A stretch of DNA of 64,000 nt from Vigna angularis (Eukaryota; Streptophyta; Magnoliopsida; Fabales; Fabaceae). This document shows, one piece after another, positions 1 to 64,000 of the stretch. The position numbers were made by a program, and so were the translations under genes. Every line of letters starts with the position of its first letter. Position 1 is the stretch's first letter. Below the pieces are notes generated by a model. The model ran no database searches and was not told the DNA's origin. It saw only the letters and a program-made list of their open reading frames with translations. The stretch lies in the NCBI RefSeq assembly GCF_016808095.1, contig NC_068973.1, positions 5,018,501-5,082,500 of the forward strand, read 5' to 3'.

Positions 1-159
1 TGAGGGTGGATCCATGAGTTTCAGTGCAGACAAATCTGAGAGGCCCAACAAGGGATGCCTCGGTCTTGGTACGAACTTTGAATATACAGATGCAACAAAT
101 GTGAGACTAACAAAGTTGACCATATCTTGGAAGGGCCAAAACACATGAAATAAAGTTGC

Positions 160-1170
160 CCAAAATTGTCCCCTAGTTTGGGAATTGGGGGAAGAGTTTG
201 AATGGGATTTGAATGTGTTCATGAATTTGTGATGAATATGGAAAGGATTGGCTTGAAAAGATTGCCCCAATTGGCTTGATTTTCCTTTGTATAATCTTGA
301 TTAACAGGGAGTTCCCTTCTTCCGAGGACATTTTTCTTTTTTTCATCATTTTTTTAATTGCATTGTTAGTCATTTTGTCTTGCCTCAAAATTAAGCTTTA
401 TGAAAATTTAAGCAACCATTATTCAATCTGTGTGGACTTTTATTGGGCTTGTAATGTGGCTTGGGCTAAGGGGTATTGAAGGAAAGGATATAAAGGCCCA
501 AATAAATGTTTGTGGGTACTTTTGAAAAACAGGAGTTACCATCTACACTTGTATCAACTATTTGTCAAATCTGTTTTGACTTCCCTTGCTAATTTGCAAA
601 CTTCACTCTTTGTTTGTCATCACTTTGTGACTCTTTTCAATTTTTGCTTTGCTTTTGCTGAATTCTCTTCATTTGATCACTAAGTGTGTTCTTCTTGCAA
701 TTTGAGTCGACTTCTACTGTGATGGTAACTCTTGTTTGGGTAAAATTTTGAAAAGAAAATTTCTTATTGGCTCAAATTTGGTATCAAAGGATATATTTTT
801 GTTTGTTTTTTTTTTTGGATGGAGAAAAATGGCCACACATCATTTCAAATTTTGGTTGTTTTATTTTCAAAAGATTAATTAAGAGACAAAGACTAAATGA
901 TCTCAACAGAGTCATTTTTCATTCTTTTTCATTTTTTTCATTTTTTTTTACGGATTCCAGGATCTCCCAAATGAAAGCAGTGGAGGTAACGGAAAATCTG
1001 CTCCGGAGTAAAACTTGGTGTTTATTATTTGGGCTCAAGGACATGATTGGGCCAATCTCTTGGTATAGTGAGGGCTAAAGGATGATGTTTTCAAGCGATG
1101 CACACACAAATATCTCTTAAGAATATGTGATTTGATCATTTGATTCCAGGAGATTATGACATCCATTATA
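160..1170 (-). repeat. Left copy of a diverged direct repeat inside the retroelement
   Basis: Segments around 255-330 (GATTGCCCCAATTGG, then a TTCCTTTGTAT block and a TTCTTCCGAGGACATT block) and 1072-1165 (GATGTTTTCAAGCGATGC, then ACAAATATCTC and GGAGATTATGACA) recur in the same order and orientation at 5565-5650 and 5880-5975. The copies are diverged and differently spaced. The rest of 1-1350 has no supported gene. Confidence 0.5.
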
Positions 1171-1352
1171 CTTATTTTTTTTTTAAATCTCATAAAATGG
1201 ATGATTTGCATCGAAAATAATTGACTCAACTTTTGCGTATTTTTTTTTTGGTTTTATGCATGAAGAAAAGTAATATGAAATGAAAATGATGATGCTAGTT
1301 GAAAAACAGATTTTTTTATTATTTTTGTTTTTGTATTTTTTTTTTGAAAATT

Positions 1353-1690
1353 GGGCTTTACGGACCAGCCTAGAAACTGGACCTTGCGGGCCGATATGGG
1401 AAATAGGCTTTGTGAGCCATTGGGGAAATTGGGATTTCTTGGCCAATGGAAACTGGGCCTTGCGGGTCAGCATGGAAGCTGGGCTTTGCAAGCCAGTATG
1501 GGAAATGGGCTTTGAGAGCTATTGTGGAAATTGATATTTTTCGGCCATTGTGGAAACTGGGCCTTGCGGGTCAGCATGGGAACTGGGCTTTGCAGGCCAG
1601 TATGGAAAATGAACTTTCTGGGCTAATGTGGAAAATGAGCTTGGGAACCAGTGCGGAAACTAGGCTTGGTGAGCAATGCAAAAATTGATA
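1353..1690. repeat. Degenerate minisatellite, about 26-bp unit, about 13 copies
   Basis: The unit is roughly GGGCYTTGCGGGYCAGYATG followed by GAAACT. Copies step at about 26 bp, so open frames crossing it on both strands (for example 1280-1534, 1446-1688 and 1183-1491) are repeat artefacts. The array lies in the retroelement between base 1 and the WUS-like cassette. The stretch 1690-3000 that follows is T-run-rich noncoding DNA with no supported gene. Confidence 0.8.
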
Positions 1691-3016
1691 TGAGAAAACT
1701 TGATTTAGAAAAAACGTTTGAAAAATAAAAATGTTTTTTTTTGTTTTATTCATTTACATAATGTAAAAAAACATTAAACATATTAGAAAAAAGTTTTTGT
1801 GTTTTTTATCTTTTAGAAATAGAAATTAATTTGAAATATGCATGTAATGGGCCGAGTTGGGCCAAAAAACGTTTGAAAACCTGAGGAGAAGTAACAAAAG
1901 GAAGTTGGACTTACCAGACACATTGACCCAATGGATCAGATGACCTGAGCCGTGTGAACTTGACACAAGAAGATGACCAAGAAAACATTTTTTTTTCAAA
2001 GTTTACGGAACAAGCTAAAAGAAATTCATTCTTTTTAATTTTGTGTTATGAAAGGATTTCACAAGATTGGAGTAAAGACAAATTTGCAACACCACTAGAC
2101 TCAATGGGCCCAACACTATTCCTCTTTTACAACCATGACAAAATCTTCAGACAAAGGTCTGAATTCCATTATTTTTTATTTTTTTTTTGCACAAATACTT
2201 GTTCACACAAATGAAAAGGGAAATTATGAAATGAAAACACAAAATCTACATAAACATGCATCTTTTATTTTTTCAGAAATTCAGATGCACTGGTTCAAGA
2301 GAAACCACATATGACAAAGGGCCTAATGGGCTCAAAAACTGTTCATCTTTCATTCTCAGATTTTTTTTTAAAAAAAATTCAAAGAAAATCACACAGGACA
2401 ATTTGAACAAATGTACTAAACATCATTCAACAGCAAAAATGTGAAAACAAAATATTTTTGACATATTTTCAAAAGAAGTAGACTCTGAGAGAAAAACCAC
2501 GAAGGCCATTGGGCTTAATGAGCTCAAGCTCTGTTCCCTTTTTTTTCTTTATTTCTTTTTAGATTTATTCAAAATGCAGAAGAAGAAGGAATAAAAATCA
2601 AACAAAATGGTGTGATGTGAAATTACAAACATGCCAAAACAATTCTTCACTCAAATTTATATTTCAGAAAGAATTGGGTTCAAAGAAGGCTAACATGGTA
2701 ATGAGGCCCAATGAACCTGAAAAATGTCCTTTATCAAGCAAATGAAAAACAATTTTGAACACTTCAAATTTTACAACACTCCAATTATTATTTTTTTGAA
2801 AATTTTCCATTTATCATATTTTTGATTTTTTTGTTTTATTATTTTTTTTTGGTGAAATCGGATCATCTAAGAAGTCTTGAATTGGGCCGGATCGACCCAA
2901 CAAAACCATACCCGTTTTCAGATTTTCAAAATTTTTTTTTTGAACTCAGAAAGCAATCAGACCGACACCAGACGGTTGCAGCGACCGGAACTGTAGCCAC
3001 AATGGATTTGCTCAGC

Positions 3017-3023
3017 TATAAAA
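3017..3023 (+). promoter_or_regulatory. TATA box of the antisense WUS-like gene
   Basis: TATAAAA occurs in the context AGCTATAAAACAGG. A strongly CT-rich leader (3061-3120) begins about 35-45 bases downstream, as expected for a plant transcription start with a pyrimidine-rich 5' UTR. The candidate start is therefore near 3050, ahead of the leader intron at 3209. Position and context were read directly; activity is inferred. Confidence 0.5.
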
Positions 3024-3049
3024 CAGGTATCCCTTCGGGGTCGAGCGAC

Positions 3050-3976
3050 ATTTTCTGATTTCGCTCTCTCTCTCTATCCTTCTCTTTCTCCCTCTTCTCT
3101 CTCTCCTCTCTCTTCCTTGAGTGTCTGGACTTCTGCGAGGCTCCTCCGTCCCCGCCTTCCACAGCGTCCGTGCCTTCCGAGGAGCTTCCGTGTGCCTTCC
3201 ACTTCCAGGTAAGTCCTCTGAGCTCTTCGATCTTCTTTATTTCCTTTAAGTTTTTCCTTTTTGTTTTCCTTCCTTCCATCCTTCCTTCTCTGCTTTTCTG
3301 TTCTTTCGATCTTTCTTTCTCTGTTTTTTTCGTTTTTCTTTTCCTTTACGATTTCTGGTTTATTTTTTACTCTCTAGCTTTCTGCATCTGCCTTCCTTTC
3401 TTGTTCCTTTTTTTGTTTTTTCTTTTCTGCTTTCCTTTCCTGCAAGCTCTTTATTTTCTTCTGCTTTCTGCTTTGTCTGCTTTTATTTCCGTCTTGCTCT
3501 TCTTTGCTTTTCTTTCTGAGTCTTCTTTCTTCCTCTTTTTTTTTTTAAAATTTAAAAACTTAAAACACTTAAAAACACAACTGTCTTAAACTTAAGGGGT
3601 ATATAGGCTGGAAACCAGACGTTTATCTCCCTTCGATTGAAGGTATGGCAGAGACAATCGGGTAGAACAACGCCACGTACCCCATAAAAACAGAAAACTT
3701 AAAAAGAGAATTTTAATTGTATGAACCGGACATGGACAAATGGACAAGGACAAAAGGACATAGATCCGTTTAGGACCCTCTTGCAAGGACCGTGAAACAG
3801 ATCCGAGACCAGACACTGAAATAACAAAGACCGACCGGACAAGATAAACTTAAAAGGAAACAAAAACACATAAAGAAAACACTGAAAAAAACTTTTTGTT
3901 TTATGCTTTTGTTATGTTCTTGTTCTTTTTATTTTTTATATATTTTGTTTTGTTTCAGAAAACTTAGAGAGGAAAG
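3050..3976 (+). other. 5' leader of the WUS-like gene with a UTR intron (3209-3958)
   Basis: A GC-richer leader ends CCAG before a consensus donor GTAAGT at 3209. A long T-rich stretch leads to TTTTGTTTCAG ending at 3958, and 18 bases later the ATG (3977) sits in the context AAAGATGAGC. The open frames at 3170-3589 (Phe/Leu-rich) fall inside this T-rich intron and are not genes. A leader intron followed by a coding intron suggests the cassette came from genomic DNA rather than from a spliced mRNA. Confidence 0.5.
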
Positions 3977-4530
3977 ATGAGCGAGATGGAGATGGAGAGG
4001 TACACCAGTCAGCGGTGGCGACCTACTGACGATCAGGTCAGAATGATGACCCACATCTACAATTACGGGGTCACACATCCTAGCAGAGCTCAAGTCGTTG
4101 AGATTGCATCTCGACTAAGGGCTTTCGGAGAAGCCAGTGAATACAATGTGCACTGCTGGTTTAACAACCACGGCAATCGGGTCAGGCGCTGGCAAGCGGA
4201 GATAGACCCCACTGGCACTCAGTTTTCACAACTGCCGCTATACATGTATGGTAAGCATCCTGATCTCCTCCACCCCCTATTTTTTTGAAAATTTCCCTCT
4301 TCATCTTAATATTGACAAATTTTTTGTTTTATTTTTTTTGGAAAGAATACGACTGGGTGATCATGAGGGCGCCAAGGCTGCTGGACTTGTTCCCCGTTCC
4401 GATCATCATTGACGACGATAGGGACGAACGACAAATCCCTCCACCCATGCTTCTCACATTCCGGACCAGAGCTCCCTCGACGGAGCTCTCCCTCAGACCA
4501 CCGCAACCAGCTCGGGAATTTTTTCGCTGA
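3977..4530 (+). CDS. Mini WUSCHEL-type homeodomain protein carried antisense in the retroelement; join(3977..4250,4346..4530)
   Basis: The two exons give 152 residues. Exon 1 ends TATG before GTAAGC (donor 4251) and exon 2 starts after an acceptor at 4344-4345; the junction is phase-compatible (phase 1) and the spliced frame runs to TGA 4528-4530. Residues about 11-74 match the WUS/WOX homeodomain: RWRPTDDQ at the start, then NVHCWFNNH with the conserved W61, F62 and N64 of recognition helix 3. WOX proteins normally read NVFYWFQNHKAR, so this copy is diverged. Residues 103-110, LLDLFPVP, resemble the WUS-box (TLxLFPxx). Residues 137-142, TELSLR, hold an LxL core like an EAR repression motif. 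An acidic run (IIIDDDRDER) lies between. Family role: WOX proteins are nuclear transcription factors of stem-cell niches. The protein is much shorter than typical WUS proteins and opposite in strand to gag. Function here is inferred only. It could be a decaying captured gene, but the frame is intact. Confidence 0.75.
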
Positions 4531-5469
4531 ATTTCCTTTTGATTTTATTTTTATATTTTCATGGTCTGTAATATTAACGATCACCAGTGATCGAACCCTG
4601 AACAATCTTTTATTTGCTTTTGTTATCTGCTTTATTTTTGTTTTTTATTTGAATTTGTGACTTTGCACTTCTTTGTTATATCTGTTTTTTTTCTTTTTTA
4701 TGCATTTTTATTTTATTTATCATGATGCCAAGATCGCATGAGTGTATCCGACCTTTACTGTAATTTCCTGCTCCGATGATGAAATGAAATTAGATTTTTA
4801 TGGTTTTTTTTTTTTCAGTATAAACAAAAATTTCTAATTTAAACTAAATAATGGAAAACCGGGTTCAACAGAAAATAAATTATTTACAAAGAAAATATGG
4901 AAAAAAGACTTCGAATGAAATGAGATCCAAAGCGAACATCATGAGCATGAAAAACAAAATTTTGAAATCATTATGCATATGAGACAAAGCAGAAATGGGA
5001 AGAGAGGAACAATGAACTCGTAAAACAATTTGAACAAATTGAAATTTTGATGACTCCCTTTTTTTTTGAAAATTTGTTTTTGTGCAATGAAATCGGACTC
5101 AAGTAAAAGCTTTCAAAAACGACTTCCTTTTTTTTTCGAGTTAATTATCTTACTTGCAGTCATCAAATTAGTAATTATTTTCAAAGCTTAGAAAAGTGAG
5201 GAATGTAACATATCCGAGGTCTAACTTTGGGATTACATTTTGAATTTTTCTCCCGAGACATCAACGTACGCATGCTTGAAGAGACTCGCAAGTGAAAAAT
5301 GGGAGTTGTTAGAATGGTTTGGGAGAAAACGGGATAGTCACGCTAATGTCACCTCATACGTTCTGTAAAGTAGACGAGTGCCGAAGCGAAACACGAGGTA
5401 CCTAAAACGTTTCCCCGATTTGGTATAATGAATATGATGATGAATCCATGATAATTTGTACAAAAACTC

Positions 5470-5990
5470 AAGTAAGATCAAAGCTGCCCCAGTTTTTTTT
5501 ATTATTATTTTTTTTTGCATGGGGCTCTGTTTGGAAGAAGTAGTGGGTATGAAAAAGGGAAGGCTAAAAGGATGGCCCCAAATGGGTTCGATATTTTTGT
5601 ATGCTTTAGGCTAGTTGGCAAGGAAATCCTCTCTTCCTGAGACATTATTCATTTTCATCTCTCACCTCCCCCTCCCCCCCTTTTTTTTTATATCACCCTT
5701 TCGGGTTTCTGAATCTAAGTGACCTATTCTCCCCTTTTTTTTTCAATGGGTTTAAGGATCAACCTACTAGCGCAAGCGAGAAAACTTCTGGCCAAACCAA
5801 TTTGCCCCGGGGTGAAGGTTTACTTTGTTACCTAGGGCATTGGCAATATTGTTGGGAGGAATCTTCTATTTTTGAAGGGTGATATTTTTCAAGCACCATG
5901 CGCACAAACGTCTCGAGAGAAAGCATCAAATTGTTATTGTTTATTAGACATTTGACCTCGGAAGAGTATGACACTGTAACTTTGCCTTTG
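5470..5990 (-). repeat. Right copy of the diverged direct repeat inside the retroelement
   Basis: This is the counterpart of the segment at 160-1170: GGATGGCCCCAAATGGG and a TTTTTGTAT block, a CTCTTCCTGAGACATT block, then GATATTTTTCAAGCACCATG, ACAAACGTCTC and GGAAGAGTATGACA. The two copies bracket the WUS-like cassette. The neighbouring stretches 4531-5470 and 5990-6333 hold no gene I can support. Confidence 0.5.
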
Positions 5991-6333
5991 ATTATTTTTT
6001 TCTATTTTCGAAAAACAAGAGTTTGACAATCTGCAAGAAGACAAATGACTCAGGATTTCTTCAATTTTTTTTTTGTTATTAATTTTTTTTTTTGACACCC
6101 TATTAGGATACGATTTCCAGTAAACCTTGGAGATACCAAGTAATGAAAGTTTACATTAACAGTTCATGGATGAAAGCGTGACATCAATGAGCATAAACCT
6201 CATTAAAGCTCGAGCAAAACAACATCAGTTCCGACTTTTACAATAACTTATGCTTTCCCAAATAATCCGAGAGTCATCTTCACTCGTCCATGGCATTTGT
6301 AGAGGTGAACTTACGTCTTGCCACAGTGCTGGA

Positions 6334-7748
6334 TTAACTTTCTTCAAACTTTAAACATCCTGAATCAATCAAAGATTGCACTTTACGTTTTAGAGCCTTG
6401 CATGCTTCAGTTGAATGTCCACACGTCCCTCCATGATAATCACACCTGGCATTTATGTCATAGCTCCTTGGATACGGAGGTCATATAGGCCTAGTTGGAC
6501 AAATCTTTATGAGGTTTCTGCGGAGAAGATCTGGTAGTAGCTCTGTATAGGTCATGGGGATAGGAGTGAAGTTGACGCCCTTCTCATCACGATTGTAATT
6601 TCTTCGTTCAGTTGCTCGACTAGACCCATAGGAATGCGACATTTGAGGACAGGCAATAAAATGTGAATTAGCTCTTCGTTCTTTGCCTTTCTCACGTCTA
6701 GGATCATACTCATTTAAACTTGCTACTAGCTCTGGGCCTAGTGCAAATTTTCCATTTCTTATGCCACTCTCAACCCTCTCTCCAATTACTACTATGTCAG
6801 TAAAACTTGAGGAGACTGAGATGCTTAACATGTGCTCATAAAATGGTGGTTGCAGAGTACTCGAAAACGTGGTAGTCATCTCCTTGTCGTTCAGACTCGG
6901 TTCTACTTGAGCATCTATCTCTCTCCACCTTTGGGCATATTCTCTGAATGATTCAGATTCTTTCTTCACCATGTTCTGCAATTGTGCTCTGTCAGGTGTC
7001 AAATCTTTATCATATCCATACTGCCTTAGGAATGTCTCAACCAGATGCTTCCATGAGTAGATGTGAGTAGTATCTAAGCGCATGTACCAAGTTAGAGTTT
7101 CGTCAATTAAACTTTCTTGGAAGAAGTGAATCAAAAGTTTTTCATCGTGGGCATAAGCTGCCATTTTCCTGCAGTACATGCTTATGTGGCCCCTCGGGCA
7201 AGTATTTCCCCGATATTTCTCAAACTCTGGCAACATGAACTTTGGAGGTATCACCACGTCAGGAACCAAACATAGTTTTTTAGCATCTCCAAATTCAAAA
7301 CTTCCTTCACCCTCTATGGCTCTCAACCTCTTCTCAAGGACTTCTAATCTGCTCTTATCGTCCTTAAAATCTGCTGGTGTAATGACACAAGATGGAGACT
7401 TCGTCTCAGGTTCTTTTTCATTATCATGCTCTCAATACCTAGTTGGATCGTCTGCCTAGGAATTGTAAAAGTGGTTGCCCCAGGCTCGTCTTCTACTTCA
7501 GCTGCATTACCTTCGGCCTTTTGAGTGTCAAGATGTCTCGAGTCCACTCCTGAGGGTGGAGTATAATTCGGGGGAAGACCATAGGAAGGGAAAGTTTGTG
7601 CTTCTGGAACTCCTTGTTGTGATCGTTGTGTGCATAAACATCCAGGACTTTGTAAGGCATCCAGGGTCTTTAGGACCTGTCTCATTTGTTCCTTCAGCTG
7701 TCGGATATCGGCCTTCATTCCCTCTTGAACTTCTACTTGGTTCTCCAT
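6334..7748 (-). pseudogene. gag polyprotein of the Ty3/gypsy element, broken by one frameshift and one stop
   Basis: The frame starts at ATG 7748 with a basic coiled-coil-like stretch and runs about 105 codons in one frame. Near 7425-7440 the sense continues in another frame, so an indel has occurred there. The second frame carries the retrotransposon gag core, including DETLTWYMRLD, WKHLVETFLRQY and FREYAQRWRE. A TGA at 6481-6483 interrupts it. The same frame then continues to a TAA at 6334-6336 and contains a CX2HX5HX4C knuckle, a variant of the usual CCHC nucleocapsid finger, about 20 codons after the stop. Gag would build the virus-like particle that packages element RNA. With two lesions this copy is probably dead, though it might be mobilised by partners. 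Confidence 0.85.
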
Positions 7749-8442
7749 GATTTTGCCACTGGTTCGTGTCCTTTAGGGTGTCTTAGATGCTTAGCTGTAT
7801 TTTTTTTGTGAAACAAATTAAGAAAAAAGAAAAATAAAAATAAAAAAGAAAAGAAAAGAAAACATAGTTCAAATTCTCTAGTCAGAAACTACAAAGCTGT
7901 GAAAATATTTGCCCCGGTATAATTTTGGAAATTAACACGAAACAGAGTCAATAAGGCGATTCATCATTCAGAAATCTCCAAAATGCGAGACATAGGAATT
8001 CTTGGTCAACCATCGCAGGCTTTAGTCATCACATTCTTCATTTGTCTGATCAGTTTCTTGCAGCAATTGAGGAATGTTTCAATCCCCTTAGGCGGGTTGA
8101 TGATTGACATTACAGACCCAGCATCAGCTAATAGCCTAGGAACATTTTCAATGACTTAATTGATGAGGAAAGATAATTGTGAGAGACTTCTCTTCCAACT
8201 CTTCGTAACTTGTCCTTCTTCAACGACATATTCCTTCATCTGACTCATCAATCTTTTATGTCCCCTTTTTTTAGTTGACGCCAACATTCCTTCTAGTTTT
8301 GTCACTGCTGCTTCTATCCACTGCTCATCATTTTGAAATTTCTTCTCACAAGTTGGGTAGGGGAAATTAATCTGAATTACAACTTGACTGTCTTAACCCT
8401 TTATGTGATTCATTGGCTAAGGGAAACTTCCACTAACAGTCC

Positions 8443-9125
8443 ATGACCTTGGGCCTTTCTTTGAAGCGAACAACATTTCCCCGAGTGTCTTTAACTTGAT
8501 GAAATATTTCAGCAAAAGATTCATGCCTCATATGATCTGCAATGTGGCGAGAGATGCAGGCGTTAGCGATCCTCTCAGGATACTCAAATTATTTTTTGCG
8601 CTAACATATGATTGCAATTAATACACCACCTAATACCCATGAGGGGTACATTAGGATACCTCCTGCAATGATATGTAGTCTGATTTATGCTGCCAAGGGA
8701 CACACCATTTATCTTGTTCTTCGTTTAAACTTGCACAAAGTTGCGCTCATTCATTTGCTCTTTTCACATGTAATTCACAAGGAACAGCCTAAGACAAGCG
8801 CAAAAGTGCCTAAAAGTCACTTCTTTTTCCAATGGTGACCCATGTTCACCTGACTGAGTACCTGTGATGGACTTTTTGTACAAAATCCAATTTTCTCTCG
8901 GGTAATCGTTTACAATGTCCTTGTAATCGATTACATACTACAATAATTCGTCCATGGGGTACAGGGAATTTAAGGCGTCTCCAGTCTCACGAGAAATGAA
9001 CCACAAATACACCACTGGTAGACAACATAACATCTTTCCCTCTTTAAGTTCGTAACAACGATTAAGGGTCCCATAAACTTCAGCCAGGACGGGACATGGG
9101 TATATTGCCCGATTTAGTTGTATAG
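8443..9125 (-). pseudogene. Decayed ORF1-like region between LTR and gag
   Basis: Two minus-strand open stretches lie between the primer site and gag. One, about 8965-9125, contains LNRCYELKEGKMLCCLPVVY followed by LWFIS and then a stop. The other, about 8443-8580, contains ERIANACISRHIADHM and FHQVKDTRGNVV. Ogre-lineage elements carry an extra ORF1 here, and the CCLPVVYLW-like motif recalls the DUF7745-type proteins annotated in plants. That family assignment is from memory and weak. Multiple stops separate the pieces, so this is a relic. The rest of 7749-9980 is leader without a supported gene. Confidence 0.35.
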
Positions 9126-9980
9126 AGCTTTGGCCTCAAGACTTGCATTTAATATTTTCCCAAATTCTTCCCCTCTGACAAACTCACCAAATTCTTATAC
9201 CCCTTGACTCAAATTCCATGTTAATTTCCATTTTTAGCTTAAGGGCCTTAATCACAACTTTATAATTTTTGACTAGAATCCACAAAATGTGACAAGACTA
9301 TGAAGAAAAACAATGAGCGAAGAAAAAGGAAAAAGCAAAAGAAAGAAAGAAAAAAAAAAGATAAAGAGATATGGTGATATGTACAAGGTGCGTGATTTTT
9401 ATTAAGCAAACATGAGGGTTATAAGAATACACATTTCTCCCTTTTGTGCCTTATCAAAGGTTGGATGACTGAAGTTCTAAGGCCAAATATATGCACTCAC
9501 AAGGATAGCTCCCTAATGCTTAAATCAGGCCACCAGAGCTATGGCTCTTTTCACTGTTTCTCCACAACATTCAAAGTAATCAACTAGATGTGGAGACCCA
9601 AATGAAGAGAACAGACTCTGGCTGGGGTTCTCACGATAGCCAAACAGGAAGTATGTCCCAAATGACACCGCTACACAACCCCTCTATTTCTAAGTTGCGC
9701 TCAGACCCGGGTATAGGGCCCCACTCACGATATGCATATTGTGTGTGTGTGAAGGGAGAATGCAATTGTACACCCCAAACCCTCACCTGCAAAACAACCA
9801 GAAAATTCCCAGGCAGATATAACATGTTTTTCTACCCTAGGGTTCAATATAATCAAAACAAACACACATACAATTATGACAAATATCAAATAAGGATAAA
9901 GAAAAAAAAAGGGAAGAAGAACACAAAGAAAAACCACATTGAATTCGCACATCTAATTAAATGGCCTGACTCTCCTCACG

Positions 9981-9998
9981 TCCCCAGTGGAGTCGCCA
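9981..9998 (-). other. Primer-binding site of the Ogre/Tat-like element
   Basis: The minus strand reads TGGCGACTCCACTGGGGA, two bases inside the LTR end. It starts with TGG, the complement of a tRNA 3' CCA. Ogre-type elements are known for a tRNA-Arg-type primer site of this form; the exact tRNA match was not tested. The site fixes the orientation of the element and the inner LTR border. Confidence 0.8.
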
Positions 9999-10320
9999 TC
10001 TGTCGCAACCGGAATCGCGACGGGACGACGATCCAATAAAAAAGAATAAATATTGAAAAGAGATTTTGGAGTCGCCACCATAGTTTATTCTGGAAAACTA
10101 CGGAAAAAAACCATAAAATGATAAGGCATGGTCAAATTGAACCAGATTCTTGGTTCGGGAGTCGGTTACGTGTAGGGAAGGTATTAGCACCCTACAACGC
10201 CTGCCCTAAGGCAGTACCTTTAACTAAATGTGCGAATGTGGATGTGGTTTTCAAAGTATTTAACTTCCCCTTAAAATAAAACTCTAAAGAAACAAACAAT
10301 ATTTTTTAGTTTTTTGGGCC

Positions 10321-10540
10321 CGACAAGGATCGACCTTGCTCCTACGTATTCTCATTCAGAATGAGAAATCAGGGTTCCGTAGTTCATTTGAAAACTGTTT
10401 GAGATGTTTGTTTGGAAATTTGTTTGAGAACTTGTTATGGATAATTTGGATTTTTGGGAGAATGAGCCTGACAAGGACTGGCCTTGCTCCTACGTATCTC
10501 CACTTTTGATGGAGAATCAAGGATCACGTAGTTCTGCAAG
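10321..10540. repeat. Two-copy block within the LTR
   Basis: A block starting GACAAGGA and continuing CTTGCTCCTACGTAT, with GAATCARGG...CGTAGTT about 40 bases later, occurs at about 10322-10385 and again at about 10470-10535. Each copy holds a short inverted pair (CAAGGA...TCCTAC; ATTCTCATTCAGAATGAGAA in the first copy) that could fold. The two copies differ at several positions. Confidence 0.7.
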
Positions 10541-10617
10541 GCGATATTGTTTGTAGTTTGAAAAATAGATGTTTTTTTAGTTTTTGAAGATTTTATATTT
10601 TTTGTATTTTTTATTTA

Positions 10618-11056
10618 GGAGAATGAAAAGGTTTTTAGCACAAGGACGATGCGTGCGATCACACATGTGCCTAAACCTTTGAAACGTATTTTTGACGTTT
10701 TTTGAAGAAAGAGAAAAGGTTTTGGGCACAAGGACGATGCGTGCGATCACACATGTGTCTAAACCTTTAAAACATATTTTTGGGATTTTGAAAAAAGGAA
10801 AAGGTTTTTAGCACAAGGACGATGCGTACGATCACACATGTGCCTAAACCTTTGAAACATATTTTTTTGGCATTTTTTGAAGAAAGAGAAAAGGTTTTTT
10901 TAGCACAAGGACGATGCGTACGATCACACATGTGCTTAAACCTTTGAAACGTATTTTTGGTATTTTTTGAAGAAAGAGAAAAAGTTTTTGGCACAAGGAC
11001 GATGCGTGCGATCACACATGTGCCTAAACCTTTAAAACATATTTTTGTAATTTTTA
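10618..11056. repeat. Five tandem copies of a roughly 90-bp unit in the LTR
   Basis: Each unit contains GCACAAGGACGATGCGTRCG followed by ATCACACATGTGYCTAAACC, then an AT-rich spacer and GAAGAAAGAGAAAAGG. Copies start near 10620, 10707, 10793, 10882 and 10972. The CACATGTG palindrome is kept in every unit while the AT-rich linkers vary in length. Confidence 0.9.
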
Positions 11057-12720
11057 ATTTATCTTTTAATTTTGTATTTTTCTTTTTGTCTTTTGTTTTA
11101 TTTTTATTTTTACTTTTTTTAATTTTTTTTTATGAACAAATCTGACAAAATATAAGATACAATATACAAGTGAGGTATCATACAAAGGGTTACATACAGT
11201 AAAAAAAACTAACAATCAAACAAGTAATAAAAATAAAGAAATAAAGGCTTAAAAATAAAGCGAGAGAATCAAACCAACAAGAATAGGAGTGCATAGATGA
11301 AAACCAGTGTTGCGTGCGGAGTAAAATTGGAGCCCCCTTAGTTTGGGCCAAAATCGCTCTTTCCAACTTTTGTATCTGTTAGGAGTGAAAGGATGAAACT
11401 GGTGGTGTATCCTGAAATGTGTGAGCCCAATTCTTCTTTCTTTTTTATTTTTGTTAGCAAGAATGGGCTTAAGCCAAATGAAATGGAGGTATGAAAATGA
11501 AAATGACGGGGTGCGTGAAGGAGGAAAATACTTTTTTTTGTTTTGTTTCAATTTCATTTTATATTTTTTTTGTTATTATTTTTTTATTTTGTTGTTTATG
11601 TGGATCTGGCCCAAGGGGTGCTGCCACCTCCTCCCATTTGTGCTAAACGAGACCAAAGTCTCATTTCCTCTTCATTTGAATCCAAAGGTAGCTGAGCTCC
11701 TCCACGTACAACCAAACTTCCGCCCGAACGGCAGCCGCGAGCCACGGTCCATGACGACGTTCGTTGTCGGAGCCATTGCCGATGGAGGCGAAAGCTCTCC
11801 TCTTCCGCTGCTCGCTGTACCGCGATCTGGACACGCTCTCGCAGCCACCAACGATGCCGGCCATCCGCTGCGTCAGCTGCTGCAACCACCAAGCCGGGGT
11901 CGTCGCTTCTTCGATTCAGTCTGGCGCGCCACTGCTTCTCCGATCCAGCTACCACGCCGCAAATGACCACCGAGTCACTGCCTCTCTGGACCAGCCACCA
12001 CATCACGCCGCCCCGATCCGGCCAGCATCATTGCTTCCTCCCTCCTTCTCTTCTTTGTTTCGAAATTGGTAACCCAGGGAGGGGTAAACACTGGATTAGT
12101 TCTGCTCTGTGTATTGATTTGTGTATTGATTTGGGTGTTTGGATTAATTCTCTTTACTTGCAGGGAAACGACTTTGGGGATTTTGGTACTACAAGTGAGG
12201 GTTAATGATGATGGGTGTTCCCGATGGTTGTGGGATAAGGGGTAAGGATGAAGAGATGATGCTGGAGGTGGTATATGGATGAAGATGATATTAAGATGAT
12301 GAAGATTGGGGAAATGGCCGTGAGGTAAAATGAAGGTGACGATGTTAGGTTGATGGAGGGGAATAGAGGTTGGAAAATGATGAGAGTCGGATGATGATGG
12401 CCTCAAGTAGCCGTGGGTATGCCCCGATTGATAGATTTCCCTCTGCTTAAATTGGCAAAAGAACGCAAATTGTCGGCGGGTTTCATTGGCTCATAAGTGT
12501 CGGCTGTAAGGATGGCCGAGAGATGTTTATGGGTTAGGATGAAGATTGGTCAGAGTGTAGAATGATGGGTCTCCCCAGTAGCTGTGTTTTTCTTCCTCCC
12601 CCTCTCTTGTGAATTATGTAGGCTTTAACACAGTAAGAGGTGAGAGTGTCGGTAGCTGTGATTGGAGGATTGGTAAAGGTAGAAATTTGTAAACTGTTCT
12701 CCATGTGATACCTCAAATGG

Positions 12721-12730
12721 TATATATAAA
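12721..12730 (-). promoter_or_regulatory. Candidate LTR promoter TATA box
   Basis: The minus strand reads TTTATATATA followed by CCATTTGAGG. It lies about 900 bases into the LTR from its 5' end (13633), a plausible U3/R border for such a long LTR. No start-site evidence is available from sequence alone. Confidence 0.35.
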
Positions 12731-12969
12731 ATTAGATGGTATCTGTCAGCTTCGATTGCTTCCTGTTGATCTGATTCAGGCTTTTTGTGAAGGATTAAGT
12801 TAATTGGTGGAAGAGGAGAAATGAAAGTATGGTTGGAAAACTTAGTGGGCGGCTAGGAAAAGAAAGTGATTAACTGAAGAGAACAATGAATGGCTGGCAC
12901 GTTGGAGAATAATTGGAAAGGAGCAATGTCTAAAGGTGCAATAGGAAGATTATCAACAGAAGACACATT

Positions 12970-13605
12970 GGAATCTTAATTCAAATAAAATCACTACCAA
13001 ATTAAATCATATTAATCAAAATCAACTAATTCCATAAATAAAACAAATTAAGATAAATAAAACTAAAATAGAAATAAAAATCATAAAATAAAGTAAGTTT
13101 TAAAACAAACAAAATTAACTAAAACTAAAAACAAATAACAGAAACAAGATCACATGAAATCACATACAATAAAATTACATGAAATAAATCCAAATAAGGA
13201 AGACAAAATCAAATAAAGTAAATTTGAAACAAATCAAATAAAATTAAACCGCATTAAACCAAATCAAATAAAATTACATGCTATCCACAAAATAAATATC
13301 AAATCAAATCATTCCATAAATAAAGAAAAAACGTAAAAAAAAAATCTAAGATCACATAAAAATACAAATAAAATTAAATAAAATTAGACCCAATTAAACA
13401 ACATAACATAAAATATAATTAAAAAAAAATCACATAAAACCAAATAAAATAAAATCATATAAGATCTAACAAAATAAAATTAAATCATATAAAATAAAAT
13501 CTCATCAAAATAAAATCAATTCAAACATAATAATCGATAAAACCAAGTGAAATAAAATGAAGTAAACATCATAAAAAGGAAAGAAGTATATATTTTTTAT
13601 TAAAA
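12970..13605. repeat. A-rich degenerate tract in the LTR
   Basis: About 630 bases are built from shifting AAATAAAATC / CAAATAAAATTA-type words on the plus strand (T-rich in element sense), close to the 5' end of the LTR. No coding potential is seen. Confidence 0.7.
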
Positions 13606-13633
13606 ATTACCCGGACAAAATTGGGTGTTAACA

Positions 13634-14617
13634 ATTATGTACTTTAAGACTTCAATCTTGTCACAATTTTATTCATAACAGACGTCTCAAATAATTAAGG
13701 GCGGACATGCCAATATACCTGTTTTTATAGTATTTATTAAATATTTGTTTAAAAGATTTTTAAAAGCTAAAATTTACATTATTTATTTATTTATTTTATA
13801 GTTTATGAAATACAGGATAAATATTAGGAAAAATTGAAATTATTCCATCTCAAAATTTTAGTTCAATTTAATTCCTCAATTTTAAAAAAATGAATTTAAT
13901 TATATTAAATTCTGTTAAATTTATTTAATATTTTAAATACATGATATTTTTGTTTACACAGTTTAACAATTTTTTATTTTAATATTAATTAAAAATATAT
14001 TTGAGACATCAAATAAACTTATAATTAAATTTAATTAAAAAAATTAAATTTATGTAATTCTAAAAAAAAATTAATCTAAAATTTTGAAAAAAATTAATTT
14101 CAATTTTATTTAATTTACTAAAAATATATTTAACAAAAAGAATACATAAACACTAGTTTTCTTAAAGAATTAATTAATTATGATGAGTGAATTTGTGTCC
14201 TCACCGTGGCATTCTTCTCAACCATCTAGGTTCTTCAGCAACCTTCAGAATGGTGTTATCGTGTCAATTGATTCTCTCTTATAACGTGCATGCAATTATC
14301 AATATTCACTACTTATTATTAAATGTACATGGATAACATTGAACATTTTAATATGAGTTTCTTCTGCCACAGTCAATAAATTCTTTAAGGAAAACTATTA
14401 TATGTTTTCATTAACAACTAATGAAAATAAAATTTTAAAAATAATTAACAATAAGGTTAAATTTACTCAATTATCTAGTCATGTAATATTAAAGATAAGA
14501 AACAAAAAAAAAACTTCAACAAAAAGCTATAATAATTAAAATCCGCTATTTAGAGAAATAAAATCATTTAACTCTTTTAAAAGTAACAATTTTATTATTT
14601 AACTTACTTTTTCTTAC
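13634..14617. other. Intergenic AT-rich stretch with a MITE-like copy (about 13795-14135)
   Basis: Outside the LTR the sequence is AT-rich. Around 13795-14135 it resembles the MITE family seen more clearly at 17554-18016: phrases such as ATTTTAGTTCAATTTAATTC, TTTATTTAATATTTTAAATA and AAAAATATATTTAAC in a similar order. No gene is seen up to the promoter of the proline-rich gene. Confidence 0.4.
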
Positions 14618-14628
14618 ATATATATATG
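14618..14628 (+). promoter_or_regulatory. TATA box of the plus-strand proline-rich protein gene
   Basis: CATATATATATGCC lies about 60 bases before the ATG at 14682, which suits a short plant 5' UTR. Confidence 0.45.
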
Positions 14629-14681
14629 CCTCTATAACATGTTCTCTATAGCAACACAACTCACCAAAGCCAGTTTTGAAA

Positions 14682-15038
14682 ATGGCCTCTAATCTTGTGC
14701 TTTTGTTCTGTTTGGTTGCAGTGATGAACAGTGAAGTTGTTCCAAGTAGTGCAAGGAATCTCAAGAGTAATACTAGTGATGAAAATAGAGAAAATCATGA
14801 CATAGTAGAAGCATATGGAACAAGCAACTACAAAGTGGAAAAGAAAGAAGAAAAAAATGATAAAAACCAGGTTTTTCCACCCATAATTCCACTTCCTCCT
14901 CTTCCATTCCCACCTCCATCGCTTCCACTTCCATCACCAAACGTTCCAGGGTTACCATGGCCAGGACCTTCACTTCCACTTCCTCCTGTACCAATCCCTC
15001 ATCGTGCTCACTTTTCTGCACCTTCTCCACCTACCTGA
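14682..15038 (+). CDS. Small secreted proline-rich protein, 118 aa
   Basis: The start is ATG 14682 (MASNLVLLFCLVAVM...); an in-frame TTG two codons upstream is not a plant start. Residues 1 to about 24 form a signal peptide (hydrophobic LVLLFCLVAV, likely cleavage after PSSA). A charged, Asn/Glu/Lys-rich linker follows (about 25-63), then a proline-rich tail with PLPPLPFPPPS and SLPLPPVPIP. There is no transmembrane anchor after the signal, so export to the wall or apoplast is inferred. I do not recognise a named family; it resembles short hydroxyproline-rich or proline-rich cell-wall proteins. It is a single exon, and the convergent neighbour at 16147-16557 encodes a protein of the same architecture. 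Confidence 0.7.
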   Translation: MASNLVLLFCLVAVMNSEVVPSSARNLKSNTSDENRENHDIVEAYGTSNYKVEKKEEKNDKNQVFPPIIPLPPLPFPPPSLPLPSPNVPGLPWPGPSLPLPPVPIPHRAHFSAPSPPT

Positions 15039-16146
15039 TTATGCATGGAAATCTACTTCCTTCATATGTTTTTAAGCAATTGTGTGCATGGTGTCTGTGT
15101 TTTGGTTTATGTCTGTTATTTTCAGAATAGAGCACGTGTGTTGAACAAACCATGTTTCAGTTTTATGTGTTCATGTCTTTTGAATAAAACATGTTTCTGT
15201 TTATGTGTTGGCTTTATCATATTTCTTTTAATTTATTTATGAAGTTTATAATTAATCTCTTTTTTTTAAGTTCTTAATATTTAACCCTACTCATTTGCCA
15301 AGAATAACGATGGGAACGGTCCCTATAATAAGTTCTCAAATAAATTATGATATTTTAACAATTTTTTTAACAATTTGATGATATATTCGTAAAATGGATT
15401 AATTATAATGGATCAATTATAAACTACCATGGTTAAAAAAAAAATTCTTATATGTTTTAAAATTACACTGCTTTTCAGTATTTTTGTTTTAAAACTTTTG
15501 AAAAATAAAAAGTTATGCAATACTTTTGTTAATAAGCATCTTATCTTAATAAAATTATTAAAAGGTTCTGATTTGAGTATAGTTATTTTGTCTGTTAGAC
15601 AGAACTGAAGCATTAGTAAAGAGAGTAATGAAGACTGAGTTAGAGACAGAAAACCCTCTGTGCTTGGTTAGTAAATGGTTGAAATATCTTGAAAATCATA
15701 ATTATATTTATTTTATTTTAAAATAAACCTTTAATCTCCCAATGTAATTCTGAATTACGAGATTATTAAGATATTGAATTCTACATACCACATATATATA
15801 CTGTTATTTTTATTTTATTTTAAACTAATTCATGATTTATTTTAATATACTGTTTTTATATTTCCTTAATTTGTCATGGTAATTTTCGTATGTTACGTGT
15901 TAAATTAACAAAAATAATCATTTTGACAAAATATAAAAATTAAATCATTTAATAACGCGTAATTATTTGTAAGATGTAGTCATCTTACAAATGTCAGATC
16001 ACTGCAAATAGACAAAGATGACATATTTAATAAGAGAATAATCACATAAAAAATAATGGTAAAGTAATTGTAGTAAGCTTTTTGCTACCATTAACCGTTT
16101 CTTTAATTTACTTTCACCAATGAGTTTAATTAGCTGAAGTTGGATT
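15039..16146. other. Intergenic region between two convergent proline-rich genes
   Basis: AT-rich DNA with AATAAA-like signals just after the first gene (GAATAAAACATG near 15181) and no supported coding sequence. Both 3' UTRs are expected here. Confidence 0.4.
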
Positions 16147-16557
16147 TCATGGCTTTGCAACATTTTCTCCCTGTGGGATTGGTTGAAGCAAGGCAGAAGA
16201 AGAAGATCTTGATGGTGAAAAACGAGAGCAAGGCATAATTGGTGGTAAAGGCACAAGAGGAAGAGATGGCAAAGGAGGCAATTTGGGGAGAGGTGGCAAC
16301 ATTGGAAGTGAAAATGCAGGAGGGTTGAGAAGCACACCAACTGGTTGTTGAAATGACGGTATTGTTGGTAATAAAGGGTTGGGAACATTTTCAATTATAG
16401 ACTTTGAGAATAGTGGTGGAAACGAAGGTAGATCTGTTGGAAGCTTGTTTTTATGCAGTAACAAGCAGCGACTTGCAAATGAAATCTGAATGTTGGTGTA
16501 GAGTAGCACAAGAGCAAAGGTGATCATCAGTTGAAGGTTGGTGAAATTGAAAGTCAT
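16147..16557 (-). CDS. Small secreted proline-rich protein, 136 aa
   Basis: ATG 16557 starts MTFNFTNLQLMITFALVLLY, a clear signal peptide with likely cleavage near SFAS (about residue 29). A basic segment follows (RCLLLHKNK), then alternating Pro/Leu/Ser-rich sequence with PPLPKLPPLPSLPLVPLPP around residues 87-105, and a Ser-rich tail ending QGENVAKP. It shares the plan of the convergent gene at 14682-15038: signal, variable linker, PxLP-rich module, short polar tail. A minus-strand TATA motif lies about 45 bases upstream. No domain is recognised; a cell-wall or apoplastic role is inferred. Overlapping frames on the same strand (15999-16394) are shadows. Confidence 0.7.
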   Translation of the reverse strand: MTFNFTNLQLMITFALVLLYTNIQISFASRCLLLHKNKLPTDLPSFPPLFSKSIIENVPNPLLPTIPSFQQPVGVLLNPPAFSLPMLPPLPKLPPLPSLPLVPLPPIMPCSRFSPSRSSSSALLQPIPQGENVAKP

Positions 16558-16599
16558 GATGTGATGTTTGAGTTCATGTACGTTTCAATGAAACTGGGA

Positions 16600-16605
16600 T
16601 TTATA
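16600..16605 (-). promoter_or_regulatory. TATA box of the minus-strand proline-rich gene
   Basis: The minus strand reads CCTATAAATCCC, about 45 bases before ATG 16557. Confidence 0.5.
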
Positions 16606-16752
16606 GGAGACCAAGAGTATAACATGAAGATGGTTTTTTTCTCCACAAAGAAATGTTGAGGGTAAAATAGGTTTTTTCTTCTTGAGATTCATCTTTCATG
16701 CTATTTCTACTTGCTACCTACTTTTTAGGATTGTGCTACTCATGAGTTTGAC

Positions 16753-16755
<3 letters not shown>

Positions 16756-16792
<37 letters not shown>
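16756..16792. repeat. (TA)n microsatellite
   Basis: An uninterrupted TA dinucleotide tract of about 18 units. Confidence 0.95.
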
Positions 16793-16795
<3 letters not shown>

Positions 16796-18660
16796 GTGCT
16801 TACGTATGTATAATTTTTTCCTAAATTACACCAACTTAAATTTTTAGAAGGACGAAATTAACAAGTTACATATTAGGTGCATTTTAAAAGTGTTATAGTT
16901 ATACATTATAATTCTTTCAATAAAACGAGTTTTTGTAATTAACAAAAGTGTTATAAAAACATCAAAACAAAGTACTATATTTTTATTTATTTTAAACATG
17001 TAAAAGTATAAAATGGTCTCAAAATTTATTATTTAGTGCCAAATTAGTTATAAAAGTATAATTAAATGTTAAATTAGTTCTTATGATGATAACTTTTTAA
17101 CAAAATAGTTTTAAGAAAGAACTTAATATGAGAGTGTATTTACTACATTTTTTTAACATTATTTTTTGTCAGTTAAGCTTAATTTGTTTCTAAAATAAGT
17201 TTAGAAAAATGAATTTGAAAGGAGAAAAAGGTAAAAGTAAGTTTGGATTAAGAAAAATATGATAAGAAACAAAGAAAATGGGAGAAAATATATATGAAAG
17301 TTAATGAATTATGTGATGAGTTTGATAAATTAAAAAAATTTAGATGATTATCATTTTATCTTTGTTCATAAAAGTAATTTAAAATAAAATATAATTAGTG
17401 TAAATTATGTTAAAATAAAATGTGAATAATTAAAAAAGTTAAAATTGATAAAAATATACTGAAATAAAATGGGATTAGTAGAAATTAAGTTAAAAAACTA
17501 TTATTATTATTATTATTACAAATATTATTATTGTAAGGGTTAATTATAATTTAGATTAAATATGTTTTTGTTCTTTTATTTTTAAGTGAAAATTAAAATT
17601 AATTCATTTTTAAAATTTTGATCCAAATTAGTCTCTCAACTTTAAAGATCTGTGAATTTAATTATTTTAATAAACTTTTGTTAACTTTATTTGATGTTTT
17701 AAAAATATTTCATATAATTTTAGGATAGGGACTTTAGAAAAACCTCCTCAGTGGTGGGTCAGAAAAAATGGACTTATTATAAAAAAGGTCCTTTGGGGTT
17801 AAAAAGAAAAGTGACATCTCTATTATATTGTTTGATACATTTTTTCTCTCAATGTTAGTTGAACACATTTGAAACTTCAAATAAATTTAATAAAATTTGG
17901 TTTAAAAGGTTAAATTCATGTTAAATGTTAAAAATAAGAAACTAAATTAGTTCAAAATTTTAAAAGAACTAATTTTAATTTTTATTGAATGTTAAAGAAT
18001 AAAAACATATTTAATCCTTATAATTTATGTAAACTATAACGTAATTTTGAATTTTATTTTTATAAAAAATATTACATAAATATAATTCTCATAGTTTATC
18101 AATTACTAGTATACAAAACTTTTTATGACAAGTATTCATAGCGAAAACCTATCATAATATAATAAATCTAACTTACTGTAAAACTAAATCTTTTTTTATC
18201 ACGTAAGTCCAGCTTACTTGTTAATTAAATAATAATGTAAAATAATAAATAATAAATCACCATCTAAATATACAAACTAGTGGTATATTAGATTTTAAAA
18301 ATTCAACAAATTTGATTTAGTCCTTAAAAGTGTATCTCATTGTTAAATTCTTGGAAATCGTTTTGTCATTAAATTGTAATGTTGGACATCTACTTTGGCA
18401 CTAATTTATATTTTAGTACGGTGGATATGAGGATGAATTGTAAAGTTTAGAAATCAATTATTCTTCTTACACAACAAGGACTAAATCATATTATTTTGGT
18501 TCTTTTATATTCTCATTAACTTACACATTTAAAGAATGAAATAGTAATAATTAAATATTTAATTGGTTAAATTGTCTTAACAAAATTTGTTAAATTTTTC
18601 TTTTTCTGCATGAAATTTGTTAAACTGTTATAGGACCGAAGAGCTCAATATTTTATTTTT
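16793..18660. other. Intergenic AT-rich stretch with one MITE
   Basis: No gene is seen. It contains the MITE at 17554-18016 and otherwise AT-rich DNA with short tandem words (ATT runs near 17500-17530). Confidence 0.5.
17554..18016. mobile_element. MITE with inverted termini
   Basis: The left end GATTAAATATGTTTTTGTTC is mirrored by the right end GAATAAAAACATATTTAATC (one mismatch when reverse-complemented), and complementarity continues inward for tens of bases. The middle (about 17720-17850) looks like an unrelated insert. Related copies are at about 13795-14135, 49358-49700 and 53395-53795. No protein is encoded. Confidence 0.65.
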
Positions 18661-18678
18661 GTTTATTTAATTACGAGC

Positions 18679-18684
18679 CACGTG
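18679..18684. promoter_or_regulatory. G-box in the gamma-SNAP promoter
   Basis: CACGTG in the context GCCACGTGGT, 108 bases upstream of the gamma-SNAP ATG. The G-box is a known bZIP/bHLH target in plants; use here is inferred. Confidence 0.5.
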
Positions 18685-18791
18685 GTAAGTTGTGGGTGGA
18701 CCCAAAGAAGCGTGTTAGCAGGGTGAGTTCGCTCGCACACTTGAATCGGAGGGACTGCAGAAGACGCACACAAGCACGCAATCGACCAACC

Positions 18792-21700
18792 ATGGCGGCT
18801 TCTGATCCCAACAAGTTGCTAGCCAAAGCTGATAAGCTGTATGTTCATCTTCTCTTTCCATTCTCTTTTCCTTCTTTTCTCTTCAAATCAATTTAGCAAT
18901 TTCATTTTCAAATGCATTGTCGATTTCGCTGCTGATAGGTTTAAATTTTGAATCGTCTGGGTTTTCTCTGCACCAATCTTATGTAATCCATGTTTTTTTT
19001 TTTAATTTTTATCAAACAAGTTGTTTTAACAGCAGCACACAATTTCTGTTTCTTAGGTTGATTTGTCCTAATGATGTTGAAATCATACTGGTAATGACAT
19101 TGGTATCGATCGAGTGCCTTTGTGCTTGTGGATTTCATTAATTTGATTCTGTTTTTAAGTTGTGTGAATGAATAAGCTCTCACTTCACTGTACTTCTTAT
19201 TCTCAATATGATTTATTTGTGATTAAGCCCGTTGATTCCAGGGCATTGTACTTACGTTTTTTTTTTCATGTATGCTACCTTATATTTATTTTTCATTGCA
19301 GAACAACACTCAGTCTCACGAGGTGGAGTGCGGATTGGAAAAGTGCTACTGCTCTTTATGAGCAGGCAGGTAAAGTATTCAAGCTTCCTTAATATTTGAT
19401 TCTTGGTGCTAAAGGAAATTTTGGAGACAAGATTGGTTGATGGGAATCTGATAAACTCTTTCTGTTTCAGCTAATGGGTTTCGAGTTGCCAGGAACCATG
19501 AGAAAGCCAAAATAGCATATGAGAAAGCTTCAAAAGGACAAGAGATGCTTTCATCGTATCCTTATATCATATGATTTATGGTTTCCTTCTTCCTTTTGTT
19601 CCATAAAGGAGAAAAAAATATTACTATACTATAGAGTGTTATTAGATTCACTATGTTAATCTGTCTCTATGTCTTTCCTTGACAAGTAAACCAGACCTTG
19701 GGATGCAGCTAAGCACATGGAATCTGCCGCAGCTTTGGGAAAGGATCTAAGTAATTGGCAGGAAGTTGGGGACTTCTATCGAAAGGCATCTGAATTGTAC
19801 ATGGAGTGTGGGAGACCACAACCTGCATCAGATGCCCTTGCAAAGGCAGCCCGGTAAATAGATTGTTTCCTTTACCCCGTTGCTTTGCAACAAAATTCTA
19901 TGCTTTATTTTAGTTGTTATTGTTTTTATTATTGTTAACTAACTTGCCACCAACTTCTTATGAAATTCATAATGTGGAAGCCCTAATGAGTGGTACACAG
20001 TAGCTTACGTCTATCCCTTGTGAAGATATAGGAAGCTAAAACATTGTTGTAGTGTGTTGTAAATAGCGGATTATGAAGATAAAAATATCCTCAACATCTC
20101 CATAGTGATTAAGAGAAAATATTTTTAACATATTTATTTCTTTATTTCAAAGAATTTGATCATCATAAATAAAGGAGATGAAAACGTAATCGGTGTGATT
20201 GTTATTGGTAAATTCTTTATTTTCTTACATAGTTATATAAGTGGGAGCAAGTATCACTTTTTAAGTTGGTTTTATGAGACTGAGTTAAACATAAAATCCA
20301 CTTTTAAATATGATATTACAGCCTGTTCTAGCAACGTCTGTTGTGCCTATTGTTAGACCATTGACAAATATGTAGTCCTATGCTTGAGATGTTTAGTTTT
20401 CTGTGTAAGAAGATGTGTTGGAGGTTCCACATTCCCCAGAAATATGAGCAAATTATATTATATAAGTGGGTGCAAACCTTATCTCACAAGTTGGTTTTGT
20501 GATGTTGAGGTATACATAAAGTTTACTTTCTAAGATAGTGTGTATTTTAGAGTCCTTTGATACATTTTTTTAGTTGTTTATATAGAAGGCTAAAAATGTT
20601 TAATTCATAAAGCGTTAGTCACTTTTGAAAATCTGCTTCTATCCCATCTGGATTGCTTTGGGATGAATTTTTATGTGGCCTCTCTTTGGTGAGCTGCTGT
20701 GACTGTGTCTAAAGGGCTTCCATTTCAGATATGATATTGGTTCTACTTTCATGATTTTTTCAAGTTCTCAACATGTTTCCTTCTGTTTTAAACATAGCCA
20801 TGTTCCTTCCCCTTTTCTCTTTAATACCTTATCTTTCTACTAAGGAAGAGTTGACATCAATAGTTTTTTTCAGTGAATGGCTACTGAAAGCAAAACCTTA
20901 GTTGGAGGCAATAGAAAATATTAGAAGTCATGCGTACAAGTCTGCTAAATTTAACACATAATGGCTTTCATATCATATTTATCTCATTATGTACTGCAGT
21001 TCAGCAGAATGGAGATGGTGTATGTAAAGAAACACTAATCAATGCATATACTACGTCTGTATATACAATACTGTATGACTGTCTATATATATCATTTCAT
21101 CACTATCAATACATTTCATAATACCTTCCCATTCTCTGTAGTGCTTTGGAAGATAGCATGCCTGAAGAAGCGATTCAGCTATATACAGATGCTTGTACAG
21201 CTCTTGAAGACGATGGAAGAGAACAAATGGCCTTTGACCTATATCGTGCTGCTGCTAATGTTTATATAAAACTTCAAAAGTAAGTTTTATTAGAACTTAA
21301 AAGTTGAGGCATTACATTTTGATGGTACTTAGACTATGAAGGAAACTTATCTTCCACTGTTTTTTCATTGATTTGTTTTACTTTTGTATGTTGGCATTGT
21401 TGACACAACATAAGTTGAATATTATAATTGACTCTTAAAAAGCACAATGTAACGAGTTTACTATTTCATTAAACGAGGAGCCTACTCTACAAGATCCTCA
21501 GGTAAAAGGCTCTTTGCATCTGCTTTATCTAGCATGTCCATAAATGTCATTATCCTGCAGAAATGTTTATATTTACATTCTGTTAATTTCATGCCTATTA
21601 ATGTTCAACTTGTTGCATGTGATGTATTATAAATGTGATTGAGATGTTGTAATCAAATTGAAATAGAATGATAAATAATTTAAGGCCCAAAAGTTGGGGT

Positions 21701-24700
21701 CTGGAGAGCAGGTGAATTGGAGTTTCTAAGTATGTAAGGCTTCCAATCACTTTCTAGCAATGATGTGATGATAAAGGACCATAATGGGGACAATTTGGCA
21801 GTTTGGGTGCTGTGAATTGCAATGCCGAGTTAGTAATTGGAGGCTTAAGGGCTTCATTGTATATTCGGGAAGGAACAACACAAATTTTAGACTAACGAAT
21901 GATAAATTTGTAGCCAAGAAAGCACTTTGTTCTTGATAACAGTTGACTGCTGAGATGATGTTAAACTAAATAGAAGGGAAAAGCTTACTTAGGAATTCTA
22001 TGGTGGTTGGTTTTGGTGATACCTCAAAATGTATTGCAGAGTGCAAATTAAACAAAATGTTTGTCTTCTCAAATTCTTCATTCTAAAAATCACTGATTAA
22101 AAGAAGACTTATTATAACTGAATTCTAAATCTGTCTAGAATGAAGACATTTTATCACAAAAAAAAAAAAAAAACTTGTGAGACGTGAAGATTTTTCACAA
22201 GATAGACTCTGGTTTCAACTAAGCTGAGGGCCACCTCTATTTTTTGAATTCACACCCAACTGAAACAAGTAATCAATATCTAATCTAAGACATTTACTAA
22301 AATAACATGAAAAACAGCAAATCAAGAAGACTAGAAGTTTGTTTAACCACACCAAGCACATCTGACACCCACAACATACTATTGGGATGTAAAAATAGTT
22401 TATGAAAGAGTTGAATGGTTATTGTTAGGATATTTATCCTAATTTATCATGATTATATTGTGTCAAGGGTTACCCTATTTATCATGATTATATTGTGTCT
22501 AGGATTATCCTATTTATCATGATTATATTGTGTCTAGGGTTACCCTATTTATCATGTACTTTTGTATCAATTTATTCTTATAAATAAAAGATTATGAGAG
22601 GGATCAATCAAGCCCTCTAGAATTATTTTACCGTTTAATTCTCAAGTGTTATCTTGCATTCAAAGGAGGTCACAAAACGCATTTCTTCCTACCTTAAGCT
22701 TATTGTTTTCTTTATGCACTTGCATATTGTTTTTCTCTTTTCTATAGTTGTTTCTTTGTTCAACACTTTTTTTGGCACTTTGAGTTTTTTGGAGTTTAGG
22801 ATGAGCTCTAGATTCTTGGACCAGCTCTTGTTAATTACCTTTTCTTGTTTTGGTAGAAGTAAAGAAGCAATTTTTTGGGTAAATATGAAATTTATGCTAA
22901 TGTTTGGGGCAGTTGGCTATGTGTGTGCACATCTTTTATCGAGATTTCTTTGAATGAGTAATTTCTCTAGGAGAAGATTAGTCATTTGGTTTCGAGTTGA
23001 TGTAAAGTTTGTGATCTTCTAATAGGGGCGTCCCTTATAGATAGGGATTGGGAAACTCTATTGGTTGATTTTCCCCTTTTTTCATCCCAGGAGGGATTCT
23101 TATAGAAAACCTTCTCTTTTTTTCTTTTTGTATAAAAAGAAATATGTCAACCAGTTAGGCAGAAACCACTACTTTTGGAAGCTAAATTGATGCTTTTTGC
23201 ATAATGTTAATACAGAGATTTTCATTAGTGCAAATTCTGAACATTTCAATTCTTCTATTTTGACTTGCATATTTTGTTGGGTTTGTTTTCTTAATGCACA
23301 GATATACAGATGCAGCATCTTTCATGTTGAGATTGGGCTTGGCAGCTGACAAGTGTAATGCTACCAATAGCCAGAGCAAGGTTTGGAATATTTTTATTCT
23401 TGTATTCTGTATCATAAATCATATCTTATCATCAGAGATTTCAAAAAGAAAATAACTGGTAATAGAGAGGCCTTCTGAACAGATATGCTGGAACCTTGTA
23501 AGTATGAGAATAAGAAATCCTTGAGAGAAAAAGAAGACAACCGAAATAAAGTTTAAGAGTGTGTTTAGCTGGCATTTTTCCTCCTTAACCCTTTGTTCAC
23601 TTGAATGGATTTAGGAGAGGTGATTGAGTGGATTTGAGAGGATTTGAAGATAAATTTTGTTGTTGTTTATTTGAGTGAATTTTGAGGTAAGCGAAAGTGA
23701 ATTTGGAAGCAACGTTTGTGAGAATTAATATAGGATTTGATTGATGTGACAGATTAAACAAAATTATTTCCAAATCCATCCAAATCCATTCAAATAAACA
23801 AAAAAAAAAATTATTTTCAAATCCTCTCAAATTCATTCAATCACTCTCCCCCAAATTCATTCAAGTGAACAAAACCTAAAAGAAGTTAGGCAGCCTTAAA
23901 AGTTTGTCGAACAATTTTTAGAGAACTTAAAAGTGGATTTAACGTCAAAAAATTGGGTCAAATGAACCTTAAAGGGAAACAAAAAAGAAGACTGAAAACA
24001 AGCTAAGTAAAATAATATTTTAAATTTTTTACACCAAGTTGGTTTTGGACTAATAGCTGATGTTTAGATTGCATGCATTGTGTTTCTTTTTAGGTTCACC
24101 TCTCCAAGTTAATCCTTTCACTAATAAAATCTGAGGCTAAATTTCATGTTCCTTAGTCTGGACACAGTTATACTCTACCATGAAATGTGCTTAGCACTGT
24201 TATAATCTTTTAGATTCTCCAGAACTGCACTGCATGATGTATGATAAATATCTAGAATCAGAGCAGCGGGCACTGTAATTCATCATTCTGCTTGTATTAA
24301 GAACATACAAATTAGCACTTGGAAACTTTGATGCAAGTTGAAGGCAACGGATTAGCTTCCTTTGTTTGAATATTGTTGACTAAATTATTTCTTTGAAACT
24401 CTTCCTGTTGTGCTTGGTTTTATTCCACATGTTTATGTGGCCAGGTCCAAGGCTAGAAATAAGAGAGTTGTGTCAGACAGTAGAAGGTAGAATTTCGAAT
24501 GTATTAATTTGTGATAAACTTCTCATGTTCCTTGTCATATTGCAGGCGTATCTCAGTGCAATTGTTATCTACCTTTATGCTGATGACTTTAAGCAAGCTG
24601 AGAAGTGCTATAATGACTGTTCTCAGTAAGTTTCTGACTCCTTGTAATTCTGCTAAGTGGCTGCAAACTCAAACAGTGTGATATGGATCATTATAGCTTT

Positions 24701-26068
24701 GAATTTGTCATCATTGTTTTTGTTGGTGTCCCTGCTATTGTTTTTTTTTTTTTCTTTTTATTTCCACTAAGTTTTTCTAGTTCCTAGCATAACTCACACG
24801 GTAAAGTTTCTGCTTTTAAAAAATGGAGACCTTTTTGTTATTATCCTGAGCTATTTTGAAAATGATTAAATTGATGACTAAAGGGCATAATAAATGTTTG
24901 TGGTGTCTCTAGGGTTGATGCTTTTCTCAGAAGTGACCAGAATCGTTGTGCTAGCAAGCTACTTGCTGCCTACACAGATGGGGATGTTGAAGAAATCAAA
25001 CGTATTGCTCAGTCGAGTGGTATTTCACATCTTGACCATGTGGTAAGTGATTTAGTACATGAGTTCTTATGGAACAAGAGTTAAGTGAATGTAAAACATA
25101 ATGAATACAATCTAGCCGTAGAAACTTGAGGGCTTGTTGTCTTGATGCTAGGTTTTCCTTTTATTGAATCCATAAATTAAATAAATCCCAGATTTAATCC
25201 AGTTTTTTTATTTTCCGGTTGGTTTCAAGGGTTACCTGCTATAGTAACTTGATGATCTTGTTGCCCCGTACATTACTTTGCTTAAAATCTCTTAACCCTT
25301 GAATGTATAATTCGTGGTAACAGTATGTCGTTAGACTTGTTTGATAGCATAACCAAATTACCAGATCCAAAGTAAATTGTAAAAGGGGGAAAGACAACTA
25401 GTTTTATATCAACCAGGTTACCAGAGCCAAAGTAAATGTATGGGGGAAACAGCTGATACCTGTTGTCTACTCTCGCAATTCTGAGGAATACGGCCGTCCT
25501 ATGTTCCAAGGTGCCTCGGTTCTTGACATACAACCTGAGTCTCCTCAGTTTATTTATTGTACGTCCTGAACATTGTTTCTTTCTTCACTCTATCTGTATC
25601 CTCCTATAGCCCATGGAGCACAATGCATCTGTAAACTACTTTGATGATGACTCAGTTCAACATTTCTTCTCGTACTGGTTCACACAATCTGTCAGTTCAG
25701 TGGCCATCTTCATAACAAGAAAACATTACTTTTCATGAAGCTTCTCATGGTTTCAGCTGTTGTTGTTTCTTTCTATGCTTTCACCTGTCCTCTTTTTTAA
25801 CCTGCCCCTTGTTTGACATCCTATTTTTGCCATTATCAACTGCTTGCAAATTTTATGCGACATACACAATCTTTAACCAGTAGCTACTGATGCTATTACT
25901 TTTATTGATGGAGTTTATGTATGTGGACTTAACTTTTCATGACACTTTGGAGTGCATTGTCTGCAGATCATTAGGCTTGCGAGGAAACTTCCAACAGGTG
26001 ACGTGAATGCATTAAAGGCTAAGAATGCTGCTGAAGAAGATGACCTCGATGAAGACGATCTGACTTAA
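18792..26068 (+). CDS. GSNAP: Gamma-SNAP (soluble NSF attachment protein); join(18792..18838,19302..19369,19471..19555,19695..19853,21142..21279,23302..23380,24546..24625,24913..25042,25977..26068, with exon 9 start 25967)
   Basis: Nine exons give 295 residues; all junctions are GT-AG and keep frame when exon 9 begins at 25967 (the 25977 in the label is superseded). The protein starts MAASDPNKLLAKADKL and reads SLTRWSADWKSATALYEQA, RNHEKAKIAYEKASKGQEML, PWDAAKHMESAAALGKDL, ALEDDGREQMAFDLYRAAAN, SAIVIYLYADDFKQAEKCYN and DGDVEEIKRIAQSSG, then an acidic tail. This is the SNAP all-helical TPR-like fold and fits the gamma rather than alpha subfamily. Gamma-SNAP helps NSF disassemble SNARE complexes after membrane fusion, acting at cytosolic membrane faces. 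Length is normal and no lesions are seen. Intron 4 carries a TRIM, intron 5 an LTR-like insert and intron 6 a MITE. Confidence 0.93.
20216..20535 (+). mobile_element. Degenerate TRIM retroelement in gamma-SNAP intron 4
   Basis: Two related roughly 100-bp ends are visible: about 20216-20308 (TATATAAGTGGGAGCAAGTA, GTTGGTTTTATGAGACTGAG) and 20416-20535 (TGTTGGAGGTTCCACATT, ATATAAGTGGGTGCAAACC, GTTGGTTTTGTGATGTTGAG). A damaged primer-site-like ATGATATTACAGCC lies after the first. The same family occurs at 43340-44015, 54326-54575 and 60780-61172. Confidence 0.6.
22423..22658 (+). mobile_element. LTR-like sequence in gamma-SNAP intron 5, with a 35-bp tandem repeat
   Basis: It starts TGTTAGGATATTTATCC, contains TTATAAATAAAAG as a promoter-like motif, and can be closed at CA 22658. 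Within it, 22443-22556 holds three copies plus a stub of a 35-bp unit beginning TTTATCATGATTATATTG (starts 22443, 22478, 22513). Flanking target duplications are not visible, so this may be a fragment. The rest of the intron (21280-23301) holds nothing I recognise. Confidence 0.4.
23589..23876. mobile_element. Tourist-like MITE in gamma-SNAP intron 6
   Basis: Long imperfect inverted repeats of about 70 bases: left CCCTTTGTTCACTTGAATGG and GATTTGAGAGGATTTGAAGA; right CAAATCCTCTCAAATTCATT and TTCATTCAAGTGAACAAAAC. A TAA trinucleotide flanks both ends (23586-23588 and 23877-23879), matching the TAA/TTA target choice of PIF/Harbinger-type MITEs. Confidence 0.8.
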
Positions 26069-27665
26069 ACTCTGGTTGTGTTCTTATATGTGTTTATTTA
26101 TAGGAGTGTTGATGAACCTATTTCAATTTGACGAGTAAATTGAATTGATCAGTATATATTGGTTTTTGTATAAAAATATTTTGTTTTCTTGCGTGTAATG
26201 CAGTGCAGGTAATAAGAGGAGAGCTATTTTTTTTTTCACATGCTTTTTTATTTATACGTGTGATGTTAATACTTCAAATTAGACATCTGACCACTCAATG
26301 TCACTTTAATAGATTTAATCTGATAGAAAGATTAAATCATTTAATTACAATACTAAGATGAATTTATAAATTGAAACTTTAAATCTCATATTTTATTAGA
26401 GAAAGTAATTGATGTGAATTCAATCAATGATGAGATGTGTCACCTTTCTTACAGAGTTTTTAAGTGATTAGTTTGTTTAAATAACAATTCAATCCTTTGC
26501 AAAATTGATTGACCAAATTATGTTTTGGGTTATTCAATTAATAAAATTTAGTTTGTTTTTGTTCTAAGTTTTAATAAGGTATAATTGGTAACTATTAGTC
26601 TTTTTTGGAAGACAAAACAATGTATAGCTGAACGTGTTTAGCTAAATAATATATGGAAGAATACAATATGTTGGATTAACCTAATTCAAGCTTTTCTTAA
26701 CGCCTTGATTTGATGAATTATGTGAGTATGGTTATTTAAGTTGAAAGCTAATTCAACCTTGTCATATTTCAATAGGTTAAGCGAGTTTACCCATGACTTC
26801 AACCCATCTTTACATTTCTACCAATTCTTAATCGACAAATAAAGTTATAACTTCCTGAAATGAAGTTAACACATTAAAAATTAACATTCTATTTATGTAA
26901 TGCATGTGTTATTTTTTTATAACAAAAATAATAAAATTATAATTATAAAAATAAATATAAATAATTTTTACAATTTAATTATAGATAATTTTTATTTATT
27001 CTGTAAATAATTTTTATTTATTTAATAGATGATTTTTATATATTTAATTTTTAAAAATAGTTAAATTAAAAAAAAAACAGTTAAATTTAAAAAGTCAGCT
27101 GAATTTAAATAAAAAGAACAAAAAGGAAGTGAACATAAAAAAGAGTATATAAAAAATCGTTCTTTATATAAGTGTAGGTATATAGAAAGTAGTTAAAAAA
27201 ACTAAATACCAAAATGAACTCAATCCATCCCTTAGAAAATAAAAGAAAAGACACTCGAGTACGTTCATTGAAATATAATTATATAAGTGATAAAAACAGA
27301 TACAGTAGAGAAAAATAAGAAAGAAAAAGGTAGATAAAGTTTTTTAGGCATTTATTATTATTTTTCAATTAGAATGATTATTTCACTTCCTTAACTTACA
27401 TTTGATTTTACCATAAGTTTATATTATAAGGAAAATTGCTAAGATGGATAGAAAAAATAAAGAAGTATCTAAGAAGTTGCATTTAATTCTTGCTAAAAGT
27501 ATTAACTATTTGTGGGAAAAAATAGAATGAAATACATACAGAAATTGAGTGCTCCATTTTTGTTAAGGGAACTAAACAGAGATTTATTGATAAATATGAT
27601 TAAATGGTTAATGAAAAACCCTTATTCTTTCTTCTTTTCCAAGAAACACCATCTTCCTCACAATC
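26069..27665. other. Intergenic AT-rich stretch
   Basis: The 3' UTR of gamma-SNAP is expected in the first 150 bases. The remainder is AT-rich without a supported gene. The frame opening at 27512 and running into the fasciclin-like gene is a shadow. Confidence 0.5.
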
Positions 27666-28319
27666 ATGCAAAAGCTCATCTTCTTCATCCTCATTCTAAT
27701 AATGGTGGACCCCACATCTTCAACACCCTCTCCACCAACACAACAAATCAACAACATTCTCGATGCGCTTATAGGTGCAACCGACTTCAGCGCCTGGGTC
27801 TCCATCCTCTCCTCCGCCAACGGCACCCTCCTTCCGCTCAGCGCCACCCTCTTCATCCCACGCGACGCCGCCCTCGACAGTCCTCCGCCGGATCCCCTCC
27901 TACTCCCCTATCACGTCGTCCCCCAGCGCCTCCCCTTTTCCGACCTCCTCCTCCTGCCCCGCCGCGCCCGCCTCCCTACCCTCCTCGCCGCCAAAACCAT
28001 CTCCGTCACCGACAACTCCCCCGCCAACTTCTCCCTCGACCACACTCCCCTCACCCACCCCGACCTCTTCTCCACCCCTTCCCTCGCCGTCCACGGCGTC
28101 CAGTCCTTCCTCGACTACTCTCTCTTCGGCGACGGCCTCCCGCCCTCGCCTCCTCCCCCCGCTGGCCACTCCGTCGACTCCTTCTGGAACTCAGGCGCGT
28201 CCTCCTCCGGCTCCCGCCTCAACGGCGTCGTTATGCTACCCCTCTTCTCCTTCGTTCTTCCACTGCTACTATGCCAAGGTTTTTCAATCTATCGATTTCA
28301 AGAATATTCAAGAAATTGA
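27666..28319 (+). CDS. Fasciclin-like arabinogalactan-type protein, single FAS1 domain, 217 aa
   Basis: ATG 27666 begins MQKLIFFILILIMVDPTSST, a signal peptide (about residues 1-19). The FAS1 domain follows (about 28-165): INNILDALIGATDFSAWVSI near the start, ATLFIPRDAAL as the H1-type motif, LLPYHVVPQRLPFSDLL, and AVHGVQSFLDYSLFG at the H2 position. A Pro/Ser-rich hinge (PPSPPPPAG) leads to a hydrophobic segment (VVMLPLFSFVLPLLLCQ). FLAs are extracellular adhesion-type glycoproteins, often GPI-anchored. Here about 13 polar residues trail the hydrophobic stretch, so either anchoring is atypical or CCAAG|GTTTTT near 28275 is a splice donor and the true end differs. Codons are extremely C-rich at third positions, unlike all neighbours, which creates long spurious frames in every register. 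Single exon; the exact FLA subgroup is not assigned. Confidence 0.8.
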   Translation: MQKLIFFILILIMVDPTSSTPSPPTQQINNILDALIGATDFSAWVSILSSANGTLLPLSATLFIPRDAALDSPPPDPLLLPYHVVPQRLPFSDLLLLPRRARLPTLLAAKTISVTDNSPANFSLDHTPLTHPDLFSTPSLAVHGVQSFLDYSLFGDGLPPSPPPPAGHSVDSFWNSGASSSGSRLNGVVMLPLFSFVLPLLLCQGFSIYRFQEYSRN

Positions 28320-28714
28320 GTGAGCTTTCGAAAACTATGATAACATCTTACGCCAAACGGTTAGTTTCTTCGATTTCTACTTCTCTGATGAACAACATTT
28401 CTTACTAATTTCAAGAAACTTTCTTACGTTTTTTCAGATTTCCATTACAAATTACGTCTTCGTTTCTTTAGTTCTGCATGCACTACTTTTTTTTTTGTGG
28501 GTCCCACTTCCCTTGTTCTCTCGTACTTTTAGCATTCAAAATTGAAACTAAGGATTGTTAAGTAATTTACTTTTTCAATTTTTTTAATTTAATAATAAAT
28601 TATTTCAATTTATCTAAATAAGACCGCTATTAGTTTCTTTAGCATAAAAATAAATTTTCGACAAAAGATTGATGACGAAGCTTTTATTGATCTTTATCAT
28701 GTGTAATAGTAAAT

Positions 28715-28756
<42 letters not shown>

Positions 28757-29347
28757 AATTACGAAAATGAGATAGTTTGTAATTTTCGAATTTTTCATAA
28801 TTACGTTTTTTTCATCATTAGTTAAATGTGTTATACTCAAATACTTACTAAGTTACGCTGATAAATTATTTTTTTTACAAAAAATAAAAAAAATAGTTAA
28901 TCTATAATAAATGAGATAAATTACAGAATTTATTTTTTAGCAGCACAAACATAAGTTTTTAACTATGTTTTCTTAAATAAATAAGTCAACTTCTAACAAC
29001 AAATTATTTTTTTTCACAATTCAAGTCTAACATAAAAAATTCGACTTGATTCAATTATCGAATGGAGAGGGTGCTCACCTTATTAATTGATATCTTTTAC
29101 AAGCTACTTTCAATTCATATTTTAAAATAATAACTTTATTATTTTTGAATTTTAAGATGTTTTCTCTATTGTATTTACTACCTTGTAAATATTTAACTTA
29201 TTTAAATTTTAATACACTTGATAAATAAAGGCAATGAATTCTGATTTTAATATTTTCGTATTTTTTTCTTAATTTTTGCTTTTGATAATATGTAAAACAT
29301 TTTGGATAATTAATCAATCCGATGTCACTGTTGATCTATAAGATAAA

Positions 29348-29415
<68 letters not shown>

Positions 29416-31045
29416 CCACAATTTGTTTTCCTTCCAAATAGCTATTTATTTTCTTCGATAACATTTAAATTGTTCTTTAAAGCTATGTTATCTAACAATT
29501 TCACACATTATATAAATTTTTTCTAAATTTACTAAGAAAATATGAGATGTCTTTAGACCATCCAAACCAAAATCTAAGCATAATAAAATTTTACTTAAAA
29601 CCACACATTAATATTAAAAATATATAATTATCCAAGCACTTAGATTTAAAACTCTCAATGAATTCTTTAAAGAATGTTGTGTAATGTGTTTGTAGACAAT
29701 CCAATCACTAATATTTATTTAGTATTTGATACATGTTTAATAAAGTGAATCCAATGTTTCCATATTCGTGTTTAGTTGGACATAATCTCAATTATAATCC
29801 TTATCTCGATTGCATATTATTCTGCCAATCCCATTTAATTAATTGAAAAACTTAGAATAAAAGAGAAAGTGGACCTAAATTAGTTTTGAATACAATACGA
29901 CAATATAGTTCAAATTTAATATTTCAAAATTTATATTTATTTAATCTTTTAATTTCTTCTGTGTCAGTCGGATGCAAATTTATATCCAGATATGTGTAAT
30001 ATAGTAAGAAATTGAATTTATGTGATATTGTTGTAGTTTTTCTTACTATAATGATGTAATTATTTACATATTTTACATAAATAGATATATTTTAAGTAAA
30101 TTACGAAGATGGACAAATAAAGACAATTGTCTATAAAAGGTTATTCTATTTTTTTTTTGTCTTTCTCTAATTGTTTTAATAAAATAAAGAAAAAAAGTAG
30201 AACAATCCTAAAATTAAACAAGATTTGTTCATTTTGGAATTATGCTCGGACTCAGGATTTGTCCATCTTTATAAATAATCAAAATAGATGATCATGCTAA
30301 ATACTCAATAAACACGAGTTAGTTTCTTGGTCAAGTGAAAACACTCAATAAAAATTTATTATTGTTAATTTTAATTCAAAATAAAATAAAAATAAAATCT
30401 AAGTTTTATGCAAAACCATTTTATTTAAGTTGCGTTTGATAGAAGGGAAATATTTAGTTTTCCACAATCCAATAATAGAAGTTTGATTCCAAGTATGAAA
30501 AAAATTGAGACATGAAATTCAATCTGTCTATCAGCTAGAGACGAATGAAATCTCGAACCTGCAGTTTATTAAACACAAGATTCTGTCATATTTAAAGCAC
30601 CCCCTTTGGGTTCTAAGATGTAAGGATTTACTAATTCCGTTTACTTGAGACTACAATCATACATTCAAAATTTTGAGCTGAAGCAATTGGACTTGAGCAC
30701 CAAATGTCCCCATGAATTTTTCCCAACCTTTTATCATTTATTGTAACACCAGCATTTTTTCTTAGTATGTACAGAAATTTTGAGAGAAAAGGAATATAAT
30801 GTAAACCTAAATGCAGCTACAGCTAATGGTAGACCTTAAAAGGAAAATTGTATACGAATGTTGGAAAATGGGTCAATGGCTTTGTCCATGTGTATAGGTC
30901 ACTGATGAAGGGCAAGTAGCAAAAATTTATCTCCTCTTCACCCACAAAACTCTTCAGTTTAATTTTTCTCTGAAAGAATGGATCTAACTATTATGACTAA
31001 ATCAAATATATCTATCCAGACTCAAAGAATTGAGATCTTCATTTC
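28320..31045. other. Intergenic AT-rich stretch with two (TA)n tracts
   Basis: (TA)n tracts lie at 28719-28753 and 29352-29413. No supported gene. The last few hundred bases before 31046 are probably the 3' UTR of the JmjC gene on the minus strand. Confidence 0.5.
29352..29413. repeat. (TA)n microsatellite, about 31 units
   Basis: An uninterrupted dinucleotide tract, the longest microsatellite in the window. Confidence 0.95.
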
Positions 31046-38276
<7,231 letters not shown>

Positions 38277-38517
38277 TGAGTGCAATATTATGAAAAGGCC
38301 AAATGAATAATAATGCCTGCAACAAAAACCAGATACCCCTTTTTCATTACAGTTCACAAAAAGATCAAGGGGATAACCCAGAAACAGTTTTCTACTTCTC
38401 TACAAGCAAACCAACTGACAGAAGAAAAAAAAACGTTAAAAAACAGTAAAAAGGAATAAAAAAGAAAATTAAAAGGGGAAAAAAGAAGAACAAATGCAGA
38501 ACATCAAAATACTCACC
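38277..38517 (-). other. 5' leader exon and leader intron of the JmjC gene
   Basis: The ATG exon begins at 38316 after an acceptor (TTGCAG). A donor GGTGAGTATT lies at 38515-38516, giving a leader intron of 38317-38516. A CT-rich minus-strand stretch near 39050-39075 may be the first noncoding exon. Confidence 0.5.
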
Positions 38518-40977
38518 CAATGCAGCAAAAGATAGTTCGTTCCTTTCACGTTGTGATTGCGTACAAATGAATTAAACTAGAAATTCCTTTAGAGATCAAC
38601 ACAGTGAAGAAAACCTAAATGCAAATTCAATTTGCATGTGTATGCAAATTTCTGTGAAACCCCTTAACAATTACCTACAAATGTAAAATAGTACAAAATC
38701 CTATGAATTTTGGAATCAAATCAAATGCTCAAAAATTCAAACAGTTCCCACAAGATGAAGACAACAAAATTAAAAGGAGAAACAGAAACAACAATTGACT
38801 CAGTAATTTCCTTTAATTTATTTTGACAGGTGGACTGGGAAACAAAACTATCAAATTAATAATTAATAAAAAGAAATAATGAGCAAGATATATCTCCTCA
38901 ACAAAAAGTAAAATCCCAATACTTTTCAAAATATTCTATTCAATTCCCTTTATTATTTTACTAAAACCAAAACCATTTTTATTATTTTTGTGAAGAAAAT
39001 ATATAGTATAGCCTCTAAAAAAATAAATATATAAAACTGTACATACGGCAGAGAGAAAGAGAGAGGTGAAGATCCTTCTTTGAAAGGTGTCTTTGCTTCT
39101 TAAGTAATCTACTCCTCTTGTTATAACAGTTTTTTATATCTTTAAAATATATTATCAAATTCTTTATTTATTTTTTTTTCTCTCTACAAATCTAGATTAT
39201 AAAAGCTCAAAAATTACAAATGATGGTTTAAAAATTAAAAGATATTAAAATATTATGTAATATCTATTAGGAATCAATAGATCAAAATTGCATATCTATA
39301 AAGACCAAATAAGTAATTAATGTGCATTTGAAATAAGATTAAATATTTTATCAAGATAAATTGTTATGTTAGTTATAATATTACAAAATCTTTTACCATC
39401 TAATAACTGTAGATAATACATTTGCTATAAACTAACTAAATTTTATAATAGTGATAATATAAAAATTATGACAACAATTACTTTGACCAGTTAACAGTAT
39501 GAAACCAATTACATTAGAAGTGCATAATTATTAAACTATAAAATAAATGAATGAATAAAAAATATAAAAAACCATTGAAAGTAGGGTAAGTATAAACTAA
39601 AATATATAAAAAAAAAAAAAGAGACCGTGAGAAAGTCAAATGAACCCGCTCTAACGCACGCAGTATTAACGGAAAGTGTGAAACCAACCAACGAACTCTG
39701 TGTACTCTCTTTGCAAAAAAAACATCAAACAATCATCACGAACTATCTCAACCTCAAAACTGTGGGTCCTTTTTTATTTTATTTTTCTCAAAATTAACAT
39801 CAAACAAAAAACACAAATAACCAACTATTTATTTCTATTTACTCTAAAACAGACATAATTATTGTTAGCTGTATGAAACTATTTATGATTATGTTTGTGT
39901 TCTTTTTAGGTTAATTTGGTATAATTTTAGAGATACTAGCAATTACTACTACCTACTCTTAAACAGTTTATACCTATTTAATTAGTGTAATTTCTGATTT
40001 AATTTTCTGTTTTCTCCATTTAAAACACAATTTTCTTTTTTTATTTTGAATCTAAAAAATATATTGAAAAATATATTTATCTGTTTAAGGTTTTCAAAAA
40101 TATTTACTACAAATATTTATCAATTTGGGTTTATAAGATTTACAAAAGTTGGATAAGCATGTCATGATTAACTATTTGAAAGCTTAGAACCTTAGTACTT
40201 GCAAGTTTATGGGAGAAGTTGTCTTGTTGTACTGTATGTGTGCCTATGCACATGTGATTTTAGGGAGTTATAGCATCTATATAGTATGTAGTTTATTGTT
40301 TTTTTTTTCTTTTAAAATATTATTTGTTGTTTTGTTTGTTATTTTTTAATTTAGGCTTCGCACTATAGTTTTACACTTCCGTGTGGTTGTTTTGTTATTT
40401 TAGTTCTTTCTTTTGACAAATTATTTAGACAATATATATCAAACTTATTTTTCTATATATGTTAATCACGTAATCACTAATTTAGAATTGTAATATTAAA
40501 TGCTATATTAGAAATGTTTGGATTTGGATAATTTAAATTAATCATAATGTGTTTTGATTTGATTAAGTTTGAATATATGAACTAAACTAGATCAACTTTT
40601 GTGATTAATTACTTTATAGTTTTATTATTATTATTATATATTATTTTTTTTGTATAATGGGGCTATTATGATGAATAGTTTTATCTTGTTTTTTCTCTCC
40701 AAAAGAATTAGAATAAAATATTAAAGTACAACGAATGTCTACCATAAAAAACAAAGAATAAAAGTAGTTATATTATATTGATACATTGAGAAAAAAGAAG
40801 AAGATAATCTCCATGACCTATATATCTCCTATAAGTTTAATAAATCTCCTATACTCATTTGTACAATATTACCCAAAATTAAAATACAAACATCAAAATT
40901 AGTCTCTTTATATCATTTCTTTCAGGTAATATCTTTTTTTTTTCTTTAACCTTTCCCTCCAAGACTAATAATATAAT
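38518..40977. other. Upstream region of the JmjC gene and intergenic AT-rich DNA
   Basis: 38518-39120 probably includes promoter and first leader exon of the JmjC gene. 39120-40977 is AT-rich with poly-A/T runs and no supported gene. Confidence 0.4.
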
Positions 40978-41339
40978 CACTAGTAAAAAAAGCGGATTTT
41001 GACGCCCCATATACGCTTCGGTTATTGAGAAACCGAAGCGTACAAGGTTATATGCCTCGGTCCCCATTCAACCCGAGGTTCAAAAGCTATATTGCTTCGG
41101 TTAACACAAAATCGGTGCCTATACACCTCTACTGCGCTGTCTGAAAAGTCTGACACGTAACTACTGCCTGTTTGCTACGAAACCGGTGCCTAAACCCTTC
41201 CTATTGCTTCGTTTGTAATGAGACCGAAGCCTATACACCTCTGCTGGTCACTATATTGACTCGGTTAAAGGTAGAACCGAGGCCTATTACTCGGTCAAAT
41301 CACTCAACCTGACCCGCTTTTTCATTTTTTCCTCTTCTT

Positions 41340-42030
41340 TCCTCTGACACTCTCATCTCACTCTCATCTCCCCTCTCGTTCTTTCCTCTTCTCACTCTCA
41401 TCTCCCCTCTACCCTCTCGCACTCTCGCCCTCTGCCCTCTCGCACTCTCGCCCTCTGCCCTCTCGCCCTCTCGCCCTCTGCCCTCTCGCAGCAAGCCGCC
41501 GTTCAACCCTTGCCTCAAGCCGCGTTCATCCCTTGCCGCAAGCCGCCGTTCAACCACGCCGTCGGCCGCTGCCGTTCCACGGTGCTCGAGAGAGGGATCT
41601 CCTCATCGCAAGCCTTTCATCGTCACGGTAAGCCTTCTACACTCACAGAATCATCTCTGTTAGGGTTTCTTCTCCTTTTCACCATTTCCCTTCGATTCCA
41701 CCGATTAAAAGCTTGTTTTCACCGTTAGAAACTTTTTCCACCGATTAAACTTTGATTTACACCGATCAACATAATAAGTTTCCTTTTTCTTCTAGGGTTT
41801 CTAGGGCGGAAGAGGGCTTTAAGGGCGGTGACGGCGGCAGTGGATGGAGGTTTGCGAGCAGTGGCGAGGCTGTTGTTGTTGTTGGGGTCGAGGAGGACGA
41901 GGCATTTGCAGAGGCATGCGGGACAAAAGCCGGTGAAGGCTTCGTCGGGGTGGCGGGGCAGGAGGTGGAGGGGCGGCGGGCCTGCGGCGGTTGGGGTTTG
42001 GAGGAGCAAAAGCTCACACGGTAAATCTCA
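41340..42030 (+). other. GC-rich gene-like cargo inside the CACTA element
   Basis: 41340-41490 is a CT-rich array of CTCTCGCCCTCTGCC-type words, like a leader. 41490-41628 is GC-rich and ends CGTCACG before GTAAGCC. A T-rich stretch runs to TTTCTTCTAG (ends about 41798), then GC-rich sequence continues to about 42020 and ends ACACGGTAAATC, another donor-like site. This is the shape exon-intron-exon on the plus strand. Open frames exist in several registers and none matches a protein I know. Capture of host gene pieces by CACTA elements is established; the donor here is unknown. Confidence 0.45.
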
Positions 42031-42470
42031 GGCTTTTGTATTTTACAAACCTTTGGACCTCTGACCATGCCGTTGGGGGAAGAATAGAGAAACTTGGCTT
42101 TCTGTTTCACCATGTGCGAAGAGGAAGAAATTTGGTTTCTCTGGCTTTCTGTTTCATCTCTGAGTTTCTTCTGTTGTTGTAATATTGCTTCTGAGTATGT
42201 AATTTTGCTGCTTCTGTAGAGAGAATTTTGACATTGGATGTTGTAATATTGTGTCTTGTAATATTGCTGTTTCATCTGACAATGTAATATTGTTGTTTCA
42301 TCTGAGAATGTAATATTGTTATTTCATCATCTGAGTATGTAATTTGCTGTTTCATCTCTGAGTTTCATCTCTGGCTTTCTGATTCATTTTTAACGTTTTT
42401 CAGTTTGGGGTTCTGGAGTTTAAAATTAGAATCAGAAAAAAAAAGATCCTACTACCTCGGTTTAGGTTCT

Positions 42471-42638
42471 AACCGAGGCCGTAGAGACAGACAACATAAC
42501 TCGGTTCTCTAACCGAGGCCGTAGAGACAGACAACATAACTCGGTTCTCTAACCGAGGCCGTAGAGACAGACAACATAACTCGGTTCTCTAACCGAGGCC
42601 GTAGAGACAGACAATATAACTCGGTTTGGAACCGAGGC
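42471..42638. repeat. Four tandem 40-bp units, each with a hairpin
   Basis: The unit starts AACCGAGGCCGTAGAGACAG and ends ACTCGGTTCTCT, starting at 42471, 42511, 42551 and 42591. At each junction CTCGGTT CTCT AACCGAG forms a 7-bp stem with a 4-base loop. The first three copies are nearly identical, so amplification is recent. Subterminal repeats are the usual transposase-binding sites of CACTA elements. Confidence 0.9.
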
Positions 42639-42743
42639 AAAAAGGCTACCACTTTTTGCCTCGCCTGAATATGCCTCGGTTCAAAAATCGATGCCTATGA
42701 GTGAAATTAACCGGTGCCGTATCCTTTTTCTGCACTAGAGAAT

Positions 42744-43339
42744 GTTCATAACACTAAGACAATTCTTCCTCCACTATGATTATGTATTAAATTAAAGGAG
42801 TTGTCCATTTGTTACACGTTTATACCTATGAATTAAGATAGATATGTTAGATTTTCTTCTTTCACATACATATAATAAATAGGTAATTGGATGAAAAATC
42901 AATTAAGTATAACAAGAATTGATATATTTTATTTTTAGTATAATTTTACTAAAAAAACTTTAATTTTGTTTAAATTTCACTAATGGTTTGAAGTAACTCA
43001 ACAATTGTTTGATATGATTATTAGATGTGTTTGCTAAAGAGAAGATCTAGATTAATATTTAACCTTAAAAGAAGCCATTAAAAATTTTAAATGTATCGAA
43101 CAAAAACAAAGGTAGAAGACTTCCTTTAAGATTTATTAGATATTATAAGGTTAATTATCTCTTTAATAAACATGTGTGGAAATTACTAAAGACCAAACAC
43201 GTGTTCAATTATCTCAAGTAACAAAATTTAAACAAAACTACAAAATTAAAGTTCTTTATACTAATATTATTATTATTTTATTATACAGCGAAAACAAAAT
43301 ATGTTAATACTTATTACGGATTCTATATTAACTTTAGAT
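42744..43339. other. Intergenic AT-rich stretch
   Basis: No gene or repeat recognised. Confidence 0.4.
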
Positions 43340-44015
43340 AAGACTAAATTATAATATATAAATAGAGACAAATCTTATTTTATAAAGTTGGTTTTATAGG
43401 ATTGAGTTAAACTAAAACTCACTATCTTATAATGATATCAGATCCATACAAATCTATCATAATCAAAATTTGGGTCAATTGTGTCACCATTATCGGGTCT
43501 TTCTCAATTTCTACACTCAATGTTTTCATCGTAATGAGGTGTGGTAGAGATTCCAGATCAACTAGAGATAAAAGCATATTATAATATATAAGTGAGGACA
43601 AACCTCACTTTACTGAGCCAATTTTGTAAGGTTTAGTTAGACTTAAATCCACCCACCTTAATATGGTATCAAAGTCCTAAGAGTCAATTATAGCTAAGAT
43701 TTAGACCTATCATGCGACTCAATTCTCATGCTCAACTAAAAATACCAAATTATAACATATAAGTGGGGGAAAACCTTATCTTATTGAGCCGATTTTGTAG
43801 AATTAATTTAGCCTTAAACTCACTACTTTAGTATGGTATCAAAGTCATAAGATTTTATCCTATTGGAGATTTTAGCCTACTATGACATCTATTATCGAGT
43901 TCATCCTTGATGTCGAACTTAAGGGAGTGTGTTAAAGATCTCACATGAACTAAAGTTAAGAACAAATTATATTATATAAGTGGACCTCTTCGCACAAAAC
44001 CTCTTTTTTAGAGTG
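43340..44015 (+). mobile_element. TRIM array: about four LTR-like segments with primer sites
   Basis: LTR-like segments (TATAAGTGAGGACAAACCTC, GAGCCAATTTTGTAAGG, TTAGACTTAAATCCACC) repeat near 43350-43430, 43560-43660, 43745-43830 and 43965-44015. After the first three come TGATATCAGATCC (43433), TGGTATCAAAGTCC (43664) and TGGTATCAAAGTCA (43834), variants of the initiator-tRNA-Met primer site TGGTATCAGAGC. Alternating LTR and internal pieces without coding sequence are the hallmark of tandem TRIM arrays. Confidence 0.65.
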
Positions 44016-45506
44016 AATTAAGCTTTGATATGATATTAAAGAGTCTTTTTAGTTTTCTTTTGTAATTTTTATCTTTTAATTAAATGTAGGAAATAATTAT
44101 TCATATAATAGGAATTAAATACAATACTAATGGATATTAAGGAGTACTTATTGAGAATTAATGTAAAATTCAAAGAGTCTTGCCTAATGCATCTTGTAAA
44201 AAGGATGTACATTATAATGTAATGATATATTAAAATTTGACAGAAAATGAAATTTCTCTTTAGGATAACCTTTTGGAATTTTAAGTTACAAGAATCCAAT
44301 TTTGATCTTATTAGGGTAGTACACGTGGTGATCAACTCCATGATTTATCACTCACCTTCTCATCATTCTTGAATCTCGCATAAGTTGGTATCCAAGCCAA
44401 GGCCACACAACCTTGATTCTCAATAGCCAATTGTTCAAAGGGAGATTAATGCGAGTTTCACAATTAAACCTGCTACTTTAATAATATTATTATATTGAAT
44501 TAGTAGTATAATATTTAAATAATTAATTTTGGTCTAATTTATCTTGTTCATAATGTTCAATGACATATTGAATCAATCAACTCTAAAAATAATAATTAGT
44601 CAAATCTTGCATGTGGAACTAACTCTAAGGGTATATCATATGTAAGAGTCATACTGAGGGTCATAAGTTTAAGACCTAAGTCATTCCTATCAAACAAATA
44701 TCTATTTTGTCAACAAGTAAATAAAAAGTATTAGAGTATGAGCGTTATAAATTCTTTGCATTAGAGCAAAAGTTTCGTGGAAATCTTACAAATGATGTGA
44801 CACACTAGAACTCACAAAATAAATTAGGATCTCCTGTAATGAATCATAGCATTACAGATGACGAAACGATGAAAGAGTGAAGGCAAAATATTGTTCATTT
44901 CCATTCAAATTAAAAGAAGACATAAAAATCAAGTAAGAAAAAAGCCAAACAAATTTTATAGGTGCACATGATAAAAAAAAATTAAAAGAATAAACATAAA
45001 GAGATAATTAATTATGGTTGTCACATAATTAATTATGTTCTTGAAAGACAATAATCAAGCCAAGAAAAGTTACATAAAGATTATGGTGCACATGATAAAA
45101 GGAAAAATAAAGAGATAATTAAATTATGTTTGGCACATAATTAATTGTGTTCACATATAATTCATTGTGTTATGCTTTTATTTTACTTCTTTACATTTGA
45201 AAATGTGATATAACCAATTGTAAGATTTCATGTTTACTTGCAAACTTTTGTTCTTATAGAGCTGAATGTGTATCCTATAAAAAACTCTAAGGGCACTTTA
45301 AACACTTAAAATTTTCAATCTTCAAGATAATTGTCTTTTCTCTAGGTATTCGTCCTCCTTTAGCTGGGTACGGGTTGTGTCTACAGAAGATACTCCGATG
45401 TCCGAGTCAAACGAAGACACTTTGATGTCCAAGTTAACTTAGTGTGCCAGCAAACAATAAATGTGGTAATTAATGAATATAATCAACATACCTCATAAGA
45501 TGTGTT
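44016..45506. other. Intergenic stretch, nothing recognised
   Basis: AT-rich with moderately complex sequence at 45350-45440, but no supported frame or repeat. Confidence 0.4.
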
Positions 45507-47681
45507 AACTAGTGGAGAAAACCTTTTTTATATCAGTTAAAAATGACTTTTTATACCAGTTCTGAAATCGACATAGAAGAAAGATGTATAAAATGTATTG
45601 ACTTTTTATATCGGTTTCAAAATCGATATAGAAAGTGCTACTTTTTATACAGGTTAAAGGTACAACTGGTATAGAATTTTTTAAAAAAATGTTTTTCTAA
45701 TAACTTGTATGATCCCCTAGAATCTCCATGGTTAGATGCATCATCCTTGAATGAATCTCTAATATGGAAACAAGCAAAATATCATTTGTTTAAAGATTAT
45801 ACCAAAAAACAAACATCTTTGTGAAGCCAAATTCATACATACCCTTGGATATAACAAAACTGGAATAAGTTTATTAGACCAAAACAAGAAACAATAAGCT
45901 ATAATTTTGTGAAGACAAATATACTCCAATAACAGTAAAACAACAAACACCCGTTCAGGACCGATTCACTGGCACAAATTCAATCCCTTTCACTACTAAT
46001 TCCATCATCTTCAATTTTCAGCACCATCTTCCACTCACAAATATTATTCAAAAAAGAAAACAAAAAGAAGAAAAGGAGAAACAATCACCGACAAGTCAAA
46101 GTTTTGATCGGACACATGAAGCGATGGTGGCGGAGGAAGCGGTAAACTTGGGTAACACAACTTTGTCTTATGGAGAAGATGAGAGGTTACGTGCACCTCA
46201 TTTGCAAACGCCAACAATGATCTCAAACACAAGCTATACAATGGCGTCCATTCTGCTGCTAGTAGAGGGTGCGACAACAGAAAGTTTTAGGCGTGCATAA
46301 GGGCCTTACACATTGGGGAAGAAAGAAGAAAGAGATGTGTTGCTAGATGATAAAGGATAATAAGGTACGAGAGTGAGAGAAAGAATAAGGAGAATAAGGA
46401 TTATTGATTTGGGAACTATTTGTTTACCAAAAAAAAGAAGAGGAAGGAAACTACTTTCTATTACAGTTATAATTAGAACCGGTATAGAAAATTTTCTTAC
46501 TGATTACAAAAATGTCACCATGTCCACTTTATATAGTAGTTAAAACACTAGTACAAAAACAACGTACAATGTCGAATATTTTGGGCCTTTCACTCGAATT
46601 CGAGGCCGACGTCATATCGAGAGACATTAAATTGACGTTGAATTTTGTCAATATTCGACGTTAATCAATTTTTTTTTTGTTTTTTTAGTTAATTGTGATC
46701 CTTTTTCACAATTCTACGAGACCTAAAAAGCAGAAAAATAACAAATTTCAGTTTTTGGTATTTTATAAAGCATGAACTATGAACGTGTAGTGTAGTATTA
46801 ATACAAATAACAATAACCAACAACAAATAAGTTCAATCAAACAACAACAAACAAGTTCAACCAAACAACAACAACAAACAAGTTCAACAAAAAAAACAAC
46901 AAACAAGTTCAACAATTAAGTTGTTCAAAGCGAAAACGAAAACAAAAACTAACCTTCAAAAGGTGGGTTCGTCGGAATAAAGTGTCGTCACCAGTGAGAG
47001 AGAAAACAAAATGCGCCTATGAAGGATAAGAACACGAAAATAGTCGGTCAAAACAAAGTAAAATCATACATAAAGTAGTTAATTAACATGCGTTTATATT
47101 AAATGAAAGAAAGATTACATGTGATGGTCGTCAAACTTTGTTCGAGAAAAGTTTGAGAAGAGAGGAGGGTCTCGCGCGCTAAGATAAAGTGAATGAATTT
47201 TCAATCTTCCGCTCAAATTTTTATTGAATTCACTAACCTTTTGACGTGTAACGCTGGAGCATTCAACATTTTTTATCCTTTTACGTCGAATTACAATTCT
47301 AAACGACGTCTAATAATTGCATTTATTTACTAAACTGTCATCGGTCATTTTTAACGTTGGCTATTCAGTAGTTGGACGTTAAACACATGATGTTATATGC
47401 TATTTTTGCACTAGTGTAATTAGAATTGATATAAAAAGTTTTCTTATTTATTACAAAAGTGTCACCACATCCACTTTCTGTATCAATTATAACTAGAAAC
47501 GATATAGAAAGTTTTATTCTTCATTACAAAACATGTCACCGTGTCCACTTTTTATACTTGTTATAACTACAACCAGTATAATGTTATCTTATTTACAATT
47601 ATACCACTACGTCACTTTCTATAACTGATGGATTTCAATCGTATAAAAAATCACTATAAAAAGTATTTTTTTGCATCAGTA
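45507..47681. mobile_element. Old CACTA-like element with subterminal repeats, host of a nested CACTA
   Basis: The left end AACTAGTGGAGAAAACC and the right end (reverse complement TACTGATGCAAAAAAATAC) are decayed CACTAGTGCA-type termini. Both flanks carry repeats of the type TTTTTATACCAGTT / TATAACTAGAAACGATATAG, and a roughly 75-bp module (TTACAAAAATGTCACCATGT, CCACTTTATATAGT) recurs near 46490, 47450 and 47520. The flanking triplets do not match, so the exact ends are uncertain. No transposase. Confidence 0.5.
46556..47416. mobile_element. Nested non-autonomous CACTA element, 861 bp
   Basis: The left end is CACTAGTACAAAAACAACG; the right end reverse-complemented is CACTAGTGCAAAAATAGC. The right flank is TAA; the left flank is AAA. 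Comparison with sister copies of the interrupted module (AGTTATAATTAG) indicates the original site was TAA, with one later change. Subterminal words of the ATTCGACGTTAA / GACGTTGAATTTTG type occur at both ends. Confidence 0.8.
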
Positions 47682-50600
47682 TACTTATACTATTGTTAAT
47701 GGACTCTTACCTAGATAAGTTTGGGCCCATTGGACCAAATACGTGTTAGCTTATGAAGTATTGGGATTAGTTATAGACTATTGTGAGTAGTTGGTTTGTG
47801 TGATGTCGTGTTGACCGAGTAGGAATGAGTCAAGTACATATCGACATATCGATTTAGTAGTTTGACATGTATTCAATCAAGGACGGGTCCTATACTAATA
47901 TGGCCAATGGATACTCAATCATATACAATACATTTTTTTTTTCTCTATCCTCTCTCTACCTTCCATTCAAATCTTGTCTTTTTAAAAATTTGATCACACC
48001 TTACACTAATTGGAAATTAAGGATTATACTCACCTGAATAGTTTTCCAATAAGAACTTTGAAGTGTTGGTTTCTTCAACTTTCATATAACATGTGCAACT
48101 AACTTTCTTCAACTTCATAAGGAATCTAAAGAACATGTGTATAATTGATGTTCTTCATGGTCTCCAGTTTGAAATCCCCATTTTGCATTTGAAAATAGAG
48201 TCTATATTTATCTAACTTAAATTACAGCCTTAAATTTATATTAACCCCTCAAAAGTAAGGTATATTTATTACGATTTTGGGTTGAAAAGTCGTGAATCTA
48301 TCGTCAAATATTCTCGTTCGAGGTAGATCATTATATATATATATATATATAATTTTATTTTAAGAATATATATTAACAATACAAAAAGTATTAAAATGTT
48401 GGTTTTATAGAATCTTTGCATAAAAAAAATTAAAAAAGAAGTCTCACATTATGACATATTAAGACTCTCAAAATATAAATTAATACTTTGATGAACTTTT
48501 CATACGAGATATTGTTAAAGATTAAGGGTGTATTCCTTCCAATTATATGAAAGAAAAAAGATAAGTAAAAAAAGTGGAAGAGTGAGCTTACAACCCCTTT
48601 TTGTTCCCTTCAAATTAAATAAAAAAACACATAATTAAAGTTAGAAAAACCTCACATCTTTTCTATCTACATATGATAAGAAAAATAAAGAAACAATAAA
48701 AGGAAAAGCAACTATTTTTCTTACATGAGTGTATTATATATAATCAATTATATCATTTTTTATTTCTTTATGTTCAATAATAAGATATAATAATTATTCC
48801 AAGAGCTATGCATTTTTTTATATTTTTAGTAAAACAACAAATAACTAAAATAATATTATGATAAAAATATTCTCTTTTCATTTTTTTCTTATTTCTTCTA
48901 CTTCAAATGACTTTTATTTTCACTTTTTTTTTACTTTTGCTTTTCTTTACTCCCTTACCTTTTCATTTTCAATCTAAATGAAACATAATGGTAGAGGGTT
49001 AATGGTCATGGTAGTGAGTGAGTCCTATAAATGTAGGTTGGGGTATTAAAGTGTCCTTATAAGGTGTGTCAAAGAAATAGGTGTCATGAAAGGTTAGGTC
49101 TAACGGAATTTCTTCTATGTGATAGGTGATATATAGGATTGAGGAACATGGTTGAACGATATTTTCATGCTATAACTCTTTTTTTCTCGATGATTTTTAA
49201 TAATTATATATATATATATATATATATATTATTTATTGTGAGTGATATAAATAAATCAAAGTATGGAAACAATAATTACAATTAGAGTTATTAAAATTGA
49301 TTATCAAAAAGTTAGAATTACTCGTCATAGTACAATTGATATTTTTTTATTATTAGGTTGAGTACATTTTTACTAACTTAAAATTGGTTTATGTGTGAGA
49401 CTTTAATATATTTTTGTCTTCAAATTTAAAAAATGAATAGTTATAGTTTTTTCAATTCAATTACATTAAATTTTTTTGACTTGTCAAATGTTTTTGAGAT
49501 TGAAATATGTTAAATGATATAAACAACTCAAATACTAATATGAAACATGTTTGATACAAAAAAAATTAAATAATTAGGTTAAAATGACTATATTCATTTA
49601 CTTTTAAAATATGGAGACCAAAATATATCAAAGTTTCGAACATGAACGAATTCCAATTTTACATCAAATTTTAGAGACTAAAAACATATTTAACCATTTT
49701 ATTATTTAGTTTTCTAAGTTTAGTGTAACTCTATGTTAGCACTATTTGAAAATAAATATATAAATACAAAAAACAAATTCTTTCCTTTTTTTAACTTTCT
49801 TATTTGTCTTCTCTCTACTCACACCTGTTTTGTTTTAATTCTTTTTTTAAAATTCGATCTCACTATACAAAAAGAGACAAAAACATTATTCTCAATAAGA
49901 TAGTTTTCATTTTAAAGGAGAATGGGAGTTATAGTAAATAAAACTATTTTAAGTTAAGTCTTAGCTAGCAAGTTTAAAATCAAAGTCCTTTTTTTATGTT
50001 TTGGGTGTGGAGACGAGAATCTCTACCAAACACTCCTTCACACCTTTCTCCATATCAACTTAGGTTGTTTTGAACACGCTTAGTCAAATTCCTTTCACAT
50101 TCACAATAAATGCAGTCACCTACCTTTTGACGTATATTTATAGGTTTCGAGATGAGCTTATGATTAGCAAAATTGTAATCACGATCCATTACCTAATAAA
50201 TAATACTTACCAGTAAACTTGATTAGAGACAATGCTTAAGGATGTCCGTGGTTTGAGACCGTCCGTCCACGAGACCTTGTATGGTCGACCTCTCTCTGTA
50301 CTCGTATGGGCATATGGTACACTTTATAAACATTCTTGTAGCATGACCTTTCTTTGTATGTTAAGTTTGAACATCTTGAGTTCCATGTTGGGTCTAAAAC
50401 TCTCAGGTTATACATATAAAATAAAGCTCTTCGTTGGGAAATTAAAGAAAACTAGTTGCATTTGTATATGACATTTACTCGTAACATTGAAATGGAAGAA
50501 CATCATTTGCATCTGCATTCCAATTACTAGCTAAAATTAAAGAACATAGATTTCATTTTCGTTTAATGTTTTTTGGTTACACGTGGAACAAAAGGATTCC

Positions 50601-51038
50601 TTTGCATATTCGTATCATGTTTCTATTAAAATGTAAAGGTGGGATGATATATGTGTGTTTGGTGTTCATCAGGATCATGTTAAGTCTACAATTTTCATTT
50701 TTATCTTTAGAACTAAAGTATCTCCTCTTTTCTAATCTTGAGCTCTAATTTATATTGAGTCTCGATTTAGGCATAATCATTTTAAGTTTTGAATTTGGGA
50801 GTCTTATGACTTGAGAAAAGAATATATTTTGAAATACGTAGGGAGGTAGTTGCATAAACATATTTGTGTTAATACAAGTAGTTTCATTTGAATTGCTTAA
50901 TGAAGGTATCATCTGAGTCACTCGAGTGAGTACTTTATTTGATACCTTTACTCAACAAGATCAAACTCGCTCAAGTGAAGTCTTTGCTTGAGTCATTTAA
51001 GTGAAGATATGATTTGATATCCTCACTCATTTAAGTGA
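47682..51038. other. Intergenic AT-rich stretch with a MITE-like copy and short TA tracts
   Basis: A MITE-like copy of the 17554 family lies about 49358-49700 (ACTTTGATATATTTTGGTC-type and AGAGACTAAAAACATATTTA words). TA tracts are at about 48332-48352 and 49208-49229. The frames at 50232-50471 and 50566-50748 have no recognisable domain and I do not call them genes. Confidence 0.4.
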
Positions 51039-51765
51039 CACTATAAGAATTTTTGTAATTACCAACAAATTTTTATCAAAGGAAATAAATTCATCCATAA
51101 ATCCAAATTTATCGATAAATTTTATTGATAAATTTTAAAATTTAAATTAGATTTGTATAATAGGTAAATATTTTCCTAGATAATGTATCCAAGAATCAAT
51201 TTTGTCTATAAATTTTTTCAATAATTTGTAATTCGTTAGTAAATCTATTAGTAAAATGAACAACAAGTTTTTTGCCAAGTCTTTTCAGATTTTTTTATAT
51301 ATTAAGGAGAGATGATTGAGAAGAAAAAGAGAAGAAGAGGAGAAGGAGAAAGAGGAGAAGGAGGGGGAAGAAAAGGAAGAGGAGGAAGCATCGCAACAAC
51401 AACACATTTGTGGTCGTGGTGTGGCATCAACTCGACGATTGTGAGGGTCAAAGTTGAAGGAGGAGGACCAGAAAACGAATGCGGTGGAGGTACATCGAGA
51501 AGGAGAGGAGGAGGAGAATAAGAGGAAGAAGAAAAGGAAGAATAATATAAAAGGGGAAGAGGAAATGGAAGGGTAAAAAGACTCAAGACATTTACTAACG
51601 AATTTTATTGAAATCTATCAGTAGTTACTGATGGATTTGTAGTCGTCAATAATTACTGACAAATTTTATGGTTCTTTGAAAAAATCTATCAACAATTATT
51701 TTATTGGTGAGATTTTGGTTGTCGTTAGATTCAAATTACTGACGAATTTTCTTTTTTCTTATATG
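51039..51765. mobile_element. CACTA-like non-autonomous element, about 727 bp
   Basis: The left end CACTATAAGAATTTTTG and the right end TTTTTTCTTATATG (reverse complement CATATAAGAAAAAA) correspond to the CACTA(C/T)AAGAA...TTCTT(A/G)TAGTG termini of legume CACTA elements, with damage in the right core. Subterminal ACTGACGAATTTT / ACCAACAAATTTTTATC words mirror each other. The interior (51305-51545) is a strongly purine-rich GGAGAAGGAG stretch flanking a short mixed segment; frames there on both strands are compositional. Confidence 0.55.
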
Positions 51766-54325
51766 AAACTAAAAAAGGTTTATTATATTATCGAATTATA
51801 GGATATAGTATACACTTTTCTTGTGTTGTGAATAGAAACTAAAATAAAGTTTATTGTATTATCATAGGTATTAAAAAGAGTGAATAAGAATGCATATTAA
51901 AGTTTTGGTGAAGATATCCTATAAATCCATTTTGATCATGTAAATGAGGTTTGGACGTAAAGTATAAAAATGAGTTAAAACTTAAATCTTTCATGGATAA
52001 TGCTTAATATTGTTTTAAATTATAATGTTTGTTTTAATTAATTTACCTAAATGTATTCACGTATCACTTGTGAACTGAACAAACAAAATTTTATGTTTCA
52101 AGTTCATATTTACAAGTTATCCAATAATTTTTTTAATAATTATTTTTCTATAAAATAAGTCAACCCAAAAGCTATAATTTTTTTCCAACATTGTTGAATG
52201 AAGGATTGATCTAAAAACAACTTAATTTAAAAGTACTTTTTATAAATCTGCCCCATCTATTTTTTTATTGTCTAAGCCAATCTACTAAGCTTTATACATC
52301 ATTAAATAAATTATTAAATTATTGATTTTTAACTTTTAGTTTTTTTATCATGTCATTCATAAAATTAAAACAAGTTTTTAACAAGTATCATTAATAGTAA
52401 ATGACAAAAAAGAAGCCGAGAGTTGAAAATGTATGATAGAACAACTCATAATAAATGCATGAATGACTTGTTAGTTTTGAAGGACAGATAATAATTACAA
52501 AACACATATGTTTGGTAGTTCATAAATAAACACAAAAAGAAAATAATAAAGTTTAATATTTCTTAAAAGAATGTGTAAGAAAAAATCAGTCAATCTCTTC
52601 GAGAATATACCCTATAAAATAAATTTCAGCAAGCTTAAGTAGCAATAATATAAAATAAAGTTTTGTTTTCTCTGTAAAATATAACAAATTTGATGCAAAT
52701 TTGAAGTGTATATGAATTATAAACATGAAAATTAAATAATAATTATTCAAATATTTCAATACTAAATAAAAAGATCTGAATTTAATTATAATTTATTTAT
52801 TTTTATATATTTTTATAATTTAAAAATTATTTGAATTAATGCAGAAATAATATTTATTTTACTATTAGGATTAAAGTTTATTATAGTTTTATCATATCAT
52901 ATTTTTATTTTACTTTTATTTTAAAATTTAATGATCATTATCTAATTCTGTATGAATAATAAAAAAAATTACTTATGATTTATTCAAGATAAATTAGTAT
53001 AATTTTGCTACTTTAATTACCAATTTGACATAAAAATACTTTCATTTAGAGTGAAGTTTTAAGAGACAAAATTTAATTTTTGTTCTCTTTTTAAATAGAC
53101 CCTATTTTAAAAAATATTATTTAAATATACGTTTCTAAAGTAAACTTTTTGTTTTCGTTGGTAGCAGACGTCATCAGATAAGTTATTTGTAAACTAGAGT
53201 CGTACTTGCTATAAAACCAGTATCCTTTTTCAAATTCCAATTTAAACATAAAAAAGTGTCTAGCGTTTTCGACACAGAAGAAACAATTGGAACTATTTTA
53301 CTATACTCTGTGTGTTTAATCAGTATATAAAGTAAAATTTTTATAATAATTTTGGAATTAGTATAAAATAATTAATATTTTCAATACTTTATGTTTTTAT
53401 AAAATAATTTTAGTTTCTAAACTTAAACTTAAAATTATACTTTGTTTATAATTTAAATTTTAATATATTTTTATTTTTTAAGTTTTAAAAATAAATAGAT
53501 AGAGTTTTTTAAATATTTTTAACTTATTAAAAACATTTCAAATTGACATTTAAGCGGTTTACACGGTTTAATCCATTTAAACTTAAATGTCAATCTGGAA
53601 TGCTATTTTAACAAGTCTACAAATATTAATATCATTGGATTAAAATAACTATATTCATTTACTTTTAAAGTTTAAGTATCAAAATATATCAAAGTTTGAA
53701 ACATTGACGAATTTCATTTGTGTCCAAATATTTTTGTATTCAAATATATTTGTATCCAAATTTAAGTCTAATATTTAACCTTACAAAATATTATATAATA
53801 GTTAGGCAGTAAACAAAACATCTCTAATGAATGGTGAAAATTTTGACTATTAAAAGTAAACAAAACATCTATAATGAATAGTGAAAATTTTGACTATTAG
53901 AACTCATTGATGGTTGTCTTCTTCGAAGATAGCAAGTCTCTTCTAAGGATTCATGAATTAGCAAAAGCATATATACTTGTTCAATTCTAAGACCAACCAC
54001 TCTTTTATATATACACTAGCAAACGAAAAGTATAGTAAACACATTCAAATGAAAAACATTCAAATGTGAAAAAAAATAAGAGATACTCTTCAGATCACAT
54101 ATAAGGTGATAGATGACTATCTCATGAACATATATGAGAAGAATTTGAGGAAAAACATTTGCAATTCAAATAATCTATGACAAGGTCAAGGAGCAAAACT
54201 TTGAAAAACAAATCTCCTTGAGGCTCAATGAAAATTGGAATTCAAGGGATATAAAGATTGTTGGAATTTCTAGGAAACAATCAAAGGGGATATTCTAAAT
54301 GTTGTTAGCATGAAATCCTCGAAGG
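51766..54325. other. Intergenic AT-rich stretch with a MITE-like copy (about 53395-53795)
   Basis: No gene is supported. 53395-53795 resembles the MITE family at 17554-18016 (GGATTAAAATAACTATATTC, TATCAAAATATATCAAAG words). Two near-identical short blocks (GAATGGTGAAAATTTTGACT and GAATAGTGAAAATTTTGACT) occur at about 53830 and 53878. Confidence 0.4.
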
Positions 54326-54575
54326 TGTTAAAAGTGGACTTTAAGCTTAACTCAACCTCACAAAACCGGCTTGTAGGGTGAGGTTTGCACTCATTGGCCT
54401 TATCTCTAGTCAATGTGGGACTTCCAACCCACCCCCCTCACACTGAGGTATATACATCTTGAGTGTGAGATTAGACATTTTTAATGGGTGGTCCGATAGC
54501 GGGTGGAACAATATGCTTAGCAAACAATAAATTATTGCTAGGATAGGCTCTAATCATGGCTCTATTACCATGTTA
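54326..54575 (-). mobile_element. TRIM, minus strand, one LTR plus internal part
   Basis: On the minus strand the LTR spans about 54430-54326: GGTTGGAAGTCCCACATTG, GTGCAAACCTCACCCTACAA, GCCGGTTTTGTGAGGTTGAG, ending TTTTAACA. The internal part (54431-54557) leads to TGGTAATAGAGCC at 54558-54570, an initiator-Met-type primer site directly preceded by ..TAACA, the end of the lost partner LTR. Confidence 0.6.
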
Positions 54576-54602
54576 GATACAAACACCAATGAGGAATTGA
54601 CA

Positions 54603-54830
54603 CCACTCTTTACCCAAAATTTTAAGACAATGAGTTAATGGGTCTTTCATCTATATACAGTGTTCCACAGGTACAATCTCTCTTTCAAGAGTAAATCTCT
54701 TCCACATAGGTACAAACCACTCTTTACCCAAAATTTTAAGACAATGAGTTAATGGGTCTTTCATCTATATACAGTGTTCCACAGGTACAATCTCTCTTTC
54801 AAGAGTAAATCTCTTCCACATAGGTACAAA
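54603..54830. repeat. 114-bp perfect tandem duplication
   Basis: Two back-to-back copies start at 54603 and 54717 (CCACTCTTTACCCAAAATTT ... CCACATAGGTACAAA). I see no difference between them until the second copy's end, so the duplication is recent or a collapsed array. No function recognised. Confidence 0.9.
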
Positions 54831-55232
54831 ATAGTTTCATATTACATCGATTAAAAGTCAAGACTTAAAATAGTTTAATATTCATTCTTTTTTTCTATAT
54901 TTTGAGAAGTCTTTTAAAATAATACCATAACGAAATTTGATGTTTTTGAGCTAACAATATTTTATATATACGGTGAATGAAGGATTAACTTTTCATAAGT
55001 CCATGAATGTGAAAAACTGTAGCAAAGAGGAGGAGGAATTTCATGGCACGTACCAATTGTACAGAAAGTTGTAACCCTTTTCAAAAGGTTTAAAACAGGG
55101 GATCCACAACATATGATACAAAAAAGGAAGTTGTACACAACCAACCAACATGTTTATTTATGTTTTTCTATGCGACAAAAACAGCAGTTAAAACGAAAGA
55201 AAAACATTTGTATTACGATGATGTGTGTGATC

Positions 55233-57088
55233 CTATGGAGAAGCATGGTTAATGCGATTTGGCTTGAGCAATTTGATGATGGACATGACTGAAATAATGA
55301 GGAGAAGAATGAAGCCAATGAAAGAGACAACAAGGGCAGCACCACTTCTGTTGCAATAGGTTTGAAATTTGTCACATATCTTATCCCATCTTGCATGTGA
55401 ATTACCATTTTTTCCCAATTCTGACATGAATGTTGCTGCACCATCACCAGCTGATGCCAGAGCCATAGCCATCTTCACCAAAGTTATAACATATATCACT
55501 TTTCATACACTACTTTCATACAACAAACATTTACGAATATATATAATTATTATAATAAATAGTGCATTGATGGTGTATACTTCGAATGTAGAAAAGGTTT
55601 ACACTCGCACATCATATTTAGTTTGAATTTAAAGATATAATAGAATTTGAAAAACATAAAATTCATTTTTTTTAATAATCATGTTTCTTAATAATCATGT
55701 TTCTTATATGAAATAACAATCACCGATTTTATTATTGATTAAAATCTCCATTGAAGTGAGATTTTAAAACTATTTTATCACACTAATATGAATATATAAC
55801 TTATTTTTTTATAGTAAATAATAATGGAAAGAGATGTAGTTATTTCATGTGTAACTTTTATCACGAAATTCATGTAATAGTATTTCGTAAATATTAGATT
55901 TCGTTAATCTAATTGTTAGAATGAGATCGACTTCTAATTATTATTTTTTATCGATGAAAAAGAATGAAATGAAGTAAGTACATTTACAGTGTCTTAGAGT
56001 TACAACATAATATTGCACACTTGCGAATTCTTATTTTGAGTTTACAAAATTTTAAATGATTTAAAAACATTGGCATCAATTAATCTTATTTTAAATGTAT
56101 AACTGATTTTTCAAGATATAAATGAATTTTCAGTTTATCTAAAATCTAAGCATGCATACGTATACTCGTGAGATATGCCATAATTTAGTATTTTGATTTG
56201 TAAATGTGTATTTTAGAAAAGTTATTAATTGTATCAATTGTACATCACATTAAGTAATTTTAAATTACATGAAATTTATAGTCCATAGTTGGTTCAGTGA
56301 AAAATGTAAAAGTTATTAAATAAATTGAGTAAAATATTACTAAAATAAATATTTTTTTTCAGTAAGGATATATAATATTGATTATTACAGTAAGAAGAAA
56401 ATTATTTTTATTATAATTACAATAATATACCAATATATAAAGTTGATATAATAAAAAATATTGAATTAAATTTAAAAATTAAACTTAATAAAAATAGAGT
56501 GACTACCATGTCTAATATGGCAATGAACAGAAGCCTGAGTCCTTTGTAGTCATATTGGGGTCCTAATACATCCATTGCTATCATCACCAAATTATGCAGA
56601 CTTGCATTTGCATTTGCTACAACAAAGAACCTGCATCATCACCGATTATCTATCATCATAAATTAAACGTATTGTCGGAAAAAAAAATGGTATAATAATA
56701 TCAAAACAAACAATAAATCTCATTAAAATAAATTCTTTTAAATTACTATGATAAAATGATACCATTTTAAGAGTAAGTTTATATCAAACTTAATTTCACC
56801 GTATATATTATAAATTCGTCTTTCATAAATAAAAGTTTAAGAAACATACACAAAAGCCGGAGTTTGGTTAAACTTTGCAGCAAGAGTTGCTGTTATCGGA
56901 GAGTTACCAACGTTGGCAACTACGAAGCTTTTGGTCTGTTTGTTGAGAGCCATGACAAGTGTTGCAGATGCAGTGGCAAAAAACGCAACCACTCTGAGGG
57001 ACAAAACAACCCAATCCTTCTTCTTTGCCTTTGCCTCTGCAACTACACTCAAACCAACCTCAACTTTCTCTCCATTTTCTAAGGCCAT
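55233..57088 (-). CDS. CASPL1B: CASP-like membrane protein, CASPL1B type, 200 aa; complement(join(55233..55472,56507..56630,56850..57088))
   Basis: Three exons keep frame: exon 1 ends TTTGT before GTATGT, exon 2 ends GACATG before GTAGTC. The start chosen is ATG 57088 (MALENGEKVEVGL). An in-frame ATG at 57136 lies too close to the TATA motif at 57154-57160. Four transmembrane helices: about 25-45 (VLSLRVVAFFATASATLVMA), about 72-90 (PAFVFFVVANANASLHNLV), about 108-128, and about 168-190 (ALVVSFIGFILLLIISVMSI), with both ends cytosolic. The loop has GKNGNSHARWDKICDKF and a conserved pair of Cys. CASP family proteins form membrane scaffolds that guide local wall modification; the CASPL members are broader and their role is less known. 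Length is normal and intact. Confidence 0.9.
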
Positions 57089-57153
57089 TCTGCAAACCTC
57101 TGTCAAAACTATATCTGCTGTGATGGTGCTGCTCATATCAGTGGCTAGGGTTA

Positions 57154-57160
57154 TTATATA
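57154..57160 (-). promoter_or_regulatory. TATA box of the CASP-like gene
   Basis: The minus strand reads CTATATAATAACCC, about 66 bases before ATG 57088. Confidence 0.5.
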
Positions 57161-57188
57161 GATAGGACAGTGAAATTGGTCAACCATA

Positions 57189-58129
57189 TCATTTGTTAAG
57201 TCTAAGAAGCCATGTTAGGGTTCTTTCTCAGGATTTCTTGATTGGTGTAACCAACGCAGAACTTCAGGTGGTTGCTGGTTGGTGAAGAAATACTACTTTT
57301 ACTTTCACTTTCTGGGAACTATTTTGCTTAATTTAACAAAGCTAATGCATTATTCTATTCAAATATGAAGGATTTTTAAATGTTTGTTTGAGAAATGCGA
57401 TTCTTAGGTAAAGAAGGTTTTCCTACCACATCTTTTCTCAAATTGCAACACTATCATATACACAGTAAAAAATGATCGTCTTGATCTTCTGTACTACCAG
57501 TTATTATGTGATGCTCAGCATAGCATTTATATTTTACTCACCAGACAATCTTTTAGGTTTCAACTTTTGGAAAACACATATTACCAATATACTTAAATTA
57601 TAATATATAAATAATTATAATTTAATAATGGAAATTTATTGTGTGAGTTCTATCAATATTTTCTTTTGTATGCACATTTGTAATTTTTATTTTATCCTTT
57701 TTAGTAACAGTTATAGACAGTTTTATAAATTAGAAAACAATTTCTCTCAGTCACACTTAATAATTGATTTAATAATTTTATTTTTTATTAGATATTATTT
57801 AATAAGTTTAAAGTTTTAATAATTTTACTTTTTATAATTAATATTAGTAATATTATTTATAAAAATATTATTTAATAATAAAATAATTCAAATAATGAAC
57901 ATCATAATTTCTAAATATATTTTGTCACCACAATAAATTATTTTATTATGATTTTTTCTATAAATTTATTTAATAAGTTTACTTTTTTAATAATAAATAT
58001 TATTATACATAAAGTAAAGTAATATATTTGTCACTTTTCAAATTGAGAAGATGTTTAACAAATATTAAAAATAAATATTTAATATAAAAATTATACTATC
58101 TTATTATTCAATTACTTAGTATTCAAGCC

Positions 58130-58184
<55 letters not shown>

Positions 58185-58797
58185 TTGTTTTCATTAGATT
58201 TTGAAAGTTCATTCTGATATTAAACAATAGGTAAGTAAACTTCAAAAGGTTGTTGAGACACATACACAAAAAGAATTAGAGTTTTGTAATCCATTTTTTT
58301 AATCCCTTGAAAGAGCATAACAAAACCGTAATAAAATTTTATTAGTAAATTTTGTAAATATAATTTGTCTTCACATAGTAAAATCACTAGACAATTTTAT
58401 AAAATAGAGATTTAATATTTAGAAAAGGTAAAACATTGTAAAAACATAGAAATATGACACAATTTTAATATTAGTAAAAATTTATATTTATTAGCATGGT
58501 AATAAATAAAATAATAAAATAAATTAGTTTAAGGAATAAATATAAAATAATAGTTTAAGGCACTTGTGAGAGATTATGATTATTTATTATTAATTATTAA
58601 TGTGTCATACATACATTACATTACTTTTTGTTTTTAATTCTTTAAATTTGAAAATTTTATGTATGATGTATTTTATATAAAATTAAGAAAACTTATAAGG
58701 TATATTATACCCTTTCTTTATTGAGATTTACTTCAAGTTACATTTTTATGTTAGTTAATAGTGTGATTTTTAACACAGTATCAAGTAAACCATTATA
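57189..58797. other. Upstream of the CASP-like gene; AT-rich intergenic with an (AAT)n tract
   Basis: Promoter region of the CASP-like gene, then AT-rich DNA. An (AAT)n microsatellite of about 18 units is at 58131-58184. No gene supported. Confidence 0.5.
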
Positions 58798-58798
58798 G

Positions 58799-59628
58799 TT
58801 TAATTCACTATGACTGCAAAATTTATAGCATGCTATGAGACATCAAATAAAAGAATATGATTAACGAACTTTGTCACAAGACCGAGCATTATGAAAAGAA
58901 TTAAAAGACCACTTAAGTTATATTGTGACAATGTTTGCTATATTGTATTCAAGCAACAATAAGATCTCGAGCAAGTAAAAACATTTGACATCGAGTTTCT
59001 CATTGTTAAAGAAAGGGTATAAAGTGGATAGATTTTCATAGAACCTTTAGGGACAAACTCTAAGATAACAATCCTCTTATTAAGGGATTTCTATCTAAAG
59101 TCTTTCATAAGCATGTTGCTCATATGAGTGTTTTTACAGTTTGAAAAATATTTAGTTTAGTGTTAGTCATTTTATCTGTTTTGTGTTCTATGTTTGATTT
59201 TATTTATGTTTACATTATCTTTTGGACATATTTTGGTTGTATATATATAGTTTTTGTCATTCAATTATTACACTTTGTACATTAAGGTTATCATGAGAGG
59301 TGGAGAGCAAGAGATGCTCAGTGTTGTGTGACCATGGATCGTGAAAGAGGGCAAAGAGATGCTCAGTGTTGACCATGGTGTACTCGAGGAAAACAAAAAG
59401 ACTTCCGCTGTAGGGGAGGTAGGAGAACCATAGTCCTTTGTTTGAGGGGAGGATTGTTAGGTACAAACAAAGTCCCACATCAAGTAAAATAAGAGATGGA
59501 TATGAGTTTATATACATATAAGATACCTCCATTAGTAAGAGGCCTTTTGGAGTGGTACCAAAAGAAAATCCGTGAGGACTTGAGCCAAAGCTGAATAGTT
59601 GTTTACACAACTCAGGACGTACCTAACA
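58799..59628 (+). mobile_element. 3' end of a Ty1/copia element: RNase H remnant, polypurine tract and 174-bp LTR
   Basis: 58799-59130 translates in broken frames to the copia RNase H C-terminus: TAKFIACYETSN, RPLKLYCDN, then FDIEFLIVKERV and a VFHKHVAHM-like end. Stops and at least two frame changes make it dead. A purine tract GAGGGGAGGA (59444-59453) directly precedes an LTR (59455-59628) with inverted ends TGTTAGGTAC...GTACCTAACA. The 5' part of the element is missing, so no target duplication can be tested. Confidence 0.8.
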
Positions 59629-59655
59629 TGCGAACCTAGCTCTCAAGCATTCGAT

Positions 59656-60744
59656 ATGGAAAGTCCAACACCAACAAATTCTGCCCTGACAAGCACCTAA
59701 GCTTCTTCTCCAGACCCTGACAAGGCCAAATATAAGGCTAAAGATGACGCTTTGAAGGCCTCGATAAGTGGTTCCTTCCACATGAGGACTAAACAACCTG
59801 CTTACCAGCACGACGTAGTTGTCGTTTTGGACTCTCATACGGTCGATTTACCGGCCCCAGGTAATCTCAACTACTCCATAGGACTGAAAGAGCATGGTAT
59901 TCTCCGTCACTTCTTTGCCCACGATCGTGTTTATCTAATACCAAATCCAATTGTTGTTAATCTTGACAATATGTACATTAGCGCACACAATACAATCCAC
60001 GGTAGTCTTATCTGATTCCACAAACTGAAGATGATAATGAGCAACAAAGATTTTTACTCTCGCGTTGATAAAATATCAAATGCACTAGCTTCCGGATGCA
60101 ATCTTGTAACATAAATGAAGCTCAGAGCCCTAACTCTTACCGACGTACCAACTAGGTACGATTTGAGTGGACTCAAGAGGCCTAGAGCTGTAACGAATCT
60201 TTCGATCCCCACAGCCTTCGCCTTTGTTATCCAACAACTAGGCATTGTAAACATTGCTGACTTACAACATGATTTGAAAGTCGTACCCTGCAAGCCACAG
60301 ACGGGATTTAGATTCGGCCAACCCACAGGCACTCTCTGGAACCCTAACGTTTATCAACAAGTGGTTGAATATGCAAGAAACCTTGGTATGCGATTCACAA
60401 TTGTTTATACCACTGTGAAAGAAGACACTACTTGGTGGCTATTTCAGCAAGACTACACAGAAGAAGTCTTTCAGCTAACCTGCTCCTATCCAGAAACCAA
60501 CTTCACAAAAATGATGACGCTAGCTTACTCGTTGTATCTTAACAATGAAGGAGCCCACCCATCGAACGCAATCTCAGACCTCACCGGCGCCCCACACACT
60601 GGAAATTTTGGCATCATGATGCAGTCTCCACATTTGAAGCCATCTCTAACACAACCAACAAGATTTGGGTCAACGTTTAATGCACTAATTTTTCAGAATT
60701 TATGCTTTATTTTGACAATGATATTAAGTTGTTTAATTTCGTAG
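59656..60744 (+). pseudogene. Probable endogenous viral capsid-like sequence with three in-frame stops
   Basis: One plus-strand frame runs about 360 codons from ATG 59656, interrupted by TAA 59698-59700, TGA 60013-60015 and TAA 60112-60114, with no frameshift seen. The longest open piece is 60115-60744. It is soluble, without signal or membrane segments, and contains IPTAFAFVIQQLGIV, PQTGFRFGQPTG and YTTVKEDTTWW. It has no introns and base use unlike the AT-rich surroundings. Its style and size recall coat proteins of plant partitiviruses (cryptic viruses), whose capsid genes are known to be captured in plant genomes; this family call is from memory and uncertain. It lies between a copia LTR and a TRIM. 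The last roughly 30 codons (after about 60650) look like flanking DNA. The stops argue against a working product. Confidence 0.4.
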
Positions 60745-60779
60745 CCCGATTAAAGTCTTGATTCGAACTTGAATTGAAA

Positions 60780-61172
60780 TGTTAATTTCGTAATCCCATA
60801 TCGACTAGAGATAAGGCCAGTTTATAATATATAAGTGTATGCGAACCTCAGCTTAGGCCGGTTTTGTGGGATTGAGTTAGACTTAAATTTCACTTCTTAA
60901 CATGGTATCAAAGCTATGGTTAGAGCCTATCCTAGCGACATTTGTTGTTTGTTGAGCATGTTTTCCAACCGCTATCGGATCGTTATCTCGGACTACCCAT
61001 TAATGTCTATACTCATTCTCGAGATGATGTCTCTATCTCGACATGAGGAGGTGTATTGGAAGACCTACATCGACTAGAGATAAGATCAATTTATAATATA
61101 TAAATGAGTGCAAATTTTATTTTATAAATCGATTTTGTGAGGTTAAGTTAGCTTAAAGTTCATTTTTTAACA
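60780..61172 (+). mobile_element. Complete TRIM retroelement, about 393 bp
   Basis: LTR 1 is 60780-60902 and LTR 2 is 61052-61172. Both carry TCGACTAGAGATAAG, TTTATAATATATAA and a final TTAACA. TGGTATCAAAGCT (60903-60915) directly follows LTR 1 and matches the initiator-tRNA-Met primer site with one change. A purine run GAGGAGGTG precedes LTR 2. The internal part is about 150 bp with no coding sequence. The LTRs are clearly diverged, so the insertion is old. Flanks do not show a clean 5-bp duplication. Confidence 0.8.
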
Positions 61173-63005
61173 ATAATTTAATTTGTCCAATAGTTAAAAT
61201 TAGTTTGTGTAAGTTAAACATAATTTAGATACGCCGTAGGGGACAACTTCTAAAAATCAGTCCATGTACAAGTTAATTTTAGTTTATAGAAAAGTTAATC
61301 TCACTTTTTCTTATTTCTTTCTCTAGGAGTTTGTGAAGAAGCTCGTCGAGAGAGATCTTAAAATTATACTTAAGCCTATATAATTCGTTTACTTCATTTC
61401 ACAATCTTTTCTGTAATTTTTGGGCAAAGCAAGATTTAAACTTACTAGAATTTGATGTCACAGGTGAGTAATGTTGTTGTGGGCGTTACAACAGATAAGA
61501 AATGAGACTCTTATCACATTATTATGTTATATAAGTGTAAAGGAACATTATTTTACTTATCATCAGCCGCTGGAGCTTGAAGATATTGTTCGTGCATCTG
61601 AAATGGCTGCAATAGAAGTAATACATTTTATCCAGTATGTGTTTGAGACTGCTGGAGCTATTTTATGTTTATGCATACAAGGAGAAGATTTTTTCTTTGA
61701 AGTGATTACCAAGGAGGCCCACCTTTTGCTGAGGTTGTATGATAGCGTTTTTCACACCTCGAATTAGAATTAGCATATTTAGTATATTTGCTAATTAATA
61801 GTTTTATTATGCAAGAATATGTGTAGAGTCTGCTAAGATGCCTAGAGTCAACTGCTTATCCATTCTCTGTATAGTGAAAGATACCAAAGTCTATCTATGT
61901 ACAATATAATATACTCTCCCATCTTTGTAACACTGTTTCACAATGACTTGATGTCTCAGTTTTTTTCTTTTTTCATTGGTGCCAGAATATGCACTCAAAA
62001 TTATTGGAAGCACCATTTAGTGATCACCGCTACACGCCACCGTCAACCACCGCCATTGGAGAAGGAGAAAAAGGTCCAACCAACCGCACACACATGTAAT
62101 ACAGGGACAAAAGGGTCGTTTTGAAAAATTCATTGGAGAATTGAGTTATTGTGATTTACGTACAAAGAATTCTACCATCTTGTGTTGCATATTCCAGTAG
62201 AATATTTCTATGAAAACTTTTATTAATGCCTCAGGACAAATGAATTTTGTGCCTTCTATTATCCTTCTGCACCTAAACTAGGAACTCTAATCATAAAGTC
62301 AAACTATAATACAAAGTCGATGTCAGCTAAATCCGATTTCAAATTACCTCTCTCACTCTGGTTGAATTTCATTACACATTGTGATCTTAAGCTCTCACAA
62401 TAGAGAACAAAATAAAGAAAGAAAACACAAATGGATAAAATTGACTGTTTGAGTTAGAAAAAACAGAGAGAAAAAGGAAAAAAGGTTTTATTGTAATATT
62501 ATTTTATTATTTATGTATGTTATCATTTCATTTATTTATTATATACAGTACATACTCGATTATGTAGTATTTTTAAACAAGAATTAGAGTAGAAAAAGGT
62601 GCCATCATCGATATATAGTGATTTTTTAACATGAATTATTGTAGGAAAAAACATCATAAATCCGTCAACTTTTACTGCATTCATCTTCATTCTTGCATGG
62701 AAGCCACTTGCATTGGCTTCTGCGCTGTCTCTTTTTTCACATCAACACAACACAGTGTCTCTTTTAAAAAAAAAAAAAATAACCACAAAAAAAATTAAAA
62801 AATACCCACACAAATTCCCAAATTTTAATAAAGGTTTGCAGCAGTCTCAAATATCCCAGTCTACTTTTACTAGTTCTTCACATCCAAACACAACCGCATA
62901 AATTTTGTAACTATGAGGTGCCAATAATACAATCTCTGCATTGCTATATTATATATAACGATTTGTACATTAAGAAACACATGAGCGAGCGTAGCAGCCA
63001 GATAT
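61173..63005. other. Intergenic stretch, no supported gene
   Basis: A 98-codon frame at 61471-61767 opens with a plausible helical stretch but shows no domain I recognise. The rest is AT-rich. The 3' UTR of the VPS2 gene is expected in the last few hundred bases. Confidence 0.4.
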
Positions 63006-63598
63006 TTATATTCTTCGAAGAGATGCCAATCTCTTTTCAAGTTCTTCAACATCTTGGGATTCTTCTGATCTGCATCCAAAAAGAATTTTCTCTCATAAAA
63101 TACCACAGTCAACACAATAAAAAAGTGTTTTAAAAGCTTTAACTGAAAGATCAACAACTTTTTTTAAGGATAGTCTAATACAAAACAGCCTTTTCAGTAT
63201 TCCTTGAAGCAACTTGACCTATAAAATGTACCTTGGAGCAACATTTTCAGTATTCCTTGAAGCAATTCGTCCTTTCGGAGCAGAAGATAACTAGCATCAT
63301 AAAATATCACCCCATCAGGTTCAACATTCAGAAAACTAATTGAATGAAATAATTAGTGCAAAGACAAAGGATTCATGCTGTGTCTAAAACCAACCTGGGA
63401 TGCAATATCCACTCCAATCTCATCAAGAACCTATCATGAATAAAATGGAAATTTTAGAAAAAGAGAATACTTATAATATCAGGCTGTACAATTAAGAAGT
63501 TGGTTATTCATATTCACCTGGTTGGTGAGCTCTTCGGTTTCTTCTTCGGCTTCATCTTTGTCTAAAGTTTCATCAATAGATTCTGACATCATCTCAAT
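63006..63598 (-). CDS. VPS2: VPS2/CHMP2 ESCRT-III subunit, C-terminal four exons; complement(join(63006..63069,63232..63290,63395..63430,63518..63598))
   Basis: Only the last 79 residues are in the window; earlier exons lie to the right. The exons read IEMMSESIDETLDKDEAEEE, TEELTNQ, VLDEIGVDIASQ, LSSAPKGRIASRNTENVAP, then SEESQDVEELEKRLASLRRI before TAA 63006-63008. All junctions are GT-AG and in frame. The acidic helix followed by a terminal VEELEKRLASLRRI matches the CHMP2 autoinhibitory region and MIT-interacting motif that recruits the ATPase SKD1/VPS4. ESCRT-III polymers cut intralumenal vesicles from endosomal membranes. The tail fits the plant VPS2.2/VPS2.3 type more than VPS2.1, by recollection. 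Confidence 0.88.
63191..63265. repeat. 22-bp direct repeat, one copy in a VPS2 exon, one in the next intron
   Basis: An identical 22-base word beginning TTTTCAGTATTCCTTGAAGC occurs at 63191-63212 (intron) and 63244-63265 (exon 63232-63290), 53 bases apart. It is a short local duplication covering part of the exon coding ASRNTEN. Confidence 0.85.
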
Positions 63599-64000
63599 CT
63601 ACAAATACATTAAGTTATGAATTTATGAAGCAAACGAAAATATCATCAAATGCATTGGTGGAGCTGAACTTGAATATCACTATCAGGCACAGGCATCACA
63701 GCTGTTTGCCATAGATGCCTTTTGTTTCACAAATTTAATAAGCACCCCGTTTTATTTTTAATAAAAAACAACTGCACTCTTAAAAATAATCATTTCCAGT
63801 TAATTGGAAATTTGAACAGGGTAATAATAATCTATTTAAAAATTGAAAACGCTAGTGCTTTCCAACTTCCCTATAAAACACCCTCTTAGCAGTTTACAGC
63901 AACACAGAAACTACTGAGACACGAAGCCAATACTTTTCATGGATACTTCCTTTTTGGTTGCTTCTACTTAATACTCGAGCACAACTTGGCTACTCCCTAG
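63599..64000 (-). other. VPS2 intron sequence to the window edge
   Basis: No further VPS2 exon is recognisable up to base 64000; this is most likely intron ahead of the exon starting at 63598. Confidence 0.5.

What the first reader, a model, noticed from the sequence alone, without database searches (positions are those of the whole stretch)
3010..4530. A complete mini-WUSCHEL gene rides antisense inside an Ogre/Tat-like retroelement
The plus strand shows a TATA box, CT-rich leader, leader intron, a WOX-type homeodomain exon, a phase-compatible intron and a second exon with LLDLFPVP (WUS-box-like) and TELSLR (LxL). The 152-residue frame is intact although gag nearby is broken. A retroelement that moves a meristem-type transcription factor with its own promoter would be a route for spreading WUS-like activity or a dominant-negative WUS competitor.
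Basis: partly seen in the sequence, partly recalled or inferred. Interest (0 to 1): 0.93.

Follow-up and report, generated by a model that had tools for sequence, protein, structure and literature searches.

The report
Homeodomain gene carried by plant retrotransposons
In the adzuki bean genome a family of jumping genes carries, on its opposite strand, a complete spliced gene for a small plant-type homeodomain protein whose DNA-reading helix has been kept almost unchanged by natural selection, so the jumping gene seems to run its own regulator derived from a plant developmental gene family.

Summary
The plus strand encodes a spliced 152-aa protein with a WOX-type homeodomain (Pfam 2.1e-6), an LLDLFP motif and an EAR-like end. 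The genome is Vigna angularis. Three searches gave 79 protein clusters, all named Vigna, in three lineages. In one related copy (L069) the gene lies antisense to open gag-protease and RT-RNaseH-second RNaseH-integrase frames, so the carrier is a Tat-type Ty3/gypsy element; the window copy has a broken gag and no detectable pol. Across 19 copies pN/pS is 0.18 (0.13-0.24), 0.03 for the recognition helix; exon 3, no part of how copies were picked, gives 0.23. All 20 copies examined keep both intron-2 splice sites although the intron differs by 30%. Element homeodomains stand apart from 20 host WOX homeodomains. L031 holds a foreign homeodomain cassette in an L069-like backbone: the cassette is exchanged between elements. 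Not supported: that it is WUS or competes at WUS sites; WUS contact residues are replaced in the representatives compared, and the element shows no excess of WUS-type motifs. Best reading: an element-encoded, WOX-derived repressor serving the retrotransposon. Expression and targets are untested.

The parts
3017..3023 (+). TATA box of the antisense gene
   Evidence: sequence; the flank 2921-3043 matches the upstream part of V. angularis model P0059 (66% of 41 aa)
3060..3208 (+). CT-rich leader exon (start not determined)
   Evidence: sequence; GC 0.57 for 3030-3208; expression untested
3209..3958 (+). leader intron, predicted
   Evidence: CAG|GTAAGT and TTTCAG; models P0011 and P0046 enter the exon at the corresponding point (read by eye); no RNA evidence
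3977..4250 (+). coding exon 2 (residues 1-91)
   Evidence: free of stops in 19 of 20 F1 copies examined, window included
4004..4192 (+). WOX-type homeodomain, residues 10-72
4139..4189 (+). recognition helix, residues 55-71
   Evidence: 5 of 235 steps against 27.4 expected; pN/pS 0.03
4251..4345 (+). intron 2
   Evidence: donor and acceptor kept in 20 of 20 F1 copies; intron distance 0.297
4346..4530 (+). coding exon 3 with stop
4375..4407 (+). WUS-box-like motif, residues 102-112
   Evidence: 9 steps against 16.2 expected, P 0.03; pN/pS 0.18; F3 proteins P0074-P0079 read TLDLFPIP
4474..4497 (+). EAR-like motif PSTELSLR, residues 135-142
   Evidence: pN/pS 0.11; 7 steps against 11.6, P 0.10; kept in most F2 and in F3 proteins
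1345..1660 (.). 26-bp tandem array upstream of the gene, in the 3' part of the element
   Evidence: matched by extensions of P0016, P0057, P0059; L031 aligns to window 1-1453
6481..7431 (-). gag (Retrotrans_gag), interrupted by a stop and a frame change
7344..7772 (-). frame upstream of gag in another phase, probably N-terminal gag; no Pfam match
8584..9135 (-). remnants of an upstream ORF with DUF7745 (two pieces in different frames)
   Evidence: E 7e-7 and 3.3e-10
9980..9998 (-). candidate primer binding site tggcgactccactggggac
   Evidence: sequence; assignment to tRNA-Arg is recalled
10001..10627 (-). 3' part of the 5' LTR; outer end not determined
   Evidence: similarity to L040 begins exactly at 10001 (84% of 328, 82% of 234)
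10594..11057 (.). 88-bp tandem array, probably within the LTR (inference)

Best explanation
A Tat-type Ty3/gypsy LTR retrotransposon lineage of Vigna carries, antisense between pol and the 3' LTR, a small intron-containing gene that descends from a plant WOX homeobox gene. The element keeps it under purifying selection and exchanges it between element lineages by recombination. Most likely it is transcribed from its own TATA promoter as a spliced mRNA; the protein of about 150 residues enters the nucleus, binds DNA through a homeodomain that keeps the base-reading residues but has altered backbone and dimer contacts, and recruits TOPLESS-type corepressors through its WUS-box-like and EAR-like motifs. 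It would thus be an element-encoded repressor that regulates the element's own expression or host genes that limit the element. Shown: gene structure, homeodomain, antisense position beside gag and pol, copies, selection, exchange. Inferred: expression, repressor activity, targets, benefit to the element. The window copy itself sits in a defective element.
For: Homeodomain by profile, sequence and fold. L069: homeodomain gene antisense beside 1213-aa (RT, RNaseH, RVT_3, integrase) and 1207-aa (gag, G-patch, protease below Pfam's cut-off) open frames; L031 likewise RT, RNaseH, RVT_3, integrase. Selection: F1 pN/pS 0.18 (0.13-0.24), helix 3 0.03 (0.00-0.08), n=19; exon 3 0.23, outside the selection criterion; mean dN 0.058, dS 0.548; F3 pN/pS 0.23, n=20. 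Protein steps: 5 against 27.4 in helix 3, robust to CG/CHG hypermutability. Splice sites 20 of 20. Element homeodomains on one side of a 100/97 branch, 20 host WOX on the other. Motifs kept in most members of lineages 35-51% identical to the window protein. Exchange: L031 pol DNA 84% identical to L069, but its homeodomain region is 85-87% identical to L044 and L047, and the L047 pol pieces are only 24-39% identical to those of L031 in protein.
Against: No RNA or protein evidence. No TGAA or TGAATGAA excess in the element, so self-binding through a WUS-like motif gets no support. F1 ends in LSLRP, an incomplete LxLxL. Copies were taken from a PF00046 list, which favours conserved homeodomains; exon 3 corrects this only in part. 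Across the whole homeodomain the protein-step test shows no deficit (91 against 97.4), and an HD/rest divergence ratio of 1.02. Only one F1 copy (L069) was read with its gag-pol side; of 18 F3-type copies read with 10 kb, only two (L031, L047) showed RT and integrase in the frames scanned.
Confidence: 0.66

Rival explanations
1. Competitor of host WUS/WOX: the protein binds WUS-type sites and acts as a dominant-negative or ectopic WUS in meristems.
For: R38, N90 and R94 of WUS are kept, and WUS-box-like and EAR-like motifs are present.
Against: K82, Y86, K92 and dimer residue F85 replaced in the representative of each lineage compared, Q89 to N in F1; homeodomain outside the WUS clade, which has 96/97 support; no evidence of meristem expression.
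Confidence: 0.12
2. Ordinary multicopy host WOX gene family that merely lies among transposons.
For: Annotation pipelines call several copies WUSCHEL-related homeobox 1, 2, 4, 5-like, 8-like; most F3 copies fetched showed no gag or pol in the frames scanned.
Against: Flanks of other copies match the element at the tandem array, promoter and leader; L069, L031 and L047 have pol beside the gene; 37 element homeodomains separate from 20 host WOX.
Confidence: 0.04
3. Neutral passenger: a captured gene that spreads with the element and looks intact only because copies are young or because annotation and the profile search select intact ones.
For: Copies were chosen by a homeodomain profile; annotated models favour intact frames; 4 of 20 F3 and 1 of 20 F1 exon-2 frames hold a stop.
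Against: Copies are diverged (mean dS 0.548, intron distance 0.297) yet pN/pS is 0.18; exon 3 and splice sites, not part of the selection, are also conserved.
Confidence: 0.07
4. The antisense transcript, not the protein, matters: it forms double-stranded RNA with the genomic RNA and tunes silencing.
For: Proposed for antisense ORFs of plant LTR elements in general (passages of PMC7264820).
Against: Does not explain pN/pS of 0.03 in the recognition helix or kept splice sites.
Confidence: 0.1

Closest known systems
Antisense ORFs (aORF-3R) of Tat/Retand elements: Grande gene23, RIRE2, Retand, PvRetro13; TRP28 proteins
   Same: antisense, between pol and 3' LTR, nuclear or DNA-binding protein suspected, tandem arrays nearby (passages, PMC7264820; PMC11963269)
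   Different: those carry TRP28, SMC and other domains; the main text of neither paper contains 'homeo', 'WUS' or 'WOX' at a word start (finds). Here a homeodomain gene with introns, under measured purifying selection
Orchid Ogre-like element with a 2-ODD m6A demethylase (PMC9289625)
   Same: Tat-related giant gypsy element with a stably kept captured cellular domain (passages)
   Different: an RNA-modifying enzyme; here a transcription factor with its own putative promoter on the antisense strand
WOX homeodomain proteins (WUSCHEL, STENOFOLIA)
   Same: homeodomain fold, W39/R38 arrangement, N90, R94, WUS-box-like and EAR-like motifs
   Different: about 40% homeodomain identity; K82, Y86, F85, K92 replaced in the representatives compared; compact, about 144-155 aa in the typical F1-F3 models; encoded by mobile elements
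HTLV-1 HBZ and other antisense retroviral regulators
   Same: antisense-encoded nuclear regulator in a retroelement (passage of PMC11963269)
   Different: unrelated protein family (recalled); analogy of position only

Membership tests
Homeodomain, WOX type | significant match to the homeodomain profile | tested here: met
   PF00046 27.9 bits, cut-off 22.9
Homeodomain, WOX type | closest solved structures are WOX proteins; WUS-HD fold | tested here: met
Homeodomain, WOX type | R38, W39, N90, R94 of WUS | tested here: met
   kept in the F1, F2 and F3 representatives compared; roles from passages of PMC7203112
WUS clade / WUSCHEL itself | homeodomain groups inside the WUS clade | tested here: not met
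   WUS clade of 11 host genes 96/97 without element rows; few columns, long branches
WUS clade / WUSCHEL itself | WUS-box TLxLFP | tested here: inconclusive
   F3 TLDLFP, most F1 and F2 LLDLFP or LLNLFP; consensus recalled
Tat clade of Ty3/gypsy (OTA) | second RNase H between RNase H and integrase | tested here: met
   RT_RNaseH, then RVT_3, then integrase in L069 and L031; RVT_3 not seen in L047; no pol found in the window copy. Criterion from PMC6317226 section 13
Ogre subclade | PBS for tRNA-Arg | tested here: inconclusive
   candidate PBS at 9980-9998, tRNA match recalled; lineage feature from a passage of PMC9289625
Ogre subclade | gag-prot and pol ORFs separated by an intron; plant mobile domain ORF | tested here: inconclusive
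   two abutting ORFs in L069; DUF7745, not PF10536, in the window pieces scanned
Retand subclade | antisense ORF with TRP28 (PF04195) | tested here: inconclusive
   the window protein gives only PF00046; other antisense frames of the element were not all scanned
Autonomous LTR retrotransposon (window copy) | pol gene between gag and the antisense gene | tested here: not met
   8 frames between 4880 and 6480 without a Pfam match; pol pieces of L031 find nothing in the window at 1e-5
Autonomous LTR retrotransposon (window copy) | two LTRs | tested here: inconclusive
   one LTR end seen, no second copy in the window; the element runs off the left edge

The most novel reading that the evidence does not exclude
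The retrotransposon has turned a host developmental regulator into its own weapon: a WOX-derived repressor with a new DNA specificity that is expressed in meristem or germ-line precursor cells and represses host genes that keep stem cells free of mobile elements and viruses (WUS itself is reported to be involved in excluding RNA virus from stem cells), so that new insertions reach the next generation. Lineages swap the cassette because hosts evolve away from it.
Probability: 0.12. Interest if true: 0.96.

Novelty: new variant of a known kind. Interest (0 to 1): 0.83.

Why it matters
Antisense ORFs of plant Tat elements have long been known without an established function (passages of PMC7264820). 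Here the antisense protein is a recognisable transcription factor with a solved-structure relative and strong selection on its DNA-reading helix, so its target sequence and its effect on the element can be tested directly. It also means that 'WUSCHEL-related homeobox' counts in Vigna genomes can be inflated by retroelement genes; a genome paper reports significant WOX family expansion in V. reflexo-pilosa (passage of PMC10357499), which may be this.

Tried and rejected
Within-F1 conservation on protein rows depends on how rows are chosen. Rows picked by a recognition-helix pattern (34 rows) made the homeodomain look far more conserved (permutation p printed as 0.0000 of 20,000), but that is circular and was dropped; forced global alignment of 26 rows showed no homeodomain deficit, probably because gene models without the homeodomain exon were aligned to it; BLAST rows without a motif filter (n=27) gave HD/rest 1.02, and the star simulations ignored shared ancestry. 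The parsimony count on a tree is the version kept, with the codon analysis.

Self-binding: TGAA observed 189, expected 210.5; TGAATGAA 0, expected 1.55, over 1-11300; promoter 2400-3030 TGAA 20, expected 15.7, P 0.13: no support.

Pol remnants in the window: 8 frames between 4880 and 6480 gave no Pfam match, and L031 pol pieces found nothing. IMG/VR: 6 pattern stretches, no relative. A bacterial-type promoter and terminator scan found 6 and 2 sites against 5.2 and 2.1 expected and is not relevant to a plant gene. A tree with A. thaliana homeodomains recalled from memory was superseded by the tree with host genes of the same genome.

Searches for prior description: 63 of the held open-access library (listings), passages of PMC7264820, PMC11963269, PMC9289625, PMC10357499, PMC9577371, passages and section 13 of PMC6317226. 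None of what I saw describes a homeodomain gene in a plant retrotransposon; subscription papers, the 2011 extra-ORF survey (recalled; cited) among them, were not read.

Full report

Organism and copies. The own-genome search placed the window at C4:5018501-5082500 of a 448-Mb assembly of 33 contigs. The species is therefore V. angularis (inference from lengths). Three protein searches returned 79 clusters, 76 named V. angularis, two V. umbellata (P0073, P0076), one V. radiata (P0072). The 58 clusters stand for 257 member sequences (sum), which mix several assemblies of one species and truncated models, so this is not a count of loci. The searches reach only relatives that share exact words, so absence elsewhere is not shown. 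Three lineages: F1 (window type, WFNNHGNR), F2 (WFQNHGNR), F3 (WFQNYGYRE); a pattern sorting gave F1 49, F2 13, F3 6, unsorted 11 of 79. F2 and F3 members are 35-51% identical to the window protein (chimeric P0073 40%). Most keep the homeodomain core, LDLFPIP and S.ELSLR; exceptions are P0065 (decayed homeodomain, LSLFPIP), P0068 and P0073 (other C-termini), P0069 (no LDLFP), P0072 and P0064 (one change in S.ELSLR). Intron read-through models (P0023, P0066, P0067) show the same intron site.

Carrier. The window element lies on the minus strand: gag at 6481-7431 (PF03732), broken by a stop and a frame change; an upstream ORF remnant with DUF7745; a candidate primer site at 9980-9998 and an LTR end at 10001, where similarity to L040 begins. 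No pol was found, and the 3' LTR lies beyond the left edge or is lost. Extensions of gene models from other copies match the window at the tandem array (P0016, P0057, P0059), the promoter region (P0059), the leader intron (P0046) and about 100 bases from the primer site (P0004, 31 of 31 and 19 of 20 residues); of ten extensions tried, P0058 matched only exon 2 in another frame, and P0011, P0048, P0051 and P0053 matched nothing. In L069, an F1 copy, window 3061-5067 aligns at 84% and the gene is followed, antisense, by open frames of 1213 aa (RT, RNaseH, RVT_3, integrase) and 1207 aa (gag, G-patch, and an aspartic protease match below Pfam's cut-off). In L031, an F3-type copy, a 1149-aa antisense frame holds RT, RNaseH, RVT_3 and integrase; L047 has RT, RNaseH and integrase. 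Of the 18 F3-type loci read with 10 kb (L031-L048), the others showed no pol in the frames scanned (selected long frames only); L035 and L045 showed gag, the latter below Pfam's cut-off, and some showed unrelated transposons or host genes. A second RNase H between RNase H and integrase is the mark of angiosperm Tat elements, Ogre and Retand (PMC6317226, section 13 read). Ogre or Retand is left open: PBS type recalled, DUF7745 instead of the plant mobile domain, and no TRP28 in this protein.

Mosaic elements. L031 and L069 share pol at 84% DNA identity (3923 columns) and L031 shares the 3' region with the window (81%), but blastn finds no match of its homeodomain exons to L069 at 1e-10; that region is 85-87% identical to those of L044 and L047 (one adjoining piece 77%), and the pol pieces of L047 are only 24-39% identical to those of L031 in protein. 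The homeodomain cassette has therefore been exchanged within an otherwise similar element. The window is probably another mosaic: its gag is 44% identical to that of L069 while the gene region is 84%.

Selection. F1, 20 copies with the window, exon 2: mean dN 0.058, mean dS 0.548, 190 of 190 pairs. With L050 dropped as a near-duplicate of L049, 19 copies give pN/pS 0.18 (codon bootstrap 0.13-0.24) overall, 0.16 for exon 2, 0.23 for exon 3, 0.03 for the recognition helix, 0.15 for WUS-box plus EAR; the loop 48-54 is freer, 0.47 (0.18-1.70). How copies were picked: one search scored 150 homeodomain places of 631 candidates; I asked for 20 of the lower-scoring ones at about 1 kb, of which 19 were F1 and one (L054) F3. 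Such a list favours conserved homeodomains and lowers dN in exon 2 by choice; exon 3 was not part of that criterion, was found in 20 of 20 and still shows 0.23. Intron 2 differs by 0.297 on average and is 80 to 117 bases between the exon matches, yet donor G|GTAAG and acceptor AG are present in 20 of 20. One of 20 F1 copies (L061) holds a stop in exon 2 and one (L065) lacks the ATG. F3, 20 copies (L019, L020, L031-L048): pN/pS 0.23, helix 3 0.10; mean dN 0.079 and dS 0.528 over 90 of 190 pairs, the other 100 being saturated or at most dS 0.05; 4 of 20 hold a stop. Independently, 235 parsimony steps on 28 protein rows put 5 in helix 3 against 27.4 expected; the chance of any 17-residue stretch that low is at most 0.0011, at tenfold CG/CHG mutability. 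WUS-box 9 against 16.2 (P 0.03), EAR 7 against 11.6 (P 0.10). Against this: the whole homeodomain shows no deficit of steps (91 against 97.4).

Descent. A tree of 57 homeodomains puts 20 host WOX of the same genome on one side and 37 element homeodomains on the other (100/97), with the 11-gene WUS clade separate (96/97) (midpoint root, 62 columns). One origin is the simplest reading, and not a recent copy of one of these host genes; where the group attaches among WOX clades is unresolved. The WUS-box-like and EAR-like motifs point to a WUS-clade donor, the homeodomain does not.

Mechanism. In WUS, R38, N90 and R94 read bases, K82, N83, Y86 bind phosphates, I66 and F85 dimerise (passages of PMC7203112). 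The representatives compared (window, P0061, P0076) keep R38, N90, R94; K82 becomes Y, Y86 C, K92 G, F85 H or Y; F1 also Q89 to N. Some F3 copies differ further (for example H at position 86 in L044 and L047). The protein should still bind DNA but with other affinity, partner or motif. The element is not enriched for TGAA motifs. I commit to an element-encoded, WOX-derived repressor that serves the element; expression, binding and corepressor recruitment are inferred. The stem-cell-defence reading rests on the statement that WUS is involved in excluding RNA virus from stem cells (passage of PMC10589665) and is speculation.

Novelty. Antisense ORFs in Tat elements and stable capture of host domains are known (passages of PMC7264820, PMC11963269, PMC9289625). 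A homeodomain cargo was not found in the library searches named under Tried and rejected. Hence a new variant of a known kind, with unusually strong selection evidence.

Noticed in passing
P0073 (V. umbellata protein): Gene model joins an F2 homeodomain exon to what looks like an arabinogalactan-type peptide (PF28140 listed, not found again): possible splicing of an element exon onto a host gene.
   Followed up: no
window 4118-4138 (residues 48-54): Hypervariable loop between helices 2 and 3: residues 49-54 take 32 of 235 parsimony steps; pN/pS 0.47 for 48-54, wide interval.
   Followed up: partly
L031 4328-5711: Homeodomain cassette of a different lineage inside an L069-like element backbone: cassette exchange.
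   Followed up: yes
L069 6021-7241: G-patch domain (E 2.3e-11) downstream of the protease match in the gag-protease frame of this Tat-type element.
   Followed up: no
C2:42052978 and C2:42074832 (L049, L050): Two copies about 22 kb apart with the same protein letters: segmental or tandem duplication.
   Followed up: no
V. reflexo-pilosa, PMC10357499: Reported significant expansion of WUSCHEL-related homeobox genes (passage); may be these element genes.
   Followed up: no
window 32431-37050, minus: Host histone demethylase-like gene (JmjN, C5HC2 pieces).
   Followed up: no
window 56837-57214, minus: CASP-domain fragment (E 1.8e-9).
   Followed up: no
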